NCBI RefSeq assembly: GCF_000317145.1
Contig: NC_019697.1
Coordinates: forward strand, 124,001-188,000
Reading direction: 5' to 3'
DNA length: 64,000 bases
Source: Chamaesiphon minutus PCC 6605
GTDB lineage: Bacteria > Cyanobacteriota > Cyanobacteriia > Cyanobacteriales > Chamaesiphonaceae
Part shown: positions 1-64,000 of the stretch, piece after piece
Layout: the number at the start of each line of letters is the position of its first letter
Position numbering within the stretch: position 1 is the first letter of the stretch
The notes under the pieces: model-generated
Databases searched by the model: none
Told to the model about the DNA's origin: nothing
The model's input: the letters and a program-made list of their open reading frames with translations, nothing else
Position numbers and translations under genes: made by a program

Positions 1-1
1 T

Positions 2-781
2 TATTTGCTGGTGCGTTATCTCCAGCGCGAACTGGGTACTAATTGTACTCATGTGAAAGCTTATTTTCAGGCGGCTGGTGGTTTCAATGGCGGGACGCTG
101 GCGAGTGGTTTGAATATTTTCGATAGCGGCGAACTAGAGCAAGTCGGCAATCCGTTTTTACTCAATCCGCCGGAATCTGTCCCCACAGATGTAGACAGAC
201 ATCGCGATCCTACTGCTCCCCAGTACGATACCGAGATGGAGACTTGGGTTTCGCCATTTTTCATGGGTGTCGTCAATACGCGCATCGTCCGCCGCAGTGG
301 GGCATTATTCGATCGATGGCAGGAATCTTATGGCGCGGATTTTAGCTATCAAGAGTACTTCAAATTCAACCAGCCGTGGGCATGGCTTCAGTCTGCGGCA
401 ATGGTAGGGGGTCTGGCTGTAATTGGTGGTGCGATTGCGATCCCGCCCCTACGTTCTTTCATAGAATCGATTATCCCGCAAGTTGGGAGCGGGCCGACAG
501 AGCAAACGATGAATGCAGGTTGGTTTCGGTGCGAACTGTTGGGATGGGGTAGCCAAGGGCAACGGGTGCGGGGGCTGATTGCGGATGTGGGCGATCCTGG
601 CAATCGCGCTACGGTGAAGTTTGTCTGCGAGTCGGCATTATGTTTGGTGGTGGATTTCGACAGGTTGCCAGGAGGGGCGCAGCGGGGTGGAATTTTGACG
701 CCAGCGACAGGATTGGGCGATGTATTGGTAGAGCGGCTACAGGGGGCAGGAATGCGCCTGGAAGTTGAGACGATAATCTAA
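2..781 (+). CDS. Saccharopine dehydrogenase-like oxidoreductase, C-terminal part (5' truncated)
   Basis: The frame is open from base 2, so the start lies outside the window. The visible 259 residues resemble the C-terminal half of the saccharopine dehydrogenase / trans-acting enoyl reductase family: a dimer-interface region with aromatic and Gly-rich segments, then the ending GGILTPATGLGDVLVERL, typical of these proteins. The NAD(P)-binding Rossmann half is missing because of the window edge. A hydrophobic stretch around residues 125-155 of the visible part probably packs on the membrane or in the dimer core. Family members act on varied substrates, so no reaction can be named. The next 540 bases are repeats, so no operon partner is seen downstream. 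Confidence 0.75.
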   Translation, partial: YLLVRYLQRELGTNCTHVKAYFQAAGGFNGGTLASGLNIFDSGELEQVGNPFLLNPPESVPTDVDRHRDPTAPQYDTEMETWVSPFFMGVVNTRIVRRSGALFDRWQESYGADFSYQEYFKFNQPWAWLQSAAMVGGLAVIGGAIAIPPLRSFIESIIPQVGSGPTEQTMNAGWFRCELLGWGSQGQRVRGLIADVGDPGNRATVKFVCESALCLVVDFDRLPGGAQRGGILTPATGLGDVLVERLQGAGMRLEVETII

Positions 782-849
782 ATTAAGTAGATAGTAACCT
801 TATTTACGCCGTAGACTACTAGTGCTTAGTGTAGACCCAGGGTACCCAC

Positions 850-1083
850 CTACCGTGTATACACAAGTCTGGAGGGAAGCGAAAACCCTAAAAATCCCCC
901 TGTCTTGTCTCCCTAATCCGTCGGGGAACCCGACGTTGGCGCAGCCACTCCAAAGGAGTTACGGGAGCCGCTAAATCCCCATTGAAAAGGGGGACTTTGA
1001 CCGGATCTTAGCCCCCTTTTTAAGGGGGTTTGGGGGATTTAGATCTAGAAACGAAGTCAATCAGACTTGTGTATACACGGTAG
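850..1083 (+). mobile_element. MITE-like element, copy 1 (234 bp)
   Basis: Terminal inverted repeats of 22 bp begin CTACCGTGTATACACAAGTC and close with the reverse complement. The element is bounded by the exact 10-bp direct repeat GGGTACCCAC (840-849 and 1084-1093), read as a target-site duplication. It holds no open reading frame. The inside carries three short hairpins. Copies 2 and 3 lie at 13323-13556 (inverted) and 59793-60026 (same orientation). This copy differs from them at about six positions, including a hairpin loop that reads GAA here and TTC in the others. Confidence 0.92.
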
Positions 1084-1132
1084 GGGTACCCACAAGGGGC
1101 ACCCCTACAGATTAATTGCGTAAGGGTGCCCC

Positions 1133-1182
1133 TGTCTTGTCGTTTTTTTATTCGGGGGGAACCCCCGAATAAAAACGCCGCT
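1133..1182 (+). repeat. TGTCTTG-type hairpin element inside a REP-like motif
   Basis: Starts TGTCTTG and contains a long stem (ATTCGGGGG / CCCCCGAAT, extended by T and A runs) around 1143-1175. It splits the REP-like motif that elsewhere reads GGGTGCCCCTTGTGGGTACC (18271-18292): here GGGTGCCCCT ends at about 1133 and TGTGGGTACCC resumes at 1182. The interruption implies insertion. Confidence 0.7.
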
Positions 1183-1329
1183 TGTGGGTACCCGACTATC
1201 TCTACTAAGCACTAGTCTTTCCGTATTGGTGCAAGATGTGAGCTTATCGATTCGTTCAATTGGCAAAAGCGTAAGTTAAGGTCGCACCGCTCGATTGCCA
1301 CCAATTAACTCTCTAGTTGGGACTAAATG

Positions 1330-1548
1330 TTAGTCTTCGTCCCAACCTTCGACGTCGAGTAACTCGCTGACTGGATCTTGGAGTGTGAACCCGAACTCTA
1401 AGAGTTCATTTTTCCAATATTGCCACTTATCGCCATACAGAAAGGCAATCTTCCAAATTCGATCGCTCGGACTGAGAATCTTGGATGCTACCAAAGATTC
1501 GACTTGACGTTGCATTTTCACCATTGGGTGAAGCACTTGCTGAGTCAT
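1330..1548 (-). CDS. DUF4327-like small cyanobacterial protein
   Basis: A 72-residue protein starting MTQQVLHPMVKMQRQVESLV and ending in an acidic tail (EGWDED). The pattern HPMVKxQRQVxSLVxS, SDxIWKIAxLYGDxWxYWKxEL and QDPVSELL matches my memory of DUF4327, a short cyanobacterial family of unknown function. No signal peptide or membrane segment is visible, so it should be cytosolic. It is transcribed alone, with a 375-base gap before the next minus-strand gene. The assignment rests on recall of the family pattern. Confidence 0.7.
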   Translation of the reverse strand: MTQQVLHPMVKMQRQVESLVASKILSPSDRIWKIAFLYGDKWQYWKNELLEFGFTLQDPVSELLDVEGWDED

Positions 1549-1802
1549 AGATAAAGATTTAATTGTTTTAATGCTTAATGTGAAACTATTTTCCTGCTAA
1601 ATACTCGTGCTAGCTCTAGTAATGCGATTTGCTAGGAAAATCTACCTTTCTACTTGTACCGCACAACAGTGTAAATTGTCAAACTTAATTTGGGTGAGTA
1701 TTTTTACAAGCTTTATAGATATAGTCGGAGATTTTATCTGGGTTTGTCAGTGTGGATGTTGCGATCGGGCGGTTGGGTTATTACCCTCAGCTCCAAATCG
1801 GA

Positions 1803-1950
1803 TGCGAGTGGGGCTGCTAATTTCGATTTAGCTAGTTCAGCGCGCAGGGTCAAAATTTATAATTGATTTTTTCTTTTGCGAGTGGGGCTGCTAATTTCGA
1901 TTTAGCTAGTTCAGCGCGCAGGGTCAAAATTTATAATTGATTTTTTCTTT
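1803..1950. repeat. 74-bp perfect tandem duplication at the 3' end of a gene
   Basis: Bases 1803-1876 and 1877-1950 are identical 74-mers. The second unit contains the last codons and stop (KINYKF, stop at 1924) of the minus-strand PIN/NYN gene. The first unit is a downstream copy of that 3' end. The identity points to a recent slippage or unequal-exchange event. The rest of 1549-1923 shows nothing convincing. Confidence 0.95.
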
Positions 1951-2538
1951 GGATTCGACGATTTTACCTGTCGCGAACCAAGTATCGAGCAATTGTTTGA
2001 CTTCTGGCTCGCTTGGTTGATATTTAGAGAGGATCGACTTGAGATAGGTGTATAAAGTCGCTCTTTTTTTCGGCCTGCTTTTAGGAATTACCGCAGATAA
2101 TTTAGCTACGGCGATATCGGATAAAAAATCTTGAGAATGTGTTAGATCAGCTCGCCCAGAGAGCAGTTCCAAACTATCGATGCGACGACAGGAAATACCC
2201 AACTTGCCCAGATGTTGGATTAATGGGTCGAAACCACGATCGCGTGAGAGAATAACATAGCTAGATGTGGGCGATTGCAGACTTACTTGGCCGAGGTAAA
2301 AGGCAATATGAAAGTCTAGCGCATTTGGCCCTGTTTCTTCGACGCCGATCCACTCCACTGCTGCACCCAATTGATGCGCCTCGCGCACTAGCTCGAAGGG
2401 AATCTTAACTTGAGCGCAGCCGACAAAAATGAAAATCTTGAGATTGGGTCGTTGCAGACTAGACAATCTTACTTGAGTAACATTTTCATAATCGATAAAC
2501 AAAATTGTGGATGGAGTGGCTTTCTCGATCGATGTCAT
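1924..2538 (-). CDS. NYN/PIN-domain putative ribonuclease
   Basis: 204 residues. The N-terminus has the NYN/PIN first acidic motif ILFIDYENV (Asp16, Asn19), followed by alternating strands and helices and a second acidic cluster, YVILSRDRGFDPLIQHL (about 95-110), where the metal-binding aspartates of the fold should lie. The region after about 150 is a basic helical extension with a KSRPKKR patch, possibly for RNA binding. NYN domains are Mg-dependent ribonucleases of the PIN-like fold; the substrate here is unknown. The ATG directly follows the TAG of the upstream 69-residue gene (TAGATG), so the pair is probably co-transcribed and translationally coupled. Confidence 0.75.
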   Translation of the reverse strand: MTSIEKATPSTILFIDYENVTQVRLSSLQRPNLKIFIFVGCAQVKIPFELVREAHQLGAAVEWIGVEETGPNALDFHIAFYLGQVSLQSPTSSYVILSRDRGFDPLIQHLGKLGISCRRIDSLELLSGRADLTHSQDFLSDIAVAKLSAVIPKSRPKKRATLYTYLKSILSKYQPSEPEVKQLLDTWFATGKIVESKEKINYKF

Positions 2539-2748
2539 CTAGCCCAGATTCAGTGAGTTGACGGGAACTTCGTCCCATGAGGCGACAGTGCGCAGTCTTG
2601 CAATCCAGCCTAGTTGCTTTTGCTCGGTCGTGAGATTCCGATCGAAAGATTCGTGACAGTCTCTGGCTAGTTCTTCACTACGTGAAGCGATGCAGGCATA
2701 CATCAAGCCGCCAGGATCTAATTGCTCGTTTATCCAGATTGTTAACAT
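2539..2748 (-). CDS. Hypothetical 69-residue protein, upstream partner of NYN gene
   Basis: I do not recognise this protein. It is short, with no membrane segment and a charged middle (SRSEELARDCHESFDRNLTTEQKQ) ending in an aromatic/hydrophobic tail. Its stop codon touches the start of the NYN/PIN gene, so it is the first gene of a likely two-gene operon. A GGAGGGGG sequence lies just upstream of the ATG on the minus strand and is a strong ribosome binding site, which supports real translation. Confidence 0.6.
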   Translation of the reverse strand: MLTIWINEQLDPGGLMYACIASRSEELARDCHESFDRNLTTEQKQLGWIARLRTVASWDEVPVNSLNLG

Positions 2749-2836
2749 CGATCCCCCTCCTGAATATGTATCTTAGTTATCTAAATTTTAATCCTTATTG
2801 AGGCATTCGTGCCCAGTCTTAACAATTTCATTGTTT

Positions 2837-3310
2837 CTATTGCCTAAATCTAGCCAGTGTTTCGGCACTCATCCGACAAATTTTCCAGTCAGGTAACACA
2901 GTCGCACCCAAACTTTGATAAAACTCGATCGCGTTTTGATTCCAGTCTAGTACAGACCACTCTAACCGCCCGCAACCGCGATCGTGGGCAATTTTGGCCA
3001 CAGTAGTCATCAAAGCTTTGCCGACCCCTTGGCGGCGATATTCGGGACGCACGAACACATCTTCGAGGTAAAGTCCCGGTTGGGTGAGAAAGGTCGAGTA
3101 GCTATGAAAAAATAAAGCAAACCCGATCCCTAGATCGTCTAATTCTGCCACGATGACCTCAGCATAAGGTCGATCTCCAAATAAATGCGATCGCAATTGT
3201 TCGGTATTTCCCGTCACTCGATCGGTCAATTTTTCATACTCCGCTAACCCTCGAATTAACTCAAAAATAATATCGACATCTTTCTCTTCAGCAGCTCTGA
3301 TTTTTAGCAT
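2837..3310 (-). CDS. GNAT-family N-acetyltransferase
   Basis: 157 residues covering a single GNAT domain. The acetyl-CoA binding motif A is clear: LYLEDVFVRPEYRRQGVGKALM (the R-R-Q-G-V-G-K loop), followed by WNQNAIEFYQSLGA, the motif B helix. The N-terminus MLKIRAAEEKDVDIIFELIRGLAEYE resembles the spermidine/thialysine acetyltransferase (SAT1-like) branch, so a small amine may be the substrate, but that is inference. Cytosolic. It stands alone, followed by heptamer repeats. Confidence 0.85.
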   Translation of the reverse strand: MLKIRAAEEKDVDIIFELIRGLAEYEKLTDRVTGNTEQLRSHLFGDRPYAEVIVAELDDLGIGFALFFHSYSTFLTQPGLYLEDVFVRPEYRRQGVGKALMTTVAKIAHDRGCGRLEWSVLDWNQNAIEFYQSLGATVLPDWKICRMSAETLARFRQ

Positions 3311-3370
3311 GTATTTAGGTATTAGGAAGAAGGCAGAAGGCAGAAGGAAATATCGATCTAAATTAGAACA

Positions 3371-3412
3371 TTCTTGTCAAACTATCAACCATCAACTATC
3401 AACTATCAACTA
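3371..3412. repeat. Heptamer repeat (AACTATC)n
   Basis: Short imperfect tandem array of 7-bp units (CATCAACTATCAACTATCAA) between two minus-strand genes; one of many STRR-like arrays in the window. Confidence 0.75.
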
Positions 3413-3414
3413 AC

Positions 3415-4506
3415 TCACCATCCTTGCATCTCTACTAACTCAATACATAATTGATTGATGGCAGGGAGATCGGGATGATGCGGAAGGAGGGAATCACTAT
3501 AAGCTCGATCGAGTTCGGCGACTAAATTATCTGCAAGAGCTGTTACTTGCTCGTATGTTAATTCACCATTGAGAATCGCCATAAATTCATCGGCATCGCC
3601 AACTTCCTGGCGATCGACAAATACTTCACCCGATCGTAAAATTTCTAAGCCACTGCGTAATAAGCGGATGCAGTGCATCGCATGTTTGAGATCGAAACCC
3701 GATTGTTTTTCCATCCCCGCACGGGTAGGGTTGCGATTGGTTTGCCAGGATTGGTAAGCATTCCATTCGCGCAAGGCATTTTGATAGTGCTGACTTTTTT
3801 GGAGCAATTTAATAAAGTCGCCGCGACTATTCGTCAGATTTTGGGTGTATTCTAATACCTCATCGGTGAGATTGTGCTGTTTTAATAATCCCTTATAATC
3901 GATGTCACCAGTTAATAATTGATGCAGCTCCTGAGCTTCGGCTAGATATTCAATCTTGCCGCGTACTAGAGCATACAGATATTCGAGGAAAGCATTTAAC
4001 TCTTCTTTACTTAATGGGCGTTCTCCTGTCAAACCAAATTTTTCGGGTGTTGGCTTTTCTTGAGGCGGATTGAGCAGCCATTTTCGATGAGATTCAATTT
4101 TCTTGATTTGGGCAAAAGCATACCCAGAATAAGTATGTTTGACCCTCTTGCTCAGGAACATCCGGCGATTCTGGATTAAATATTTACCGACTTCCGTTTT
4201 GACTGGGTACTGTTTGAGCCAGAGTAGTTCGATGATATTGGGATTGGCACCAGCCAATAGTTGAATGAATTTTTTTAGCTCGTAAATAACTGTATCTTTC
4301 TGTCCGTTAAGAAATTCAAATATCCCCGATTCGGTATCCCAACCACCCTCTTTTTGCTCGACTTTATCGAAACCTAAATAATATGGTTTTCCCGCAATAA
4401 ATACTCCCCGATAGTCGAGATCGGAACCAGGACGGCTCAAGCCATAACCATGACTACCAGCCAAGCCAATCAGGATCGTGCGTTGTTCGACTTCTAGACG
4501 TTGCAT
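3415..4506 (-). CDS. DNA polymerase beta-superfamily nucleotidyltransferase
   Basis: 363 residues. The N-terminus has the nucleotidyltransferase signature GLAGSHGYGLSRPGSDLDYRG (residues about 14-34): the GS motif followed by DxD, the two metal-binding aspartates. A helical region follows with NPNIIELLWL and a long charged C-terminus, as in the predicted nucleotidyltransferase family COG3541 (YcgL-like). The target is unknown; relatives modify RNA or protein, or act in toxin-antitoxin settings. No small partner gene is next to it, so I do not call it an antitoxin. A canonical ATG start was used. Confidence 0.75.
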   Translation of the reverse strand: MQRLEVEQRTILIGLAGSHGYGLSRPGSDLDYRGVFIAGKPYYLGFDKVEQKEGGWDTESGIFEFLNGQKDTVIYELKKFIQLLAGANPNIIELLWLKQYPVKTEVGKYLIQNRRMFLSKRVKHTYSGYAFAQIKKIESHRKWLLNPPQEKPTPEKFGLTGERPLSKEELNAFLEYLYALVRGKIEYLAEAQELHQLLTGDIDYKGLLKQHNLTDEVLEYTQNLTNSRGDFIKLLQKSQHYQNALREWNAYQSWQTNRNPTRAGMEKQSGFDLKHAMHCIRLLRSGLEILRSGEVFVDRQEVGDADEFMAILNGELTYEQVTALADNLVAELDRAYSDSLLPHHPDLPAINQLCIELVEMQGW

Positions 4507-4591
4507 GGGGAGTAGAGGGTGGATAAGTGGATGGATGGATGAGTATGTGGATAGCGGTTGAGAGAACTTGCTTTCCCGACTCCCCCCACCC

Positions 4592-4954
4592 TTAAGCTGA
4601 TTGATGTAAGATTAAGCGATTACCATCTGGGTCGTAGGCATAGATTTCGCGACCGTGAGAGGCGGTGGTAATTTGCCCTGGGGGTGCATAGCCGAGTTTG
4701 GCTAATTTAGCGATCGAGTCTTCTAGGCTCTCAACCTCCAAACACATGCTCATCCCGCTTTGGTTGGGATGCCCAAATTCCTCGCGATGCTTGGGGTGTG
4801 GGCAAAAAATTCCCAATTTCAATCCGGCGATGGAGAACTCTGCATAGACATTAGGAATCGATCGATCGGGTGCAATCTCCAGGAATTGGGTATAAAAGTC
4901 TACGATGCGATCGAAATTAATACTGGCGATCGTGACGAGAGCGGAGGTAAGCAT
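4592..4954 (-). CDS. VOC-family (glyoxalase/bleomycin-resistance-like) protein
   Basis: 120 residues from the ATG at 4954; a further in-frame ATG lies 30 bases upstream, but the family begins near ALVTIASINFDRIVDFY. The beta-alpha-beta-beta-beta module is complete: NFDRIVDFYTQFL, an internal FSIAGLKLGIF strand pair, GMSMCLEVESLEDSI, and the closing YDPDGNRLILHQ, which carries the usual metal or substrate strand. VOC proteins are metal-dependent lyases, dioxygenases or binding proteins; which one applies here cannot be told. Cytosolic. It is divergent from the aminotransferase that starts at 5099. Confidence 0.8.
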   Translation of the reverse strand: MLTSALVTIASINFDRIVDFYTQFLEIAPDRSIPNVYAEFSIAGLKLGIFCPHPKHREEFGHPNQSGMSMCLEVESLEDSIAKLAKLGYAPPGQITTASHGREIYAYDPDGNRLILHQSA

Positions 4955-5098
4955 GAATATTACAATATTAACTTCAAATCGCAAACTGGCAAATGGGTTT
5001 ATAATTGGCTACGCTTGGGAACTATTATAGAAACAAAGACAACTCGTAGAGATAGTTTAACGACATTAGGCGAGATGACTGGGGAGCATCGATAAGTT

Positions 5099-6271
5099 AT
5101 GGAATTGGCACAGCGCATCACCGGGATCGAACCATCTGTCACTCTCGCCATTGCAGCCATGGCGAAAGCCATGCAGAAGGATGGCAAGGACGTTTGCAGT
5201 TTTAGTACGGGAGAACCGGACTTTGATACTCCAGCACATATCAAAGATGCTGCTAAACAAGCTTTGGATCGTGGCAAAACTAAGTATGGTGCCGCTGCTG
5301 GCGAACCACAATTACGGGAAGCGATCGCTAATAAGCTGCAACAGGATAATAACTTAAGCTATGCCCCTGCGAATATTTTAGTTACCAATGGGGGCAAGCA
5401 TTCGCTCTACAATCTGATGGTGGCATTAATTAATCCTGGCGATGAAGTAATTATCCCCGCGCCGTTTTGGTTGAGTTATCCCGAAATGGTGAAATTAGTC
5501 GGCGGTATCCCCGTCATCGTCGATACCGATAGCAGTACCGATTATAAAATTACGCCCGCAGCTCTAGATGCTGCCATTACGCCCAAAACTAAGTTATTTA
5601 TTCTCAATTCTCCTTCCAATCCTTCGGGGGTAGTTTATTCTCCGACTGAGTTACAAGCCTTGGCGCAGGTAATTGTCGATCGCGATATTATGGTTGTCTC
5701 GGATGAGATTTATGAAAAGATCGTTTACGATGGCGTCGAGCAAGTCAGTATCGGCGCACTGGGTAAAGAAATTTTCGAGCGCACGATTATCAGTAATGGA
5801 TTTGCCAAAGCCTATGCGATGACTGGCTGGCGGATCGGTTATCTTGCCGCTCCCATCGCGCTGATTCAAGCCGCTAGTGCCCTGCAAGGGCATAGTACCT
5901 CAAATGTCTGTACCTTTGCTCAATATGGAGCGATCGCGGCTCTAGAAGGCTCGCAGGACTGTGTGGAAAACATGCGCCAAGCTTTTGCCCAGCGCAGGCA
6001 AGTTATTTTAGAACGGCTCCGGGCAATTCCAGGTTTGAGTTGTGCCAAACCCGATGGGGCGTTTTATATTTTCATCAATATCGGCAGTACGCATCTCAAG
6101 TCGCTGGAGTTTTGCCAGCAGTTGCTCGAACAACAGCAAGTCGCCGTCATTCCAGGACTACCCTTTGGTGCAGACGATCACATTCGGGTTTCGTATGCTA
6201 CAGATCTCACCACGATCGAAAAAGGGATGGACAGGTTGGATAAGTTTATGAGATCGTGCGTGGGTAGCTAA
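5099..6271 (+). CDS. aspC: PLP-dependent aminotransferase, aspartate aminotransferase type (class I)
   Basis: 390 residues, the usual length for class I subgroup-gamma aspartate aminotransferases. It starts [16 protein letters not shown], then [13 protein letters not shown] and the substrate loop [16 protein letters not shown]. The fold-type I core follows: [35 protein letters not shown], and the PLP lysine in [17 protein letters not shown] (Lys237). The C-terminus has HIRVSYATD, with the carboxylate-binding Arg. It interconverts aspartate/oxaloacetate and glutamate/2-oxoglutarate; prephenate activity is possible in this subgroup. Cytosolic. It appears monocistronic. Confidence 0.92.
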
Positions 6272-6311
6272 AGCGATCGCGCACTCGTTTCGAGCCGCTT
6301 AAAGATCGCCT

Positions 6312-6536
6312 CTAACTTTGAAAGGAAGCTGAATTTCGCACTAAGATCGCTTGTCTGGATCTGCCCACATCGATGCCTGGGGCGTAGGCTTCGACTACCC
6401 GATTGGTACGCTGACACTTGACAAACAGATAGTCGCAGTCCCGACACTGAGTGCGACTGAGTTGGCCGTCGAGGAGAAGACGTTCGGCACGGGGACTGCC
6501 GCAGTTGGGGCAAATAATTTTGGTAATAGCTTGCAT
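6312..6536 (-). CDS. Small zinc-ribbon protein
   Basis: 74 residues. It starts MQAITKIICPNCGSPRAERL and has a second pair in TQCRDCDYLFVKCQ, giving a CxxC...CxxC zinc ribbon, then RTNRVVEAYAPGIDV. Similar short cyanobacterial proteins exist and are often mislabelled as PriA fragments. The C-terminal 15 residues after AYAPGID look poorly conserved and may reflect a drifted stop. A longer overlapping frame on the same strand (6268-6606) is Ser/Arg-rich and lacks the motif, so I prefer this one. Probable nucleic-acid or protein binding; function unknown. Confidence 0.65.
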   Translation of the reverse strand: MQAITKIICPNCGSPRAERLLLDGQLSRTQCRDCDYLFVKCQRTNRVVEAYAPGIDVGRSRQAILVRNSASFQS

Positions 6537-6950
6537 TTACACAATTTATCGAGATGGGTTGGGCAGTTCTACACGATCGCGATAATCTCGATCGACACTC
6601 AGCCAAATATATCGCGATCGGACTGAGGGATCGAGGTAAAACCTACTAATTTGGACTCGATCCAGTCGGGGATCGACTTTAATAACTATTGAGACACAAA
6701 CATCTTGAATAGTTGTGGAATTTTTTATTAAGAAATTATAGTCCCCGATCGTCGTTGGCGGAGCCTCTGGGCATGAGCATCGCCAACCTGTGGGTACGAT
6801 AAGTACAATGGCGGAGACTGATTTAATGGTTGGTTACTAGCAAACGCTTAATAAATTCCAGATCGATCGATCGCCAGATATAATGTTAAGAATCTGTCGA
6901 TGGCGATCGAGATCCAAAATCATAGCCAAATTCATTATCTGGCTTTAAGT

Positions 6951-6997
6951 AGTGGCAGAAATCACTTCACCTTGCTCGGGCAAGGTTTTCTGCTACT
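6951..6997 (+). promoter_or_regulatory. Nested hairpin upstream of glycosyltransferase gene
   Basis: The gap 6537-7041 has no gene. It contains an outer inverted repeat AGTGGCAGAAA / TTTTCTGCTACT (one mismatch) around a perfect inner hairpin CCTTGC-TCGG-GCAAGG (6970-6985). The structure ends 44 bases before the ATG at 7042, so it would lie in the leader RNA if transcription starts upstream. Its role, such as attenuation or leader stability, is inference. Confidence 0.4.
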
Positions 6998-7041
6998 GAA
7001 TCAAACCAATTAGGGAGAGAACAGTAGCACCACTAGTAGCG

Positions 7042-8244
7042 ATGAAAATTTTAGTTCTTATTTGGGAATTTCCACCACGCCTCGTTGGCGGAATTGCTCG
7101 TCATGGAGCTGAGTTGTACCCAGAGTTAGTTAAATTGGGTCATGAAATTCACCTAATTACTGTCGAGTTTTCTCAAGCACCACCGAAAGAGATTATCGAA
7201 GGTATTTACGTTCACCGCGTTCCTGTGGCTGGCTTCAGCCAAGATATCTTTAATTGGATTGGGAATATGAACGACAGCATGAGCAAGTATAGTACCAAAT
7301 TAATAGAGTTATCTGATGATTTCGACTTAATTCACGCTCATGATTGGATGGTAGCAGATACGGCAATTTTGTTGAGTGAAAAGTTCCAAATTCCGATCGT
7401 GACGACGATCCATGCGACTGAATTTGGTAGGCATAGCGGCATTCACAACCCCAATAGCGAATACGTTCATTCTCAAGAAACACGCCTGGTAGAGGCTGCC
7501 ACCCAAACGGTCGTTTGTAGCGAGTACATGCGCCAAGAAGTAGGCCAGATCCTCAAATGTCCGTGGGAAAGAATTAGCATCATTTATAACGGTATTCGTC
7601 CCGAGAAAAAGCAACGCCCCAAAGATTTTGATTTCTGGGATTTTCGGCGCAGATTTGCCGCCGACCACGAACAAATCGTTTATTATGTGGGACGAATGAC
7701 CTATGAAAAGGGAATTTTTGTCCTCTTAAATGCCGCACCTAAAGTATTGTGGGAACTGGGCGGTAATGCTAAGTTTATCTTCATTGGCGGCGGTAATACC
7801 GATGGATTAAAACAACAAGCTTGGGATTTGGGCATTTGGGAAAAATGTTTTTTCACGGGGTTTATGTCTGATGAAGATTTAGATAAATTCCAAACCGTTG
7901 CCGACTGTGCGGTATTTCCCAGCCTTTACGAACCCTTTGGAATCGTCGCCCTCGAAAGTTTTGCCGCTAGGGTCCCAGTGGTAGTTTCTGATGCTGGCGG
8001 ACTTGCAGAGGTGGTTAGGCATACCAAAACCGGAATCGTTACCTGGAGATGGGATTGCAATTCGCTCGCCTGGGGGATCTTAGAAGTACTCAAAAATCCC
8101 GGTTATGCCAAGTGGCTGACAGATAATGCCTACGACGAACTGAGCAAACGCTTTAATTGGGCGAAGATTGCCGTACAAACAGAGGTTGTCTACAAGAAGG
8201 CATTGACTAAAACCAATCAGTCTATCCCATTAAGGGGTAGGTGA
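7042..8244 (+). CDS. GT4-family glycosyltransferase
   Basis: 400 residues with a GT-B fold. The N-terminal domain starts MKILVLIWEFPPRLVGGIARHG, the glycogen-synthase-like glycine loop, with DLIHAHDW as the acceptor-side signature. The C-terminal domain carries YVGRMTYEKGIFVLL (nucleotide-sugar phosphate contact) and the GT4 E-x7-E motif in YEPFGIVALESFAARVPVVVSD. The retaining mechanism is known for the family; donor and acceptor are not predictable. It may act on surface polysaccharide or in glycogen-like synthesis. No signal peptide. The start has GGGAG about 27 bases upstream and the ATG is unambiguous. Confidence 0.88.
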   Translation: MKILVLIWEFPPRLVGGIARHGAELYPELVKLGHEIHLITVEFSQAPPKEIIEGIYVHRVPVAGFSQDIFNWIGNMNDSMSKYSTKLIELSDDFDLIHAHDWMVADTAILLSEKFQIPIVTTIHATEFGRHSGIHNPNSEYVHSQETRLVEAATQTVVCSEYMRQEVGQILKCPWERISIIYNGIRPEKKQRPKDFDFWDFRRRFAADHEQIVYYVGRMTYEKGIFVLLNAAPKVLWELGGNAKFIFIGGGNTDGLKQQAWDLGIWEKCFFTGFMSDEDLDKFQTVADCAVFPSLYEPFGIVALESFAARVPVVVSDAGGLAEVVRHTKTGIVTWRWDCNSLAWGILEVLKNPGYAKWLTDNAYDELSKRFNWAKIAVQTEVVYKKALTKTNQSIPLRGR

Positions 8245-8370
8245 GGGGAATGTTATAGAACGATATTGGCAAGTTAAATGATAATCTTCTTGGCGTGCAG
8301 CTCGCGCAGAGGCAGAAAATAAATTGCTGGTTTAGCCAGACAGTCGGAGTCGCAGCGGTATTATTTTACA

Positions 8371-9594
8371 TTGCTGTTAGCAGTTAAGTATCGCCCGATC
8401 GTTAGTTGGCATTTTGTGTGTAACTCGATCGACACAGGGGGTACTATAATATATGTCCGATTTACTCTACAACTAATTCCTTTGAACTCAAGTTGCTCGA
8501 AAGTCGTGCCGAGTCGCCAGCCTCTTACTGACTGGCAAAAAACGGGTCTGAAATTGACTTCTAGTCAGCAAGGGCGGGATGTGGTACTCGCGATCGATTT
8601 GACTGGAAGTGTACGATTGAATGATGAAGGGAGATTGCGCCTGAAGCAGATTATTCAGGATAGTTTGCGTCCCGGCGATGCGGTATATGTTGCGCCATTT
8701 GCATCGACTGTAAACCCGTTGCAACCGCAAATAGATTGTTTAGCAGCAGATGCGGCAATTCCTTTTAGTGGCAAGCCAGCCGATATCGAGCGAATTCTTC
8801 AGAAATTACCGCTCGAATCTAGCGACGCGCTCCAGAATACTGATATTCAGATTGCGGAGGCGACAATTTATAAGGGGTTGGCGCAGTTAAATCAGTGTCG
8901 GCTCACTGCGAACAAACCAGTGAGAACGCAGTCGGTAGTATGGATTACGGATGCGCCGCTGTTAACCAAACCAGGCATCGCATCGGCTGTCTGGGTAGAG
9001 ACGCCTGCCAGTAGCCCTTATCGCCAGCAAAATTCGGCACAGAGTCAGGAGCGACAAGCGTGGATCGATGCTTTACCGCTAAAATTGCGATCGCAAAACA
9101 TCGGTAACTATAACTTGAGCGTGGTGGATATCGCGCCGACGGTGCAGGAATTTTGCACGCCAGCACCAGGTGGGCAAGAAACTTGCTTGATTGATAGTTA
9201 TTTATTCCAACAGCTTTGGTTGCCAGTTTTGCTGAGTTCTGTGGGCATATTAACAGCACTGGCGGGTGGTATTTGGTGGTTTAGATATTGGCGGAGTCTC
9301 CAGCAAGCTTGGAAGCTGACGATTGCGGATGAAAGCGACTCGGAGCATCAGATTTGTTATCTTCGCAATCGGCAACGGCTGGGCATTGGCAGCGATATCG
9401 AATGTCAGGGGCACGATATTCGCGGTTATTTGAGGCGAGAAGGAAATCGGTTATTCCTGGAGCCGAGTGATGAGTTGCCAATTCATTACCAAAATCGCGA
9501 AGTCACTCAACGTCAGATCCTTACAGGCAGATGTATTCGGCTCCATTATCCTCACAAGTCTCGCGATTTGGAACTAATTATTACGATTAGCTAA
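8371..9594 (+). CDS. Membrane-anchored VWA-domain protein with FHA-like C-terminus
   Basis: 407 residues from a TTG start that I do not trust: there is no in-frame ATG for the first 75 codons, and GTG codons occur at residues 16 and 46. A von Willebrand A domain runs from about 70 to 260, with a variant MIDAS motif DLTGS (76-80) followed by a PGDAVYVAPFAS strand. A single membrane helix lies at about 283-304, followed by basic residues (RYWR), which places the last 100 residues in the cytoplasm. That tail has RLGIGSDIEC...LxLEPSD...LTGRCIRLHY, reminiscent of a phosphopeptide-binding FHA fold (inference). It precedes the tubulin-like gene on the same strand with a 275-base gap. VWA domains bind partners through metal. 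Confidence 0.7.
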   Translation: MLLAVKYRPIVSWHFVCNSIDTGGTIIYVRFTLQLIPLNSSCSKVVPSRQPLTDWQKTGLKLTSSQQGRDVVLAIDLTGSVRLNDEGRLRLKQIIQDSLRPGDAVYVAPFASTVNPLQPQIDCLAADAAIPFSGKPADIERILQKLPLESSDALQNTDIQIAEATIYKGLAQLNQCRLTANKPVRTQSVVWITDAPLLTKPGIASAVWVETPASSPYRQQNSAQSQERQAWIDALPLKLRSQNIGNYNLSVVDIAPTVQEFCTPAPGGQETCLIDSYLFQQLWLPVLLSSVGILTALAGGIWWFRYWRSLQQAWKLTIADESDSEHQICYLRNRQRLGIGSDIECQGHDIRGYLRREGNRLFLEPSDELPIHYQNREVTQRQILTGRCIRLHYPHKSRDLELIITIS

Positions 9595-9596
9595 AC

Positions 9597-9641
9597 CGGG
9601 GCGCGGAGAGCGGGGCGTGGGGCGCGGGGCGCGGGGAGATA
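9597..9641 (+). repeat. G-rich low-complexity tract
   Basis: Runs of GGGG separated by CGC, AGA and CGTG directly after the VWA stop codon. The tract could form G-quadruplexes. Similar GCGGGGAGCGGGG blocks occur near 40585, 45068, 48492 and throughout 59467-59572. Confidence 0.6.
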
Positions 9642-9869
9642 ATGCCGTATATTAAATTAGCAACACCAAATTTTAGATACTTACTATAGTGGTTCTCAAG
9701 CTAGTAAGGTATATTGACGCCTAACCACTAACCACTCACTCCATCGACTCCATACCTCATCAACGAGGGAATGGCTATACTCCAAGTTATCAATTAGTAA
9801 ATTAAACTCAAACCCTTTCCCTTTTTGCCCTGAATTCACTAAATTTCGCTGCAAACTACCTTAACAATT

Positions 9870-12800
9870 ATGTCTCAAACTATCCAGAGAACTCTGTGCA
9901 TTGGCTTAGGCGGTACGGGACGCGATGTGTTGATGCAGATTCGGCGGCTGATAATCGATCGATATGGGAGGCTAGATGCTTTGCCAGTGGTGGGTTTCGT
10001 TCATATCGATGCGGATAAGGGGGCGAGTGATATTTCGGGTTTGAGTACGGGAAATAGTTATCGGGGTGAAAATATTTTGTTTACACCTGCCGAGCGTGTG
10101 ATTGCGACGATGACTAGTCAGGAAATCGACCAATTGCTGGGTGGATTGGAGCAACAGGGTGAATTCGACCGTAAAAGTCCTTACGACCATATTAAATCCT
10201 GGTTGCCACCTCAACTAATTCGGAATGTAAAGGCGATCGAAGATGGTGCGGGTGGGATTCGCCCGGTGGGGCGGCTATCTTTCTTTCACAATTATCGCAA
10301 GATTAAAGCCGCGATCGAGACGGCTGAAAATCGCACTAGAGGGCACGAGCAAGCGATGCTAGGGCATGGATTTAGTGTCGAGCCAGGTTTGAACATTTTT
10401 GTAGTCGGCTCGTTATGTGGCGGCACTGGCAGCGGGATGTTTTTGGATGTGGCGTATGCGCTGCGCAAGGCTTACGGAGATATTGAGAATAAATTAGTCG
10501 GCTACTGGATAATTAGCCCGGAACTCTATGGCGATACGCCGAGCATGAATGCCAATGTCTATGCTGCACTGAAGGAATTAAATCATTATGCAGCTAGTAA
10601 TACGCGGTTTGAAGCTTGTTACGACCCCCAGCAGCTCGTGAATATTAATGAGGATCGTCCGCCATTTGATTTTACTTACATCCTCTCCAATCGCACGGCG
10701 ACAGATTATCGCATTCTGGATAAAAATAAGCTCTGTAATGTTGTCGCTCACAAAATTTTCCTCGACTTTGGCGATGAGTTGACTTCGGTAATTAAGAGTC
10801 AAAAAGACAATTTTCGGGATAAACTTACGCGCTTAGACAGTCATCCTCGGCGAAATATTCAACGCTATTTGACATTTGGATTGGCAAAAATCTATTCGCC
10901 CCAAGATCGGATTGGTAAAATGGCACTGACGAAAGTCAGTCAGCGATTGGTAAAATTTTGGCTTAAAGGGATCGGGCAAAGTCCAGATCCGGGGCTATTA
11001 TTAAATCGCTTTTTATCGAAGTGGGGCGACTCGGATCTAGAGCGCGCATTCCCGTATCGGTTGCAAGGGATGGTGCTGGATAATGGCAAAACATTCGTGC
11101 AAGCTCTGAAGGCTTGGGGGACAAAAATAGAGCAAGAAATTGGGCTGGTGCAAAAACCGGACGATCGATCTCAACTACTATTACAATTACGCAGTGAAAC
11201 TCGCGCCCAATTTCGGAAAGTTCAGCCGGGAGAAAGTGACGATATTCGCGGTGCGTGGTTGACTCGTATTCAAAAAACACAACCTCAACTTACCAATTCG
11301 ATCGTTAATGAGATCGGGCAATTCTTTGGTGAGTTATTGACGCCATCGCATCCAGAATTTTCGCTCAATAGTGCGCGAGGTTGGCTCGAAGCGATCTTGA
11401 CGCAGATTAATGATTATCAACGCGGTTTGGAAGATTATATTCAAACTAAAGATGGTTTAGCTACGCCCGAAGATCTCGATACTCAATGGCGAAGTGCCGA
11501 GCGAAGGCTGCAAGATCTGGAGGAAAAGAAAGGATTTTTGGGGGTATTAGATAATAACAAACAGAAAAATAAAGATTTTCAGGTAGAAGCAACTCAAATC
11601 GTTACGAATACGAAGAAGTTAATTCAGGAAAACTTCGATTATCAACTGCATAAATCAGCTTTAGTTATTGCGACAGAAGTTTCGAGCTTCATTCGAGCGC
11701 TAATTCAACAAGCTGGTACGCTGTCTCAATTATTAACATCTGTAGAGCGCAACTTTGAAAAGTGCGCCGAAGATCTAGAACGACTCAATACCGACGGTAT
11801 CACGGGAGAAGCTTTATTCTCACCAGAGGATGCGAATACTTGCTATCTGGATTTCTTACCCGAACAAAATGAGAAAGCCATTCTCATCGATATTAGCGGT
11901 CAAATTCTCACCGATAAATTCATCTTTGTTGAGAAGTCATTATTATACTTCCTGGTACAAGTTACCGATGAAGAAAAGGTAGCAACTAGCTCGATTCGTT
12001 ATCAAGTGCGATCGCCAGATGTAGACGATCGATCATTAGGCACTAATATTACAGCCACGATCGATAAGATCTTTGGCACTCAAGCAATCGGCTCGTTACA
12101 GCCAGTGATGGCGAGATTTCTCCAGAAATATCCGCTGGCTTCTGGTAATGCCGAACGACGAATGCGTCAAATTATTAGTGAAGCCCAACCCTTACTACCA
12201 TTATTAGTCAGAGACGGACATTTTTATGAGGATGGTGGTAATAAGTCAGAGATAATTGCCTTCACCCGCACTGACGATCGATCGAGTCAACAACTGCAAG
12301 AATTACTAACCAGAAATGTCGGCATTGCCGAATCAACAATTAAATCCATTCAAAATAATAGCGAGATCGTCATTGTCAATGAGTATGCAGCTTTTCCCCT
12401 ACGGTTGATTCAAGGAATCGATCGAATGCGCGAACACTACGATCGCGAATACTCGCAAAATCGATCGCGAATTCACAACGATTATCGGCAAGTTTTCTCA
12501 GAAATTATTCCACCTGATGCACGGCGGATGGAAGAGATGCAAGATGCTTTTTATGCTTGCTTAGCTTTTGGCATATTAACAGCACAAGATAACTGTTATC
12601 TCTATGAAATTGAGGATGAATTTGGTATTAGCAAAAACTCCATTCAACTAAGTTTAGTGTGGAGCGAAGCATTAGAACAGATCTCCAAAGCTGTTGGTAT
12701 CGCTAATAGCCTCAACGCTCGTCGGAAAGATATTATTACTGAAATTCAAACCGATCCCAGTCAGTGGCAAGATCTATATTTACCCCGACTCAAAACCTTT

Positions 12801-13055
12801 ATTCAGTATGTGGTGGGACTTCCCAGAGAACACCCCAACTACCCCGAAATTGGCATTGTTTGGGGTGAAGATATGACGATCGATCGAGCGGCTACTGAAG
12901 GGATTTTGAAACGGTTGTGGGGCTATTTGGACAAGTTAGCTAAAACAAATTTGGTTAATTCTAGTAAAACTCTCCAGGCTCAACGTCCCACGACTCAAGA
13001 CCGAGAGTCTTCGCTGGGGGAAATCGATGCTGATATCATCGATCCTCGTGTTTGA
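9870..13055 (+). CDS. Large tubulin/FtsZ-like GTPase-domain protein
   Basis: 1061 residues. The N-terminus has a Rossmann glycine loop CIGLGGTGRDVL (residues about 10-21), followed by the tubulin/FtsZ signature GGTGSGM at 184-190 in the context IFVVGSLCGGTGSGMFLD, where the GTP phosphates bind. The tubulin-like region seems to span roughly 1-320. The remaining 740 residues are mostly helical with charged coiled-coil stretches, far beyond the size of FtsZ. It is not FtsZ: the sequence around the signature differs and no FtsZ T7-loop motif is obvious. Makarova and Koonin (2010) described an FtsZ-like family linked to a VWA protein and OmpA-type membrane proteins, proposed as a membrane-remodelling system. 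The neighbours here (VWA upstream; MotA- and OmpA-like downstream) fit that description. Confidence 0.8.
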   Translation: MSQTIQRTLCIGLGGTGRDVLMQIRRLIIDRYGRLDALPVVGFVHIDADKGASDISGLSTGNSYRGENILFTPAERVIATMTSQEIDQLLGGLEQQGEFDRKSPYDHIKSWLPPQLIRNVKAIEDGAGGIRPVGRLSFFHNYRKIKAAIETAENRTRGHEQAMLGHGFSVEPGLNIFVVGSLCGGTGSGMFLDVAYALRKAYGDIENKLVGYWIISPELYGDTPSMNANVYAALKELNHYAASNTRFEACYDPQQLVNINEDRPPFDFTYILSNRTATDYRILDKNKLCNVVAHKIFLDFGDELTSVIKSQKDNFRDKLTRLDSHPRRNIQRYLTFGLAKIYSPQDRIGKMALTKVSQRLVKFWLKGIGQSPDPGLLLNRFLSKWGDSDLERAFPYRLQGMVLDNGKTFVQALKAWGTKIEQEIGLVQKPDDRSQLLLQLRSETRAQFRKVQPGESDDIRGAWLTRIQKTQPQLTNSIVNEIGQFFGELLTPSHPEFSLNSARGWLEAILTQINDYQRGLEDYIQTKDGLATPEDLDTQWRSAERRLQDLEEKKGFLGVLDNNKQKNKDFQVEATQIVTNTKKLIQENFDYQLHKSALVIATEVSSFIRALIQQAGTLSQLLTSVERNFEKCAEDLERLNTDGITGEALFSPEDANTCYLDFLPEQNEKAILIDISGQILTDKFIFVEKSLLYFLVQVTDEEKVATSSIRYQVRSPDVDDRSLGTNITATIDKIFGTQAIGSLQPVMARFLQKYPLASGNAERRMRQIISEAQPLLPLLVRDGHFYEDGGNKSEIIAFTRTDDRSSQQLQELLTRNVGIAESTIKSIQNNSEIVIVNEYAAFPLRLIQGIDRMREHYDREYSQNRSRIHNDYRQVFSEIIPPDARRMEEMQDAFYACLAFGILTAQDNCYLYEIEDEFGISKNSIQLSLVWSEALEQISKAVGIANSLNARRKDIITEIQTDPSQWQDLYLPRLKTFIQYVVGLPREHPNYPEIGIVWGEDMTIDRAATEGILKRLWGYLDKLAKTNLVNSSKTLQAQRPTTQDRESSLGEIDADIIDPRV

Positions 13056-13322
13056 GGGGGTGCTGCTAGCCCGTTTGAAAAGGCTGTATGCGAGATTGTT
13101 CGGAGGCGGAAATCTCACCCACCCCGCCCTACGGGCACCCCTCCCAGGAGGGGATTTACCCACCCTGCCCTAATTCCTTCACTTCGTGACGCTACGCGAA
13201 CGGAAAGGCTGTGCCTACGGCAGGCTGCGCCAACGCCAACGGGTACCCTTCCCAGGAGGGGATTTTCTACACCAGCCCTCCGCTTTACAAGGGAGTAGGT
13301 AAAAAGCCCCCCCCTTATAAGG

Positions 13323-13556
13323 CTACCGTGTATACACAAGTCTGATTGACTTCGTTTCTAGATCTAAATCTCCCAAACCCCCTTAAAAAGGGGGCTAAGA
13401 TCCGGTCAAAGTCCCCCTTGAAAAGGGGGATTTAGCGGCTCCCGTAACTCCTTTGGAGTGGCTGCGCCAACGTCGGGTTCCCCGACGGATTAGGGAGACA
13501 AGACAGGGGGATTTCTAGGGTTTTCGCTTCCCTCCAGACTTGTGTATACACGGTAG
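13323..13556 (-). mobile_element. MITE-like element, copy 2 (234 bp, inverted)
   Basis: Same 22-bp terminal inverted repeats and same length as copy 1. It is flanked by CCTTATAAGG (13313-13322) and CCTTTATAAGG (13557-13567): a 10-bp duplication with one extra T. It differs from copy 3 at only two positions. The target was a GC-rich palindrome (CCCCCTTATAAGG...). The element separates the tubulin-like gene from the MotA-like gene. The rest of the gap 13056-13661 holds other GC-rich repeats (CCCTACGGGCACCCCTCCCA and similar) and no gene. Confidence 0.92.
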
Positions 13557-13661
13557 CCTTTATAAGGGGGGGTTGGGGGGGTAATACTACTCGAAACGTA
13601 GCAATTAGATTTTTAAAAACCGTCCGAACTAGATATCTACCATTAATTCGATCGATAACAA

Positions 13662-15647
13662 ATGCAAATATTTACCTCAATCCCACTAGAAACTAAGCTA
13701 GCCATCTTAGTTGCAGTCATCTTACCTGCGATCGTGGTATTTTATTTACGGATTAGTCTCTACCAAAGACTTCAAGACCTAAATCAGAAAATCTCTCGCT
13801 TACTAATTAGCGGTGAAGCAGAAGGAATTCAGCCGGAGATCGTCAAGCGACTGCGAAGTCGATATCAGCAGGCAAGTCAAAAGTTAGAGCATGTGAATAC
13901 GATCGCTTTAATCGATAGCGTTTATCAGGATGAAACAATTGCTTATGGTAAAGTTAAAATCGAGTACGATCGGTTAGACAATATCACCAAAGTATTACCT
14001 AACTTATTAATTGCTTTTGGGTTAATCGGGACTTTTTTTGGCATTACTAATAACTTAACTAATATCTCAGAGATCGTCACGGGCTTCAGTCAAAGTAACC
14101 CAGATATTAGTAAGTTAGTGCAAGGATTGCAATCGCCGTTGCAAGATATGGGGATTGCTTTTTCGACCAGTTTATTTGGATTATTATTCGGCTCGGCATT
14201 AACTATAATTAATACTGCTTACAATACCAATATTGCTAAATCCAAATTGATGGCTGGACTCGAAGATTATCTCGACAATATTTATAAGCCAACTGTCGAA
14301 GGCAATACGCGGCTGGATCTGGCGATCGAGCGGATGGTAAGGCAACAGCAAGAGTTTCTGACTAGATTTCATGAAAATGTCGGTGCGGCATTAGAAAGAT
14401 CGTTTGGGAAAGCTGCTAGTCAAATTGCCGAAGAGTGTAGCAGAATAAATAAGATTGCCGAAAATGTCTATACAAATTTCTCAAATGCAGCGGGAACGAT
14501 TTCTACAGGCGCGACTACCTTTCAACAAGCAGCCACATCGCTCGAACATCAGACTAAAACTCTCGCCGAATCGCTAACTGGATTTAAAACTGGTGCAGAC
14601 ACATTTAAACTAGCGGCAAACCAAATCGAACATAATAATATCGTCCAAAATCTCGATCGAGTATTAGCACAACTCCACACCAATCAACAAGCCTTTACTA
14701 ATTCTACCCAAACTCTACAAACATCCCTCGTTGGCATTGGAGCCAGCAACCAAGTTGCCGCACAATTAGCACAACAAGTTTACCAAACCTGGCAAACTTC
14801 TACTACCCAAATTGCTACAGCATCTGAAACTATCGGCACTAGTGCTGCCATGTTTCAAAAATCGGCTACCGCACTGGAAACTCAAACACAGACGTTTTTA
14901 GATGCAATTCCCCAGCTTCAATCTGGAATCGAAAGCTTTGCCACAGCCGCAAATAAAGTCAAGACCAATAATATCATCAAACATCTCAATAGTTTAGTCG
15001 AAAATCTCGCCGTTACCCAATCAGCATTTACTAACTCGACTCAAACTTTGACAGATAGCGTCGCCGAAATTACGAGTAGCAATCAACAAACTAATGAAAT
15101 TGCCGATCGAGTTTATCAAAGCTTAGAAAAAACTACCACAAGCATCCAATCGGGGGCAAATACCTTCGTTAATGCCGCTCAAATCGTCCGTGATAGTTCG
15201 ATCGCTATCGAGCTAGCTAACGCCGCTGACAAATGGCAAAATGCCCAGACTGAGTTTGCGAATTCTACAGCAGTCTTCAGTCAAGCATCACAAAATATTC
15301 AGCCGATTGTCACCAGATTAGAACCAGCAATTGCCTCGATCGATCGAGCTATCAATACGATCGATCGCTTCGGCTCGGAAGTAGTCAATCTGAGTCAAAA
15401 TACCGCCCAAATTTCGGAATCGACTCAGACTGCGATTGCTGGATTCGATCGCAATTATCAAAAAGTATTGCACAGTACCGACCTATCCATTCAAGAAATT
15501 AATATTATCAATCGAGCCAACTGGCAATCGCTAATAGATCTGTTAGAGCCAAAAATTCAAGCAGACAAAGAGTCTTTACGAAAATTACTAGCAGTAATTG
15601 ATAAATTAGATCTAATCGTCTCAAATATTGGCATCGACAAAGCATAG
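13662..15647 (+). CDS. MotA/TolQ/ExbB-family protein with long helical tail (ZorA-like)
   Basis: 661 residues. One membrane helix at about 10-28 is followed by a cytoplasmic helical stretch. Two more helices lie at about 112-133 (LPNLLIAFGLIGTFFGITNN) and 165-190 (GIAFSTSLFGLLFGSALTII), the conserved MotA/TolQ/ExbB channel pair. From about 225 to the end the protein is a long helical, Gln/Thr/Ser-rich coiled coil with an imperfect repeat of about 130 residues (AFTNSTQTL occurs twice in it; compare FKLAANQIEHNN with FATAANKVKTNN). This shape, a stator core plus long tail, is that of ZorA in Zorya defence systems. The gap to the OmpA-like gene is 35 bases, so the two are a stator pair. Inner membrane. 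Confidence 0.8.
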   Translation: MQIFTSIPLETKLAILVAVILPAIVVFYLRISLYQRLQDLNQKISRLLISGEAEGIQPEIVKRLRSRYQQASQKLEHVNTIALIDSVYQDETIAYGKVKIEYDRLDNITKVLPNLLIAFGLIGTFFGITNNLTNISEIVTGFSQSNPDISKLVQGLQSPLQDMGIAFSTSLFGLLFGSALTIINTAYNTNIAKSKLMAGLEDYLDNIYKPTVEGNTRLDLAIERMVRQQQEFLTRFHENVGAALERSFGKAASQIAEECSRINKIAENVYTNFSNAAGTISTGATTFQQAATSLEHQTKTLAESLTGFKTGADTFKLAANQIEHNNIVQNLDRVLAQLHTNQQAFTNSTQTLQTSLVGIGASNQVAAQLAQQVYQTWQTSTTQIATASETIGTSAAMFQKSATALETQTQTFLDAIPQLQSGIESFATAANKVKTNNIIKHLNSLVENLAVTQSAFTNSTQTLTDSVAEITSSNQQTNEIADRVYQSLEKTTTSIQSGANTFVNAAQIVRDSSIAIELANAADKWQNAQTEFANSTAVFSQASQNIQPIVTRLEPAIASIDRAINTIDRFGSEVVNLSQNTAQISESTQTAIAGFDRNYQKVLHSTDLSIQEINIINRANWQSLIDLLEPKIQADKESLRKLLAVIDKLDLIVSNIGIDKA

Positions 15648-15682
15648 CAACAGCGATCTATTCAGAATTCATTCAAAATATT

Positions 15683-16300
15683 ATGTCTAGAAGATTAGTT
15701 AGATCTACCGATGAAGAGGAATTAAATATCTTTCAAGCATTTACCGATCTAATGTCCAATGCTTTTATGATTATGAGCTTTTTATTATTGATTAGTTTAT
15801 TGCAGTCAATATCGATTGCTAAAAAACTCGAATCTGCATCCCCAATTATCATCGATGAAAAGTCTGGCAACTTCAAATTTCCGTCGGGAAGTGCCGAACT
15901 AACTCCAGACTTACAAAAATACATTCAAAATACCATCTTACCCGAAATCATCAAAGCCACAGCCAAAGGCAATATTGACTTTATCCAAATTATCGGTCAC
16001 ACCGATAGTCAGGGAGTTAGCAATGCTAGTAACCTAGATAATAAACTCACCGCAGCAGCTACTGGCACCGAACGAATTAATAATTTAAAAGCTGGTTCTA
16101 ATACCGATCTAGGACTGATGAGGGCAGTAGCAGTAGTCCAGTTTTTAAATACCAAGGGATTGAATAAAGTTAGGTTTAGAGCTTATTCTGCTGGTCAATT
16201 ATATCTACCTTCGGGCGAACTTGCCAAGATCGATCGCGATGCCGATGATACTAGACGCCGGATTGAAATTCGCTTTATTCCATATGGACAGAAGAAATAA
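15683..16300 (+). CDS. MotB/OmpA-family peptidoglycan-binding stator subunit (ZorB-like)
   Basis: 205 residues. A short N-terminal tail is followed by one membrane helix (about 23-43, LMSNAFMIMSFLLLISLLQ), preceded by Asp22, which sits where the proton-carrying aspartate of MotB/ZorB lies. The OmpA-like domain follows: FKFPSGSAELTPDLQ, IQIIGHTDSQG, LMRAVAVVQFL, and the peptidoglycan-binding end DADDTRRRIEIRFIPY. It pairs with the MotA-like protein just upstream. As a pair they should form an ion-driven, cell-wall-anchored motor; what it drives is unknown, and the tubulin-like protein is the obvious candidate partner. Confidence 0.85.
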   Translation: MSRRLVRSTDEEELNIFQAFTDLMSNAFMIMSFLLLISLLQSISIAKKLESASPIIIDEKSGNFKFPSGSAELTPDLQKYIQNTILPEIIKATAKGNIDFIQIIGHTDSQGVSNASNLDNKLTAAATGTERINNLKAGSNTDLGLMRAVAVVQFLNTKGLNKVRFRAYSAGQLYLPSGELAKIDRDADDTRRRIEIRFIPYGQKK

Positions 16301-16357
16301 GCACGGTTTGGTTTCGATCGATCCAAAATCTCCTAATTCCCATTACCAACGCCTCAC

Positions 16358-16561
16358 TTAAAAGCCTTCGCATAAATCTTGTAATGCGATCGATCTCCAT
16401 CGCGAAAATACTATTTCACCGTGGTGAATGGAGTCGGGTGGACAAGCAATTCGATACACAATCTTTTTGTTAGCATTGCGTATCTTTGCTGGATGAGACT
16501 CTATCAGCTTTTGGGTATTAAATGTATGGCGAAAACTTAAATTATCTGCTAAATTATTCAT
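16358..16561 (-). CDS. Hypothetical 67-residue protein
   Basis: I do not recognise this protein. It has a basic middle (HPAKIRNANKKIVYRIACPP), then HHGEIVFSRWRSIALQDLCEGF, which looks like real protein rather than shadow sequence because nothing overlaps it. No membrane segment or signal. It lies between the OmpA-like gene and pyrB, convergent with the former and upstream of the latter's 3' end. Support is only the open frame and its plausible composition. Confidence 0.45.
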   Translation of the reverse strand: MNNLADNLSFRHTFNTQKLIESHPAKIRNANKKIVYRIACPPDSIHHGEIVFSRWRSIALQDLCEGF

Positions 16562-16607
16562 GCGATCGAGAAGATAAGCGATAGTACGGATTACTCATTG
16601 TAACAAT

Positions 16608-17609
16608 TCAGCTATTATTCTTGGTATTACCCATTAGATAAAGTAGTGCCATCCTCACTGCTACGCCATTATTAACCTGCTCGGCAATCAAGCTCAAGTT
16701 CAGGTCGTCCATCAGATCTGAAGTAATTTCTACCCCGCGATTAGTCGGCCCTGGGTGAAGAACTTTGACATTGGGATGACATAATTTTAATCGATCGCGC
16801 GTGATGCCATAATGTTGGTGATATTCGCGCAAACTGGGTAACAAATGGTCTGTCATCCGCTCTTGTTGGAGCCGTAATGTCATCACAAAATCAGCATCTT
16901 GCAGCGCGGGTTCGACTTGCCAATGGACGAATAAATTAGAGTTTTCAATGTCAGTTCTTGGCTCCCGGCAATAGTCGGCAAATTCAGCCGGGAGTAATGT
17001 CGGCGGCGCAGCCAGATGAACTTGAGCACCGCTAGCTGTCAGACTCCAAATATTCGATCGAGCAACCCGCGAATGTAAAATGTCCCCCACGATCGCAATT
17101 TTCTTGTCTTTTAGTAATGCCAATCGCGGATCGACCGGATCGATCGTCGCACAAATTGTGAGTAAATCTAATAAGGCTTGCGAAGGATGTTCGTGCTGTC
17201 CGTCGCCAGCATTTAAGATCCCAACTTTCATCCCCATGGCATCGAGTTCGGTTGCGATCGCATGAGGTACGCCAGCTTGCTTGTGACGGATTACCATTAA
17301 GTCAGCACCCATGGCTAGATAGGTTTTGGCAGTATCGAGAATGGTTTCACCTTTAGTTAGCGAAGAAGTAGCGGCGGCAAAATTGAGCGTATCGGCAGAA
17401 AGGCGTTTGGCGGCTAATTCAAAACTACTGCGGGTACGCGTGGAGGATTCAAAAAACAGATTGGCAACTACCCGTCCTTGGAGAGTAGGTACTTTCTTGA
17501 CGGGACGCGATAATACCTCCTTGAAGCTAGCTGCTGTCTGGAGGACGGTATCATACTCCGCTGGGGTAAAATCTGCTAATGATAGGATATGTCGGCGCGT
17601 CCAGGTCAT
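16608..17609 (-). CDS. pyrB: Aspartate carbamoyltransferase catalytic subunit
   Basis: 333 residues. Carbamoyl-phosphate binding motif [13 protein letters not shown] (about 53-65), the mobile-loop region [22 protein letters not shown], and the aspartate-side [12 protein letters not shown] are all present, as is the C-terminal [11 protein letters not shown]. It catalyses carbamoyl phosphate + aspartate to N-carbamoylaspartate, the first committed pyrimidine step. Cytosolic trimer. No pyrI is near, as is usual for cyanobacteria. Single gene; the next minus-strand gene upstream is a transposase. Confidence 0.97.
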
Positions 17610-17672
17610 TTTAGGGGATAGGGGATGATATTTCTTGAGGATCGGTAATGTTCGCTATCTAGATTTTAGACA

Positions 17673-18188
17673 TTATTGGATAGAGACATCTGGATATAGT
17701 GAATCTGTCTGCCAAGTTAGAGGGTTATCGCGAATATACTGCTGAATCTTCTGTAATGCGGAATCATCTCGCACGATATGTTCGTAATAATTGCGTTGCC
17801 ATAATCGTCGATCGAACGGTGTCCATCCTTGGTCTTTGACCCCACTAATATAAAGATCGGTAACAATTGATTTAAATGCACCAATTATTCTACCTAACGT
17901 CGGATGCTCGACCGAATTGGGTGAAATATAAATGATGCCATGAAAATGATTTGGCATCACTACAAATTCATCTAAAATAATAGCAGGAAATCTTTCAGGT
18001 AAAGCTAGCCATTCTTCTGATACCAACTTTCCGGCATCATTTAGTATCATTTCATGCTGTGAAATCGTCCCAAATAAACATTCCCGATTTTGGACGCAAA
18101 TAGTCACAAAATAAACAGCCGATCGACTATAATCAAAACCTTTCAGGCGAATCGAGCGGCGATGATGTTTGTCAGGATCGTAGGGCAT
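17673..18188 (-). CDS. REP-associated tyrosine transposase (RAYT, Y1 family)
   Basis: 171 residues, full length for RAYTs. It starts with RRSIRLKGFDYSRSAVYFVTIC, then the HUH metal site in EFVVMPNHFHGIIYI, and the C-terminal WQRNYYEHIVRDDSALQKIQQYIRDNP, where the Tyr of WQRNYYEHIVRD is the expected nucleophile region. These IS200-related enzymes cut single-stranded REP hairpins and are thought to spread REP sequences. Two REP-like repeats sit immediately 5' of the gene (18222-18439), and related sequences occur at 1083-1193 and 35990-36213. Looks intact. Confidence 0.88.
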   Translation of the reverse strand: MPYDPDKHHRRSIRLKGFDYSRSAVYFVTICVQNRECLFGTISQHEMILNDAGKLVSEEWLALPERFPAIILDEFVVMPNHFHGIIYISPNSVEHPTLGRIIGAFKSIVTDLYISGVKDQGWTPFDRRLWQRNYYEHIVRDDSALQKIQQYIRDNPLTWQTDSLYPDVSIQ

Positions 18189-18221
18189 AAAATATTAGGA
18201 CAATCGACATTGGTGCAGGGC

Positions 18222-18439
18222 GGGCACGAGGCACCGCCCCTACAGGTTATCGTTACCCCCCACAATCTGTAGGGGTGCCCCTTGTGGGTACCCTCATCAA
18301 TTACAACATAGCACCGCTCGAGCGACCATTGGCACGAGCGACATCGATGCGGGGAGGGCACGAGGCACCGCCCCTACAGGTTATCGTTACCCCACCACAA
18401 TCTGTAGGGGTGCCCCTTATGGGTACCCTCATCAATTAC
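18222..18439. repeat. Paired REP-like repeats beside the RAYT gene
   Basis: Two near-identical copies of about 83 bp (18222-18304 and 18356-18439), each running from GGGCACGAGGCACCGCCCCT to TGGGTACCCTCATCAATTAC. Within each, GGCACCGCCCCTACA pairs imperfectly with TGTAGGGGTGCC, and GGGTACCC is itself palindromic. The layout next to a transposase gene is that of a BIME. Confidence 0.85.
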
Positions 18440-18441
18440 TC

Positions 18442-19791
18442 CTATAGATGCCAGACGTTGACGGAAAGGGTAATTAAGGATAGAAACAGAATAAACCCGA
18501 TCGTGTCTAGTAGTGTCGTGACTAATGGCCCGCTGATCAGAGCTGGATCGACATTTACCTGCTTGAAGGCGATCGGTAGTAACGTGCCCAAAGTCACAGC
18601 CACGATCGAATTAGCAGCCATAACCGAACCTGCCACCAGTGCCACCCAGCGTTCGGCTGGCGGCGTCCAAATCAAGGCCAGCAGGATCATGGTCAATCCG
18701 AGTCCAAGTGCCGTTCCTAGCCCTGCTAGTAGCTCTTTGCCAAGAATTTTCAGCGTATCAGCAGCGGTGACTTCGCCGACACCGAGAGAGCGAATGGTAA
18801 CGGTGAGAGCTTGGGTACCGACTGCGCCGCCAGTATTAGAAAATAGCGGCATAATTACAGCCAAGACGGGGATTTTAGCGATCGTGTCTTGGAAGGGTGC
18901 GATCGAACTAGAGGCACCGATGTATAGTGCCATAATGCCGAGCAACCAGGGGAGGCGATTTTGTAATTTGCTCCACGGCGAAGAGAGTGAAGAATCTTCG
19001 CCACTGGCGACCCCTGCCAGTTTTTGGATATCTTCGGTAGCTTCTTCTTGCAAGATATCAACGACATCATCGATCGTGATGATACCTACCAAGCGATCTT
19101 CGCGATCGACAACTGGTACTGCAATTAAGTCATACCGCTGCATTTGCCGCGCGACATCTTCTTGAGAAGTTTCGGTATAAACTTTGATTACTCGATCGCT
19201 ACCGATATCTTGAATCGGCGTATCCGGCAATGTAAATACTAACTGCCGTAGCGATACTACTTGCATCAGTTTCCGACTATCGTCGGTGACATAAGCATAG
19301 TAGATCGTCTCTTTATCGCGATCGCTTTGTTTGATTTTGGCTAAAGCTTCGCCGACTGTCAAACCTTGCCGTAGCCGCACGTATTCTGTCGTCATTACCC
19401 GTCCGGCAGTGCCTTCGGGATAGCCGATAATTATGGCGGTAGCAGCACGTTCTTCGGGACTGAGTTGGGGGAGCAGGCGTTTGACGACACCTGCGGGTAG
19501 TTCGTCGAATAGGGCGACGCGATCGTCGGGACGCATAGCTTCAATAATTTGGCAAACTTGAGTATCGTGGAGAGCTTCGATCAACTCTTCTTGAATCTCC
19601 GTCGGCAGGTATTCAAAAACGGCAATGGCACAGCCCTTAGACAGCAATCGAAAAGCGATCGCGCGACGCTCTCCAGGCAATTCACTAATGTAATCGCCTA
19701 CATCTACGGCTGGTAAATGGTTGAGTTCTGACTTGAGTTGATTTAAGTCAGTGATGTCGGATAGCTCGATCGAACCTTCTCGCGTCAGCAT
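18442..19791 (-). CDS. mgtE: Magnesium transporter MgtE
   Basis: 449 residues. The N-terminal superhelical domain (about 20-130; AIAVFEYLPTEIQEELIEAL, MRPDDRVALFDELP) is followed by two CBS domains (about 135-255; GTAGRVMTTEYVRL, LVGIITIDDVVDILQEEATED). The membrane part has five helices (about 285-449) with the ion-pore motif PLFSNTGGAVGTQ and the closing region around VNVDPALISGPLVTT. MgtE is a homodimeric Mg2+ channel gated by cytosolic Mg2+ at the N and CBS domains. A very strong ribosome site (GGAGGAGGCTAGGAGG) precedes the ATG on the minus strand. Confidence 0.95.
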   Translation of the reverse strand: MLTREGSIELSDITDLNQLKSELNHLPAVDVGDYISELPGERRAIAFRLLSKGCAIAVFEYLPTEIQEELIEALHDTQVCQIIEAMRPDDRVALFDELPAGVVKRLLPQLSPEERAATAIIIGYPEGTAGRVMTTEYVRLRQGLTVGEALAKIKQSDRDKETIYYAYVTDDSRKLMQVVSLRQLVFTLPDTPIQDIGSDRVIKVYTETSQEDVARQMQRYDLIAVPVVDREDRLVGIITIDDVVDILQEEATEDIQKLAGVASGEDSSLSSPWSKLQNRLPWLLGIMALYIGASSSIAPFQDTIAKIPVLAVIMPLFSNTGGAVGTQALTVTIRSLGVGEVTAADTLKILGKELLAGLGTALGLGLTMILLALIWTPPAERWVALVAGSVMAANSIVAVTLGTLLPIAFKQVNVDPALISGPLVTTLLDTIGFILFLSLITLSVNVWHL

Positions 19792-20111
19792 AAAACCTCC
19801 TAGCCTCCTCCTGCCTGGGAGACTAGCTCGTCAGATGTTAGAGAAGGTTGTTACATTAGAGCAGATGGACTGTAGTCCACAACGTGCATAGAAATTACTA
19901 ATACCGATATTTTTAATGAAAACTTAAGATCGGTATCTCTATCGTATCGTTGGATGCACCCAGAGCGCAAGGTTCAACTTGTGGAAACAAAAAATTCTCT
20001 ATTTTCGGCTCTCAATCTAGCGATCGTGACAGCAGAATGATTAAGATCGAGAAGTAAGTTCTGCTAAATAATCGCGATTTTCTCGGTCATGAGAGATTGC
20101 ACCAATGACTA
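19792..20111. promoter_or_regulatory. Divergent intergenic region with two inverted repeats
   Basis: The region lies between mgtE (left) and the DinG-like gene (right). It contains ATACCGAT (19901-19908) with ATCGGTAT (19929-19936), and the small dyad TGGACTGTAGTCCA (19866-19879). Either could be an operator or leader structure. I looked for an M-box Mg2+ riboswitch upstream of mgtE and did not find its conserved segments. Confidence 0.35.
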
Positions 20112-21632
20112 ATGTCCCAACCGATCGAAGTTACCGCTCATCTCATCCTCCGCGATCTGTTGCGACATCAACCTGAGATCGTTAGTTGGAACCATCATCT
20201 GACAATGGCTCGCCTCGTCGCGCAAGCCTTGCGCCGCTCGACATCGGCACTAATTCAAACAGGTATCCCCACCCATCGCCAACAAGGCACATATCGCCTC
20301 AGCTATTTGATTCCCGCGCTGCTGTGGCATGGCTCGGTAACCATCGCCATTCCCACAGGCATTCGCCAGCAGTTATTCGAAAAAGAACTTCCCCAACTCC
20401 AACAATGGTTAGGTACTTCCAAACCAATCTATTGCGGCGATAATCCACCCCCGCCAGAATTTGCAGGTTTGTGGTTAACAGATCCACAATCTTGGTTGAA
20501 TTTACAATTATTCGATCCCGATTCAGTTAATAGCCATCCGATCGCGATCGACGGTGCGGATGAATTAGAAAATTGGGCGCAAGCCTTACTCACGATCGAG
20601 CTAACTCCACAAGATTGGGACGATTTACGACTGAGCCAGCCGCCAGCAATTGAAGCGCAAATTATTTCACTCAGAATTAGCTGGCTCTCGGCTTTATGGC
20701 AACGCCCGCTCAATCCTTATAATTGTTATTTATTAGATGATGGCGATCGATTATCGATCGAATCGTTGAGTAAAATTCTCACGCCGAGCCTACCCCCAAA
20801 GTGGCAGCAATTTTATCGCGAATTAGCCAAACCCGATCGCTTAGTCTGGGCAAAACTCGATCGCACTCGTGGCACATTTGCATTGGCAATTACACCGATC
20901 GATCTAGTTGCCGAACTCACTCCCATCTGGCAGCGGCAACCATCAATTTTAATTGCCAGTGCAGTAGATCTAAACAATAAAGCGATTGGTTATCGCCAAG
21001 AATTAGGCTTAGGCGAAATGACCTCAGTTAAATTTCCACTCGATCGCCAAAACGATCTATTCAAGCTCTATATCCCGCGCTGGATGCCGATGCCTAATAC
21101 CAGCAAATTTCAACCGATCTTAGTCGATGAAATTAAGCATTTACTACACTTAATTAATAGCCGTGCCAAATTCGTAGTTGTTCTCATCCAAGATACCCCG
21201 CTCAAAGCTCAATTAGCAGCCATTCTCGCGGCTGAATGGGGAAGTAGAGTCCAAGTAGAACGCACCGACCTCAATGCGTCAAATATCCTGATTTCTGGTT
21301 GGGAATTTTGGCAACATCATCAAGACGATTTACCGACACCCGAATTAATGATTATTGCGACGCTACCGATTCCCTCGCTGGAAGATCCGTTCGTTGCCGC
21401 GAAGGTCAGTTTTTATAAACAACAGAAACAAGATTGGTTTAGATTGTATTTATTGCCGACAGGTTTGCGAATTTTACATCGAGCGATCGCGCCAATGCGA
21501 TCGTCTCAAGGTATAGTTGCAATCTTCGACAATCGGATCGACAGGCGTATTTACGGTCAACAAGTGTTAGCCTCTCTCAGTCCAAATCAGCGGATTAATT
21601 ATCTCGATCTCAATTGGCTCGACTCGGCGTAG
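20112..21632 (+). CDS. Degenerate DinG/XPD-like helicase-family protein
   Basis: 506 residues. The last 170 residues look like the Helicase_C_2 domain: FVVVLIQDTPLKAQLAAIL, LIIATLPIPSLEDPFVAAK, and the motif VI-like end LPTGLRILHRAIAPMRSSQGIVAIFDNRI. The N-terminal half has no recognisable Walker A (no GxGKT) and no DEAH box; ALLWHGSVTIAIPTG may be the remnant of the ATPase core. It is therefore probably an inactive or non-canonical relative in DNA repair. I recall similar proteins across cyanobacteria. Cytosolic. Confidence 0.65.
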   Translation: MSQPIEVTAHLILRDLLRHQPEIVSWNHHLTMARLVAQALRRSTSALIQTGIPTHRQQGTYRLSYLIPALLWHGSVTIAIPTGIRQQLFEKELPQLQQWLGTSKPIYCGDNPPPPEFAGLWLTDPQSWLNLQLFDPDSVNSHPIAIDGADELENWAQALLTIELTPQDWDDLRLSQPPAIEAQIISLRISWLSALWQRPLNPYNCYLLDDGDRLSIESLSKILTPSLPPKWQQFYRELAKPDRLVWAKLDRTRGTFALAITPIDLVAELTPIWQRQPSILIASAVDLNNKAIGYRQELGLGEMTSVKFPLDRQNDLFKLYIPRWMPMPNTSKFQPILVDEIKHLLHLINSRAKFVVVLIQDTPLKAQLAAILAAEWGSRVQVERTDLNASNILISGWEFWQHHQDDLPTPELMIIATLPIPSLEDPFVAAKVSFYKQQKQDWFRLYLLPTGLRILHRAIAPMRSSQGIVAIFDNRIDRRIYGQQVLASLSPNQRINYLDLNWLDSA

Positions 21633-21824
21633 ACAGGAAAAGGGATTGCAATTAAAATATTAACTTTAACTCTATCTGGTTGCTGTACCATCAGTTTTAT
21701 TTAATTGGGAAGGTTGCGATTTTTTCCGTCATGTTATCACAAAAATTGTAACAATCTCGATGCCTTTCCAACAGGTAAATCTCCCGCGATCGAAATTCAA
21801 AATCCATCTCCTTCTACCTAAAAC

Positions 21825-22556
21825 CTATCCTGCCATAGCAACTTGATAGATCTCACTAGGTGTCAGATGAGAATGGATGACGCGACCATCTTTGAACCAG
21901 ACAATGCGTTTGGTTTGTTTGGCGACATCGGGTTCGTGAGTGACCATCACGATCGTAATTCCGGTTTCATTTAGTTGCGTAAAAATATCCATTACCTCTT
22001 GAGTCGTGCGCGAATCTAAGGCTCCTGTCGGCTCGTCAGCTAGCAAGACGCGCGGTTCGCCAACGATCGCCCGCGCGATCGCGACGCGTTGCTGTTGACC
22101 CCCAGAGAGTTGATTGGGACGATTTGCCATCCGATTACTCAACCCAACTTTTTCTAAAGCTACTACCGCGCGCTCTTTACGTTCGCTAGAATTTAAGCCG
22201 CCATAAATCATCGGCAGCATCACATTTTCGAGAGCGTTTAATTGCGGCAACAGATGAAATTGTTGAAAGATAAAACCAAGTTTGCGATTGCGAATTTTAG
22301 CTAATTCGGCATCGGGTACTGTCGATACATCTAATTTATCGAGATAGTAATGTCCGCTAGTCGGTTGATCGAGACAACCGATAACATTCATCGCTGAAGA
22401 TTTCCCAGAACCAGACGGTCCCATGATCGCACAATATTCACCTTCGGCGATCGTCAAAGTTACATCGTCTAAGGCTTTTACTAAGGTATCTTCGATACCA
22501 TAGGTTTTATAAATATTTTCTAGTCTAATAATAATTTGCCGATTGTCGTCGTTCAT
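21825..22556 (-). CDS. ABC transporter ATPase, MacB/DevA type
   Basis: 243 residues. Walker A GPSGSGKSS (about 46-54), Q-loop FIFQQFHLLPQL, signature LSGGQQQRVAIARAI, Walker B VLLADEPTGALD, H-switch VTHEP: a full, active ATPase. The LNVIGCLD-type region and GALD ending put it in the MacB/LolD/DevA group, which pairs with FtsX-like permeases. It is the last gene of the set HlyD - permease - MFS - ATPase read on the minus strand, with the MFS gene between it and its permease partner. Confidence 0.9.
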   Translation of the reverse strand: MNDDNRQIIIRLENIYKTYGIEDTLVKALDDVTLTIAEGEYCAIMGPSGSGKSSAMNVIGCLDQPTSGHYYLDKLDVSTVPDAELAKIRNRKLGFIFQQFHLLPQLNALENVMLPMIYGGLNSSERKERAVVALEKVGLSNRMANRPNQLSGGQQQRVAIARAIVGEPRVLLADEPTGALDSRTTQEVMDIFTQLNETGITIVMVTHEPDVAKQTKRIVWFKDGRVIHSHLTPSEIYQVAMAG

Positions 22557-22558
22557 GG

Positions 22559-22745
22559 GGTTTAAGGGTAGATGGGTAATGGGTAATGGTTAATGGGTAA
22601 TGGGTAGATGGGTAATGGGTAATGGGTAATGGGTAGATGGGTAATGGGTAAAATTGGAACTGCGTTCCAAAAAGATCCAGCCTCTACCCTCTACTTTCTA
22701 GCTTCGACCCCATGCCTAAAGCCTAAAGCCTAAAGCCTAAAGCCT
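22559..22745. repeat. Two heptamer arrays, GGGTAAT-type and GCCTAAA-type
   Basis: About 90 bases of GGGTAAT/GGGTAGAT units (22563-22652), then about 4.5 units of GCCTAAA (22713-22745) that run up to the stop codon of the MFS gene. These are STRR-like arrays between operon genes. Confidence 0.85.
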
Positions 22746-24133
22746 CAGAAATGCTCGTGACTGATATCTGTGTAGACATGAACGTGACTGACTTGGGAGT
22801 GAGCATGTGGGTGTAAATGTGTCGATCGATCTACTGTCGATACTTCAATAACCTGCTCGTGCTTGTGTTTGTGGTGGAAATCGTGGTGATGAGGGTGGGT
22901 GTGCCAAATTTCGGCGTGAGTGTGGGCAAATCGATCGGGTGCGAGCGAGAAATGCACGACTGTGAGTAAGGCTAGTCCGATGAGACTACCATACAAAAAA
23001 GTGCGATCGCCAAAGGTAGTACCCAGCCAGCCAGCCAAGGGATAAGCCCCCGCCCACCACAGATGACTCCAGGCAAAATGCGCGCCGTATACCCGCCCTT
23101 GCAAATCTGTCGGCGTGCGATCGGCGATTAAGGTTTGCATCGATAGATTAATCAGGCTCTGGCCGCAGCCCGCGATCGCCCATAATAAGATCAGTGGAGC
23201 CAGTTCGACATTATCGGCACCCAGCAAAGCAACGTTAATCAGGATGCCACCGCCTAATAAGGTGAGAATTTTCGATCGATATTGAGGCAAAATTCCGATT
23301 GCGATCGTGCCTAGAGTTGCCCCCAAACCGAAGCCCATCATTACCCAGCCATATGCTACTGCTGTGTGGCCGAGTTTACCTTGCACGTAGTTGACGGTAT
23401 TTACCAAGATCTGCGCGCCTGCGATCGAAGCCACTAATTGCAACAGCAAACCATACCGAATTGGTGCATCCGTCCATAGTCTCAGTGTACCCACTTGAAT
23501 ATCCGATCGGATCTGTCGGATCGAGCAGTTTCCTGCTGCTGCCGCATCCGTCCGTAAATTTTCTGGCAAAGTCCCGATGAGAATTGCTGCAATAATAAAG
23601 CTCAAACCATCCCATAAAAATAAATCTCTAGCACCGATAAATAATGCCAAAATGCCAGCAATTCCGGGGCCAAATACACCAAGAATTTGGTAAGTCATAC
23701 TAGATAACGCGATCGCTTGCGGGTAATCGCTAGCATCGGTTACTAACGGAATTGTCGCTTGATATGTGGGGCTGAAAAAGGCATTAAAAATATTTAAACC
23801 CAGTACTAATGCGTAAATTTGCCAGATACTATTCACGAATGGTAATAGACAAACTAGGAGCATTCGTCCCAAATGAGTAATTATCAAAATCGGCTTGCGA
23901 TCGACTCGATCGGCTACCACACCCGCAACTGGAGAAAGTAAGGTAAAAGCAGTCACCCGCAGCGTCAAGGCACCTGCGAGGACGATTGGGGCAGCTTTAT
24001 CCGCCAGTTCAAACGCGAGTAATGCCAATCCCAACCAAGTCAACGCATCACCCAACAAACTAATTGTTTGAGCCAGATAAAGTTGTCTAAAAATGGGATT
24101 GCGAAGGCTGGTACCAAAGCTAATTTTCTTCAT
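22745..24133 (-). CDS. MFS transporter with histidine-rich C-terminal tail
   Basis: 462 residues. Twelve hydrophobic helices span about 12-400, with MFS loop motifs (AGVVADRVDRKPILI after helix 2). It resembles the MFS_3/enterobactin-exporter-like group. The last 60 residues hold 19 histidines in HxH and HHH clusters, a likely Zn/Ni/Co-binding cytosolic tail. The histidine tail suggests metal transport or metal-controlled export, but this is inference; the substrate is unknown. The gene sits between the MacB-type permease and its ATPase, an unusual place that suggests insertion into the operon or a four-part function. Confidence 0.8.
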   Translation of the reverse strand: MKKISFGTSLRNPIFRQLYLAQTISLLGDALTWLGLALLAFELADKAAPIVLAGALTLRVTAFTLLSPVAGVVADRVDRKPILIITHLGRMLLVCLLPFVNSIWQIYALVLGLNIFNAFFSPTYQATIPLVTDASDYPQAIALSSMTYQILGVFGPGIAGILALFIGARDLFLWDGLSFIIAAILIGTLPENLRTDAAAAGNCSIRQIRSDIQVGTLRLWTDAPIRYGLLLQLVASIAGAQILVNTVNYVQGKLGHTAVAYGWVMMGFGLGATLGTIAIGILPQYRSKILTLLGGGILINVALLGADNVELAPLILLWAIAGCGQSLINLSMQTLIADRTPTDLQGRVYGAHFAWSHLWWAGAYPLAGWLGTTFGDRTFLYGSLIGLALLTVVHFSLAPDRFAHTHAEIWHTHPHHHDFHHKHKHEQVIEVSTVDRSTHLHPHAHSQVSHVHVYTDISHEHF

Positions 24134-24310
24134 TAACTCAGATGAATTACTAGCGATTTACAGTTTAGACACTATTAATATAGTAATCTATTCGCGCTGT
24201 TATTATCGCTCGACTAATTGTTAAACATCTACAAGTGCAGATACCGGACTTCTCGAAGAAGTCGGCTATCTAGCAGTAATAGTGAAAATGGCTACGAGCG
24301 TAAAAATGAT

Positions 24311-25534
24311 TTAGACGCTTCGCAGAGCCTCGATCGGATCTAGTTTTGCCGCTTGACGAGCGGGGACGACACCAAAGAATAAACCGATACCACCAGAGAC
24401 GCTGACAGCGAGGATAATTGCCGATGGCGAAATCGCGGCTGTTTTGAGCGGGCTAAAATTGCGAACTAAAATAATCCCGCCGATACCGATTAATGTACCG
24501 ATAATTCCACCAAGAACAGATAGAATGATGGCTTCGATCGTAAATTGAGTCAGGATATCATTTTGAGTCGCGCCGATCGCTTTCCGCAAGCCGATTTCTT
24601 GAGTGCGTTCGGTAACTGATACGAGCATGATATTCATGACGCCAATGCCACCAACAATCAGCGAAATTCCGGCGATCGCGGCTAGTAATAATGTGAGCGC
24701 GCCCGTAATTGTCGAGACGATCGTCAGGGCATCTTTTTGGTTGCGAACGGTAAAATCATCTTCGCCGACGATCTTATGTCTGCGCCGTAATAAATTGGTA
24801 ATTTGAAATTCGGCAGCATCCATACTAGCACTATCTTTGGCCGATACCGAAATCAATGATACTCGCAATCCAAATGGCGAAGTTCGACCAATAATTCGCT
24901 TACTCATAGTGGTAATTGGCACAAAAATAGCATCATCTTGATTACTGCCAAACGATGAACCTTTAGCCTCCATTAAACCGACTACTTCAAAGCTCAAATT
25001 ATTAATCCGAATCTGTTTGCCCAATGGATTCATATTACCAAACAATCGCTGGGCAATGTCCGTCCCTACCATCGCAACTTGTTTGTCTTCTTTGACATCT
25101 TGTGCCGTCACAAATCGTCCTCGATCGACGGCAAAATTCCGCACGGATGGAAACTCACTAGTAGTACCTTGGATAATAGAAGTAGTCGTAATATTTTGGT
25201 AACTAACGACCGAAGAATTTTGGAGAACTGGCGCGACACCAGCAACAGATGGCACTTGACGGGCGATCGCGCGAGCATCGCTCAATACTAGTGTCGGTGG
25301 TACCCCACCACTGCGAATATTTTGAGCTTTGGGCGAGCCAGGTAAAATAAATAAGGTATTTGGCCCCAGATTTTTAAATTGATCGGTGGCGAGGGTTTGC
25401 GTACCCTCACCGATACCGATCATCCCAATTACCGAAGCATTACCAATAATAATTCCGAGCATCGTCAAACCGCTCCGTAGCTTGTTAGCTACGAGCGTTT
25501 GAGTAGCCATCTTAAAGCTTTCAAAGATATTCAT
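24311..25534 (-). CDS. MacB/FtsX-type ABC permease
   Basis: 407 residues. N-terminal membrane helix (SGLTMLGIIIGNASVIGMIG), then the large MacB periplasmic domain (about 50-270), then three C-terminal helices with the FtsX signature VGGIGVMNIMLVSVTERTQEIGLRKAIGA. It couples ATP hydrolysis in the cytoplasm to extrusion through a periplasmic adaptor. The HlyD-type adaptor is encoded just upstream, and the ATPase lies two genes downstream. In heterocyst formers the related DevBCA exports glycolipid; here the substrate is unknown. Confidence 0.92.
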   Translation of the reverse strand: MNIFESFKMATQTLVANKLRSGLTMLGIIIGNASVIGMIGIGEGTQTLATDQFKNLGPNTLFILPGSPKAQNIRSGGVPPTLVLSDARAIARQVPSVAGVAPVLQNSSVVSYQNITTTSIIQGTTSEFPSVRNFAVDRGRFVTAQDVKEDKQVAMVGTDIAQRLFGNMNPLGKQIRINNLSFEVVGLMEAKGSSFGSNQDDAIFVPITTMSKRIIGRTSPFGLRVSLISVSAKDSASMDAAEFQITNLLRRRHKIVGEDDFTVRNQKDALTIVSTITGALTLLLAAIAGISLIVGGIGVMNIMLVSVTERTQEIGLRKAIGATQNDILTQFTIEAIILSVLGGIIGTLIGIGGIILVRNFSPLKTAAISPSAIILAVSVSGGIGLFFGVVPARQAAKLDPIEALRSV

Positions 25535-25545
25535 CTTTTAGGGAA

Positions 25546-25607
25546 TAGTGGATAGTGGATAGTGGATAGTTGATAGTGGATAGTTGATAGTTGATAGTTG
25601 ATAGTTG
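25546..25607. repeat. Heptamer array (GATAGTT/GATAGTG)n
   Basis: About nine 7-bp units in the 143-base gap between adaptor and permease genes; a possible source of copy-number variation inside the operon. Confidence 0.85.
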
Positions 25608-25677
25608 ATATCAAATGTTGTTAATGATCGATTGTCAATCATCGATTATCAATCGTCGATTATCAACTCTCAACTAA

Positions 25678-27282
25678 TTATTTACCGCCATCGCCAAGCA
25701 TTTTGTCTTTAAATCCAGGGGGGACGTCAATGAAGACTCGATCTCCAGATTTGAGACCATCCGTTACTTGAATTTTGTCTCTGACGGTGGTACCAACTTT
25801 AACTTCTTTAAACTTAGGCTCGTTATTTTCACCAGGTATATAAACCCCAGTTTTGCCTTTTCTGGAACCGATCGCGACTGTGGGTACAGTTAGGGCGTTA
25901 TTGGTGCGTCTGCCACTAAAAATGGTGTTGACATTCATACCCGATCGCAGGACATCTTTGCCAGTATCGAGCGCGACGCGGACTTCAAATGAGGTGACGT
26001 TTTGCTCGACGACAGCTTCTGGTGCCACCAAGCGGACGGTACCTTGGAAGGGTTTGTCGCTATAGGCATCGGCAGTAATTTCGACTTTTTGGCCGACTTT
26101 GATCTTGCCGATATCGACTTCTGGTACCTTGGCTTTAACTTCCATATCTTTGGCTAAAGCCACGATCGAAGTGGAAGTCGCGGAGGTACTAGTCGAAGCC
26201 GAAGTTGTGGGCGTCACAAACGCGCCGACGCTAGCGTATCGTTGGGTAATCAATCCAGCAAACGGCGCGACGACGGTGGAGTCGTTAAGTTGAGATCGAG
26301 CCGATTGTAATTGGGCGTTAGCTACTGCTAGTGCGGCTGTGAGTTGGGCGATATCTTCGGGACGGGAGCCATTTTTGGCTTGCTCGTAGGCGGCTTGAGC
26401 TTGATCGACTTGAGCGGCTAGACTGGCGACATCTTCCGTCCGACTGCCGAGTTGGGATTGGCGCAAGGCTTGTTGGACTTCGGTGACGGCGGCTTGACGC
26501 TGGTTGATTTCCGATGCGCTGCTATTGCGTACCTGTTGGAGCTTTTGTTGGGCATCGAGGAGATTGGCGCGGGCGGTTTGGTAGTCAGCAGTGGCTCGAT
26601 CGAGTGCATCCTGCGATACCGCTCCCGATTGCCGCAACGATCGATTGCGATCGACTTGGGCTTGGGCGAGTTTGAGTCGCGCTGTCGCTGAGGAAACTTG
26701 GGCTGTAGCCTGTTCGATTTGTTGGGGTGCGATCGATCGCGATAAATTTAAATTGGCTTGGGCTTGGGCTAATTTTGCCCGCACCTGAGCGGTTTCTTCG
26801 GGACGGTTGCCGTTTTTGGCTTTATTTAAATTGGCTTGGGCTTGCTCTAGTCTGGCTTTGGCTTGGGCAATTTCTTCAGGGCGCGAGCCATTTTTAGCCT
26901 TACTCAAGTTGGCTTGGGCTTGCTGCACGTTGGCTTGAGCTTGGGCGAAGGCGGCTTGCGCTTCGGCATTTTCCATTTGGGCGATTTTTTGCCCCTGCAC
27001 GACGCGATCTCCCTGCTCGACAAATAGTTGTGACACTCTACCCGCCGTCTTGGGGCTGATATTGGCAGTTTGGAAGGGGATGACATTACCGCTAGCGGTG
27101 ATGCGCTCGGTGAGATCTGCGGCTTTAGCAGCAGTCGTGTAGCGGTTGAGATCGATTTTCGGGGCTGGCTTAAACTGGGTGAATGCGATCGTTCCAAGTG
27201 CCGCCAGTCCGATTGTTGCTGCCACTACACCTGCAATGACAGGGATCGGACGTTTGATGTTATTTATGAGAGGTAGTTGCAT
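25678..27282 (-). CDS. HlyD/DevB-family periplasmic adaptor of a tripartite exporter
   Basis: 534 residues. N-terminal signal anchor (about 15-35), a lipoyl half-motif (RVSQLFVEQGDRVVQGQKIAQME), then an unusually long helical hairpin (about 105-330) with repeated blocks ANLxKAKNGSRPEEIAQAKARL that recur four times, then the second lipoyl half (SQLNDSTVVAPFAGLITQRYASVGAFV) and beta-barrel plus membrane-proximal domains. Family members are usually 350-450 residues; the excess is in the repeated hairpin. It bridges the MacB-type permease and an outer-membrane channel. First gene of the minus-strand set. Confidence 0.92.
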   Translation of the reverse strand: MQLPLINNIKRPIPVIAGVVAATIGLAALGTIAFTQFKPAPKIDLNRYTTAAKAADLTERITASGNVIPFQTANISPKTAGRVSQLFVEQGDRVVQGQKIAQMENAEAQAAFAQAQANVQQAQANLSKAKNGSRPEEIAQAKARLEQAQANLNKAKNGNRPEETAQVRAKLAQAQANLNLSRSIAPQQIEQATAQVSSATARLKLAQAQVDRNRSLRQSGAVSQDALDRATADYQTARANLLDAQQKLQQVRNSSASEINQRQAAVTEVQQALRQSQLGSRTEDVASLAAQVDQAQAAYEQAKNGSRPEDIAQLTAALAVANAQLQSARSQLNDSTVVAPFAGLITQRYASVGAFVTPTTSASTSTSATSTSIVALAKDMEVKAKVPEVDIGKIKVGQKVEITADAYSDKPFQGTVRLVAPEAVVEQNVTSFEVRVALDTGKDVLRSGMNVNTIFSGRRTNNALTVPTVAIGSRKGKTGVYIPGENNEPKFKEVKVGTTVRDKIQVTDGLKSGDRVFIDVPPGFKDKMLGDGGK

Positions 27283-27737
27283 AGGAGGTCGCGGCGCACT
27301 TATCTAGGGTTCAGACTCTCGAATCGCTTCTCGTTGGCGCAGACCCTCCCTTGGAGAGTAGATCTACCGATTAGGCAGCTCGACGATCGACTTTTAACAG
27401 AATCTGTTACTTTTATTCACAATTCTAACTCGATATCATGGGTAGTGACTAGTGTCAAAAGTCATATCCCGCAGTAGTGAAAACCCTCAGTAAATCTACA
27501 TAGGGATCGCTACTTTTAACTCGATCGAGTTGCTAAGTGAGGTAGCCTAGATTTAGGTGCGTACCAGTGTCGATCGATCGCCTGAGTCGATCTTAGCTTC
27601 GCCATCGTTGTCAAGTAGCTGTAGAATCTGTCTTATGATGGAATCGACAAACAACACCAACCTTTCGCTCAAAAATTGTAATTTCGACAGTTTTCTTTCT
27701 ACTTGTCTTCGATATATTTACCTAGACCTAACTTATC
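27283..27737. other. Divergent intergenic region, no gene seen
   Basis: 455 bases between the HlyD gene (left) and the TPR gene (right). There is a fragment of a dispersed repeat (GTTGGCGCAGACCCTCCCTT, 27334-27353) related to the interior of the 234-bp elements. Promoters for both flanking genes must lie here, but I could not pick convincing -10/-35 boxes. Confidence 0.5.
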
Positions 27738-28607
27738 GTGCATAAACGGATCTCTCTCTTCTTACTCCCGATCGCTTGCCTAGGGATTTTGAGCTTGCCC
27801 ATGTCTATGTCTGCTCGCAGCCAAGCTTTAGTACCTTATACCCCCAAGAAAGACCCCAAATCGCTAGAAGACACCAGCAAAATTTTACTCAGACAAGCTG
27901 CTGGATTAGTTCAATTTCAACAATACGAACAGGCAATTCCCCGTGTGGCTTTAGCTACTCAATTAGCACCAAAAAGCCATGAAGCTTGGTTCTTTTTAGG
28001 TTCTTTATACGTCCAAACTCAAAAGTATCAAAGAGGGATCGATGCCTTACTACAGGCAAAGGCTATCAAACCGCAAGATCCAGACATCTTATTTATGTTA
28101 GGTTCGGCTTATTTCCAAAAAGGCGAACTACCACAAGCGATCGATACCCTTCAAGCCGGACTGAAAATTAAGCCAGACAACAATAGCGCGCTGTTCGATC
28201 TAGGCAATGCTTACTATAAGTCGAATAAATATGCCGACGCGATCGCTCAATATCAAAAAGCTGTCAAAAAAGACCCCAAATTTTGGCCAGCTATCAACAA
28301 TATCGGTTTGGTTAATTACGAAACAGGCGATATCAATGGTGCCATGCAAAACTGGCAACGCGCGATCGCCATCGATCCTAAAGCCGCCGAACCCGTGCTA
28401 GCGATGGCTGTTGCCCTGTTCGCTCAAGGCAAACAAGTTGAAGCATTTACTACTGCCGAAAAAGCGATTACCCTCGATAGTCGCTATGCCAACATCCAAT
28501 ATCTCAAAGATAACTTGTGGGGTGATAAACTCCTCAATGACACTCGCAAACTAATCCAAACCCCACGGGTGCGGGAGTTTATTACTAAGGCTCCGGTTAG
28601 AGGGTAG
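27738..28607 (+). CDS. Secreted TPR-repeat protein
   Basis: 289 residues from a GTG start. A signal peptide spans about 1-29 (basic KR, then LFLLPIACLGILSLPMSMSARSQA). Five or so tetratricopeptide repeats follow (about 50-255), such as HEAWFFLGSLYVQTQKYQRGIDALLQAKAIKPQ and NSALFDLGNAYYKSNKYADAI. TPR superhelices bind peptides or proteins, so the role is scaffold-like, in the periplasm or thylakoid lumen. No partner is obvious next to it. An ATG alternative is internal (residue 22) and would destroy the signal peptide. Confidence 0.82.
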   Translation: MHKRISLFLLPIACLGILSLPMSMSARSQALVPYTPKKDPKSLEDTSKILLRQAAGLVQFQQYEQAIPRVALATQLAPKSHEAWFFLGSLYVQTQKYQRGIDALLQAKAIKPQDPDILFMLGSAYFQKGELPQAIDTLQAGLKIKPDNNSALFDLGNAYYKSNKYADAIAQYQKAVKKDPKFWPAINNIGLVNYETGDINGAMQNWQRAIAIDPKAAEPVLAMAVALFAQGKQVEAFTTAEKAITLDSRYANIQYLKDNLWGDKLLNDTRKLIQTPRVREFITKAPVRG

Positions 28608-28609
28608 AG

Positions 28610-28850
28610 CGTAGGGGATAGGCTTTAGGTGTTAGGCTTTAGGCTTTAGGTGTTAGGCAAGAAGGTTTTAGGCAAGAAGGTTTTAGGCTTTAGGCTTTAG
28701 GTGTTAGGCAAGAAGGTTTTAGGGTTTAGTCAAAGGACGTTAGGCAGAAGGCTGTCTGCTCTAGATTGCAAATAACATTAGAACGCCTGCGTTGTAATCC
28801 TAAAACCTAAAACCTAAAACCTAACCCCTAACCCCTAGCACCTAGCCTTA
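28610..28850. repeat. TTTAGGC-type heptamer arrays with an inverted partner
   Basis: GGCTTTAGG/GGTGTTAGG units (28619-28730) and, facing them, CCTAAAACCTAAAACC/CCTAACCCCTAACC units (28799-28850). The two could fold on each other. They fill most of the 339-base gap before the topoisomerase gene. Confidence 0.85.
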
Positions 28851-28946
28851 GTAATTGTGTATTATTATTTTGCAGTCTCGCCCGATTGCGAACAGTTTGT
28901 GGCAGACTGAGATTAACTTAAGCGATCGAGATAGGCATTTGAACTC

Positions 28947-31484
28947 ATGGTAAAACAGTTAGATCTGCTAGGTACAGAAAAAATTATTCCGATCGACCTG
29001 CCCTCAGAGATGCAGCGATCGTACCTGGAATACGCCATGAGTGTGATTGTAGGACGGGCGTTGCCTGACGTCCGCGATGGGTTAAAACCAGTACATCGAC
29101 GGATTGTGTATGCAATGCACGAATTGGGACTCACACCCGACAGGCCTTACCGCAAATGCGCTCGTGTCGTCGGGGATGTATTGGGTAAATATCACCCCCA
29201 TGGCGACCAATCGGTCTATGATGCCCTAGTAAGGCTGGTTCAGGACTTTTCGACCCGTTATCCACTCTTGGCCGGACACGGTAATTTTGGCTCGGTAGAT
29301 AACGATCCGCCAGCAGCAATGCGTTATACCGAGACGCGACTAGCACCGTTGAGTCATGAGGCTCTTTTGGGCGAGATCGGCACCGCAACGGTGGACTTTA
29401 TCGGTAACTTTGATAACTCCCAACAGGAGCCGACAGTTTTACCCGCGCAAGTACCGATTCTGCTGGTGAATGGCTGTAGCGGGATTGCGGTGGGGATGGC
29501 GACAAACATCCCGCCCCACAATATCGGCGAAGCGATCGATGGTGCGATCGCGCTGATCGACAAACCCGATCTCCCCGATGCCAAATTATGGGAATTGATT
29601 CCTGGCCCCGATTTTCCCACAGGTGGGGAGATTATGGGCATAGAGGGCATTCACGATGCTTATCGCACGGGGAGAGGGATTATTACCGTGCGTGGGGTTT
29701 CTCATGTCGAAATTGCTAGCGATCGTGCCAAGCTGACTAAATCTAAAAAACGGCGCGATTCGTTGATCGTCACCGAACTACCCTTTCAGGTAAATAAAGC
29801 CGCGTGGATTGAAAAAGTTGCCGAACTCGTCAACGCGGGCAAAATCGACGGTATTGCCGATCTGCGCGATGAAAGCGATCGCGAGGGGATGCGCGTCGTC
29901 ATCGAGATCAAGCGCGATAGCGAACCCCGCAACGTTCTCGAACAACTCTACCGCCAAACCGCTCTCCAGAGCAACTTTGGCGCAATTATGTTGGCAATTG
30001 TCGAAGGACAACCCAGACAACTTACCCTCAGACAACTGCTCGAAGAATTTCTCAAGTTTCGAGAAGTTACCCTCACCCGTCAGTACGGAAACGAACTAGA
30101 ACAGGCTCAAAAACGGGTACACCTGGTGTCTGGCTTACTGACGGCACTAGATAACCTCGATGCGGTAATTAATATCCTCCGCAACGCTCCAGATGGCACC
30201 ACCGCCAAAGCGATCTTTCAGACAGATTTGAACCTGAGCGAGACGCAGGCGGACGCGATTTTGGCGATGCCCTTGCGCCGCTTAACTGGCTTAGAAAAGA
30301 AAAACCTCCAGACAGAGTTCCAAGAAGTTAATACCAAGATTAATACCCTCAATACCCTCTTACAAGATCGGAACGAACTGCTCAAATCGCTCAAGAAAGA
30401 TTTGCGATCGCTCAAACGCAAATTTGCAGACGCTCGTCGCACCAAAATTACCAAGATAGAGCCGCCAGTCCCCCAAGCTAAGGCCGATAGAGCCGCCTCA
30501 ACTAGAACTAAAAATGCTAGTGCTGAAACACCAAAAGAGGCTCGTACCAGGACACTCCCACCCTCGCAACTTCAAATCATTGAAACCGAACCCGGTCAAC
30601 CAGTAACAGTCGAAATTACCCATCAAGGATATATTAGACGCCTGAGTAAAACCGGATCGAAACTCAATTTACAAACTAATGATTTCGTCACCAAAACTTA
30701 CCAAACTAACACCGAAGCAGAACTCATATTAGTCACCAGCGATGGCAAAGCTTATCCCTTAAGAATTCGCGATATCCCGCCTACCCTCGGTAACGATCGC
30801 GGCACGCTCCTGACTAGCTTAATTCCCGCACTGGCAGAAAGCCCCGACGAACGGGTTCTCTTTAGCCTGCCCACTCCCGACGAAGCCCCAGATGACATGC
30901 AGCAACTGCTGCTGCTCACCGCCCAAGGGAAAATTAAACGTATCCTTATCCAAGAACTCAGCGGACTCACAAACCGAGGCACCACTTTAATCAAACTCCG
31001 CGAAGACGACAAACTGCACACCATTACCCCACTGACTAGTCAGCGCGAGATCGTGATTGCCACCTCTGGCGCGCGGATTCTGCGCCTCGCGCTCGCCTCC
31101 GAGCAAATCCCCCTGATGGGACGCGTCTCCCAAGGCATCCAAGCTCTCAAAGTCGGCAATCGAGAGCAGATCGTCGGCTGTATTCCAGTTAATAGCACCG
31201 ACGAAATCGTCCTAATCTCGCGCCAAGGATACGCCAAACGCATCCCCATCGCCGCGATTCGGATCGTCCAAACTGGCAATATGGGCACTCATGCCATGCA
31301 ATTTGCCATCAAAACCGATAATCTGCTCTACATCAACGTTCCGGCGGAAACTCTCGATCTAGTCACAACTACCCACCGTCACGAACTCGTAGCGATCGAT
31401 CGGGTTCAAACCTATGGCAAAGATGGCACTGGTGATAAACTTGTCGAATTAGCTCCCAATGAAGAGATAATGTTCGTAAATTAG
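28947..31484 (+). CDS. Type II topoisomerase A subunit (GyrA/ParC family)
   Basis: 845 residues. The breakage-reunion domain starts [39 protein letters not shown]. The catalytic tyrosine is Tyr127 (AMRYTETR). The quinolone region reads [10 protein letters not shown]: position 88, equivalent to E. coli Ser83, is Gln. The C-terminal beta-pinwheel (about 535-840) lacks the GyrA box (QRRGGKG type) where blade 1 should carry it; it reads [20 protein letters not shown] instead. A 50-residue Lys/Ala/Pro-rich insertion lies at about 500-545. It may therefore be the second A subunit (ParC-like, relaxing or decatenating) rather than gyrase proper. Confidence 0.88.
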
Positions 31485-31532
31485 CTAGATGGTGAGAATG
31501 GGTAATGGGTGATGGGTAATAAGCAATATTCC

Positions 31533-32855
31533 CTATCGTCTCTGATTCAAACTTAAATTCAGCCGTTCCTGAGCAGTTTTCAGTGCGGCGGCTGGCGAAT
31601 TTTTATTTAGTAATACCGACTCGATCGCGCGTCCGAGATTTTCTGATATTTGACTGTAACCAGGTTCGATCGGGCGCGCTCTGCCATATTTGGCTTGGTC
31701 TAAAAATACTTGAATTGCTGGCGTTTTGCTGACATAATCACGATAGTTCGAGCGATCGCGAGATTTGAGATTGACGGGTAAATATCCCGTACCTAATGCC
31801 CATTCAGTCTGAAAATCTTCGCTTAGTACGTATTCCATGAACTCCCAGGCTGCTTGTTGGTGTGCGGGAGTACTTTTCATCATAAATAGATTTTCACCAC
31901 CCGTACTGGTTGCCGATCGAGTGCCAGCCGGAATTGGCATTACATCATAATCAGTGAAATTCATGCCCCCTAATTGGCCGAATGTCCAGGGGCCAGTTAA
32001 TTGCATCGCTACTTTACCAGACAGGAAATTATCTAACTCATAACCGCGCTCTGGTGAAGATAAAATTGCATGACCATCTTTAACTAAATCTTGCCACAAT
32101 TTTAAAGCCGCGATCGAGCCGGGATTATCGATGCTCCAAAGGAGCGGCTTTGCCAACGTCGTTAGCTTTTCAGATTTGAGTTCGCCACCGCCACTCCACA
32201 TGAATGGTAGCCACGTAAATACCGTCCATTCCCCTTGTCCTAAGGGTAATAGCATCCCATATTTATCGATTTTGCCATCACCATTACTATCGCGAGTTAA
32301 TTGTTTGGCAGTTGCTTGAAATTCTGGCCAATTAGTGGGAATTTGCTCGATTCCGGCAGCTTTAAATAGACTGGGACGATAAAAAATTCCGACATTATTC
32401 GTTCCAAACGGGATCGACCACAAATGATTTTCGTATTGCATCGAGCCGAGTAAAGCCGGATCGATATCTTTAGTAACTGTCGATCGTTCCCACAACTTAT
32501 CGATCGGTTCGATCGCTTCTAAATCGACTAATTGTCCCGTTAACATCGAACCATACCAGAGTAAATCTGGCTTTGCATCGCCGACAATCGCTGCGAGAAT
32601 TTTAGGTAATTGGCGATCGGATTGGCCGATATATAACGACTCAACTTCGATTTTTGGGTGCGATCGATTGAACTTAGCTACTAACTTATCAAAAACCTCA
32701 CGATTGGGCGGCGGATTGATCCCTTGCCATAACGTCAGATGCGTTACACCCTCGCGATCGAGTCGCGCTGGCGTACATCCTGCGAGAATTATGAGTAAAA
32801 TTAAAGCGATCGAGATTCCAATTTTAGAAGCTAATCGGTTTGTATGGCAGGTCAT
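31533..32855 (-). CDS. ABC sugar-binding lipoprotein (family 1 solute-binding protein)
   Basis: 440 residues from the ATG at 32855, which gives a proper lipoprotein signal: MTCHTNRLASKIGISIALIL followed by lipobox LAGC. A longer frame reaches 32924 but adds a non-signal leader. Solute-binding motifs: THLTLWQGINPPPNREVFDKLVAKFN, DLLWYGSMLTGQLVDL, LWSIPFGTNNVGIFYRPSLF, and the calcium-like loop DSNGDGKIDKYG. It should bind a sugar or sugar derivative outside the inner membrane. No permease or ATPase gene is beside it. The coding start overlaps the divergent yebC start by 12 bases. Confidence 0.85.
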   Translation of the reverse strand: MTCHTNRLASKIGISIALILLIILAGCTPARLDREGVTHLTLWQGINPPPNREVFDKLVAKFNRSHPKIEVESLYIGQSDRQLPKILAAIVGDAKPDLLWYGSMLTGQLVDLEAIEPIDKLWERSTVTKDIDPALLGSMQYENHLWSIPFGTNNVGIFYRPSLFKAAGIEQIPTNWPEFQATAKQLTRDSNGDGKIDKYGMLLPLGQGEWTVFTWLPFMWSGGGELKSEKLTTLAKPLLWSIDNPGSIAALKLWQDLVKDGHAILSSPERGYELDNFLSGKVAMQLTGPWTFGQLGGMNFTDYDVMPIPAGTRSATSTGGENLFMMKSTPAHQQAAWEFMEYVLSEDFQTEWALGTGYLPVNLKSRDRSNYRDYVSKTPAIQVFLDQAKYGRARPIEPGYSQISENLGRAIESVLLNKNSPAAALKTAQERLNLSLNQRR

Positions 32856-33596
32856 AGTAAATGGGCAAATATTAAGCGACAAAAGGCGCGAGTCGATGCG
32901 GTACGCGGGAAAACATTTACCCAATTATCGCGAGCAATTATCGTCGCTGCCAGAAATGGGATTCCCGATCCCGATGGTAACTTCCAACTGCGGACGGCAA
33001 TCGAAAAAGCCAAAGCAGCAGGTATCCCCAACGATAACATCGATCGGGCCATCGCTAAGGGTGCGGGTACTGCCGATAGTAATGCCCAACTCGAAGAAAT
33101 TCGCTACGAAGGTTACGGTGCAGGCGGTGTCGCGATTATTGTCGAAGCCCTAACAGACAATCGCAATCGCACCGCCGCCGAGTTGCGATTTGCCTTTACC
33201 AAACGCGGTGGTAACCTGGGAGAAACTGGCTGTGTGAGCTGGATGTTCGACCTTAAAGGCGTTTGCACGATCGTCGGCAGTATCGATGAGGATCGGCTCT
33301 TAGAAGCAGCTTTAGAAGGCGGTGCGGACGTGTATGAGCTGCTCGACGATGAGGAGCAACCAGGGGCGGAAGTATTTACGACAGTGGTAAATCTCGAACG
33401 ACTCAATACCGCATTGCGTGCTGAGGGGTTTAAAGTTAGCGATGCCGAACTGCGGTGGGTGCCCCAAACGACGGTATTAGTCGAAGATCCGGAGCAAAGT
33501 AAGCAACTGCTCAAATTAATTGAAGTGCTCGAAGCTTTGGATGATGTCCAAACAGTAACTGCTAATTTCGATCTGGCGGATGAGTTGTTGGGTTGA
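32844..33596 (+). CDS. yebC: YebC/PmpR-family protein
   Basis: 250 residues. The canonical start MAGHSKWANIKRQKARVDA fixes the ATG. The three-domain TACO1/YebC fold is full length, with the acidic C-terminal part DDVQTVTANFD. Family members have been described as DNA-binding regulators and as factors that help translation of proline-rich stretches. Cytosolic. It is divergent from, and overlaps, the sugar-binding lipoprotein gene, so each promoter must lie inside the other gene. Confidence 0.95.
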   Translation: MAGHSKWANIKRQKARVDAVRGKTFTQLSRAIIVAARNGIPDPDGNFQLRTAIEKAKAAGIPNDNIDRAIAKGAGTADSNAQLEEIRYEGYGAGGVAIIVEALTDNRNRTAAELRFAFTKRGGNLGETGCVSWMFDLKGVCTIVGSIDEDRLLEAALEGGADVYELLDDEEQPGAEVFTTVVNLERLNTALRAEGFKVSDAELRWVPQTTVLVEDPEQSKQLLKLIEVLEALDDVQTVTANFDLADELLG

Positions 33597-33636
33597 TGGT
33601 ACTTTTAGAGCATATAGGTAGCCACCGATTGTGTCT

Positions 33637-33800
33637 TGTCTTGACGCGCTTTTTACGGCGGGAAACCCGCCGAGCGCGCGTCGCTGACCGAAACGCACGC
33701 TGAGGGAGTCTCAGAGCGATTTCGGTCGCAAATCGGGGCTAGATCTTCCAGTCTGCGTAGGCAGACTTTGCAACATCAGCCGGGGTTTCCAACCCCACGC
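33637..33800 (+). repeat. TGTCTTGA-type hairpin followed by a two-hairpin repeat
   Basis: 33637-33684: TGTCTTGA, stem CGCGCT, inner stem GGCGGG-AAA-CCCGCC, stem AGCGCG, end TCGC. 33686-33728: stem ACCGAAACGCACGCTGAG pairing with CTCAGAGCGATTTCGGT, imperfect. 33751-33796: GTCTGC-GTAG-GCAGAC, spacer TTTGCAACATCAGC, then GGGGTTTCCAACCCC. These fill most of the 280-base gap after yebC. Confidence 0.75.
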
Positions 33801-33876
33801 AGACATTCATCCTCAGATCCCGAGCGAGTGAAGCTGTTAAGATCTAGTTAGTACTATCCGATCGAGTAGTTAATTT

Positions 33877-34356
33877 ATGACAGCATATACTTCCGACGAA
33901 CTAAATGCGATCGCCAGCGCACCGATGACAGTTGGCATGGCGGTGGCCATCGCCGATATGGGAATAATTTCCAGCGCGATCGAAGCTGTCGCACTCACCA
34001 AAGAAATCGTCGGTGCAGGCAAAAAATATCCTAATAACTCGATCGTTCAAGCTGTTTTCTCCGAAGCCGTTTTAGCTAGCGGTAAAATCCAACGGAAGAA
34101 ACCAGATTTCAGACCAGAAGATATCGAATCTGGCGCATTTGTCACTAAAGCGATTGCGGCTGTCGATTTAGCCCTAGCAGCCATCGGCGACAAAGCTACA
34201 CCCACAGAAATTACCGAATTCAAGCAGTTTGTATATGATTGCGCCGAAGCCGTCGCCAGCGCGGCTGGTAGTGGCTTATTCGGTTCGGGAGATCCCAAAA
34301 TTAGTCCCGCCGAAGCTTCAGCTCTAGCCAAAATCAAGGCCGGATTAAGCATTTAG
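33877..34356 (+). CDS. Conserved hypothetical Ala-rich helical protein
   Basis: 159 residues, Ala/Ile/Lys-rich and predicted mostly helical, starting MTAYTSDELNAIASAPMTVG. It has a GAGKKYPNNSIVQAVFSEA block and ends GSGDPKISPAEASALAKIKA. No signal peptide or membrane helix is convincing. I cannot name the family. I looked for phycobiliprotein features because the length and helicity fit, but there is no bilin-binding cysteine: the only Cys lies in VYDCAEAVASAAG. Transcribed alone, followed by a large palindrome. Confidence 0.7.
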   Translation: MTAYTSDELNAIASAPMTVGMAVAIADMGIISSAIEAVALTKEIVGAGKKYPNNSIVQAVFSEAVLASGKIQRKKPDFRPEDIESGAFVTKAIAAVDLALAAIGDKATPTEITEFKQFVYDCAEAVASAAGSGLFGSGDPKISPAEASALAKIKAGLSI

Positions 34357-34369
34357 CGCGCGAGTGATC

Positions 34370-34477
34370 GAAGTAGAAATTTGGGGTAGATGCTGTCTTG
34401 AGTGAAACACATGCGGAGGGAACCTCCGCATGATTTCACTCGCTTCATGAATTGCCCCTACCCCAAATTTCTACTTC
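34370..34477. repeat. Locus-specific palindrome with inserted TGTCTTGA hairpin
   Basis: The 20-bp arms GAAGTAGAAATTTGGGGTAG (34370-34389) and CTACCCCAAATTTCTACTTC (34458-34477) are exact reverse complements. The right side keeps half of the shared core (TTCATGAATTGCCCC). A hairpin element (34394-34443; TGTCTTGA...stem ATGCGGAGG-GAA-CCTCCGCAT...TCGC) lies where the centre should be. It could act as a terminator for the gene ending at 34356. Confidence 0.8.
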
Positions 34478-34775
34478 ACCTCTTCCGGAAAATTATCCCT
34501 TAAATTAGCAATACCGTATTTTCAAAGGGTAACCCACAGGATAAAGTAGAGAGGCGATCGGATAGTTGCTCTCGTAGCAGCTCGATTGCGATGTAAGTCG
34601 ATAATTTCCACCCTGTTTGTGGGTATCTTTGGTTAAAGAAGAGATCGACCACAGCCAGCAGGGTGAGAGTTATTGATGCTTACTTGGCTGTCTTCCCAAA
34701 CACATGCGCCAAGTTTCCTCGGCGCAATTTGGGTCGCTGTGTCAAAAATTCTCTACCCCCCGACTCCCAATCGTT

Positions 34776-35762
34776 ATGACGCTAACCACTGAAACCGTAG
34801 ATCGATCGACGTCAACTTACGAAGTTGCCACCGCAATCGAGACATATCAATTACGCAAAGTTTATCGCACTGGCTTTTGGTTAAATCGCAAGGTTGAATC
34901 ATTAAAAGAATGCACCCTCCAAGTCTATGAAGGTGAAACTTTTGGATTATTGGGCTTGAATGGTGCGGGCAAAACTACCCTACTCAAAACATTATTAGGT
35001 ATTGTCAAGCCGACAGCAGGCAAAGGCTTATTACTCGGCAAACCCTTGGGAGATCGATCGATCAAACAAAAGATCGGTTATCTACCCGAAAATCCTTATT
35101 TCTATGACTTTCTCACTGGCTGGGAATTACTAGAATACACCGCTGGCTTATTTGAAATCCCCAGATCGATCCAAAAACAACGCATCCCAGCATTACTCGA
35201 AATGGTTGGTTTAGCCCAATCAGCGGCCAAGAAAAAGCAACTCCGCCAGTACTCCAAAGGCATGGTTCAACGGGTCGGGATGGCGCAGGCATTAATTAAC
35301 GACCCCGACCTCGTATTCCTCGACGAACCCATGTCTGGACTCGATCCTTTGGGTCGCAAACAGATGCGCGATCTGATTGTTTCGCTAGGAGATCGCGGTA
35401 AAACTGTCTTCTTTAATAGTCACGTTCTCACCGAAGTCGAACAAATTTGTAGTCGCGTCGGTATCCTAGCACAAGGTGAACTAATTTGCTGCGGTACTCT
35501 ATCCGAATTACTCACCAATGAAGATCGCTATTATTATGTTTCCGGACGTGGCGGCGATCGAGATATTCTCAGTCGCTGGATCGAAAAAATCGATTATAGA
35601 GACGATATTTGGACTGGCAAAATTTACGGCGAACCGCAAGAATTTATGGCCACATTACGATTGATGGATGCCGAATTAATCTCTCTGCAACAAGGACGCG
35701 CTTCTCTCGAAGAATTTTTCATGGAACAGATGGAACTCCGAGGTATTCGATCGAGCAGCTAG
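34776..35762 (+). CDS. ABC transporter ATPase, CcmA/NatA type
   Basis: 328 residues from the ATG at 34776; an in-frame upstream ATG (34704) adds an unlikely 24-residue leader. Walker A GLNGAGKTT, Q-loop GYLPENPYFYDF, signature YSKGMVQRVGMAQAL, Walker B LVFLDEPMSGLDP, H-switch FNSHVLTEVEQI. The C-terminal 90 residues form the extra domain seen in drug/lipid and gliding-type exporters. No permease gene is adjacent: 490 bases of repeats follow. It must work with a permease coded elsewhere. Confidence 0.88.
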   Translation: MTLTTETVDRSTSTYEVATAIETYQLRKVYRTGFWLNRKVESLKECTLQVYEGETFGLLGLNGAGKTTLLKTLLGIVKPTAGKGLLLGKPLGDRSIKQKIGYLPENPYFYDFLTGWELLEYTAGLFEIPRSIQKQRIPALLEMVGLAQSAAKKKQLRQYSKGMVQRVGMAQALINDPDLVFLDEPMSGLDPLGRKQMRDLIVSLGDRGKTVFFNSHVLTEVEQICSRVGILAQGELICCGTLSELLTNEDRYYYVSGRGGDRDILSRWIEKIDYRDDIWTGKIYGEPQEFMATLRLMDAELISLQQGRASLEEFFMEQMELRGIRSSS

Positions 35763-35834
35763 GAAAGTAGTAGCCAAACATCTTGAAGAGCTACCATCGA
35801 TACTATTAATACGATACCCCATAGGTAAGCACAA

Positions 35835-35981
35835 GGCAGGGTGGTTTCATACAAGAAAAGAAAAGTGCAAAAGCCTTGGTGCTTGGTCTTTAACCGCCCT
35901 GAAATGAATTTCGGGCTAATAGCGAAAGTTCACTGAAGTGAACTGAAATATTTTTATTCTGCTGTATGAAACCACCCTGCC
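35835..35981 (-). repeat. 147-bp element with 18-bp perfect inverted ends, copy A
   Basis: The ends GGCAGGGTGGTTTCATAC (35835-35852) and GTATGAAACCACCCTGCC (35964-35981) are exact reverse complements. The interior (reverse strand) has hairpin AGTTCACTTCAGTGAACT, spacer TTTCGCTATTA, hairpin GCCCGAAATTCATTTCAGGG, then CGGTTAAAGACC. No open frame. It is related to copy B beside it. No clear target duplication. Confidence 0.8.
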
Positions 35982-36018
35982 ATGGCCACACACAAGGGGC
36001 ACCCCTATACAATTGACC

Positions 36019-36213
36019 TGTAGCAAGATAGGTTAATTGTTGGAGGAGAAAAGTCTTTCAGTCCATTTCAATGGACTTTTGCCGTTAGCCCCAAATTCAT
36101 TTGAGGGCGGTTGAAGACTAATAACTAGGGTTTTAGATTTGCTTTGGTGACAATTAATCCACCCTGCTACACAATTAACCTGTAGGGGTGCCCCTTTTGG
36201 GTACCCTCAGATC
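36019..36213 (+). repeat. Related two-hairpin element, copy B, plus REP-like motif
   Basis: Imperfect ends TGTAGCAAGATAGGTTAATT (36019) and AATTAATCCACCCTGCTACA (ending 36171). The interior matches copy A in reverse: hairpin GTCCATTTCAATGGAC (36061-36076), spacer TTTTGCCGTTA, hairpin GCCCCAAATTCATTTGAGGG, then CGGTTGAAGAC. The stems differ from copy A, but pairing is kept. A REP-like CTGTAGGGGTGCCCC...GGGTACCC follows (36180-36210). Confidence 0.75.
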
Positions 36214-36254
36214 TACGCTTTTACTAAAGGTTATATACCGAGCAAAATGTGAGG

Positions 36255-36557
36255 TTACATAATCGGATCGTGAACGGTAACCAACTTAGTACCATCCGGA
36301 AATGTCGCCTCCACTTGCACGTCATGAATCATCTCCGGAATCCCTTCCATGACATCCTCCCGCGACAGTAGCGTCTTACCATAATTCATCAACTCAGCCA
36401 CCGTTTGCCCATCCCGCGCACCTTCTAAAATCGCCGCAGAGATATAAGCAATCGCCTCCGGATAATTGAGCTTTAACCCTCTAGCTTTACGACGCTCCGC
36501 AACTAAAGCGGCTGTGAAAATTAAAAGCTTGTCTTTTTCTTGTGGTGAGAGTTGCAT
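36255..36557 (-). CDS. ureA: Urease gamma subunit
   Basis: 100 residues, the standard length. It starts [39 protein letters not shown] and ends with [20 protein letters not shown], the family signature. It is the small structural subunit of the Ni urease, which hydrolyses urea to ammonia and CO2; cytosolic. It lies downstream of ureD on the same strand with a 118-base gap holding heptamer repeats. No ureB or ureC follows: the next 490 bases are repeats, so the large subunits must be elsewhere. Confidence 0.97.
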
Positions 36558-36675
36558 GTTAGGTTTTAAGCTTTAGGCTTTAGGTTTTATGCCGAAGGTA
36601 GAGAATGGGAAAAGTGGATAATAGATAGTTGATAGGAAACGCTGGCATTCCATCATTACCCATTACCCATCAACC

Positions 36676-37539
36676 CTATTGCCATACTCGCAAATGAATC
36701 GGTGGACTGTCGAGATAGAAATGACGAAGTAAGTGCCAAACTGCGGTAAACCAGCGACGGACTTCGGTAGTAGAGTCGCCGCGATAGCGACATAAGATCC
36801 CTTCTGTCAGACGGGTGACTCCGATTTTACTCGGTTCGCCATCAAACAGAGATCGAGCTTTGATGACGAGATTTTTACTTGCCAGTAGAGCGTCTGGCTC
36901 TAGACTGGTAGCACCAATCCAGGCTAAAGTACCGACGATCGGATATCCAGCCAAAATATTGGGCAGATCGATCTGGTCATCTCCATAGAGTAATTGTCGA
37001 TCGATCCAGACTGGGATGCCTTGACGATATACTTCTGTCGCCGATCTCCAGACACCATGGTTGAATCGCTCGCCCCGTGCCGTTCGTCCGAATCGATCGA
37101 TCTCCCATCCCAGCCAGCTCGCTGTCGCCGCCAGATTGACTTGTAAGTGTCGATCGAATAGCGCGCCATCAAAGATAATTGTCTCTTGAGGCAACCACTC
37201 TAGACAGGCATTCTCGCCCACATTCTGGACGATTTGTTCGGATGCTAGCGCACCATTACTGCCATAGATTTTAGCAGCCGCTGCCGTGGTAATTACCGCC
37301 CGCGATCGAGGTTGCAGGTCGATATCGATATTGAGCCGATCTCCGCCCACGACGCCACCCGCAGTATGCAGGATCGTGTTATGACAGATAGCTACACTTT
37401 CGGGATAAAAAGAGCGTTGGACTTTGAGCGGTGCGGTACCGCGATGTTCGATGGCTTGAGTTTTACCCCTAGCGTAACCATAAATGAGTTGTAGACGTCC
37501 TTGCCAACCGGGAAATGCGTCAAGATTATTCTGGTTCAT
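36676..37539 (-). CDS. ureD: Urease accessory protein UreD
   Basis: 287 residues. Typical features: TAPLKVQRSFYPE near the N-terminus, HTAGGVVGGDRLNIDIDL, AAAKIYGS and WLPQETIIFDGA. UreD (UreH) is the first chaperone that binds apo-urease so that UreF and UreG can deliver nickel and CO2. Its start overlaps the end of the upstream 87-residue gene by 14 bases, so those two are translationally coupled; ureA follows. Confidence 0.95.
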   Translation of the reverse strand: MNQNNLDAFPGWQGRLQLIYGYARGKTQAIEHRGTAPLKVQRSFYPESVAICHNTILHTAGGVVGGDRLNIDIDLQPRSRAVITTAAAAKIYGSNGALASEQIVQNVGENACLEWLPQETIIFDGALFDRHLQVNLAATASWLGWEIDRFGRTARGERFNHGVWRSATEVYRQGIPVWIDRQLLYGDDQIDLPNILAGYPIVGTLAWIGATSLEPDALLASKNLVIKARSLFDGEPSKIGVTRLTEGILCRYRGDSTTEVRRWFTAVWHLLRHFYLDSPPIHLRVWQ

Positions 37540-37789
37540 CTACTTCGACTGCGATCGTCGGGGCATTTTCAAGCAGAAATAATCGCGCCAGCTTGTCATA
37601 TACTCCTGCGCCAATATACTGAGGATATGTGTGCGATCGACTGTAAATCCAGATTAATTCTTCACCATCAAAAATTCGGACATCTTGCAATAAACTTTTA
37701 CACTGAGATTTGAGAGAATTGCCCGCCTCTAGGGCATCCGTCCATCGCTCGAACTGGCGATCGTAATCTTTTGCGAATACTCTAAACAT
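37526..37789 (-). CDS. Hypothetical 87-residue protein overlapping ureD
   Basis: I do not recognise a named family. The protein is acidic with a compact alternating pattern: MFRVFAKDYDRQFERWTDAL, DVRIFDGEELIWIYSRSHTY, YDKLARLFLLENA. No signal or membrane helix. The 14-base overlap with ureD indicates co-translation, so a link to urease maturation or urea metabolism is plausible but unproven. Confidence 0.7.
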   Translation of the reverse strand: MFRVFAKDYDRQFERWTDALEAGNSLKSQCKSLLQDVRIFDGEELIWIYSRSHTYPQYIGAGVYDKLARLFLLENAPTIAVEVDEPE

Positions 37790-38028
37790 GAAATTTGCGA
37801 TCGATTGTTGGTGATAAGCAGATCTCCAGGATCGGCTCGATTGAGGATTTATGCCTACAGCGATTCAGACAAAATGGATTGCCTGCAACCTGGCAATTCT
37901 TGTATGCTGAGAGTAGGGGCGAGCGGCATCGCTCTAACGTGCTGCGTCGGCGCGAGTCTCGTCCTTCTGTAGCCTATCTTATCGAGCAACATTTTAACCA
38001 TTCTCCTAACCTATTTTTTTTGATAACT

Positions 38029-38472
38029 ATGTCTCTATTTCGTCCGCTGATCTCCCTGCTCCTCGTACTGGTTTCCGTCTTAGTTGTTAGCTGTGGTGAT
38101 GGTTCCCAAGTAAAGGCTCCAACTTATAGTGCTGCACAATTGACTCAAATTCAAGCCACCAGCAAAAATGTCAAAACATTAACCGATCGAATGCCAGAAC
38201 TAGCTATTTTCATTCAAGAGCGCGATTGGAATAATGTCAAATCCTTCATTCACGGCCCTCTAGGCGAAATCAGAACGCGGATGTCTGGTTTATCCAGAGA
38301 GCTATTACCAGGTAGCAAAGAGCAAGCTTTGAAAATTAGCAAAGAAGTCTTTGAACATCTCAACAAGATCGATGCAGCCGCTGGCAATAACGACTACAAA
38401 CTTGCCATCCGCAACTATGGCGAAGCTCTCAAGGATCTAGCAAGTTTCGAGAAGCTGATTCCTCAGGCGTAG
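38029..38472 (+). CDS. psbQ: Photosystem II lipoprotein PsbQ (CyanoQ)
   Basis: 147 residues from the ATG at 38029. The frame is open upstream to 37795, but only this start gives the lipoprotein signal MSLFRPLISLLLVLVSVLVV followed by SC (lipobox VVSC). The mature part is a four-helix bundle typical of PsbQ: TSKNVKTLTDRMPELAIFIQERDWNNVKSFIHGPLGEIRTRMSGLSREL, then NYGEALKDLASFEKLIP. It is an extrinsic lumenal subunit that stabilises the oxygen-evolving complex. Monocistronic; a 62-bp perfect palindrome lies 30 bases after the stop. Confidence 0.9.
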   Translation: MSLFRPLISLLLVLVSVLVVSCGDGSQVKAPTYSAAQLTQIQATSKNVKTLTDRMPELAIFIQERDWNNVKSFIHGPLGEIRTRMSGLSRELLPGSKEQALKISKEVFEHLNKIDAAAGNNDYKLAIRNYGEALKDLASFEKLIPQA

Positions 38473-38502
38473 TTAGCTCTAAATTGAGGATAATTATCTC
38501 TT

Positions 38503-38564
38503 CCTTAAAATATCATCGGGTAGGGGCAATTCATGAATTGCCCCTACCCGATGATATTTTAAGG
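38503..38564. terminator. 62-bp perfect palindrome after psbQ (probable terminator or repeat)
   Basis: Every base pairs with its mirror partner across the centre at 38533/38534. The inner 28 bases belong to a shared core (around GGGGCAATTCATGAATTGCC), also seen at 40044-40071 and, with paired changes, at 57306-57341. The outer arms (CCTTAAAATATCATCGG) are unique to this site. As RNA it would form a very stable hairpin 30 bases after psbQ, so termination is likely. Confidence 0.75.
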
Positions 38565-38653
38565 GTTGCTGGTGAAAATAAATCTAACCCATCAACCAGC
38601 GATCGACGATCGATTATCAATTATCAATTAAATGTCTATCATCAATTAACAAT

Positions 38654-38865
38654 GTAGGGTGGGCAATGCCCACCATCTAGATTTCAGGCATAGCATATTT
38701 TATAAATAATTGTGTCTAGCTATTTGCAGAGAGAGCGAAACTTATGTGGTGGGCAATGCCCACCCTACTGGGACGACCAGACTAAAAATGTGGGTAAAGA
38801 GATCGCTCAAAATATTACCGATTGTATTTTCCAGAGTTCTGAATGCCCACAATTTTAGTCTGGTC
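38654..38865. repeat. REP-like GGTGGGCAATGCCCACC pair and a 91-bp inverted-repeat unit
   Basis: GTAGGGTGGGCAATGCCCAC (38654-38673) and its inverse GTGGGCAATGCCCACCCTAC (38749-38768). Next to the second copy, GACCAGACTAAAAATGTGGG (38775) pairs with CCCACAATTTTAGTCTGGTC (ending 38865), with one mismatch. No gene is seen in 38565-38942; further heptamers (AATTATC)n run 38897-38940 up to the next start. Confidence 0.75.
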
Positions 38866-38942
38866 ACGCCACTACTACTATTCTATCTTTGAGTAGGAAG
38901 GAATTATCAATTATCAATTATCAATTATCAATTAATAATCAA

Positions 38943-40022
38943 ATGTCTATTAGTATTATTGGCTGCGGCATTATTGGCGCGACAATTGCTTACGAACTGA
39001 GTCAATCGACCGATTTTAAAATCGACGTTTACGATCGACAACAGCCAGCGCAAGCAGCGACGGGTGCAGCTTTAGGCGTAATGATGGGGATTATCTCGAC
39101 GAAAGTTAAAGGACGTGCTTGGAACTTGCGGAGAGATAGTATTCGTCGCTATCAAACTCTAATTCCCGAACTCGAAAAATCCACAGGCATCAAGATTCCT
39201 CACAATTCGCAAGGAATTGTCAAATTATTATCATCTGAAGACGATCTGAGTAAATGGACGCAATTAGTCACCAGTCGCACCGAACAAGAGTGGCAACTAG
39301 AGTTATGGAATGCCCGCAAAATCTTGACTCAACTGCCTCAAATAGATCGTCAATTTACGGGGACTGCGGCTTATTCACCCCAAGATTTACAAGTCGATCC
39401 AGTCGCGCTCACAAATGCCTTGGTAGCTGCGGCGAAACTAAATGGGGTGAATTTTCATTTCGATCGATCGATCGAGTCTATTCGCGCCGATAACCCCAAT
39501 AGCTGCGAACTTTTAACCGCTGACGATCGAAAAATAACTAGCGATCGAGTTATCGTTACGGCGGGTTTGGGTGCTACTAGTTTACTCGCGCCACACGCAT
39601 CTATCGACATTCAACCCGTACTCGGACAAGCAATCCAAATCCGGTTATCGCAACCATTAGGCAATCCCGATTTTCAACCCGTAATTGTCAGTGAAGATGT
39701 CAATATCGTTCCCTGTGGTGGTAACGATTATTGGGTGGGTGCGACGGTAGAATTTCCTGTCGATGGGGCGATGGTAGCAGATCCGGCATGTCTGGAACGA
39801 GTCAAACAAATCGCCATCGGGATCTGTCCCGATTTAGCTAAGGGCGAAATTATCCGCACCTGGCAAGGCTTGCGCCCCCGTCCCAATCATCGTCCGGCTC
39901 CGGTAATCGATCGAGTTGGCAAGAATCAGCGCGTATTAGTGGCGACAGGACACTATCGCAATGGTATTTTACTCGCCCCAGCAACCGCACGAATTATCGG
40001 CGATATGTTGTTAATTAATTGA
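38943..40022 (+). CDS. DadA/ThiO-like FAD-dependent amine oxidoreductase
   Basis: 359 residues from the ATG at 38943. An in-frame upstream ATG (38889) would translate the heptamer array, so it is rejected. FAD motif SISIIGCGIIGATIAYELS (GxGxxG) at the N-terminus, ATGAALGVMMGI, and the C-terminal RTWQGLRPRPNHRPAPVIDRV...VATGHYRNGILLAPATA, the DAO-family signature (GHYRNG, second FAD contact). Relatives are glycine oxidase (ThiO) and D-amino-acid dehydrogenases. ThiO would supply thiazole synthesis, but no thi genes are nearby. Cytosolic. Confidence 0.85.
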   Translation: MSISIIGCGIIGATIAYELSQSTDFKIDVYDRQQPAQAATGAALGVMMGIISTKVKGRAWNLRRDSIRRYQTLIPELEKSTGIKIPHNSQGIVKLLSSEDDLSKWTQLVTSRTEQEWQLELWNARKILTQLPQIDRQFTGTAAYSPQDLQVDPVALTNALVAAAKLNGVNFHFDRSIESIRADNPNSCELLTADDRKITSDRVIVTAGLGATSLLAPHASIDIQPVLGQAIQIRLSQPLGNPDFQPVIVSEDVNIVPCGGNDYWVGATVEFPVDGAMVADPACLERVKQIAIGICPDLAKGEIIRTWQGLRPRPNHRPAPVIDRVGKNQRVLVATGHYRNGILLAPATARIIGDMLLIN

Positions 40023-40031
40023 TAATCAATG

Positions 40032-40083
40032 CCGAAATTTAGAGTAGGGGCAATTCATGAATTGCCCCTACTCTAAATTTCGG
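40032..40083. terminator. 52-bp perfect palindrome after the FAD oxidoreductase gene
   Basis: Perfectly self-complementary from 40032 to 40083. It shares the inner core with the palindrome at 38503-38564, but its outer arms (CCGAAATTTAGA) are different and site-specific. It lies 10 bases after the stop, so it may terminate transcription. Confidence 0.75.
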
Positions 40084-40130
40084 GTATACATCTAAGGTGA
40101 ATCAGACCTAAATTCAGCAACGGCTAATAT

Positions 40131-40517
40131 TTAATCGATACGCTGATATTTGTGAGGCAATAATTCACCGATCGTGACAATCTTTTGTTCGGAAATAATC
40201 GTTTGACAATCTGGTGCATAGTCAGAAATTAATTCCCGACACATCCCGCATGGTGAAACGATGTTACCTTGAGGATCGACGGCAACGATCGTCTCAAGTT
40301 CGGTATCTCCGACTGCTGCTGCCATCCCAATGGCGATTGCTTCGGCACAAACAGCAACTCTACCAACATTCGCTTCTAAATGAACGGCAGCAAATACTCG
40401 GCCAGATTTGGTTCTTAATGCTGCTCCGATGTGGTGATAGTCTTGTTTAAAACGCTTAGAGATAATCGATCGAGCCTGTTCGATAAGTTCTCGATCGATC
40501 GAGCTGAGTGAAGACAT
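40131..40517 (-). CDS. Cytidine/blasticidin-type deaminase
   Basis: 128 residues, the length of a tetrameric cytidine deaminase. The zinc site is intact: Cys57-Ala-Glu59 (VCAEAIAIG; Glu59 is the proton shuttle) and PCGMC (Cys90, Cys93). The N-terminal KSGRVFAAVHLEAN corresponds to the substrate-binding FxxxxNxE motif, with A-x-H-L-E-A-N here. It most likely deaminates cytidine or deoxycytidine in salvage; the blasticidin-S deaminase-like branch cannot be excluded. Cytosolic. Single gene. Confidence 0.88.
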   Translation of the reverse strand: MSSLSSIDRELIEQARSIISKRFKQDYHHIGAALRTKSGRVFAAVHLEANVGRVAVCAEAIAIGMAAAVGDTELETIVAVDPQGNIVSPCGMCRELISDYAPDCQTIISEQKIVTIGELLPHKYQRID

Positions 40518-40596
40518 CGCTTTACAATCTGAATGATTTTAAATAACCTAGCATGGCTTTTTAGTAACGAGCGAGTTTCTAGTCCCCGCTCCCCGC

Positions 40597-40641
40597 TGTC
40601 TTGATGTGCGCTCGTCTGGAAACCAGACGAGCGCACATCGC
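40597..40641 (+). repeat. TGTCTTGA-type hairpin element
   Basis: TGTCTTGA, stem TGTGCGCT, inner stem CGTCTGG-AAA-CCAGACG, stem AGCGCACA, end TCGC. It is preceded by CCCCGCTCCCCGC, as is the copy near 48448-48494 (opposite strand). Confidence 0.8.
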
Positions 40642-40655
40642 ACATCGCTCCCCGC

Positions 40656-42008
40656 TCAATTAACAGTTAATTTTGCCACCTGCGGAATTTTACCAGCCAA
40701 TCCCGTCATCAATCTGAGGGCGAGGTACTTAAATCCTGGAATTCGATCGAGTAAAAACAGCCCGCAGCGGCGGATAATCACGATCGGCATCAGGCTCGTC
40801 GAGAACATGCGATCGAGAAAATCGGTAAAGGCTAAAATTACCCAGTTCTCTGGCTTGCGCCAGTTGGCATACCTCTGGAGCACAGCTTTAGAGCCGATAT
40901 CTTCGCCAGCTTGGTGCGCGGCGACTAAAATCTCGGCTAAAGCAGCAGCATCCCTAATCCCCAAATTCATTCCTTGTCCCGCGACTGGATGGCAACAGTG
41001 CGCCGCATCGCCGATTAATGCCAGTCTGTCGGCGATATAATTTTTGCTTTGCATCAACTTGACGGGAAATAGCCAACGCTCGGAGTCGAGTGCCAATTTG
41101 CCGAGTAAACCACCCGTACAATATTCCAATCGATCGAGGAATTCATTTGCAGGTAAATCTCGCAATTCTTCAGCTTGTTGGTGGGGTACCGTCCATACCA
41201 CCTGACAGCGACCGTCAGCTAATGGTAACACTCCGATCGGCCCAGCATACCAAAATCGCTCGTATGCCACATTTTGATGCGGCTGTGCGGGTGTGACGGT
41301 AGCGGTGATACAAGATTGCCAATAGTTCCAACCAGCAGTGGTGATGCCAGCGCGCTCTCTGAGTGAGGATTTGGCACCATCGGCGGCAATTACCAAGCTA
41401 GTGCGGATTTTGGTTGGTGCTTCGGTGTCTGGGGTTTGAATCGTAATTTCGGCACCAGTCGGGGTGTATTCTACCGCCACTACCTGTGCGGGACACATCA
41501 CCGTAATATTGGCAGCCGATCGCAATTTAGTTTGCAATGCTGTCAGTAGCACTTCATGACTGGCAGCATAACCCAAAGTTTCTCTCCCCAAATCCTGGGG
41601 ATACATTTTCACTACTCCCGCATAATCGGCGTCAGAGATTTGAATTTGACTAAATTGAGTAATCTGGGGTAAAACTTCTTCCCACACGCCTAGACCCTCA
41701 AATATCTGCCCTGAGAGCATCGATAAGACATAAGCTCGACTCTTGGCAATCGAAATTGACTGCGCTTGTGACTCGATCGAAACTACCCGCAATCCAGAAT
41801 TTTGCAGCGCGACAGCAAGGGTATTACCGATAATGCCACCACCGACGATCGCCAGATCGTAGTCCAACTGCGGCGATCCGGCTACTGGCTGTAGATCTGA
41901 AGCGGATTGAGGCGAATGCAGCATCTGTATTTGCACAGCGTCTGCCCGAACTGAGAGAGAATCGAGACGTGGCATAGGAAACGATCGACTAATAAGAATA
42001 GTAAACAT
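40656..42008 (-). CDS. UbiH/Coq6-family FAD monooxygenase
   Basis: 450 residues; the first 45 are a variable leader with other ATGs at residues 12 and 29. The FAD motif DYDLAIVGGGIIGNTLAVAL begins at about 49. The second FAD motif is DRLALIGDAAHCCHPVAGQGMNLGIRDAAAL (GD motif), the hallmark of the UbiH/VisC/Coq6 group. Between them lies VIAADGAKSSLRERAGI (DG motif). It hydroxylates a quinone precursor or related aromatic; cyanobacterial use in plastoquinone or another pathway is not settled. Peripheral membrane location is likely from the hydrophobic C-terminus. Confidence 0.85.
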   Translation of the reverse strand: MFTILISRSFPMPRLDSLSVRADAVQIQMLHSPQSASDLQPVAGSPQLDYDLAIVGGGIIGNTLAVALQNSGLRVVSIESQAQSISIAKSRAYVLSMLSGQIFEGLGVWEEVLPQITQFSQIQISDADYAGVVKMYPQDLGRETLGYAASHEVLLTALQTKLRSAANITVMCPAQVVAVEYTPTGAEITIQTPDTEAPTKIRTSLVIAADGAKSSLRERAGITTAGWNYWQSCITATVTPAQPHQNVAYERFWYAGPIGVLPLADGRCQVVWTVPHQQAEELRDLPANEFLDRLEYCTGGLLGKLALDSERWLFPVKLMQSKNYIADRLALIGDAAHCCHPVAGQGMNLGIRDAAALAEILVAAHQAGEDIGSKAVLQRYANWRKPENWVILAFTDFLDRMFSTSLMPIVIIRRCGLFLLDRIPGFKYLALRLMTGLAGKIPQVAKLTVN

Positions 42009-42317
42009 TTTTGGCAGCGACCTTTATTATTATGACGCTTCTATTCATTCTGCGCGAGGGTAACCAATCGGGAGTTGGGAGTTGGGAGTTGGGGGAGAGG
42101 AGGAGACGGGAGCACATTTCCAATCCGCTGTCTTGATTCGCTTCTTTCGGCGGGAAACAAAGGCGTGCGAGAGCCGAAATCCGCAATCCACAATCCACAA
42201 TCCCTACTCATTACCCATTACGCAAGAAAAAAGTGCCCCAGTCAAATTAGCTGAGACACTCTTGTTGGAGTCTAAATTTATTAAGATCGGAACATCCGGT
42301 TATCGTCGATGTGCTGC

Positions 42318-42839
42318 TTATTTAGGTAAGCCAGTTGGGACAGAAGGAGTGCTACCAGCAGGGTTAGGAACGCTGCCAGGGATGGATGTAGGGGTACCAG
42401 GGAGAGTTGAATCGCTGGGAACCTTGATAGTATTGGGTTTGGTGTTGGAGCTGCCACTAGGATCGCTAGGGTTGGCTTTAGTGCCAGGAGTGGTGGTACC
42501 AGAGGGAGTGGTGTCGGTACCAGCAGGTGTAGTGTCAGTCGGCATAGTGCCAGAAGGTGTAACACCAGCAGGAGTAGTACTATCTGGTGTGGTACTAGAT
42601 GGTGTAGTTGTGTCGGTTCCAGAGGGCTTTTTCATGTTGGTGCCGCTCGTTGGCTTTTTCTTGCTTTTTGCCGCTGGAGTTTTTGTTGTTTTTTTCTTGG
42701 TGGTTTGGGTCGTACTAACACCCACCGTCGAAACGTGAGAAGAGCTATGATGAGCTTCCGCAGATGTCATGAGACTAACTAGGCTCAATGGCGAAAAAAC
42801 CACAGTAGTCAATGCGATCGTCTGAATTAGTTTAATCAT
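42318..42839 (-). CDS. Secreted low-complexity Thr/Pro/Ser-rich protein
   Basis: 173 residues. Signal peptide about 1-29 (MIKLIQTIALTTVVFSPLSL, then a cut after SAEA). The rest is disordered: a Lys/Thr-rich basic stretch (TTKKKTTKTPAAKSKKK) followed by TTPSGTxxPxGT-like repeats to the end. No domain. Composition suggests a surface or periplasmic linker or cell-wall protein. The opposite strand is open as a longer frame (42082-42738), but that product is only a Val/Leu/Gly-rich mirror of these repeats. Confidence 0.65.
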   Translation of the reverse strand: MIKLIQTIALTTVVFSPLSLVSLMTSAEAHHSSSHVSTVGVSTTQTTKKKTTKTPAAKSKKKPTSGTNMKKPSGTDTTTPSSTTPDSTTPAGVTPSGTMPTDTTPAGTDTTPSGTTTPGTKANPSDPSGSSNTKPNTIKVPSDSTLPGTPTSIPGSVPNPAGSTPSVPTGLPK

Positions 42840-42978
42840 GAAAACTTCTTAATTTGGAGATGATTTACCTAAAATTCGGCGATTTATTTCACTCGCTGTA
42901 GGTGCATCTTAACATTAAAATCGTGTAATGTCCTGACACATGTATAACAATATCAAATATAGGTAGCGATCGATGAAA

Positions 42979-44463
42979 TTATTTCTGGGATGCAAATAGA
43001 CGATCGAATCTACGGCAACAGTTAAGAAATCGATCGCTGATATTTGGATGAGATCCGAAATGCAAATGAGTATACGCAGCTTGCACCTGGTATCTACTCC
43101 AGCCTTCAGCCGCAAAAACTAAATTCGATTCATAGCCATGAAGATCGCATAATGGCGATGGGGGTAAATCGGTCAAAGTAGAACGATGAAATTCGTGTCC
43201 CCACACTCGATCGCCTGCATTAAAGAGCACACTATTTTGTAATGCTGTCAGTTGTCGATAGCCCAAAATCAATCTTTTACCCATCACGGCTGTGGTGGGA
43301 AAAATTCCGACCATGGCATGAGATCGAGCGTCAAAATCTACAATTCGATCGCACAAGTACATCAATCCCCCGCATTCAGCATAAGTCGGCATTCCGGCTG
43401 TAATTGCCGCTGCGACGGATTGTCTGGCAGAAGTATTTGCCGCTAAAATTTCGGCAAATACTTCTGGAAATCCACCCCCAAAATACAATCCACTCACATC
43501 TGGTGGTAATTGTCGATCGATTAACGGACTCCACTCGACGAGTTCGGCACCCAAATCTCGCAATAAGTCCAGATTGTCTGCATAGTAGAAATTAAATGCT
43601 GCATCCTTGGCAATTGCAAGCCGAACTTTAGGCTGTGCTACAAAGGAGGTAGTTCCCCCGCCCCAGCCCTCCTGGAATCCACCCCCAGCCCCTCCGTTCG
43701 CGAAGCGTCTGCCTGCGCAGAGGAGGGGAGCAAGAGAGGAGGGCGTAAGATCGATTGCGGGGGGGTTTGGGGGGGTAAACACGGGTTTAGCAACAAGCAA
43801 AGGCATCAATCGCTCCCAATCGAAACAAGTCTCGCCAACATCGGCAAGTCGATCGAGCGTGCGATCGAGATCGGTTAATTCTCCCGCTGGAATTAGCCCT
43901 AAATGGCGATCGGGGAGAATAATGTCGTCTCGCCGTCTGAGTACGCCCAAGATGGGTAGATGGAGCGGCAAGAGGGCAGCAGTGAGTAATTCGAGATGCC
44001 GATCGCTGCCGACTCGATTGAGAATTACACCCGCAATCTGAACTTCAGGGTCGAAAGTCCGATAACCATGCGCGATCGCGGCAATCGATCGCGAGGTGCT
44101 ACTACAATTGAGAATCAAGACGACTGGGATATTAAGCAATTTGGCAACCTGCGCCGTGCTTCCTGCATCCGTCGTCCCCGAAGCTCCATCGAATAATCCC
44201 ATCACCCCTTCGACGATGGCGCACTCGGCTGTCTGACTGTGGCGATCGAAACAATGCCGCACGTAAGCTGGTGAAGTTAAAATCGGATCGAGATTTCGAC
44301 AGGCTCGCCCCGTCACATACGAATGAAACATCGGATCGATGTAATCTGGCCCCACTTTAAAAGATTGTACCGTCTGCTGTCTGCGTTTGAGGGCAGCAAG
44401 TAGGGCTAAGGTGATGGTGGTTTTGCCAACACCACTGCGTTCTCCAGCGATCGCGATTGACAT
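42979..44463 (-). CDS. cbiA: Cobyrinic acid a,c-diamide synthase
   Basis: 494 residues. N-terminal ATPase domain with P-loop GERSGVGKTTITL (7-19) and VEGVMGLFDG; C-terminal class I glutamine amidotransferase domain with the active Cys in MPTYAECGGLMYL. It amidates cobyrinate with ATP and glutamine during corrin synthesis. Between the domains (about 235-285) is an odd insert, rich in Gly/Trp/Pro, encoded by DNA that looks like an intergenic repeat (CCCTCCTGGAATCCACCCCC and GCGGGGGGGTTTGGGGGGGT). The reading frame is kept. Also known as cobB. Single gene. Confidence 0.92.
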   Translation of the reverse strand: MSIAIAGERSGVGKTTITLALLAALKRRQQTVQSFKVGPDYIDPMFHSYVTGRACRNLDPILTSPAYVRHCFDRHSQTAECAIVEGVMGLFDGASGTTDAGSTAQVAKLLNIPVVLILNCSSTSRSIAAIAHGYRTFDPEVQIAGVILNRVGSDRHLELLTAALLPLHLPILGVLRRRDDIILPDRHLGLIPAGELTDLDRTLDRLADVGETCFDWERLMPLLVAKPVFTPPNPPAIDLTPSSLAPLLCAGRRFANGGAGGGFQEGWGGGTTSFVAQPKVRLAIAKDAAFNFYYADNLDLLRDLGAELVEWSPLIDRQLPPDVSGLYFGGGFPEVFAEILAANTSARQSVAAAITAGMPTYAECGGLMYLCDRIVDFDARSHAMVGIFPTTAVMGKRLILGYRQLTALQNSVLFNAGDRVWGHEFHRSTLTDLPPSPLCDLHGYESNLVFAAEGWSRYQVQAAYTHLHFGSHPNISDRFLNCCRRFDRLFASQK

Positions 44464-44544
44464 AAATTTTGAGAGGAGAGTAGAGATCGAAGTAAGTGCT
44501 CGAACTCTAATTATGCCGCTGCTGCGATTCGATGTCTAAGTCGG

Positions 44545-44670
44545 GGATAGGGGATAGGGGATAGGCTTTAGGCTTTAGGCTTTAGGTTTTAGGTTTTGAA
44601 ACTGCGTTTCCCCCACTCATTATCCATTATCCATTACTCATTACCTATTACCTATTACCTATCACCCAAT
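44545..44670. repeat. Heptamer arrays (GGGGATA, GGCTTTA, CATTACC types)
   Basis: GATAGGGGATAGGGGATAGG, then GGCTTTAGGCTTTAGG, then ATTACCTATTACCTATTACC. A mixed STRR-like block between cbiA and the next gene. Confidence 0.8.
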
Positions 44671-44688
44671 TATAATAAACTCCAAGAA

Positions 44689-44940
44689 TTACAACACCGT
44701 TTCCGTTTCAGGAATAACATCAATCCCGATCGGTTGTGGGACTTCGGTTGTTTTCACTAAATCTTGGAAGCCTTCAAGTTTGATGCCCATGTGTTGCGCT
44801 GCCGAGTGTAGTTCTCGCTCGAAGGTGACGATATCGCCACTATAACCACACAGAGTAGCTGCTGCTTCGATGCCATCTTTGGCATTAGCTTTCGCACAAT
44901 CAATTAATTCGTTGCCGTGAAGAGGTGTTGGTGCTGCCAT
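44689..44940 (-). CDS. Hypothetical 83-residue protein
   Basis: I do not recognise a family. It starts MAAPTPLHGNELIDCAKANA and continues with KDGIEAAATLCGYSGDIVTFERELHSAAQHMGIKLEGF, a plausible small helical domain, then an acidic, Pro/Val-rich tail. Two cysteines (15, 31). No membrane segment or signal. A plausible ribosome site (GGGAG) precedes the ATG on the minus strand. Isolated gene. Confidence 0.6.
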   Translation of the reverse strand: MAAPTPLHGNELIDCAKANAKDGIEAAATLCGYSGDIVTFERELHSAAQHMGIKLEGFQDLVKTTEVPQPIGIDVIPETETVL

Positions 44941-45195
44941 GAAATTAAATCTCCCAAAAAATCCTAGATTAGTAATTTTTAGATCGAGCAGAAATACAAT
45001 AGTTAAAGTTCGACGATCGAGAGATTACGCTGTCCTTATATCTAAATTACAGATGATACTTTTTGAAAGCGGGGAGCGGGGAAAATGTATGTAAATTAAA
45101 TGAGGAACAGATTACATATCGAGCGATCGTCTCTTAACTAACCTAACACCGATTGCCGATCGACTTCAACGCGCTAAAATTTATCGCTCGGAGAG

Positions 45196-46299
45196 TTATG
45201 CTCGATCGGATTGTAAAGCTTTAATTCCGGCATAGCACAAATCAACACCTCGATCGAGAACTATATTTCGCCATCGATCGTTTTTGGGTACGAACACTTC
45301 TATTAATTCTTTTTTTGCTCTGTCAAAAGATAGATCTTCCGGCTGTCCCCACCAGTGAGCGCGATTTTCGCTGCGGAGTGCCTTAAGGACGCGCAGCATT
45401 GGGTAAGTACCAAATTCAGCAAGGATAAAATCATAGGTCAGATCTGCAAATTCATGCTGACACCAGCGACCGAATGTACCGCGCGGCTGATAGACTAAAT
45501 CGTCTGGATCGATCGTCAACAACCGATTTTCTACAGGAGTAGTTTGACCCCCAAATCGAGCGGACAACCATCGATAACGGGGCGAATCTTTAGTTATTTC
45601 GGCAAATAGTTGGTAGGTTCCCCATTTACCCAAACCGGAATGTAAATCGAGATGAATTACCTGTTGCGCTGCTCCCAACCAGTTTCGCAGATGAGCAGCT
45701 AAGATGTGTTGAGTTTGTGCGGGTGCATTACCGCCAAAAAATAAACCTTTGGGGTAGTCATACTGTCCGACAGGGAGCGTATTTTTGAGCGCGGACATGC
45801 CATACCGAGCGATTAAACCCAGAGACTTCAGCAAAAAAGGTTCGAGTCTGGATGGCGCAGTGCGCGGATTGAGAAAACTATCTAGCGATGGATAAGCAGG
45901 CGGACAACCTCGATACGCCTCATTAGCTAGCACAAAATTACGATTGAGATCGATATTCTCTTCATTCCACCTGCGATACCACGCACAACCAAAAGGATTG
46001 AGCATGTGTATGGTCACAAGCTGGAGATCCGATGGTAATTGCTGAGTTGTAAAATAGCGATCGATCGTTGCCAATTGTACCGCCGAGCCAAACAAGCCTT
46101 CAACTCCATGCAAGCCGCTAGAAATAACCAAGGCTTTGCTAGCTGTATGCTCGCCAAAGATCGCAACATCGATCGACAATGGTTTATCGTTCGGCGATGG
46201 TGCGTCGATCTCATAAGACTCTAGCCGCGCTTTATGCTCTCTGGCTGCCATTTGCCAGCGAGATCGAGCTATAAAATAATCGTCTGAGAAATAATTCAT
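45196..46299 (-). CDS. DUF2817 (M14-like) putative zinc peptidase
   Basis: 367 residues. Zinc-site motifs of the carboxypeptidase M14 fold: SSGLHGVEGLFG (HxxE), NEENIDLNRNF, and HLDLHSGLGKWG (second His). The C-terminal LAEFGTYPMLRVLKALR carries the expected catalytic Glu. Family members act on unknown peptides or amides. No signal peptide, so cytosolic. The start MNYFSDDYFIARSRW is typical for DUF2817. A block of nested palindromes separates it from the next upstream gene. Confidence 0.85.
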   Translation of the reverse strand: MNYFSDDYFIARSRWQMAAREHKARLESYEIDAPSPNDKPLSIDVAIFGEHTASKALVISSGLHGVEGLFGSAVQLATIDRYFTTQQLPSDLQLVTIHMLNPFGCAWYRRWNEENIDLNRNFVLANEAYRGCPPAYPSLDSFLNPRTAPSRLEPFLLKSLGLIARYGMSALKNTLPVGQYDYPKGLFFGGNAPAQTQHILAAHLRNWLGAAQQVIHLDLHSGLGKWGTYQLFAEITKDSPRYRWLSARFGGQTTPVENRLLTIDPDDLVYQPRGTFGRWCQHEFADLTYDFILAEFGTYPMLRVLKALRSENRAHWWGQPEDLSFDRAKKELIEVFVPKNDRWRNIVLDRGVDLCYAGIKALQSDRA

Positions 46300-46317
46300 T
46301 TTCGGGTGTCACCACAA

Positions 46318-46570
46318 CTACCAGCGGTTTTAACCGCTGCTTGTGATGCAAAGTCCGCTGTCTGTCTTGTCTCGCTTCCATGGTCGGGTTTCCCGACCGG
46401 AGCGTCGCAATGCGGGCGGGAAACCCGCCCATGCAATTGCGACAAGAGAGCGAGCCGCTTGTCGCGCTAAACCGTCGGGTTTCCCGACGAGCGCGCGCCG
46501 CTACGTGGACTAATATTTCAGTCCGCGTAGGCGGACTTTGCATCATTAGCGACGACTTCCAGTCGTTGAT
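46318..46570. repeat. Nested palindrome block with two-hairpin repeats
   Basis: Both sides carry the two-hairpin motif: CAGCGG-TTTTAA-CCGCTG with GATGCAAAGTCCGC (reverse) at 46331-46363, and GTCCGC-GTAG-GCGGAC, TTTGCATCATTAGC, GACGACTTCCAGTCGTT at 46521-46567. Inserted between are at least two TGTCTTG/TTGTCGCG-type hairpins with inner stems GGTCGGG-TTT-CCCGACC, GGGCGGG-AAA-CCCGCCC and CGTCGGG-TTT-CCCGACG. Confidence 0.7.
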
Positions 46571-46573
46571 TAT

Positions 46574-47479
46574 TTAACAATAAGCTAAATCCCAGTCGCT
46601 CGATCGAGTCAATCGAATCTGAGCTAAGGCAACAATCGTCGGGATAATTCTCCCATAATTAGTCGAAATCGATCGCCAGCCGAGATCTGCAAAAAACCAG
46701 CCCCACATGGCTGGCCCTAAAATGGTAAACACGCCACGTACAGCCACCTGCTGGGTTGCTGAAAGCATCATGCCGCGTTTGGCCATATAAAGTGAGATAT
46801 AACTTTGCAACTGGCTGGTAGCGGCCAATCCACCCCGAATTAGGGTTTGTTTGGCAACTTCGTAGCTGGCAAAGTGAAACGCAAATTGACGGGCAATTTG
46901 ATGTAGTACTAATGGTTTGAGCACCGAACTAACCGCGATCGCGCTACTTCCCTTTAAAATTAGTTTAATTGGGTCGTGCTGAATGTGTGCGGGTAAAGGC
47001 TGGTCGAAACGGGTATTTGCCAGAGATTTTTGAACTCTAAGCGTCAGCGCATCGCGATCTCCAGACGGTAACTTATGCCAACTTTTACCCATTAGATGCA
47101 AAAAGACTTCCGCTTCTAAATCGGTGGTACTGAGCTGATTGGAATAAGGAATTTTGAGATATCTACATACCTGTACCAACGTCTGACGGTAACTGACAGC
47201 ATGAGTCCGTCCCTGCAAGACAGTAATTCCATCTGCTGCCAAAAAGCGAAAGCGATCTTCGATCGAGTCTAACCAGATATCTCGCTCCTGACTCTGAATT
47301 TCTACTAAGTCTGGGGTGCGCACGTAGTCTAAAGGATTGAACTTACGGCTAAAGAGAATCCTGGTCAATTGTTGTAGCTCGTCTTCTGTCGCCAATTCTA
47401 AAGCCGTTCGTAGCTCATCCAAAACAACTTCCTCCACACTCGTGCTCACATCCTTCCACCATCTAGTGTACCGCACCAT
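46574..47479 (-). CDS. YaaW-like family protein
   Basis: 301 residues from the ATG at 47479; a GTG nine codons upstream (47506) also fits. The N-terminal soluble part has LDELRTALELATEDELQQLTRILFSRKFNPLDY and YRQTLVQVCRYLKIPYS, matching my memory of cyanobacterial YaaW/UPF0174 proteins, sometimes mislabelled as cytochrome chaperones. The C-terminal third is hydrophobic (GSSAIAVSSVLKPLVLHQIARQFAFHFASYEVA and VAVRGVFTILGPAMWGWFFADLGW), so it is probably membrane-associated. Function unknown. Confidence 0.72.
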   Translation of the reverse strand: MVRYTRWWKDVSTSVEEVVLDELRTALELATEDELQQLTRILFSRKFNPLDYVRTPDLVEIQSQERDIWLDSIEDRFRFLAADGITVLQGRTHAVSYRQTLVQVCRYLKIPYSNQLSTTDLEAEVFLHLMGKSWHKLPSGDRDALTLRVQKSLANTRFDQPLPAHIQHDPIKLILKGSSAIAVSSVLKPLVLHQIARQFAFHFASYEVAKQTLIRGGLAATSQLQSYISLYMAKRGMMLSATQQVAVRGVFTILGPAMWGWFFADLGWRSISTNYGRIIPTIVALAQIRLTRSSDWDLAYC

Positions 47480-47547
47480 TCCCAAAAAACAGTGGGCACT
47501 CGTCACTAGCGATCGATTAACTTAATCTAAGTTAGTATTAATTGGAA

Positions 47548-47660
47548 AGCCAACGACTGGAAGTCTTGGCTGGAGCTGCGAAGTCCGCCTTCGCGGAATC
47601 GGAACTTCAGTACAGCTTCGGCGGACTTCTCATCATGAGGGGCGGTTTCTAACAGCTTAG
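47548..47660. repeat. Two-hairpin repeat with rearranged stems
   Basis: CCAACGACTGGAAGTCTTGG, AGTCCGCCTTCGCGGA and a second GCGGACTTCTCATCATGAGG are parts of the same two-hairpin family as 46521-46567, here with partly duplicated and rearranged arms. Confidence 0.55.
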
Positions 47661-47667
47661 GTTATGG

Positions 47668-48372
47668 TTAATTTATTGGTGGTAGCTCCTTAATCGTGGC
47701 TTTGCGAGTGGGGATATCGATATTAGCCACAAACCGCTTGTCACCTGATGTATAAATTACTACGCGTCGATCGATTCCGAGCCGCGAAACTAACAAGATT
47801 TTATCGATATCCTTAATAACTTCCGTATAATTTGCACCAGAAACATCAGAAATTCCGATTTGTTTGCGGTCTAAATCGCTAAGTAGTTTATCGGCATTGG
47901 TATCCGCTTCGGCTCGAACATACCATAGTGTTTTGACAGTTTTCACCCCGCTGGGGCGATTCATTGCATCGGTATTCGACTTGCTGGGTGGAAACGGTTC
48001 GCCAATCTGTTCTAGCTCTAATATCCGCGAGTTATTGTTGGTGAGTAGTTTGCCCGCAGACAAGTTATCTCGATGCACGAACATATAGTTACGAATGTCT
48101 ATCTGATAGTCTTTGCGCTCGTCATAGCTGCTATAGCTAGCAGATTTAATTTGCTTGAGAATGCTTTTACGCTCTTGTTCGGCCACATAAATCGGTGCAT
48201 ACAAATACGGGGTACCATTAAGTTGCTCGAACTGGTTCATCCACACATCTTTAGGCGCAGCTACTGGCACCGGACTAGTACTGACAGCGACTTCAGGCTT
48301 AGTAGTGGTGCTACAACCCGCAACCACCATCACGATTCCTAATAAGCTAACTTTCCACCATTGTTTCGACAT
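47668..48372 (-). CDS. Hypothetical lipoprotein
   Basis: 234 residues from the ATG at 48372, which begins the lipoprotein signal SKQWWKVSLLGIVMVVAGC (lipobox VAGC); a GTG five codons upstream is less likely. After a Pro/Ser/Thr-rich linker the mature part has QFEQLNGTPYLYAPIYVAEQERKSILKQI and an apparently globular C-terminus (DIDKILLVSRLGIDRRVVIYTSGDKRFVANIDI). I cannot name a family. It should be lipid-anchored at the periplasmic face. Confidence 0.65.
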   Translation of the reverse strand: MSKQWWKVSLLGIVMVVAGCSTTTKPEVAVSTSPVPVAAPKDVWMNQFEQLNGTPYLYAPIYVAEQERKSILKQIKSASYSSYDERKDYQIDIRNYMFVHRDNLSAGKLLTNNNSRILELEQIGEPFPPSKSNTDAMNRPSGVKTVKTLWYVRAEADTNADKLLSDLDRKQIGISDVSGANYTEVIKDIDKILLVSRLGIDRRVVIYTSGDKRFVANIDIPTRKATIKELPPIN

Positions 48373-48447
48373 TTGACACTCTCTCACAAAAATATTACTC
48401 CTGAGTTTGTCTACAATTTAGTAGTTATTAATTCCGCAGGATTAGGA

Positions 48448-48494
48448 GCGATGTGCGCTCGTCTGGTTTCCAGACGGGTTAGCACATCAAGACA
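48448..48494 (-). repeat. TGTCTTGA-type hairpin element (reverse)
   Basis: On the minus strand: TGTCTTGA, stem TGTGCT, inner stem CGTCTGG-AAA-CCAGACG, stem AGCGCACA, end TCGC. Followed by G-rich DNA and CCATCCA heptamers (48548-48590) before sbcC. Confidence 0.75.
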
Positions 48495-48666
48495 GCGGGG
48501 AGCGGGGAAGAAGGGGGGACGGAGAGACGAGGAGAGAGAATTGTTCTGTTACCCATCCACTCATCTACCCATCCACCCATCCACCCATTCAACTAGCACA
48601 AAAATACCACAAGCGCGCCAAAAGTCTCTATCATAGAGTCTAGGTCAACTCTACCCAGGATCGATC

Positions 48667-51600
48667 GTGATACCTCTGCAACTATCTCTCAAAAACTTTC
48701 TCAGCTATAGCGAAGCCAGTTTAGATTTTACAGGGCTGCACACCGCTTGTATTTGCGGTGCTAATGGTGCAGGGAAGTCTTCGCTCTTAGAAGGAATTAC
48801 CTGGGCGATTTGGGGTGAGTGTCGGGCGGTGAGTGAGGATGACGCGATTAGTAATGGTGCGATGGATGTGCGGGTGGATTTCACCTTTATGATGCACGGT
48901 GAGACTTGTCGGATCATCCGCTCTCGCCAGCGCGATAGTACTGGGGGGTTGGAATTTCAGATTCAGACGAGTGGCGGACAATTTCGGACGTTAACTCAAA
49001 AGGGAATTCGATCGACACAAGCTTTAATCGATGACTATCTCAAAATCGATTACGATACGTTTATTAATTCGGCTTATTTAAGACAGGGTAAAGCTGATGA
49101 GTTCATGCTCAAAAAGCCGACAGATCGCAAGCAGATCTTAGCAGATTTATTGAAGCTCGATCGCTACGAGCAGTTAGCCGATCGCGCTAAAGATACGGCG
49201 AAGCAGTTTAAACTTCAGGCAGAGGTGTTGACGGAAAATTTAGCCGAAGCTGAGGTGCAATTAGCCCAAATCGATGGGATTACTCAGCAGCGGGATGAGG
49301 TGAAAGTTGAGATCGATCGGTTGCAACAGCTTCAAGTTATTGAGGAACAGGAATTAGAAAGTTTTAAAACGATCGCCAGACAGCGAGAAACTTGGCAACA
49401 GCAATTAGGTTGGGAGCAAAAACGCGATCGCGAATTAATTCAAGCAGCTACACAGATCCAAGCCGATCTTCAGTTACTCAATACCGATAAGAATCGTTTG
49501 GATAGTCTCTTAATTCGATCGGATGAGATTTCAGGTGCTTATCAAGCTTATCTAAGTTTACAGCAGCAATTAGCGGTCCTCGATCGTCAATTTGACACTT
49601 ACCAACAAAGCCAAATTAAGCAGCAACAATTACAGCAACAACTAGAGCGACAAACTCAAGAGTTGCAACTGACTCTCGGTAGAAGTCAAGCTGAATTAGC
49701 ATTAGTCATTCAGCAGCAACAGGAGTTAGCTACCACGCTAGCAACTGCTGGCGATGTTACCAAAGCGATCGCCCAATTGCAATCGTTTCGTCAGCGCGTG
49801 ACAGAATTAGATCGCTTACAAGCAGAAGTCTTACCGCTCCAACAAGAACGAGTAATATTGATAGGTAAAATCGATCGAGAGGCAGCTAAAATTCAGGCAA
49901 AACTCAATGAGTTAATCCTCAGAGAGCAGCAGATAAAAGTTAAAACTAACGAACGTCAGCAATTAATCGATCGATTGACTTTACTCGATACCCAGATTAC
50001 CGAATTAGACAATAAAAAGGTATATCAAAAACGAATCGAAGAAAAAGGTCTAGTCAAAAAAGAAAATATCCAACGATTGGATGCCGATGTGCGTAATTAT
50101 CAGAAACAATTAGTAGAACTCGATCGCAAGTTAGAACTGCTAGAAGTTCCCGATGCTAGTTGTCCTGTATGCGAGCAACCATTAGACGAAAATCACCGGG
50201 AGCATGTCTTAACTAGTGCCAAAAGCGAACGCGAAAATATCGATCGACAGATTTCAGCTAGTCAGGAAGAATATTCTCTATATGTCCGCGAACGTGAAGA
50301 TCTGATCGCTCAATACAAGCAATTAAATCGCGAACTAGCCGGATCGGAAAATCTACGCGAGCAACGTGGCAAACTCCAAGCCCAGTTAGATTCGATTGCC
50401 GAGCTACAAGTCAATCTTGAGGAAATTGCAATCGAGAAATCGCAAATTGAACTCGCGATTGAATCTAGAATTTATGCTCGTGAATTGCAAACCGAACTTG
50501 CTGGATTGTTAATTCAATTAGAAGAAACTAACTATAGCGAACAGAGTCATGCTTTGGCTAGAGGTGAAGTTGATAAACTACGCTGGGCGGAAGCCAAGCA
50601 AGAGCGAATTAAAGAAGCTGAGCGCAAGCAACAACAGTCGATCGAGCGAAAAGAGCGACTGGAAATTGAGATTGCAGCGATCGAAGAAAATATTAATTTA
50701 TTGCAAACTAATTCTGATATGAAAATAGAATTAGAAGCAGTAATTAAAGAGATCGAAGCATTGGGATACGATCGTAATTATCATAACCAAGTTACAACTA
50801 GCCTGCGCGAATCTCAGTCAATTCAACTACAATATCAAGAACTCCAGCAAGCCCAGCAAACGCAACCCCAACTGCTAGATCGGATTAAAATTCTAGAGAC
50901 TAACGAACGTCAGAATACAGAAGATCGCCAAAGATCGACAATAGAGATCGATCGCATTAGTCTAGAAATTGCTAAAATTCCAGATAACGATGTGCGCATT
51001 ATGGCGATCGAACACCAACTTGCCGAACGTCGCCAACAACTAGATAATAATCTCTCAATTATCGGCAGTCTCGAACAACAACTGACCCAACTCCATCAAA
51101 TCAAAGAACAACTGCGATCGCAACAACAGCAATTAGAAGCCTACAAGCAGCAACAAAAAATCTACGACGAACTTACCAAAGCATTTGGCAAAAATGGCAT
51201 TCAAGCCTTAGTAATCGAGAATATTTTGCCGCAACTAGAAGCCGAAAGTAATCAAATTCTCTCCAAACTGAGTAACAATCAATTTCACGTCCAATTTATT
51301 ACCCAAAAAGCCACTAAAGGCAGCCGTACCAAAAAAGCCAGTGTCAAAAGTGCTAAATATATCGATACCCTCGATATCGTCATCGGCGATGCCAACGGTA
51401 CCAGATCCTACGAAACTTATTCTGGTGGCGAAGCCTTTCGGATTAACTTCTCCATCCGCCTCGCCTTAGCCAAACTCCTCTCTCAACGAGCCGGAACGCC
51501 CCTGCAAATGCTGATCGTCGATGAAGGCTTTGGTACCCAAGATCGCGAAGGCTGCGATCGATTGATTGCGGCGATTAATGCGATTTCTGCTGACTTTGCC

Positions 51601-51705
51601 TGCATTCTAACAGTTACTCACATGCCCCAATTTCGCGAGGCTTTTCAAACGCGAATTGAGGTACAAAAAACGTCCAAAGGTTCTCAAATTCAAGTCATAA
51701 CTTGA
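48667..51705 (+). CDS. sbcC: SbcC/Rad50-family SMC-like ATPase
   Basis: 1012 residues from a GTG start. N-terminal Walker A GANGAGKSSLLEGI (about 33-46) in MIPLQLSLKNFLSYSEASLDF, Q-loop after ITWAIWGE, two long coiled-coil arms, and a zinc hook CPVCEQPL (Cys499, Cys502) at the middle. The C-terminus has the ABC signature TYSGGEAFRINFSIRLALAKLL, Walker B LIVDEGFGTQD and the His-switch VTHMPQF. With SbcD it would trim hairpins and DNA ends; that is notable in a genome this rich in palindromes. sbcD is not adjacent. Confidence 0.95.
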   Translation: MIPLQLSLKNFLSYSEASLDFTGLHTACICGANGAGKSSLLEGITWAIWGECRAVSEDDAISNGAMDVRVDFTFMMHGETCRIIRSRQRDSTGGLEFQIQTSGGQFRTLTQKGIRSTQALIDDYLKIDYDTFINSAYLRQGKADEFMLKKPTDRKQILADLLKLDRYEQLADRAKDTAKQFKLQAEVLTENLAEAEVQLAQIDGITQQRDEVKVEIDRLQQLQVIEEQELESFKTIARQRETWQQQLGWEQKRDRELIQAATQIQADLQLLNTDKNRLDSLLIRSDEISGAYQAYLSLQQQLAVLDRQFDTYQQSQIKQQQLQQQLERQTQELQLTLGRSQAELALVIQQQQELATTLATAGDVTKAIAQLQSFRQRVTELDRLQAEVLPLQQERVILIGKIDREAAKIQAKLNELILREQQIKVKTNERQQLIDRLTLLDTQITELDNKKVYQKRIEEKGLVKKENIQRLDADVRNYQKQLVELDRKLELLEVPDASCPVCEQPLDENHREHVLTSAKSERENIDRQISASQEEYSLYVREREDLIAQYKQLNRELAGSENLREQRGKLQAQLDSIAELQVNLEEIAIEKSQIELAIESRIYARELQTELAGLLIQLEETNYSEQSHALARGEVDKLRWAEAKQERIKEAERKQQQSIERKERLEIEIAAIEENINLLQTNSDMKIELEAVIKEIEALGYDRNYHNQVTTSLRESQSIQLQYQELQQAQQTQPQLLDRIKILETNERQNTEDRQRSTIEIDRISLEIAKIPDNDVRIMAIEHQLAERRQQLDNNLSIIGSLEQQLTQLHQIKEQLRSQQQQLEAYKQQQKIYDELTKAFGKNGIQALVIENILPQLEAESNQILSKLSNNQFHVQFITQKATKGSRTKKASVKSAKYIDTLDIVIGDANGTRSYETYSGGEAFRINFSIRLALAKLLSQRAGTPLQMLIVDEGFGTQDREGCDRLIAAINAISADFACILTVTHMPQFREAFQTRIEVQKTSKGSQIQVIT

Positions 51706-51729
51706 ATTTTAATTGCGAAGATTAGGAAC

Positions 51730-51801
51730 GGTGGGCAGTGCCCAGCCTACATTTTAGATTAGGTAGGATGGGCAGATTAGGTAGGGTGGGCACTGCCCAC
51801 C
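51730..51801. repeat. Two REP-like GGTGGGCANTGCCCACC palindromes
   Basis: GGTGGGCAGTGCCCAGCC (51730-51747) and GGGTGGGCACTGCCCACC (51784-51801). Outer CATTTTAG / CTAAAATG pieces flank them. These lie between sbcC and cobM. Confidence 0.75.
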
Positions 51802-51857
51802 AGCTAAAATGTTGGCTAATTAAATCGATTTAAAGGCATAAAGGCAAGGAAATAAAA

Positions 51858-52694
51858 TTGATAGCAGATCGACCACTTACACCCCAAGTTTATATCATCG
51901 GCGTCGGCCCTGGAGATCCCGATCTATTAACAGTCAAAGGACAGCGCATCATTGCAACTGCCGATACAATTTTATATGCCGATTCGCTCATACCCGATCG
52001 CATCTTACAACACGCTCGCCCCGATGCCGAAATTATCAAAACCAGCGATCTTACCCTCGAACAGATTGTATCGGTAATACTCGATCGCGTCAGCACGCCG
52101 CAAGGAGATCGAGGGAGATCGGGTCTAACGATCGCCAGATTGCACTCTGGAGATTTATCATTATATAGTGCGATCTCCGAACAAATTCACGCCCTTAAAG
52201 CTGCAAATATTACTGTCGAATTAATACCCGGAATTAGTGCTTATCAAGCCGCCGCAGCCACACTCCAAGTCGAACTCACCATTCCCGAAATCGTCCAGAC
52301 AATTATCCTCACGCGCCCTTCGGGTAGAGCATCTAGCGTACCGCCAGCCGAGGATTTGGCTAGTTTAGCAGCCCACCAATCGAGTCTGTGCCTCTATTTA
52401 GCCGCACGACATGTCGAGACAGCACAATCCCAATTACTCTGTCACTACCCTCCAGAAACACTTGTCGCCATCTGTTTTCGCGTCGGCTGGGAGGACGAAC
52501 GAATCTGGGTAGTACCCCTGACAGAGATGGCGGAACGCACCACCCGCGAAGGGTTAGTCCGCACCACAATGTATATTATTAGCCCCGCACTCGCCCAAAT
52601 CGATGCCACTAACTCGGATTTAACCCCAACGCGTTCGCGACTATACCATCCCCAACACCAGCATCTATTTAGATCGTCTTCAGATCTAGAATAG
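51858..52694 (+). CDS. cobM: Precorrin-4 C11-methyltransferase
   Basis: 278 residues from a TTG start. The tetrapyrrole methylase fold opens with VYIIGVGPGDPDLLTVKGQRII (SAM-binding GxGxGD), then ADSLIPDRIL, LHSGDLSLYSAISEQI and VELIPGISAYQAAAATLQVELTIPEIVQTIILTR, the CobM-specific segment. It adds a methyl group from SAM at C11 in corrin synthesis, the same pathway as cbiA at 42979. Cytosolic. The start was chosen because the GVGPGDP motif begins right after and no ATG precedes it. Confidence 0.93.
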   Translation: MIADRPLTPQVYIIGVGPGDPDLLTVKGQRIIATADTILYADSLIPDRILQHARPDAEIIKTSDLTLEQIVSVILDRVSTPQGDRGRSGLTIARLHSGDLSLYSAISEQIHALKAANITVELIPGISAYQAAAATLQVELTIPEIVQTIILTRPSGRASSVPPAEDLASLAAHQSSLCLYLAARHVETAQSQLLCHYPPETLVAICFRVGWEDERIWVVPLTEMAERTTREGLVRTTMYIISPALAQIDATNSDLTPTRSRLYHPQHQHLFRSSSDLE

Positions 52695-52734
52695 TCGATC
52701 CACTCCAGATTCCCTAGCACTTTCAACCCAACCC

Positions 52735-53091
52735 ATGGCAGCTCGCTCTTCCAATTACGCCAAAATCTATGCCGTCGTCAAGCGAATTCCCAGTGGTAAA
52801 GTGCTCACTTATGGGCAAGTTGCCGACTTGGCGGGGTTATATGGTAAAGCGCGGTTGGTAGGTTACGCGCTATTTCAGGTAGACATTGCCTCCGATATTC
52901 CCTGGCAACGAGTTGTCAACGCCAAGGGCGAAATTTCTTACTCCATAGCGCGCTGTGGCGGCGACTATCTACAGAAGAATTTATTAGAAAGTGAAGGTGT
53001 CGAATTTCAGCGCGAGGATCGGATCGATCTCAAAAAATATCGCTGGCAACCGCCGATAAATTTAATAGACGATGGTGGCGACGAACTCTAA
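52735..53091 (+). CDS. Alkyltransferase-like protein (ATL), MGMT family
   Basis: 118 residues, only the DNA-binding half of O6-methylguanine methyltransferase: AVVKRIPSGKVLTYGQVADLAG, ARLVGYALFQV. The active site PCHRV is replaced by PWQRV, with Trp57 in place of the reactive Cys. ATLs bind O6-alkylguanine with Trp/Tyr here and recruit nucleotide excision repair rather than transferring the alkyl group. The arginine finger expected near the GKAR segment is present. Cytosolic/nucleoid. It follows cobM by 40 bases, so they may be co-transcribed. Confidence 0.9.
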   Translation: MAARSSNYAKIYAVVKRIPSGKVLTYGQVADLAGLYGKARLVGYALFQVDIASDIPWQRVVNAKGEISYSIARCGGDYLQKNLLESEGVEFQREDRIDLKKYRWQPPINLIDDGGDEL

Positions 53092-53292
53092 AACGAGTTT
53101 TTAAAAATCATTACACTCACGATCGAGTAAAATAGATCGGAAAATTTATTTAAAATTCGGACTTCTATGCCCTTTTTCTGGTTCGCACGCATCGCCTCTG
53201 GGGCAACCGACTGCACTGCTTCCGCTCCACTAGGAGCAAAACGCGAATCGCTGCGGTAAAAATACTCTCCTCACAACAATTTAAAATATTAT

Positions 53293-54645
53293 ATGAAAAA
53301 AGCCACTGTAATCGGTCTCGGTCGATCGGGTATCGCTGCTGCAAAACTTTTGACAAAGCATGGGTACAATGTCACCCTCAGCGATAGTAATAGTAATGCC
53401 AATCTCGAAGCTCAAAAACAACAATTAGAATTACTCAATATTAACGTCAAACTCGGTGACAAATTCGCGCCCATTGATGAAGATACGATCGTGGTGAGTC
53501 CTGGCGTACCGTGGGATATTGCGCCGCTAGTCAAGGCTAGAGAAATGGGCATCGACACGATCGGCGAAATGGAATTAGCATGGCGGTATCTCCACGATAT
53601 TCCGTGGGTGGCAATTACCGGAACAAATGGTAAAACTACGACTACAGCTTTGACTGCGGCTATCTTTCAAGCTGCTGGCATCGAAACGATCGGGTGTGGA
53701 AATATTGGGTTTGCGGCTTGCGAATTAGCTTTATTAGAAACACATCCGGCATGGATTATTGCCGAAATGAGTAGCTATCAAATCGAATCTACCTTTACCA
53801 TGACACCTCAAATTGGCGTCTGGACGACTTTAACTCCCGATCACTTGGCTCGTCATAAAACTGTGACTAATTATGCCAATATTAAAGCTAAATTACTCCG
53901 CAATTCTCGCCATAAAATCCTTAATGGTGACGATCGATATTTACACGATCTGGAAGAATCCGATTGGCAAAGTGCTACGTGGACGAGCGTAGAAGGCAAG
54001 CAGCATCTAAGAGGCAATCCCGCAGCGGGGATTTGGATTGAAGATAATTGGGTGGTATTTAGAGGCGAAAAAGTGCTGCAAGCTGACTCATTGAAAATGC
54101 CTGGAGATCATAACCGTCAGAATATGTTGATGGCTGTAGCAATTGCCAAACTAGCAAACATCGATAATAATGCGATCGTAAAAGGTGTTGCTAGTTTCCC
54201 TGGCGTTGCCCATCGTCTAGAATATATCTGCACGTATGAAGGCGTGGATTATATTAATGATAGTAAGGCGACTAATTATGATGCTGCCGATGTGGGATTG
54301 AGTGCGGTAAAATCGCCCGTAATTTTAATCGCAGGTGGTGAAGCCAAAGAAGGCGAGGATCTGGCTTGGTTGGAGACAATTAAGCAAAAAGCAGCCGTTG
54401 TATTATTAATCGGCTCTGCGGCAACTCAATTTGCCAATCGCTTAACAGCCGTCGGATATCATAATTTTGAAATTGTCGAAACGATGGCAAATGCGATCGA
54501 TCGCGCTCCCGAACTTGCCAAACAACATCGAGCCAAAATTGTGTTGTTATCTCCAGCTTGTGCGAGTTTCGACCAGTATACTAGTTTCGAGCATCGTGGC
54601 GATGATTTTCGACAACTATGTCAAGCATTATTATCAGGTGGTTGA
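53293..54645 (+). CDS. murD: UDP-N-acetylmuramoyl-L-alanine--D-glutamate ligase
   Basis: 450 residues. N-terminal Rossmann VIGLGRSGIAAAKLL, the ATP loop WVAITGTNGKTTTTALTAAIF, the central signature NIGFAACELALLETHPAWIIAEMSSYQIES, and LTPDHLARHKTVTNYANIKAKLLRN with KATNYDAA at the uracil/glutamate side. It adds D-Glu to UDP-MurNAc-L-Ala in peptidoglycan synthesis. Cytosolic. A canonical ATG starts it. The 200 bases before it show no clear feature. Confidence 0.97.
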   Translation: MKKATVIGLGRSGIAAAKLLTKHGYNVTLSDSNSNANLEAQKQQLELLNINVKLGDKFAPIDEDTIVVSPGVPWDIAPLVKAREMGIDTIGEMELAWRYLHDIPWVAITGTNGKTTTTALTAAIFQAAGIETIGCGNIGFAACELALLETHPAWIIAEMSSYQIESTFTMTPQIGVWTTLTPDHLARHKTVTNYANIKAKLLRNSRHKILNGDDRYLHDLEESDWQSATWTSVEGKQHLRGNPAAGIWIEDNWVVFRGEKVLQADSLKMPGDHNRQNMLMAVAIAKLANIDNNAIVKGVASFPGVAHRLEYICTYEGVDYINDSKATNYDAADVGLSAVKSPVILIAGGEAKEGEDLAWLETIKQKAAVVLLIGSAATQFANRLTAVGYHNFEIVETMANAIDRAPELAKQHRAKIVLLSPACASFDQYTSFEHRGDDFRQLCQALLSGG

Positions 54646-54707
54646 CACCGAGTAAATAAGTAGGTGAGTGTAACTGTTTATAAAATGATTGTATCTGAAA
54701 CCTATAC

Positions 54708-54775
54708 GGTGGGCAGCGATTCACGCTCTGGAGATGTCCTCCAGATTGAGTGAATCAAGACAGTGCCTAACCTAC
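54708..54775. repeat. REP-like palindrome split by a TGTCTTGA hairpin
   Basis: CGGTGGGCA (54707-54715) and GTGCCTAACC (54763-54772) are the two halves of a GGTGGGCA-GTGCCCACC repeat. Between them (54716-54762) sits a reverse TGTCTTGA element: ends TCAAGACA and GCGA, stems GATTCAC/GTGAATC and CTGGAG/CTCCAG. The split lies at the dyad centre. Confidence 0.8.
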
Positions 54776-54898
54776 TGGGACTGTAGAGGCGGGTTTGTGC
54801 TACTTAATGTCGATTTTACCCAGATGTTAAACAAAACTCGCTCTCCCCTAACAGGATCGCTCGAAAGATCTCAAATAGGTTCTATATCCAAAACATCT

Positions 54899-55531
54899 CT
54901 AGCATCGCCGATAAATGGCTCGATGCACGGGTAAACCCTTCTTAAGAGTGAATGCTTCACGCTCGGTAGGAATACCGAGTGGATTGGGTTCGATCCACTC
55001 GGGTTGGGTACGATCGAAAGCGGCATTTTCGCTAAATCGATCGCACATTTCCCGCGCTACCCATTCTAAATCCGATTGCAAAAATACTTCAGCACCGATC
55101 GGCAAATATCGCGCCAGATCGTTAACTAATTGTGGTTGAACGACGCGACGTTTGGCATGTTTAGTTTTGAAACAAGGATCGGGGTACTGAATGCTCACCC
55201 GTTGTAATTTACCTTCTGGGAGCGATGCGAGTAACGTTGCGAGTGAAGTATTGATATTGCCAAAGACATAATGCAGATTGTCCGCACCTAATTCATCTCG
55301 TTTCTGATTGGCATGGGTGACTAAAGCTTCGCGAATTTCAATACCTAGATAATTCCAAGATCGATCGGATTGTGCTAATTGGAGCAAAAATTTTCCCCAC
55401 GCACTACCGATATCGAGATGAATTGGTGCCGATAAGTTGGCATAAACTTCTGCCCAATCTGGTGGCGTCAGCGGTTGTTGATAGATAATACTCAGTGGAT
55501 TGACATGCTGCCGAACTTTAATCCGAGCCAT
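54899..55531 (-). CDS. trmB: tRNA (guanine(46)-N7)-methyltransferase
   Basis: 210 residues from the ATG at 55531; a TTG three codons upstream extends the frame slightly. SAM-binding loop PIHLDIGSAWGKFLLQLAQ, NYLGIEIREALV, IQYPDPCFKTKHAKRRVVQPQLV (the PDPxxKxxHxKRR motif) and TEREAFTLKKGLPVHRAIY: full TrmB features. It methylates G46 in the variable loop of tRNA. The 5' end overlaps a diverged short duplication (55484-55515 resembles 55542-55574). Confidence 0.95.
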   Translation of the reverse strand: MARIKVRQHVNPLSIIYQQPLTPPDWAEVYANLSAPIHLDIGSAWGKFLLQLAQSDRSWNYLGIEIREALVTHANQKRDELGADNLHYVFGNINTSLATLLASLPEGKLQRVSIQYPDPCFKTKHAKRRVVQPQLVNDLARYLPIGAEVFLQSDLEWVAREMCDRFSENAAFDRTQPEWIEPNPLGIPTEREAFTLKKGLPVHRAIYRRC

Positions 55532-55842
55532 GAAGCGCAAGCGATAATACTAAGTGGATGGAAATGCTACCGAACGTCGATCTGAAGATCGGTAGCTAAT
55601 AGAAATTCAAATGGGGAACAGATGCACAAAAAAGTACCCTGGAACAGATAAAGCTAGTAAATCTTAAATTACTCTAGTAGCAATCTAAAATTTACTAGCA
55701 AGATCGGGAAATATCGAGCAATTGAGACGAGAGTGCGATTAACTCAATCGAGATTCGATCGAAGTTGTCATCTCGATCTCGATGGCGATAAGATGCGATC
55801 GAGATCTTTAGTGCTAATCGATGTTACTAGGCGCAAATCGCT
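55532..55842. other. Intergenic region with diverged duplication of the trmB 5' end
   Basis: Bases 55542-55574 repeat, with changes, bases 55484-55515 inside trmB (both read GATAATACT-AGTGGAT...ATGCT-CCGAAC). A hairpin GCTACCGA...TCGGTAGC follows (55566-55591). Otherwise nothing seen. Confidence 0.55.
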
Positions 55843-56244
55843 CTAGTCATCGCCATTTGCTTCATCGCCATTGGCATCGACTTGTTTGAGATGAATGTGC
55901 TTGCGTCCGAGAGTGATGTTAAATACATCGCCTTCCTTTAAGCCCATTTGCTTGGTGTATGCAGCACCAATCAATAAATTATTGTTAGATTGGACGGTAA
56001 TTTTGTAGCTAGCACTGCGACCGCCACGACCGCCACCAACTGCTTTACTATCCAACTGAATGCCTTCAGCATCGATGAGCGCGTTAAGAAACTTCATCAT
56101 ATTAACGCGTTCGACACCGTTCTTGGTTTCGGTATAGTAACCACATTCGCGGGCTTTCTCTTCCTTGCTCGCGCTGCCGAGGTCTTTGACTTTTTGAAGT
56201 AGTTCTTCGCCAACTAGCGGCTCAATATTTTTCTTATTACTCAT
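55843..56244 (-). CDS. cyAbrB-family transcriptional regulator
   Basis: 133 residues from the ATG at 56244; five codons upstream lies another ATG. It has the cyanobacterial AbrB layout: N-terminal MSNKKNIEPLVGEELLQKVKDLG, EKARECGYYTETKNGVERVNMMKFLNALIDAEGIQL, and a C-terminal AbrB-like DNA-binding part (ITVQSNNNLLIGAAYTKQMGLKEGDVFNITLGRKHIHL), with an acidic tail. cyAbrBs act as global repressors of carbon and nitrogen genes. Divergent from the Rrf2 gene across a 431-base gap. Confidence 0.92.
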   Translation of the reverse strand: MSNKKNIEPLVGEELLQKVKDLGSASKEEKARECGYYTETKNGVERVNMMKFLNALIDAEGIQLDSKAVGGGRGGRSASYKITVQSNNNLLIGAAYTKQMGLKEGDVFNITLGRKHIHLKQVDANGDEANGDD

Positions 56245-56675
56245 CAACTTAGATTTCAAACTAGAGGATCTAACGCTATCCGGCGTTGCGGTTTTGCTAA
56301 ACTAGACCTGCAATTAGTTATTGGAGGTTGCTATCAGCTCTTGTCCTTATAGTACACCCAATAGAGCAAGTTTGTTAACTGTCTGTATCTAACATACCAT
56401 CTTTTTTCGTGCGTAACGAAACTTATCTTTAAATATCAGGTGAATACTAAATAATAGTTCTGAGTAATCAATTAAGATAGTTCGGCGATCGATAGTTGTA
56501 GTGCCAGACGACCGATCGATTCTGCTAGGATTGGATATATGGATAAGATCGCCAAGACGATCTGTTCTCGATCGCCAAAAGATCGGGCTTCGTAAAAATA
56601 GCAGCTCGATAATCGCAGCAGCAGGGTAATATTACTGCCACAAAGCTTGACTAACTCAGCACAGAATATAGCAAA
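56245..56675. other. Divergent gap between two regulator genes
   Basis: 431 bases, AT-rich in the middle (56390-56460). A short frame on the minus strand (56472-56780) overlaps the Rrf2 start and has no motif. Operators for the cyAbrB and Rrf2 regulators probably lie here, but none could be pinned down. Confidence 0.4.
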
Positions 56676-57143
56676 ATGAAATTGACTACTCGCGGGCATT
56701 ACAGTGTGAAGGCGATGCTGGATCTGAGTTTGCAACCAGGTTATGGGCCAGCTTCTGTCAGCGCGATCGCCACACGTCAATATTTACCCATTCCCTACCT
56801 CGAAAAATTACTCATTGAATTGCGGCGCGCGGGACTAGTCAGATCGATTCGTGGGGTACATGGTGGTTATAAACTGGCAAAAAAACCGACTCAAATTTCG
56901 TTGAGCGATATCTTGACGGCAGTTGGTGAATCGATGGTATCCGAAAGTGTCGATCTTCATGAAGCGCGATCGACAAGTATCAATGATACCAATTTAGCGG
57001 CAGATTGGGTAACTTTAATGGTGTGGCGCAGGCTCAATGAAAAACTGCAAGCAGCATTGGCGAGTATTTCTCTGGCAGATCTTTATTATGATGCTCGGAG
57101 TTGGCAAGCCGCTCAGGGAGAGGTAACTAATTATATTATTTAG
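56676..57143 (+). CDS. Rrf2-family transcriptional regulator without cysteines
   Basis: 155 residues. Winged-helix start MKLTTRGHYSVKAMLDL, VSAIATRQYLPIPYLEKLLIELRRAGLVRSIRGVHGGYKLAKKP is the Rrf2 signature. IscR/NsrR members carry three cysteines for an Fe-S cluster; this protein has none (the cluster region reads ESVDLHEARSTSINDTNLAADW). It therefore cannot bind that cluster and must sense something else or act constitutively, like CymR-type members. Cytosolic dimer. Heptamer repeats follow the stop. Confidence 0.9.
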   Translation: MKLTTRGHYSVKAMLDLSLQPGYGPASVSAIATRQYLPIPYLEKLLIELRRAGLVRSIRGVHGGYKLAKKPTQISLSDILTAVGESMVSESVDLHEARSTSINDTNLAADWVTLMVWRRLNEKLQAALASISLADLYYDARSWQAAQGEVTNYII

Positions 57144-57160
57144 TGTTGGTTGCACGGATA

Positions 57161-57270
57161 GAGGCTTTAGGCTTTAGGCTTTAGGCTTTAGGCTTTAGGC
57201 TTTAGGCTTTAGGCTTTAGGCTTTAGGCTTTAGGCTTTAGGCTTTAGGTTTTAGGTTTTAGGTTTTAGGC
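57161..57270. repeat. Long heptamer array (GGCTTTA)n then (GGTTTTA)n
   Basis: About a dozen exact GGCTTTA units followed by three GGTTTTA units. The longest STRR-like array in the window. Confidence 0.95.
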
Positions 57271-57305
57271 AGAATGCAGAAGATCGCGATATTATCCGCA
57301 CAAAT

Positions 57306-57341
57306 CTGGGTAGGGGTAATTCATGAATTACCCCTACCCAG
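57306..57341. repeat. 36-bp perfect palindrome, variant of the shared core
   Basis: Perfect dyad with centre at 57323/57324. The core reads GGGGTAATTCATGAATTACC: both arms changed together relative to 38503 and 40032 (C to T on the left, G to A on the right). Located between two convergent genes, so it may terminate both. Confidence 0.8.
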
Positions 57342-57370
57342 GATCTGTATGGGCAATTTGCACAGATGGC

Positions 57371-57838
57371 TTACATTTTACTGATAATTCGGAGGAGAAT
57401 TTCGACTCCAGAAACTGCTTGCCAGCCAAACAGTCCTACGAGGACTAAGTTGATTCCGATATGACTGTATCTTGCCCAATCCGCCCCTTTTTGCATATAT
57501 GGAGACAGCGAAGCCGAAACCGCGATCGCGCCAGTCATGCCTAAGCCAGCGAGCAAATGGGGGCCGACGAATAATTTACCATTGTTGATATAAGTAGCGG
57601 CCATCCCACCCAGCGTCCCTAATACCATTACTGCCAAGACGATCGAGCCGAGTTGGTAATGACGGAGATTATATTTGCCCTGAATGAGTTGTTTCTTTTC
57701 CTCACCTGTTGCACTACGTGTTTTGCGAATTTGAAAGCCCAGATACATTGCGTATAGGGTAGTTGCCAATAAAATCCACATTATTGCCGGATGGATAAAA
57801 TTGAGATAGGGTTTGATATTAGCAGGAATAGAGTCCAT
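57371..57838 (-). CDS. DUF4079 membrane protein (b561-like)
   Basis: 155 residues with four hydrophobic helices: about 12-33 (IHPAIMWILLATTLYAMYLGF), 60-83 (YQLGSIVLAVMVLGTLGGMAA), 93-112 (VGPHLLAGLGMTGAIAVSAS) and 122-143 (SHIGINLVLVGLFGWQAVSG). Conserved histidines HP, RHYQ, PHLL and SHIG sit at helix ends, as in haem b or cytochrome b561-like proteins. The family is cyanobacterial/plastid, of unknown function. Thylakoid or plasma membrane. Convergent with the Rrf2 gene. Confidence 0.85.
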   Translation of the reverse strand: MDSIPANIKPYLNFIHPAIMWILLATTLYAMYLGFQIRKTRSATGEEKKQLIQGKYNLRHYQLGSIVLAVMVLGTLGGMAATYINNGKLFVGPHLLAGLGMTGAIAVSASLSPYMQKGADWARYSHIGINLVLVGLFGWQAVSGVEILLRIISKM

Positions 57839-58095
57839 AGGATCGGAAAAATTGTCGCAAAAGTTTTAAGAATATCTATAAAAGTTAGCATAAAATTTGT
57901 GGGTGTTGGCATTGGTGTACTTCGACGACTCTAAGCGACAAGTGCGACCTTGGGTTTGTCAACCGATAGCCTCTTGTGGAGAAGAATCACCTATCGTTGT
58001 TCGATCGCTGCTAAATTTGGCAATAGCAGTTCGCCCCAAAATACTAGCGGCGGGTACCGCCAGATCCACTGACAGTTAGCTTCCCAAAATTTATA

Positions 58096-59466
58096 ATGTC
58101 TTATCAATTTAATCTCCTGCTGATTCAATCTGCCAAGCTTGGCAACGCGCGTCAAATTACTACAGCGTTAGAGCGTGGTGCCCAGGTTGATACGACTGAT
58201 GCTGAAGGTACTACCGCGCTAATGTTTGCCGCCCAAAGCGGAGCTACTGAAATCGTCGATTTATTACTGGCTGCTGGTGCGGATGTCAATCTCCATCGCC
58301 GCCAATTTGGGACTACCGCGCTTATGTTTGCCGCTGCCGCCAATCGAGTCGCAGTTGTCGATCGATTATTAGCACGGGGAGCCAATGTCGATGCTGTCAA
58401 TGAGGATGGTAGTACCGCGCTGATGGCAGCAGCATCCGTCGGTGCCGAGGAAATTGTCAGCTTACTGCTAGCGGCTGGAGCCAATGTCGTCTGTGTTGAT
58501 GCCGATGGCGATAATGCCCTGAATATGGCGATCGATCGCAATCATACTGCTGTAGTCCGCCAACTAATCGACGCTGGTGCCGATCTCCACTATCGCCGCA
58601 GCGACGGTAAAACGCCGATCCTACTGATGTCCGCGCCAGCAGATGTCGCTATTCTTCAGATGCTGATCGCTGCTGGTGCCGATCTCCAAGCAGTAGATAA
58701 TGAAGGCGATAGTTTGTTGATTATTGCTGCCGAGCAGGGCTATACCAGCTTAATTCAACCGCTAATTGCTGCTGGTGCCGCGATCGATTTTCAGAATCAT
58801 GAGGGCTGGACGCCGCTAATTGCCGCCACATCTGCCAAACAAACCGAAATTGTCGCCGCTCTGTTAGCTGCTGGAGCCAATCCCGATCTGCAATCTCAAG
58901 AGCTAGAAACTGCCCTACATTTAGCCGCGATCGAAGGCGATCTCGATCTCGTCAGGCTGTTACTCGACCGTGGCGCAAAGACCGATCTCATCACCAACCT
59001 GGGGGATACACCACTAGTTTTAGCGACCTTACACGAGCACACAGACGTCGTTGCGGCGATCCTGGAGTCGGAGACGGATTTGAATGCTCACCAGCAGGGA
59101 GTTACTGCCTTTGGACTGGCGATCGTCAATTTATATGTCGAAATAGTCCAACTACTTTTAGCTGCTGGCGTCTCTCCCAACCAAACCTTCAAAGATAGAC
59201 AAACTCCCCTAACGATCGCCGCAATTGAGGGCAATCTCAATTTAGCCCGATCGCTCGTAGACGCTGGCGCACAGATCGATTCTCAAGACGAGACTGGCGC
59301 GACAGCCCTCATGTGGGCAACCCATCGCCGCCACCATCACATCGTCAAACTATTACTCGCCGCCGGAGCCAATCCCAGCCATCGCAACCAAGGCGGCTTA
59401 ACCGCTCTCGATTTAGCACAAATTAATAGCGATCGATACGCGATGGAGTTGTTAGGGAAGGTTTAG
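58096..59466 (+). CDS. Ankyrin-repeat protein
   Basis: 456 residues made almost wholly of about 13 ankyrin repeats of 33 residues, for example DAEGTTALMFAAQSGATEIVDLLLAAGADVN and NEDGSTALMAAASVGAEEIVSLLLAAGANV. The consensus TALMxAA and LLLAAGAxV recurs throughout. No signal peptide or membrane segment, so a cytosolic protein-binding scaffold. No enzyme domain. The start is a clean ATG. A G-rich tract follows the stop. Confidence 0.93.
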   Translation: MSYQFNLLLIQSAKLGNARQITTALERGAQVDTTDAEGTTALMFAAQSGATEIVDLLLAAGADVNLHRRQFGTTALMFAAAANRVAVVDRLLARGANVDAVNEDGSTALMAAASVGAEEIVSLLLAAGANVVCVDADGDNALNMAIDRNHTAVVRQLIDAGADLHYRRSDGKTPILLMSAPADVAILQMLIAAGADLQAVDNEGDSLLIIAAEQGYTSLIQPLIAAGAAIDFQNHEGWTPLIAATSAKQTEIVAALLAAGANPDLQSQELETALHLAAIEGDLDLVRLLLDRGAKTDLITNLGDTPLVLATLHEHTDVVAAILESETDLNAHQQGVTAFGLAIVNLYVEIVQLLLAAGVSPNQTFKDRQTPLTIAAIEGNLNLARSLVDAGAQIDSQDETGATALMWATHRRHHHIVKLLLAAGANPSHRNQGGLTALDLAQINSDRYAMELLGKV

Positions 59467-59572
59467 GGGAGGGGGAGATGGGGAGAGGAACAGATGGGGC
59501 GACGGGGAGATGGGGGGATGGGGAGATGAGGAGAGGGGGCGACGGGGCGACGGGGAGATGGGGAGACGAACA
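59467..59572. repeat. G-rich heptamer-like tract
   Basis: Runs of GGGGAGAT, GGGGCGAC and GGGGGATG for about 105 bases after the ankyrin gene. Potential G-quadruplex DNA. Confidence 0.8.
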
Positions 59573-59725
59573 CTCAACACAATAAGCTAAGTGTAGGGGA
59601 GGGCTTCGTGCCCAACCCACCAAACTTATCACCAGTAAACCCTACCCCGTAGCAACTAAGTCCGAACCGACCCCATACAACACTTAGCACCAACAACCTA
59701 CATACGCAGGGGAGTTTGAGGGGCG

Positions 59726-59774
59726 GCGACCGAAATCGCGCTGAGGTCTCCTCAGCGTGCGTTTCTGTCAAGAC
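59726..59774 (-). repeat. TGTCTTGA-family hairpin in a TTGAGGGGCG palindrome
   Basis: On the minus strand it begins GTCTTGACAGAAACGCACGC, has stem CTGAGG-AGA-CCTCAG and ends GGTCGC. The host arms TTTGAGGGGCG (59716) and CGCCCCTCAA (59781) face each other around it. Confidence 0.7.
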
Positions 59775-59792
59775 GCGTCCCGCCCCTCAACG

Positions 59793-60026
59793 CTACCGTG
59801 TATACACAAGTCTGGAGGGAAGCGAAAACCCTAGAAATCCCCCTGTCTTGTCTCCCTAATCCGTCGGGGAACCCGACGTTGGCGCAGCCACTCCAAAGGA
59901 GTTACGGGAGCCGCTAAATCCCCCTTTTCAAGGGGGACTTTGACCGGATCTTAGCCCCCTTTTTAAGGGGGTTTGGGGGATTTAGATCTAGAAACGAAGT
60001 CAATCAGACTTGTGTATACACAGTAG
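59793..60026 (+). mobile_element. MITE-like element, copy 3 (234 bp)
   Basis: The same element as copies 1 and 2. The exact 10-bp duplication CCCCTCAACG flanks it (59783-59792 and 60027-60036). The right terminal repeat has one change (CAGTAG instead of CGGTAG). It is inserted in the right arm of the palindrome that also hosts the hairpin at 59726-59774. No gene is seen in 59467-60259. Confidence 0.93.
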
Positions 60027-60054
60027 CCCCTCAACGGGGGGTCTGGGGGTCGGA

Positions 60055-60101
60055 GCGACGCGCGCTCCTCGGCTTTGCCGAGGGTTTAGCGCGTCAAGAC
60101 A
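60055..60101 (-). repeat. TGTCTTGA-type hairpin in a GGGGGT/ACCCCC palindrome
   Basis: On the minus strand: TGTCTTGA, stem CGCGCT, inner stem CCTCGGC-AAA-GCCGAGG, stem AGCGCG, then TCGC. It lies between GTCTGGGGGT (60041-60050) and ACCCCCAGATCC (60101-60112), the two arms of a host palindrome. Confidence 0.8.
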
Positions 60102-60259
60102 ACCCCCAGATCCGGGTTCTGTCAACACCAAAAGCGATCGCACGAAGGAAACACAGAGACGAGAGAAGTACTAGATCGCTCAAACTTTCTACCCTCTGCA
60201 TAAAACACCAAACCCCTCCCAATCACTAGTTATTGCTGGTATGTTACTCCTTCAAATCT

Positions 60260-61468
60260 ATGCCTCTCAACCCTTTGAGCATATTTTACAGCGTACCTAG
60301 ATGGGAACTAAACTCATCTGGTTATATCCGAATTTCATGGCAATGCGACACAGATGCCCTCCCCGCCATCTGTCGAGCTGGGAATTTTCAGCTTTGCGGA
60401 GTTTCGCTTGCCAATCTAGAAGAGGTAAATAGTTGTATCGATCGATTATTAATTGCCGATCGACAATTAACAACAGTAGTAGTAGCTAACTTATATCGCA
60501 TCGCCTTGGCACAGCAAAATCTGGTGCGGAATAATTGTTGGTTCAACTTCATTAGAGCCATGACAGTTAAAGCCGCACTGCATACCTGGCAAAAAGTACC
60601 CAAAGTCAAACAGAATGAAGAATTATTCGAGCGATTAGTGACGCCGAGTTTGAGTATTCGACAGCTTGTAACTAGTTTTAAACCAGAATATCATCCCGAC
60701 CTATTGGTAGGATTGCAAGCTTGGACTTACAATGCGGTGAGATATAATTCTTTTGCTTATCTCAGGGCGAATGGCGATCCATATTTTGGACTATCCAATT
60801 TAGGTGTGGTATCGCGATCGAGTTGCCTCAAAGCGCGTGCCGCATTGTTGGGTAATATTACTACCAATTACCTCAATGCAGAGCTATCGATGTGTAAAAT
60901 CTTTAAAAATTATCTGGGTCGATCGTGCATTCGAGTCGATCGGTTAACCTTAGAAAATTGGCAAGAAATTTTAGTAAAAGTTCGATCTCTAGGCATCGAA
61001 ATCTCGGTTGAAGAACTACGCACGAGACTCGATCGAGTTGGCAATTTAATTCGTGCCGATGCTAGCCCAACGATCGAGCGATATGACGATCCTAATGCGT
61101 TCATTGCGATCGAGTATCGGACAGATCCACCCGCACTAGAAATTGATACGGTAGATGCAACTTTCCTTAAGATATTTAAAGCGATCGAGCGATTCATTAG
61201 CGATTTACCTGCCGAATCGCAACAGATTGTGACTTTACGACACCAGCAAAGTCTCAAGCAGGGTAAGATTGCGAAACTAATCGCCAAAGATCAATCAAAA
61301 GTATCGCGAAAGTTAGGAGAAATTTATTTAGAATTACTGGATTTTATTCACACCCAAATCCCGCATCCTATTGACGGTAGAGCGCAGAAAAATAGTCAAG
61401 CGATCGTTGCTGTCAAACATTTATTAGATAAATACTTTCATCAATGTCAGCCCATCGAGATTACATAA
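60260..61468 (+). CDS. Atypical sigma-70-like protein
   Basis: 402 residues from the ATG at 60260; a TTG nine codons upstream is weaker. The C-terminal 50 residues before the tail (about 316-363; LPAESQQIVTLRHQQSLKQGKIAKLI...SKVSRKLGEIYLELL) are a sigma region 4 helix-turn-helix. A helical middle (PDLLVGLQAWTYNAVRYNSFAYLR) may stand for region 2. I recall similar proteins in cyanobacteria next to DUF1822 and CHAT genes, as here. It may direct RNA polymerase to a small regulon or work as a non-canonical regulator; neither is shown. First gene of a three-gene set. Confidence 0.7.
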   Translation: MPLNPLSIFYSVPRWELNSSGYIRISWQCDTDALPAICRAGNFQLCGVSLANLEEVNSCIDRLLIADRQLTTVVVANLYRIALAQQNLVRNNCWFNFIRAMTVKAALHTWQKVPKVKQNEELFERLVTPSLSIRQLVTSFKPEYHPDLLVGLQAWTYNAVRYNSFAYLRANGDPYFGLSNLGVVSRSSCLKARAALLGNITTNYLNAELSMCKIFKNYLGRSCIRVDRLTLENWQEILVKVRSLGIEISVEELRTRLDRVGNLIRADASPTIERYDDPNAFIAIEYRTDPPALEIDTVDATFLKIFKAIERFISDLPAESQQIVTLRHQQSLKQGKIAKLIAKDQSKVSRKLGEIYLELLDFIHTQIPHPIDGRAQKNSQAIVAVKHLLDKYFHQCQPIEIT

Positions 61469-61520
61469 ATAAGCTTCACCTCGCCCAAGTAGTTAGCGGT
61501 CTAAATTTAGGTTAAATTTT

Positions 61521-62921
61521 ATGAGTATCTTTCAGCAACAGACTCAGTTCCTGAGCAAAATATATCCAGAACACATTTGGATCGATGTCGATCTGAGTAA
61601 TTTAGGAGAATCGCCAGACTGCATGAAGCTCAATCGAGTTTGTATTAGCGCGATCGTTAAATACTTGACTGAATCGCTAGACTTAGATGTCGAATCAATT
61701 TTTCCAAGTGCCGAATTAGAGCGAGCGTTTGTCAGTACGATCGTCAATGGCTTTGTGCTGTTAGTTTCGGGAGTTAAAGTGGCTTTTATTCCCAGCCTAG
61801 ATTTAGATTTAGCTGGGTTTGAGGTGCAGCAAGAATGGGTAGATTTATCCCGATGGATGGCAGATTATTACGTGCCAGTAAGGATCGATTTAGAGTCTAA
61901 TTGTTTGCACTTGTGGGGATTTATTTCGCATCAATCTTTGCAACAAAGATCGCATCTCGATCGCCATGTTCGTAGTTATGAAATTGAAGGCGTCGATTTA
62001 ATTGGGGATTTGGACTCTTTATGGACTACTTGTCATTTGGTTGCGAATGAAATCGTACCGCCAGAGCGGGGTAAAATACCTAGCGAGATTCAAATATCAC
62101 CTTTAGAAGCGATAACATTAATCGATCGACTTCACCAAGATCGTTCTGGTTTTTCACCGCGCCATATCTTACCTTTTGAAAAGTGGGGAGCAATTATCGA
62201 TTCTCCTGAATATTTAACGATGTACGCGCACCCAAAACCAGGAATTATCCAAATCTCTAATTGGTTCCAGCAAGTCACAGATCTAGCTAACGATTTAGTC
62301 GATCGTGGCTGGGTAAAAATGTCAGAAGTCTTCGATAAATCTCAACTTAAACCGAGCTATTTGGGCGGTTATATGGCTGCACCCGCAGTCAAAGGTATTT
62401 CTCTTGGTAGCGATCTAGAAATTCACCGTGCAGTTCGCAATTTATATAGCAGTCAAAATACTGCTAAAAAAGTAGATTTACCTGCCGATATCGATTCGCC
62501 GCTACTGCTATTAATCTATTTGATGCAGCATACAACTGATGAATATTTACGCTGGCAAGCTGCTGAATATTTATGGACGATCTCACCAGAAAACGATCTC
62601 AACTGGCACCGCCGGATTAAAGATCTCGGCTTGGTAATACAAGGACATAAATTAGGCTTGATGGTAGCTGCCATTCCGTTAATCGACGGGACTTATGCGA
62701 TTTTAAATCGTGTTTACCCGATCGGTACTGAGCCATATCTACCACCAAATGTGCGCCTCAATCTCTTTGCCGAAGATGGCGACTGTATCTGTGAAGTTGA
62801 AAGTAGATCGACAGTGATGGATAATTATATTCAACTGTATTTTACTGCTAGTAGTAGCGATCGCTTTAATATTCAAGTGTCGATGAATGAGGATACGATC
62901 GTCGAAGCTTTCGCTATCTAA
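61521..62921 (+). CDS. DUF1822-family protein
   Basis: 466 residues. The pattern fits DUF1822: an N-terminal block ending LNRVCISAIVKYL, a middle WVDLSRWMADYYVPVRIDLESNCLHLWGFISH (protein-protein or sensing domain?), and a C-terminal part ending PLIDGTYAILNRVYPIGTEPYLPPNVRLNLF, followed by a beta-rich stretch. No membrane segment. The family is cyanobacterial, of unknown function, and is usually found near CHAT proteases. Only 52 bases separate it from the sigma-like gene, so they are probably one transcript. Confidence 0.82.
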   Translation: MSIFQQQTQFLSKIYPEHIWIDVDLSNLGESPDCMKLNRVCISAIVKYLTESLDLDVESIFPSAELERAFVSTIVNGFVLLVSGVKVAFIPSLDLDLAGFEVQQEWVDLSRWMADYYVPVRIDLESNCLHLWGFISHQSLQQRSHLDRHVRSYEIEGVDLIGDLDSLWTTCHLVANEIVPPERGKIPSEIQISPLEAITLIDRLHQDRSGFSPRHILPFEKWGAIIDSPEYLTMYAHPKPGIIQISNWFQQVTDLANDLVDRGWVKMSEVFDKSQLKPSYLGGYMAAPAVKGISLGSDLEIHRAVRNLYSSQNTAKKVDLPADIDSPLLLLIYLMQHTTDEYLRWQAAEYLWTISPENDLNWHRRIKDLGLVIQGHKLGLMVAAIPLIDGTYAILNRVYPIGTEPYLPPNVRLNLFAEDGDCICEVESRSTVMDNYIQLYFTASSSDRFNIQVSMNEDTIVEAFAI

Positions 62922-63052
62922 GGAAAGTAGCTGCAAGATCTCAATTATTTTTTGTTACACCCGATCGTTAACAACATAGTTGAGATCGAGCTGTGCGGTA
63001 GATTAGAGGGATGTACTGACTTATGCTCATATTGTTAAATTAGAGGTCGATC

Positions 63053-64000
63053 GTGAGCCACATTCGGATAATAGACCTAACCTCCAGTAATAATCTAGCT
63101 CCACTATCAGCAAAGCTCACTGTTGCCAAAATTGACGACTCTGGAGCGATAATCAGTCGCGAGCATCCTGTGGCTGAAGGAACATTAAATATCCAGCCTT
63201 TAATCGCCCTCAATCAGCAAATTACTGCCAAGTTTAAAACAGCAACGAGTCAAGATCGATACTTTGGTGGTATTCAATTACCAAAAACGATGGTGCAAAA
63301 TGTCGCTAGCGATTGTGATACCTTAAAAGTAGGCATCGAACAGCTCCGCGACTCACTCGATCGCACCTTAGAGCAAAAATCTTGGATGAAGATTCGCGAA
63401 GGATTATTGCGCAGTCTCAATGGGATTCCACAAAGCGAACCAATGAGATTAGTTATCTTAACAGATAACTACGACATCCAGGCTTTATCGATCGAGCAGA
63501 CATCCTTTATTACTAATATCTTAGCTGGCGAAGATCGAGCTGTGAGCGTGGTTTTTGCACCTCAAGAATTAACTCGTAAATTAACTTGGCAAAAGATTCC
63601 CAATATTTTAGTAGTACTGGGCAATCAACAAGGTATCCAAGAGCCAATTCATCTCCAAGAAATCGAACGCTACTTTCGATCGCCTGCAATTGTTACGCAC
63701 CTTGACAAGCCATCTCCCTCAAAAGTTTTAGAAACAATTAGTGATGGTCACTTTGATGTAATTATCATGGTCGGACACAGCCAAATGAATGATAATGGGC
63801 TGGATGGTAAAATTGGTATTAATGAGCTAGATAGTATCTCCATCAAACAGTACACTCAATCTTTCAAAAATAGTGTCAGAAATGGTCTAAAATTAGTCAT
63901 TCTGGCAGGTTGTTCGAGTATTGGAGCAGCTAGAGCATTGGCATCTAGTACTATTGGTGTGCCGAATGTAATTGCGTTTAGAGTGCCAGTTCATTATCGC
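63053..64000 (+). CDS. CHAT-domain (caspase-like) protein, 3' truncated by the window
   Basis: 316 codons from a GTG start at 63053, running off the window. Two strands DVIIMVGHSQ (His242) and LKLVILAGCSSIGAARALA (Cys287) give the CHAT His-Cys dyad of clan CD cysteine proteases. The N-terminal 230 residues are an uncharacterised alpha/beta region (LRLVILTDN, IPNILVVLGNQQ). CHAT proteases cleave partners in cell-death and defence systems (for example the TPR-CHAT protease that works with type III-E effectors). Here the likely partners are the sigma-like and DUF1822 proteins. The gene follows DUF1822 by 131 bases. What lies beyond residue 316 is not visible. Confidence 0.85.
   Translation, partial: MSHIRIIDLTSSNNLAPLSAKLTVAKIDDSGAIISREHPVAEGTLNIQPLIALNQQITAKFKTATSQDRYFGGIQLPKTMVQNVASDCDTLKVGIEQLRDSLDRTLEQKSWMKIREGLLRSLNGIPQSEPMRLVILTDNYDIQALSIEQTSFITNILAGEDRAVSVVFAPQELTRKLTWQKIPNILVVLGNQQGIQEPIHLQEIERYFRSPAIVTHLDKPSPSKVLETISDGHFDVIIMVGHSQMNDNGLDGKIGINELDSISIKQYTQSFKNSVRNGLKLVILAGCSSIGAARALASSTIGVPNVIAFRVPVHYR

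Follow-up and report, generated by a model that had tools for sequence, protein, structure and literature searches.

Four same-strand genes of Chamaesiphon minutus PCC 6605, encoding a VWA membrane protein with a predicted FHA fold, a tubulin-like protein, a MotA/ZorA-like channel subunit and a MotB/ZorB-like stator subunit, form a conserved unit, and the tubulin-MotA-OmpA association is present in a second phylum. On balance, we favor the view that all four gene products belong to a single envelope machine, in which an ion motor and a tubulin-like GTPase would be tied together by the VWA protein as adaptor. The window, that is, the whole 64,000-nucleotide stretch of DNA analyzed here, contains all four reading frames on the forward strand where an earlier note on the sequence had placed them.

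The four genes are a conserved unit

The tubulin subfamily was found in 35 of 292 sampled genomes (33, plus two with broken copies). A full-domain MotA homologue (>100 bits) is present in 34 of these 35 genomes versus 11 of the 257 others (Fisher 1.1e-33, relatedness of the genomes being ignored). The vWA gene neighbors the tubulin gene in 32 of 33 loci, and genes other than the four each occur at no more than 9 of the 33. Among the named loci, which are the best 80 of 158 relatives and 12 of which are without contig room for all genes, MotA is absent from 4 of the 77 with room (L109, L117, L142, and L155); the tubulin is therefore seldom found without the motor. Despite available room, OmpA is missing from its place at L109, L132, L145, and L155, and VWA at L109, L132, and L155. 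The earlier note had proposed that a genome survey finding the two pairs together no more often than chance would speak against it; instead the MotA/OmpA pair is tied to the tubulin/VWA pair far beyond chance, and a chance neighborhood was rejected given these 33 loci, the 80 named loci, and Deinococcus.

The link is not obligate, as ten MotA-OmpA pairs were found without VWA-tubulin, and four strong OmpA matches have no adjoining MotA. In the OMPA tree, from which matches weaker than 1e-10 and fragments shorter than 120 aa were excluded (hence no L189, L196, or L199), the pair-only loci are interspersed with the tubulin-linked ones. The MOTA tree was built from the first 300 residues and excludes L199 and the second MotA-like reading frame of L079.

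The tubulin-MotA gap in the window, 606 bp, is unusual, since it is 100 bp or less in 26 of 32 loci. It holds a MITE-like element bounded by terminal inverted repeats of 38 nt (13307..13572, no strand assigned), which is outside the system proper.

The tubulin-MotA-OmpA arrangement recurs in Deinococcus, where it lies on plasmids. Of the three Deinococcus proteins, OmpA gives the weakest match; the channel aspartate is present in 4 of 4 homologues, all four of which have GHTQ in place of the cyanobacterial GHTD. Comparison of the first Deinococcus gene with the VWA family gave no sequence support (0.7%). By eye, the layout of its product resembles that of the VWA protein. Of 11 plasmid records matched, none covers 80% of the query, and the only cyanobacterial plasmid among them carries a Tubulin_2 gene of the other branch (L044); ten of the 11 were opened, and H11, lacking annotation, was left out. 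A plasmid-borne element in cyanobacteria was accordingly rejected, as was a phage-borne one, for which there was only one weak phage match.

The tubulin-like and VWA proteins

The tubulin-like protein (9870..13055, + strand, 1061 aa) matches Tubulin_2 (PF13809) with 363 bits against a curated cut-off of 27 (E 2.1e-108). In an alignment of 29 of the 33 subfamily loci (L048, L068, L071, and L076, with short or split frames, were omitted), all six residues of the GTP-binding loop GLGGTG (residues 12-17, 9903..9920, +), which we take to be T1, are invariant in 29 of 29 homologues, as is the tubulin signature loop GGTGSG (residues 184-189, 10419..10436, +). A PDB sequence search with the tubulin profile gave no tubulin among its matches, and a profile alignment against FtsZ (sequences from 11 of 20 FtsZ loci) reached only up to the GGTGSG loop. 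The predicted structure aligns to CetZ1 over 303 of 330 residues, spanning model residues 6-862. The protein thus probably has a tubulin/CetZ fold interrupted by a big helical or coiled-coil insertion (approximately residues 367-780, 10968..12209, +, limits drawn from predicted secondary structure), with the C-terminal part of the fold resuming at about residues 781-870 (12210..12479, +, limits likewise approximate). The earlier note, which had recognized a tubulin-fold protein of this length with the GGTGSG loop, had staked its reading on structure prediction finding such a fold at residues 1-320; a tubulin fold is indeed predicted, and it extends well past residue 320.

This family and its partners fit the FtsZl1 neighborhood described by Makarova and Koonin in 2010, cyanobacteria included (PMC2875224), as had been suggested. 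The tubulin-like family, the long helical region, the vWA partner, and, in several genomes, an OmpA-domain partner are shared. The main text of that paper mentions neither MotA nor TolQ for the neighborhood and treats the OmpA proteins as porin-type membrane proteins, whereas the OmpA protein here resembles an inner-membrane stator subunit; its account also leaves the T6-H7 part without confident identification, whereas our model spans the tubulin fold with its insertion.

The VWA gene had been listed as a reading frame from 8371, where the first in-frame TTG stands. The frame is real, but homologue starts align with the TTG at 8482, giving a probable product of 370 aa (8482..9594, +). A Pfam scan of this gene gave nothing up to E 1, and a PDB sequence search with the VWA profile gave no match. 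Its AF2 model (pLDDT 89), however, matches VWA and FHA folds in Foldseek, the latter including the FHA of Rv0020c (prob 1.00, E 5.4e-4, TMt 0.60) and further FHA chains, and one TM segment is predicted, downstream of the vWA domain, in keeping with the membrane VWA protein first proposed. D39-x-T41-x-S43, C225, and C235 are invariant in 32 of 32 homologues. The phosphothreonine-binding residues of FHA domains are GR, SxxH, and N; by eye, the homologue alignment has IGE and EIRGYL roughly at the GR and SxxH places. The FHA-like tail is a fold match in the model, and no phosphothreonine motif was recognizable by this reading. A one-TM vWA protein beside genes for a 5:2 motor recalls the vWA force transducers that work with TolQR-like motors (PMC12204202). 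In the transducers described there, the vWA domain follows the TM helix or the TM provides the channel aspartate, whereas in our set the TM comes after the vWA domain, the aspartate comes from OmpA, and a tubulin-like protein belongs to the set.

The motor pair

The MotA-like protein (13662..15647, +, 661 aa) has three TM segments and a tail of about 450 residues (14292..15644, +) that is variable in length among homologues, whose total length is 508-817 aa. Coiled-coil-type matches suggest that the tail is helical, and we take it to be cytoplasmic. The OmpA-like protein (15683..16300, +) has one TM segment plus an OmpA domain, and the family in cyanobacteria carries GHTD. Its channel aspartate, D22 (AFTDLMSNAFMI, 15746..15748, +), lies inside the single TM of this B subunit and is invariant in 30 of 30 homologues; the earlier note had already assigned an Asp to the channel position. 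Pfam MotA_ExbB (0.015) is short of its cut-off for the first protein, and the second reaches 27.3 bits with OmpA, whose cut-off is 27.2. PADLOC models identify them as ZorA (3.7e-14) and ZorB (3.7e-8), and the PDB search found ZorA (9.8e-7), not MotA, with the MOTA profile, and ZorB, with PomB also matched, using the OMPA profile. By sequence, the closest solved relatives of the pair are ZorA and ZorB, so that the MotA/TolQ-type and MotB/OmpA-type assignments and the likeness to ZorAB are all borne out. The pair is like the flagellar MotAB and PomAB stators in its channel aspartate and OmpA peptidoglycan-binding domain, but the set contains no flagellar gene.

In the proposed machine, the MotA-like and OmpA-like proteins would make up a motor driven by ions, like MotAB/ZorAB. 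By analogy, five MotA-like subunits would surround two OmpA-like ones, whose invariant aspartate would line the channel while their OmpA domains grip peptidoglycan. The MotA-like tail would reach the cytoplasm and contact the tubulin-like GTPase, which may polymerize; the VWA-TM-FHA protein would be a membrane adaptor or sensor joining the two; and movement of the motor would act on the tubulin-like protein or be gated by it. One form this could take is the work on a filament, driven by ions, that the earlier note supposed. More specifically, and only tentatively, a rotary stator might have a tubulin-family polymer as its output, membrane potential being converted, by way of the MotA-like tail, into filament movement or breakage that the VWA/FHA adaptor controls, in at least two phyla.

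Possible functions

An accessory envelope function is the most likely use of the set, with a Zorya-like response to stress or phage and membrane remodeling about equal in likelihood. Remodeling or envelope organization by a tubulin-like polymer, with the motor giving force or peptidoglycan anchoring, is a possibility we hold loosely. Membrane remodeling was the role put forward for FtsZl1 in PMC2875224, and the predicted tubulin fold and conserved GTP loops agree with it. Against it, 257 of the 292 genomes are without the subfamily and the carriers share no single body plan: the named loci cover both unicellular life styles (Microcystis, Chamaesiphon, and Prochloron) and filamentous ones (Nostoc and Trichodesmium). 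Motility of filaments or hormogonia was set aside because unicellular species have the set.

A Zorya-like defense against phage, with the tubulin-like GTPase and VWA standing in for ZorC/ZorD or ZorE and the motor sensing envelope disturbance and signaling via its ZorA-like tail to a cytosolic effector, is likewise conceivable rather than probable. The nearest solved relatives point that way, as do the patchy occurrence, the plasmid location in Deinococcus, and the Thermales members of another Tubulin_2 branch, whose genes adjoin ones annotated as BrxL and lie close to helicase or HEPN genes. Zorya itself cannot do without the tail, ion flow, or the peptidoglycan domain, and the effector varies from one Zorya type to the next (PMC11890865); with its ZorAB our pair shares a long-tailed MotA-like subunit, an OmpA-domain partner with channel aspartate, and an uneven distribution, whereas the partners here are VWA and tubulin-like proteins. 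The flanks, however, are unlike a defense island. For 116 flanking proteins scanned with PADLOC (116 of 118 for TUB-A; 103 of 105 were scanned for TUB-B), the commonest among the matches listed (25 of 81 families) were mad3 (6), mad8 (4), and mad2 and PDC-S03 (3 each), followed by single methyltransferase-type matches; of nine window neighbors, seven had no match, and the other two matched models for DinG and mad3, respectively. The set is also without a nuclease.

Zorya proper was rejected because ZorC is located elsewhere and the motor sequences branch apart. ZorC, which we take PF15611 (EH_Signature) to mark, occurs in 10 of the 35 tubulin-subfamily genomes and at none of the tubulin loci, in line with its noted absence from this locus. 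ZorA-ZorB-ZorC loci lie elsewhere in nine of these genomes (nine of the ten ZorC loci were sampled, G039 being omitted), and their nine ZorA sequences fall on one side of a branch with SH-aLRT 98.8 in a quick tree with long branches.

Least probable of the surviving readings, and doubtful in our judgment, is that a self-sufficient ZorAB-like pair and a VWA-tubulin pair share an operon as independent modules, physically unlinked. The ten pair-only loci and their mixing with tubulin-linked ones in the OMPA tree are what such modules would predict; the co-occurrence in 34 of 35 genomes, the rarity of MotA loss among the named loci, dispersed retention in G054, and the Deinococcus arrangement argue against them.

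The stator motors known from bacteria drive flagella, gliding tracks, or outer-membrane transducers or, in Zorya, serve defense. The pairing of a motor with a tubulin was not found in a search of an open-access collection with few subscription papers or preprints; within that collection, if the link to the tubulin family is a conserved one, no earlier example pairs an ion motor with a protein of cytoskeletal type. An OmpA protein that looks like half of an inner-membrane motor with a cytoplasm-reaching partner also offers an answer to the puzzle raised by a reviewer of PMC2875224, who asked by what route an FtsZ-like protein of the cytoplasm would come into contact with OmpA. The fixed set of motor parts and a tubulin relative suggests that many cyanobacteria and some Deinococcus plasmids encode an envelope motor working with a cytoskeleton-like protein, a system accessible to tests in laboratory cyanobacteria.

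Conservation of the four-gene set in cyanobacteria

The four open reading frames (VWA, tubulin-like, MotA-like and OmpA-like; 8371..16300, same strand) that the earlier note had claimed are all present in the window, which belongs to a cyanobacterial genome of 6.76 Mb. The VWA gene had been started too far upstream: the first residue of its homologues aligns with TTG 8482. In Pfam the tubulin-like protein matched Tubulin_2 at 2.1e-108, the MotA-like protein scored below the MotA_ExbB cut-off, and the VWA gene gave no match up to E 1. The OmpA domain of the fourth gene was barely above the cut-off and is the sole match to the Pfam OmpA family genome-wide at E up to 0.001. With the PADLOC profiles, the MotA-like gene matched ZorA (3.7e-14) and the OmpA-like gene ZorB (3.7e-8). 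A MITE-like element with 38-nt inverted ends lies in the tubulin-MotA gap (13307-13572) and again at about 850-1083 and 59789-60027; the genome holds ten near-full copies of 91-100% identity, three of them inside the window.

Tubulin_2 was matched in 61 of the 292 genomes sampled from the phylum, 57 above the cut-off, and 60 stretches were fetched around these genes. The subfamily of the window's tubulin-like protein comprises 33 loci in 33 genomes, window counted, four with short or split tubulin frames; broken copies in two further genomes (G187, G251) bring the total to 35. The VWA gene lies upstream of the tubulin gene in 32 of the 33 loci, the exception (L058) being a contig end. MotA follows the tubulin gene in 32/33, and OmpA follows MotA in 30/33, the exceptions being L042 and two contig ends (L080, L084). 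The VWA-tubulin gap is 8-22 bp in 26/32 loci, and the tubulin-MotA gap is at most 100 bp, also in 26/32. At L079, 4.5 kb of other genes separate MotA from OmpA. At L042 (genome G054), VWA and tubulin stand together, with MotA at C1:2181726 and OmpA at C1:2931962, so the set is retained even if dispersed. There is no common fifth gene, the next most frequent cluster occurring at 9 of the 33 loci.

Named genomes, all cyanobacteria by their record titles, were scanned over the best 80 loci of 158 relatives, among which the nearest relative of the window's tubulin-like protein is from Chamaesiphon polymorphus (95% identity, best segment). Where the contig had room for all genes, VWA, MotA and OmpA were in order at 64 of 68 loci. 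Tubulin stands alone at two of the exceptions (L109, L155); at L132 a motor pair is upstream of tubulin and another MotA downstream, and at L145 OmpA is upstream on the opposite strand. Gene by gene, loci with room carried VWA in 70/73, MotA in 73/77 (absent from L109, L117, L142 and L155) and OmpA in 67/71. Second copies of motor genes occur near the main set at L153 and L132, and L153 also holds a weak tubulin remnant.

The motor proteins and their occurrence away from the tubulin

Profiles built on the cyanobacterial MotA-like (MOTA) and OmpA-like (OMPA) homologues were compared with the PDB. MOTA matched five ZorA chains and nothing else under E 0.5; OMPA matched ZorB and PomB. Three transmembrane segments were found in 29/32 MotA-like proteins and one in 30/30 OmpA-like proteins. 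Invariant in the MotA-like proteins are P113-N-L-L, G123-T-F and S170, whose Thr and Ser align with a Thr and a Ser of ZorA 8vvn. A Ser/Thr ring around the channel Asp is described for Zorya (PMC11890865); we infer that the MotA-like Thr and Ser may form a ring of this type.

The OMPA profile had matches in 66/292 genomes, with 47 strong loci (E up to 1e-50). By our own tally 33 of these are at a subfamily tubulin locus, three of them decayed (G187, G251, G235). Ten of the remaining 14 have an adjoining MotA and neither VWA nor tubulin; four have no adjoining MotA, one being the dispersed set of G054. Full-domain MOTA matches (>100 bits) occur in 34/35 genomes of the tubulin subfamily versus 11/257 others, one of which (G245) has internal stops. 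From these reverse-search counts, the tubulin rarely occurs without the motor, and the motor pair can do without the tubulin. Linkage to tubulin requires 8 changes on the OMPA tree and 3 on the MOTA tree; both trees were quickly built and have long branches. In three of the loci with the motor pair only (L184-L186), a gene judged by eye to be protein-kinase-like, with a C-terminal hydrophobic stretch, adjoins the motor in divergent orientation.

Zorya loci and plasmid relatives

ZorC is present in 10 of the 35 subfamily genomes; none was found at the tubulin locus in a search of all 35. Nine of the ten ZorC loci were fetched, each with MOTA-like (27-42 bits) and OMPA-like (21-28 bits) genes followed by a gene of 461-515 residues; at one of them (L241) the pair is separated by two ORFs. 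All nine ZorC-linked ZorA proteins lie to the same side of a branch with SH-aLRT 98.8, in a tree where the Deinococcus rows are long branches of unsure placement. Because the ZorC loci are elsewhere and their ZorA proteins branch apart, Zorya-like loci and the tubulin-motor system coexist and differ. The cyanobacterial loci L235-L243 read ZorA-ZorB-EH_Signature (ZorA-ZorB-464 aa at L235). Besides the ZorA-like gene, no ORF there exceeds 722 aa over the 12-13.5 kb retrieved per locus; a long ZorD helicase is therefore not beside them, and they are perhaps a ZorABC-only form.

The window's tubulin-like protein matches 11 plasmid records, ten of which were examined. Four of these are Deinococcus plasmids, from a second phylum, with a shared gene order: first a transmembrane protein of 418-449 residues and a small one of 107-109 residues that has three hydrophobic segments, next the tubulin-like, MotA-like (annotated as MotA on one of the four) and OmpA genes, and then larger proteins. 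The tubulin gene of D. radiophilus is split by an IS630 transposase. Profile comparison of the Deinococcus and cyanobacterial families gave 99.5% over 732 columns for the tubulin-like, 94% for the MotA-like and 61% (E 8e-5) for the OmpA proteins, and no match (0.7%) between the first Deinococcus gene and the VWA family. The channel Asp (D22 in the window's OmpA-like protein) is kept in 4/4 Deinococcus homologues. Among the annotated neighbours in the Thermales and Azospirillum records, whose gene tables are incomplete, no MotA-annotated gene lies near the tubulin-like gene. On Thermus and Meiothermus-type plasmids (L226, L231, L232), a vWA-Tubulin_2-unknown gene set adjoins a brxL-annotated gene, and genes of exonuclease, helicase, DUF1156 or HEPN type are nearby, so that this different Tubulin_2 branch may sit in a defence context. 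Yet another, cyanobacterial branch (L088-L090) has a VWA-like protein of about 610 aa upstream and a protein of about 1014 aa downstream, one member of each having been inspected by eye.

Flanking genes and the nature of the system

In the parts of the literature searched we found no report of a MotA-type motor joined with Tubulin_2; the MotA protein could be one of the unnamed FtsZl1-associated families of Makarova and Koonin (2010). In the subfamily flanks, 116 proteins were compared with PADLOC. Among the 25 listed of 81 matched families, the commonest were mad3 (6), mad8 (4), mad2 (3) and PDC-S03 (3), and methyltransferase-type matches were single. For the other Tubulin_2 loci (103 proteins; 25 of 64 matched families listed), those listed include Csa3 (3), type IIG restriction (2) and single Cas12f-type matches. 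The flanking genes of the system do not point to a defence island.

Occurrence in 35/292 genomes, broken copies and evolution faster than FtsZ (between the window and G039, 46% identity for the tubulin-like protein versus 72% for FtsZ) mark the system as accessory. Given this accessory character and the flank matches, we hold with moderate confidence that motor, tubulin-like GTPase and VWA adaptor form one machine.
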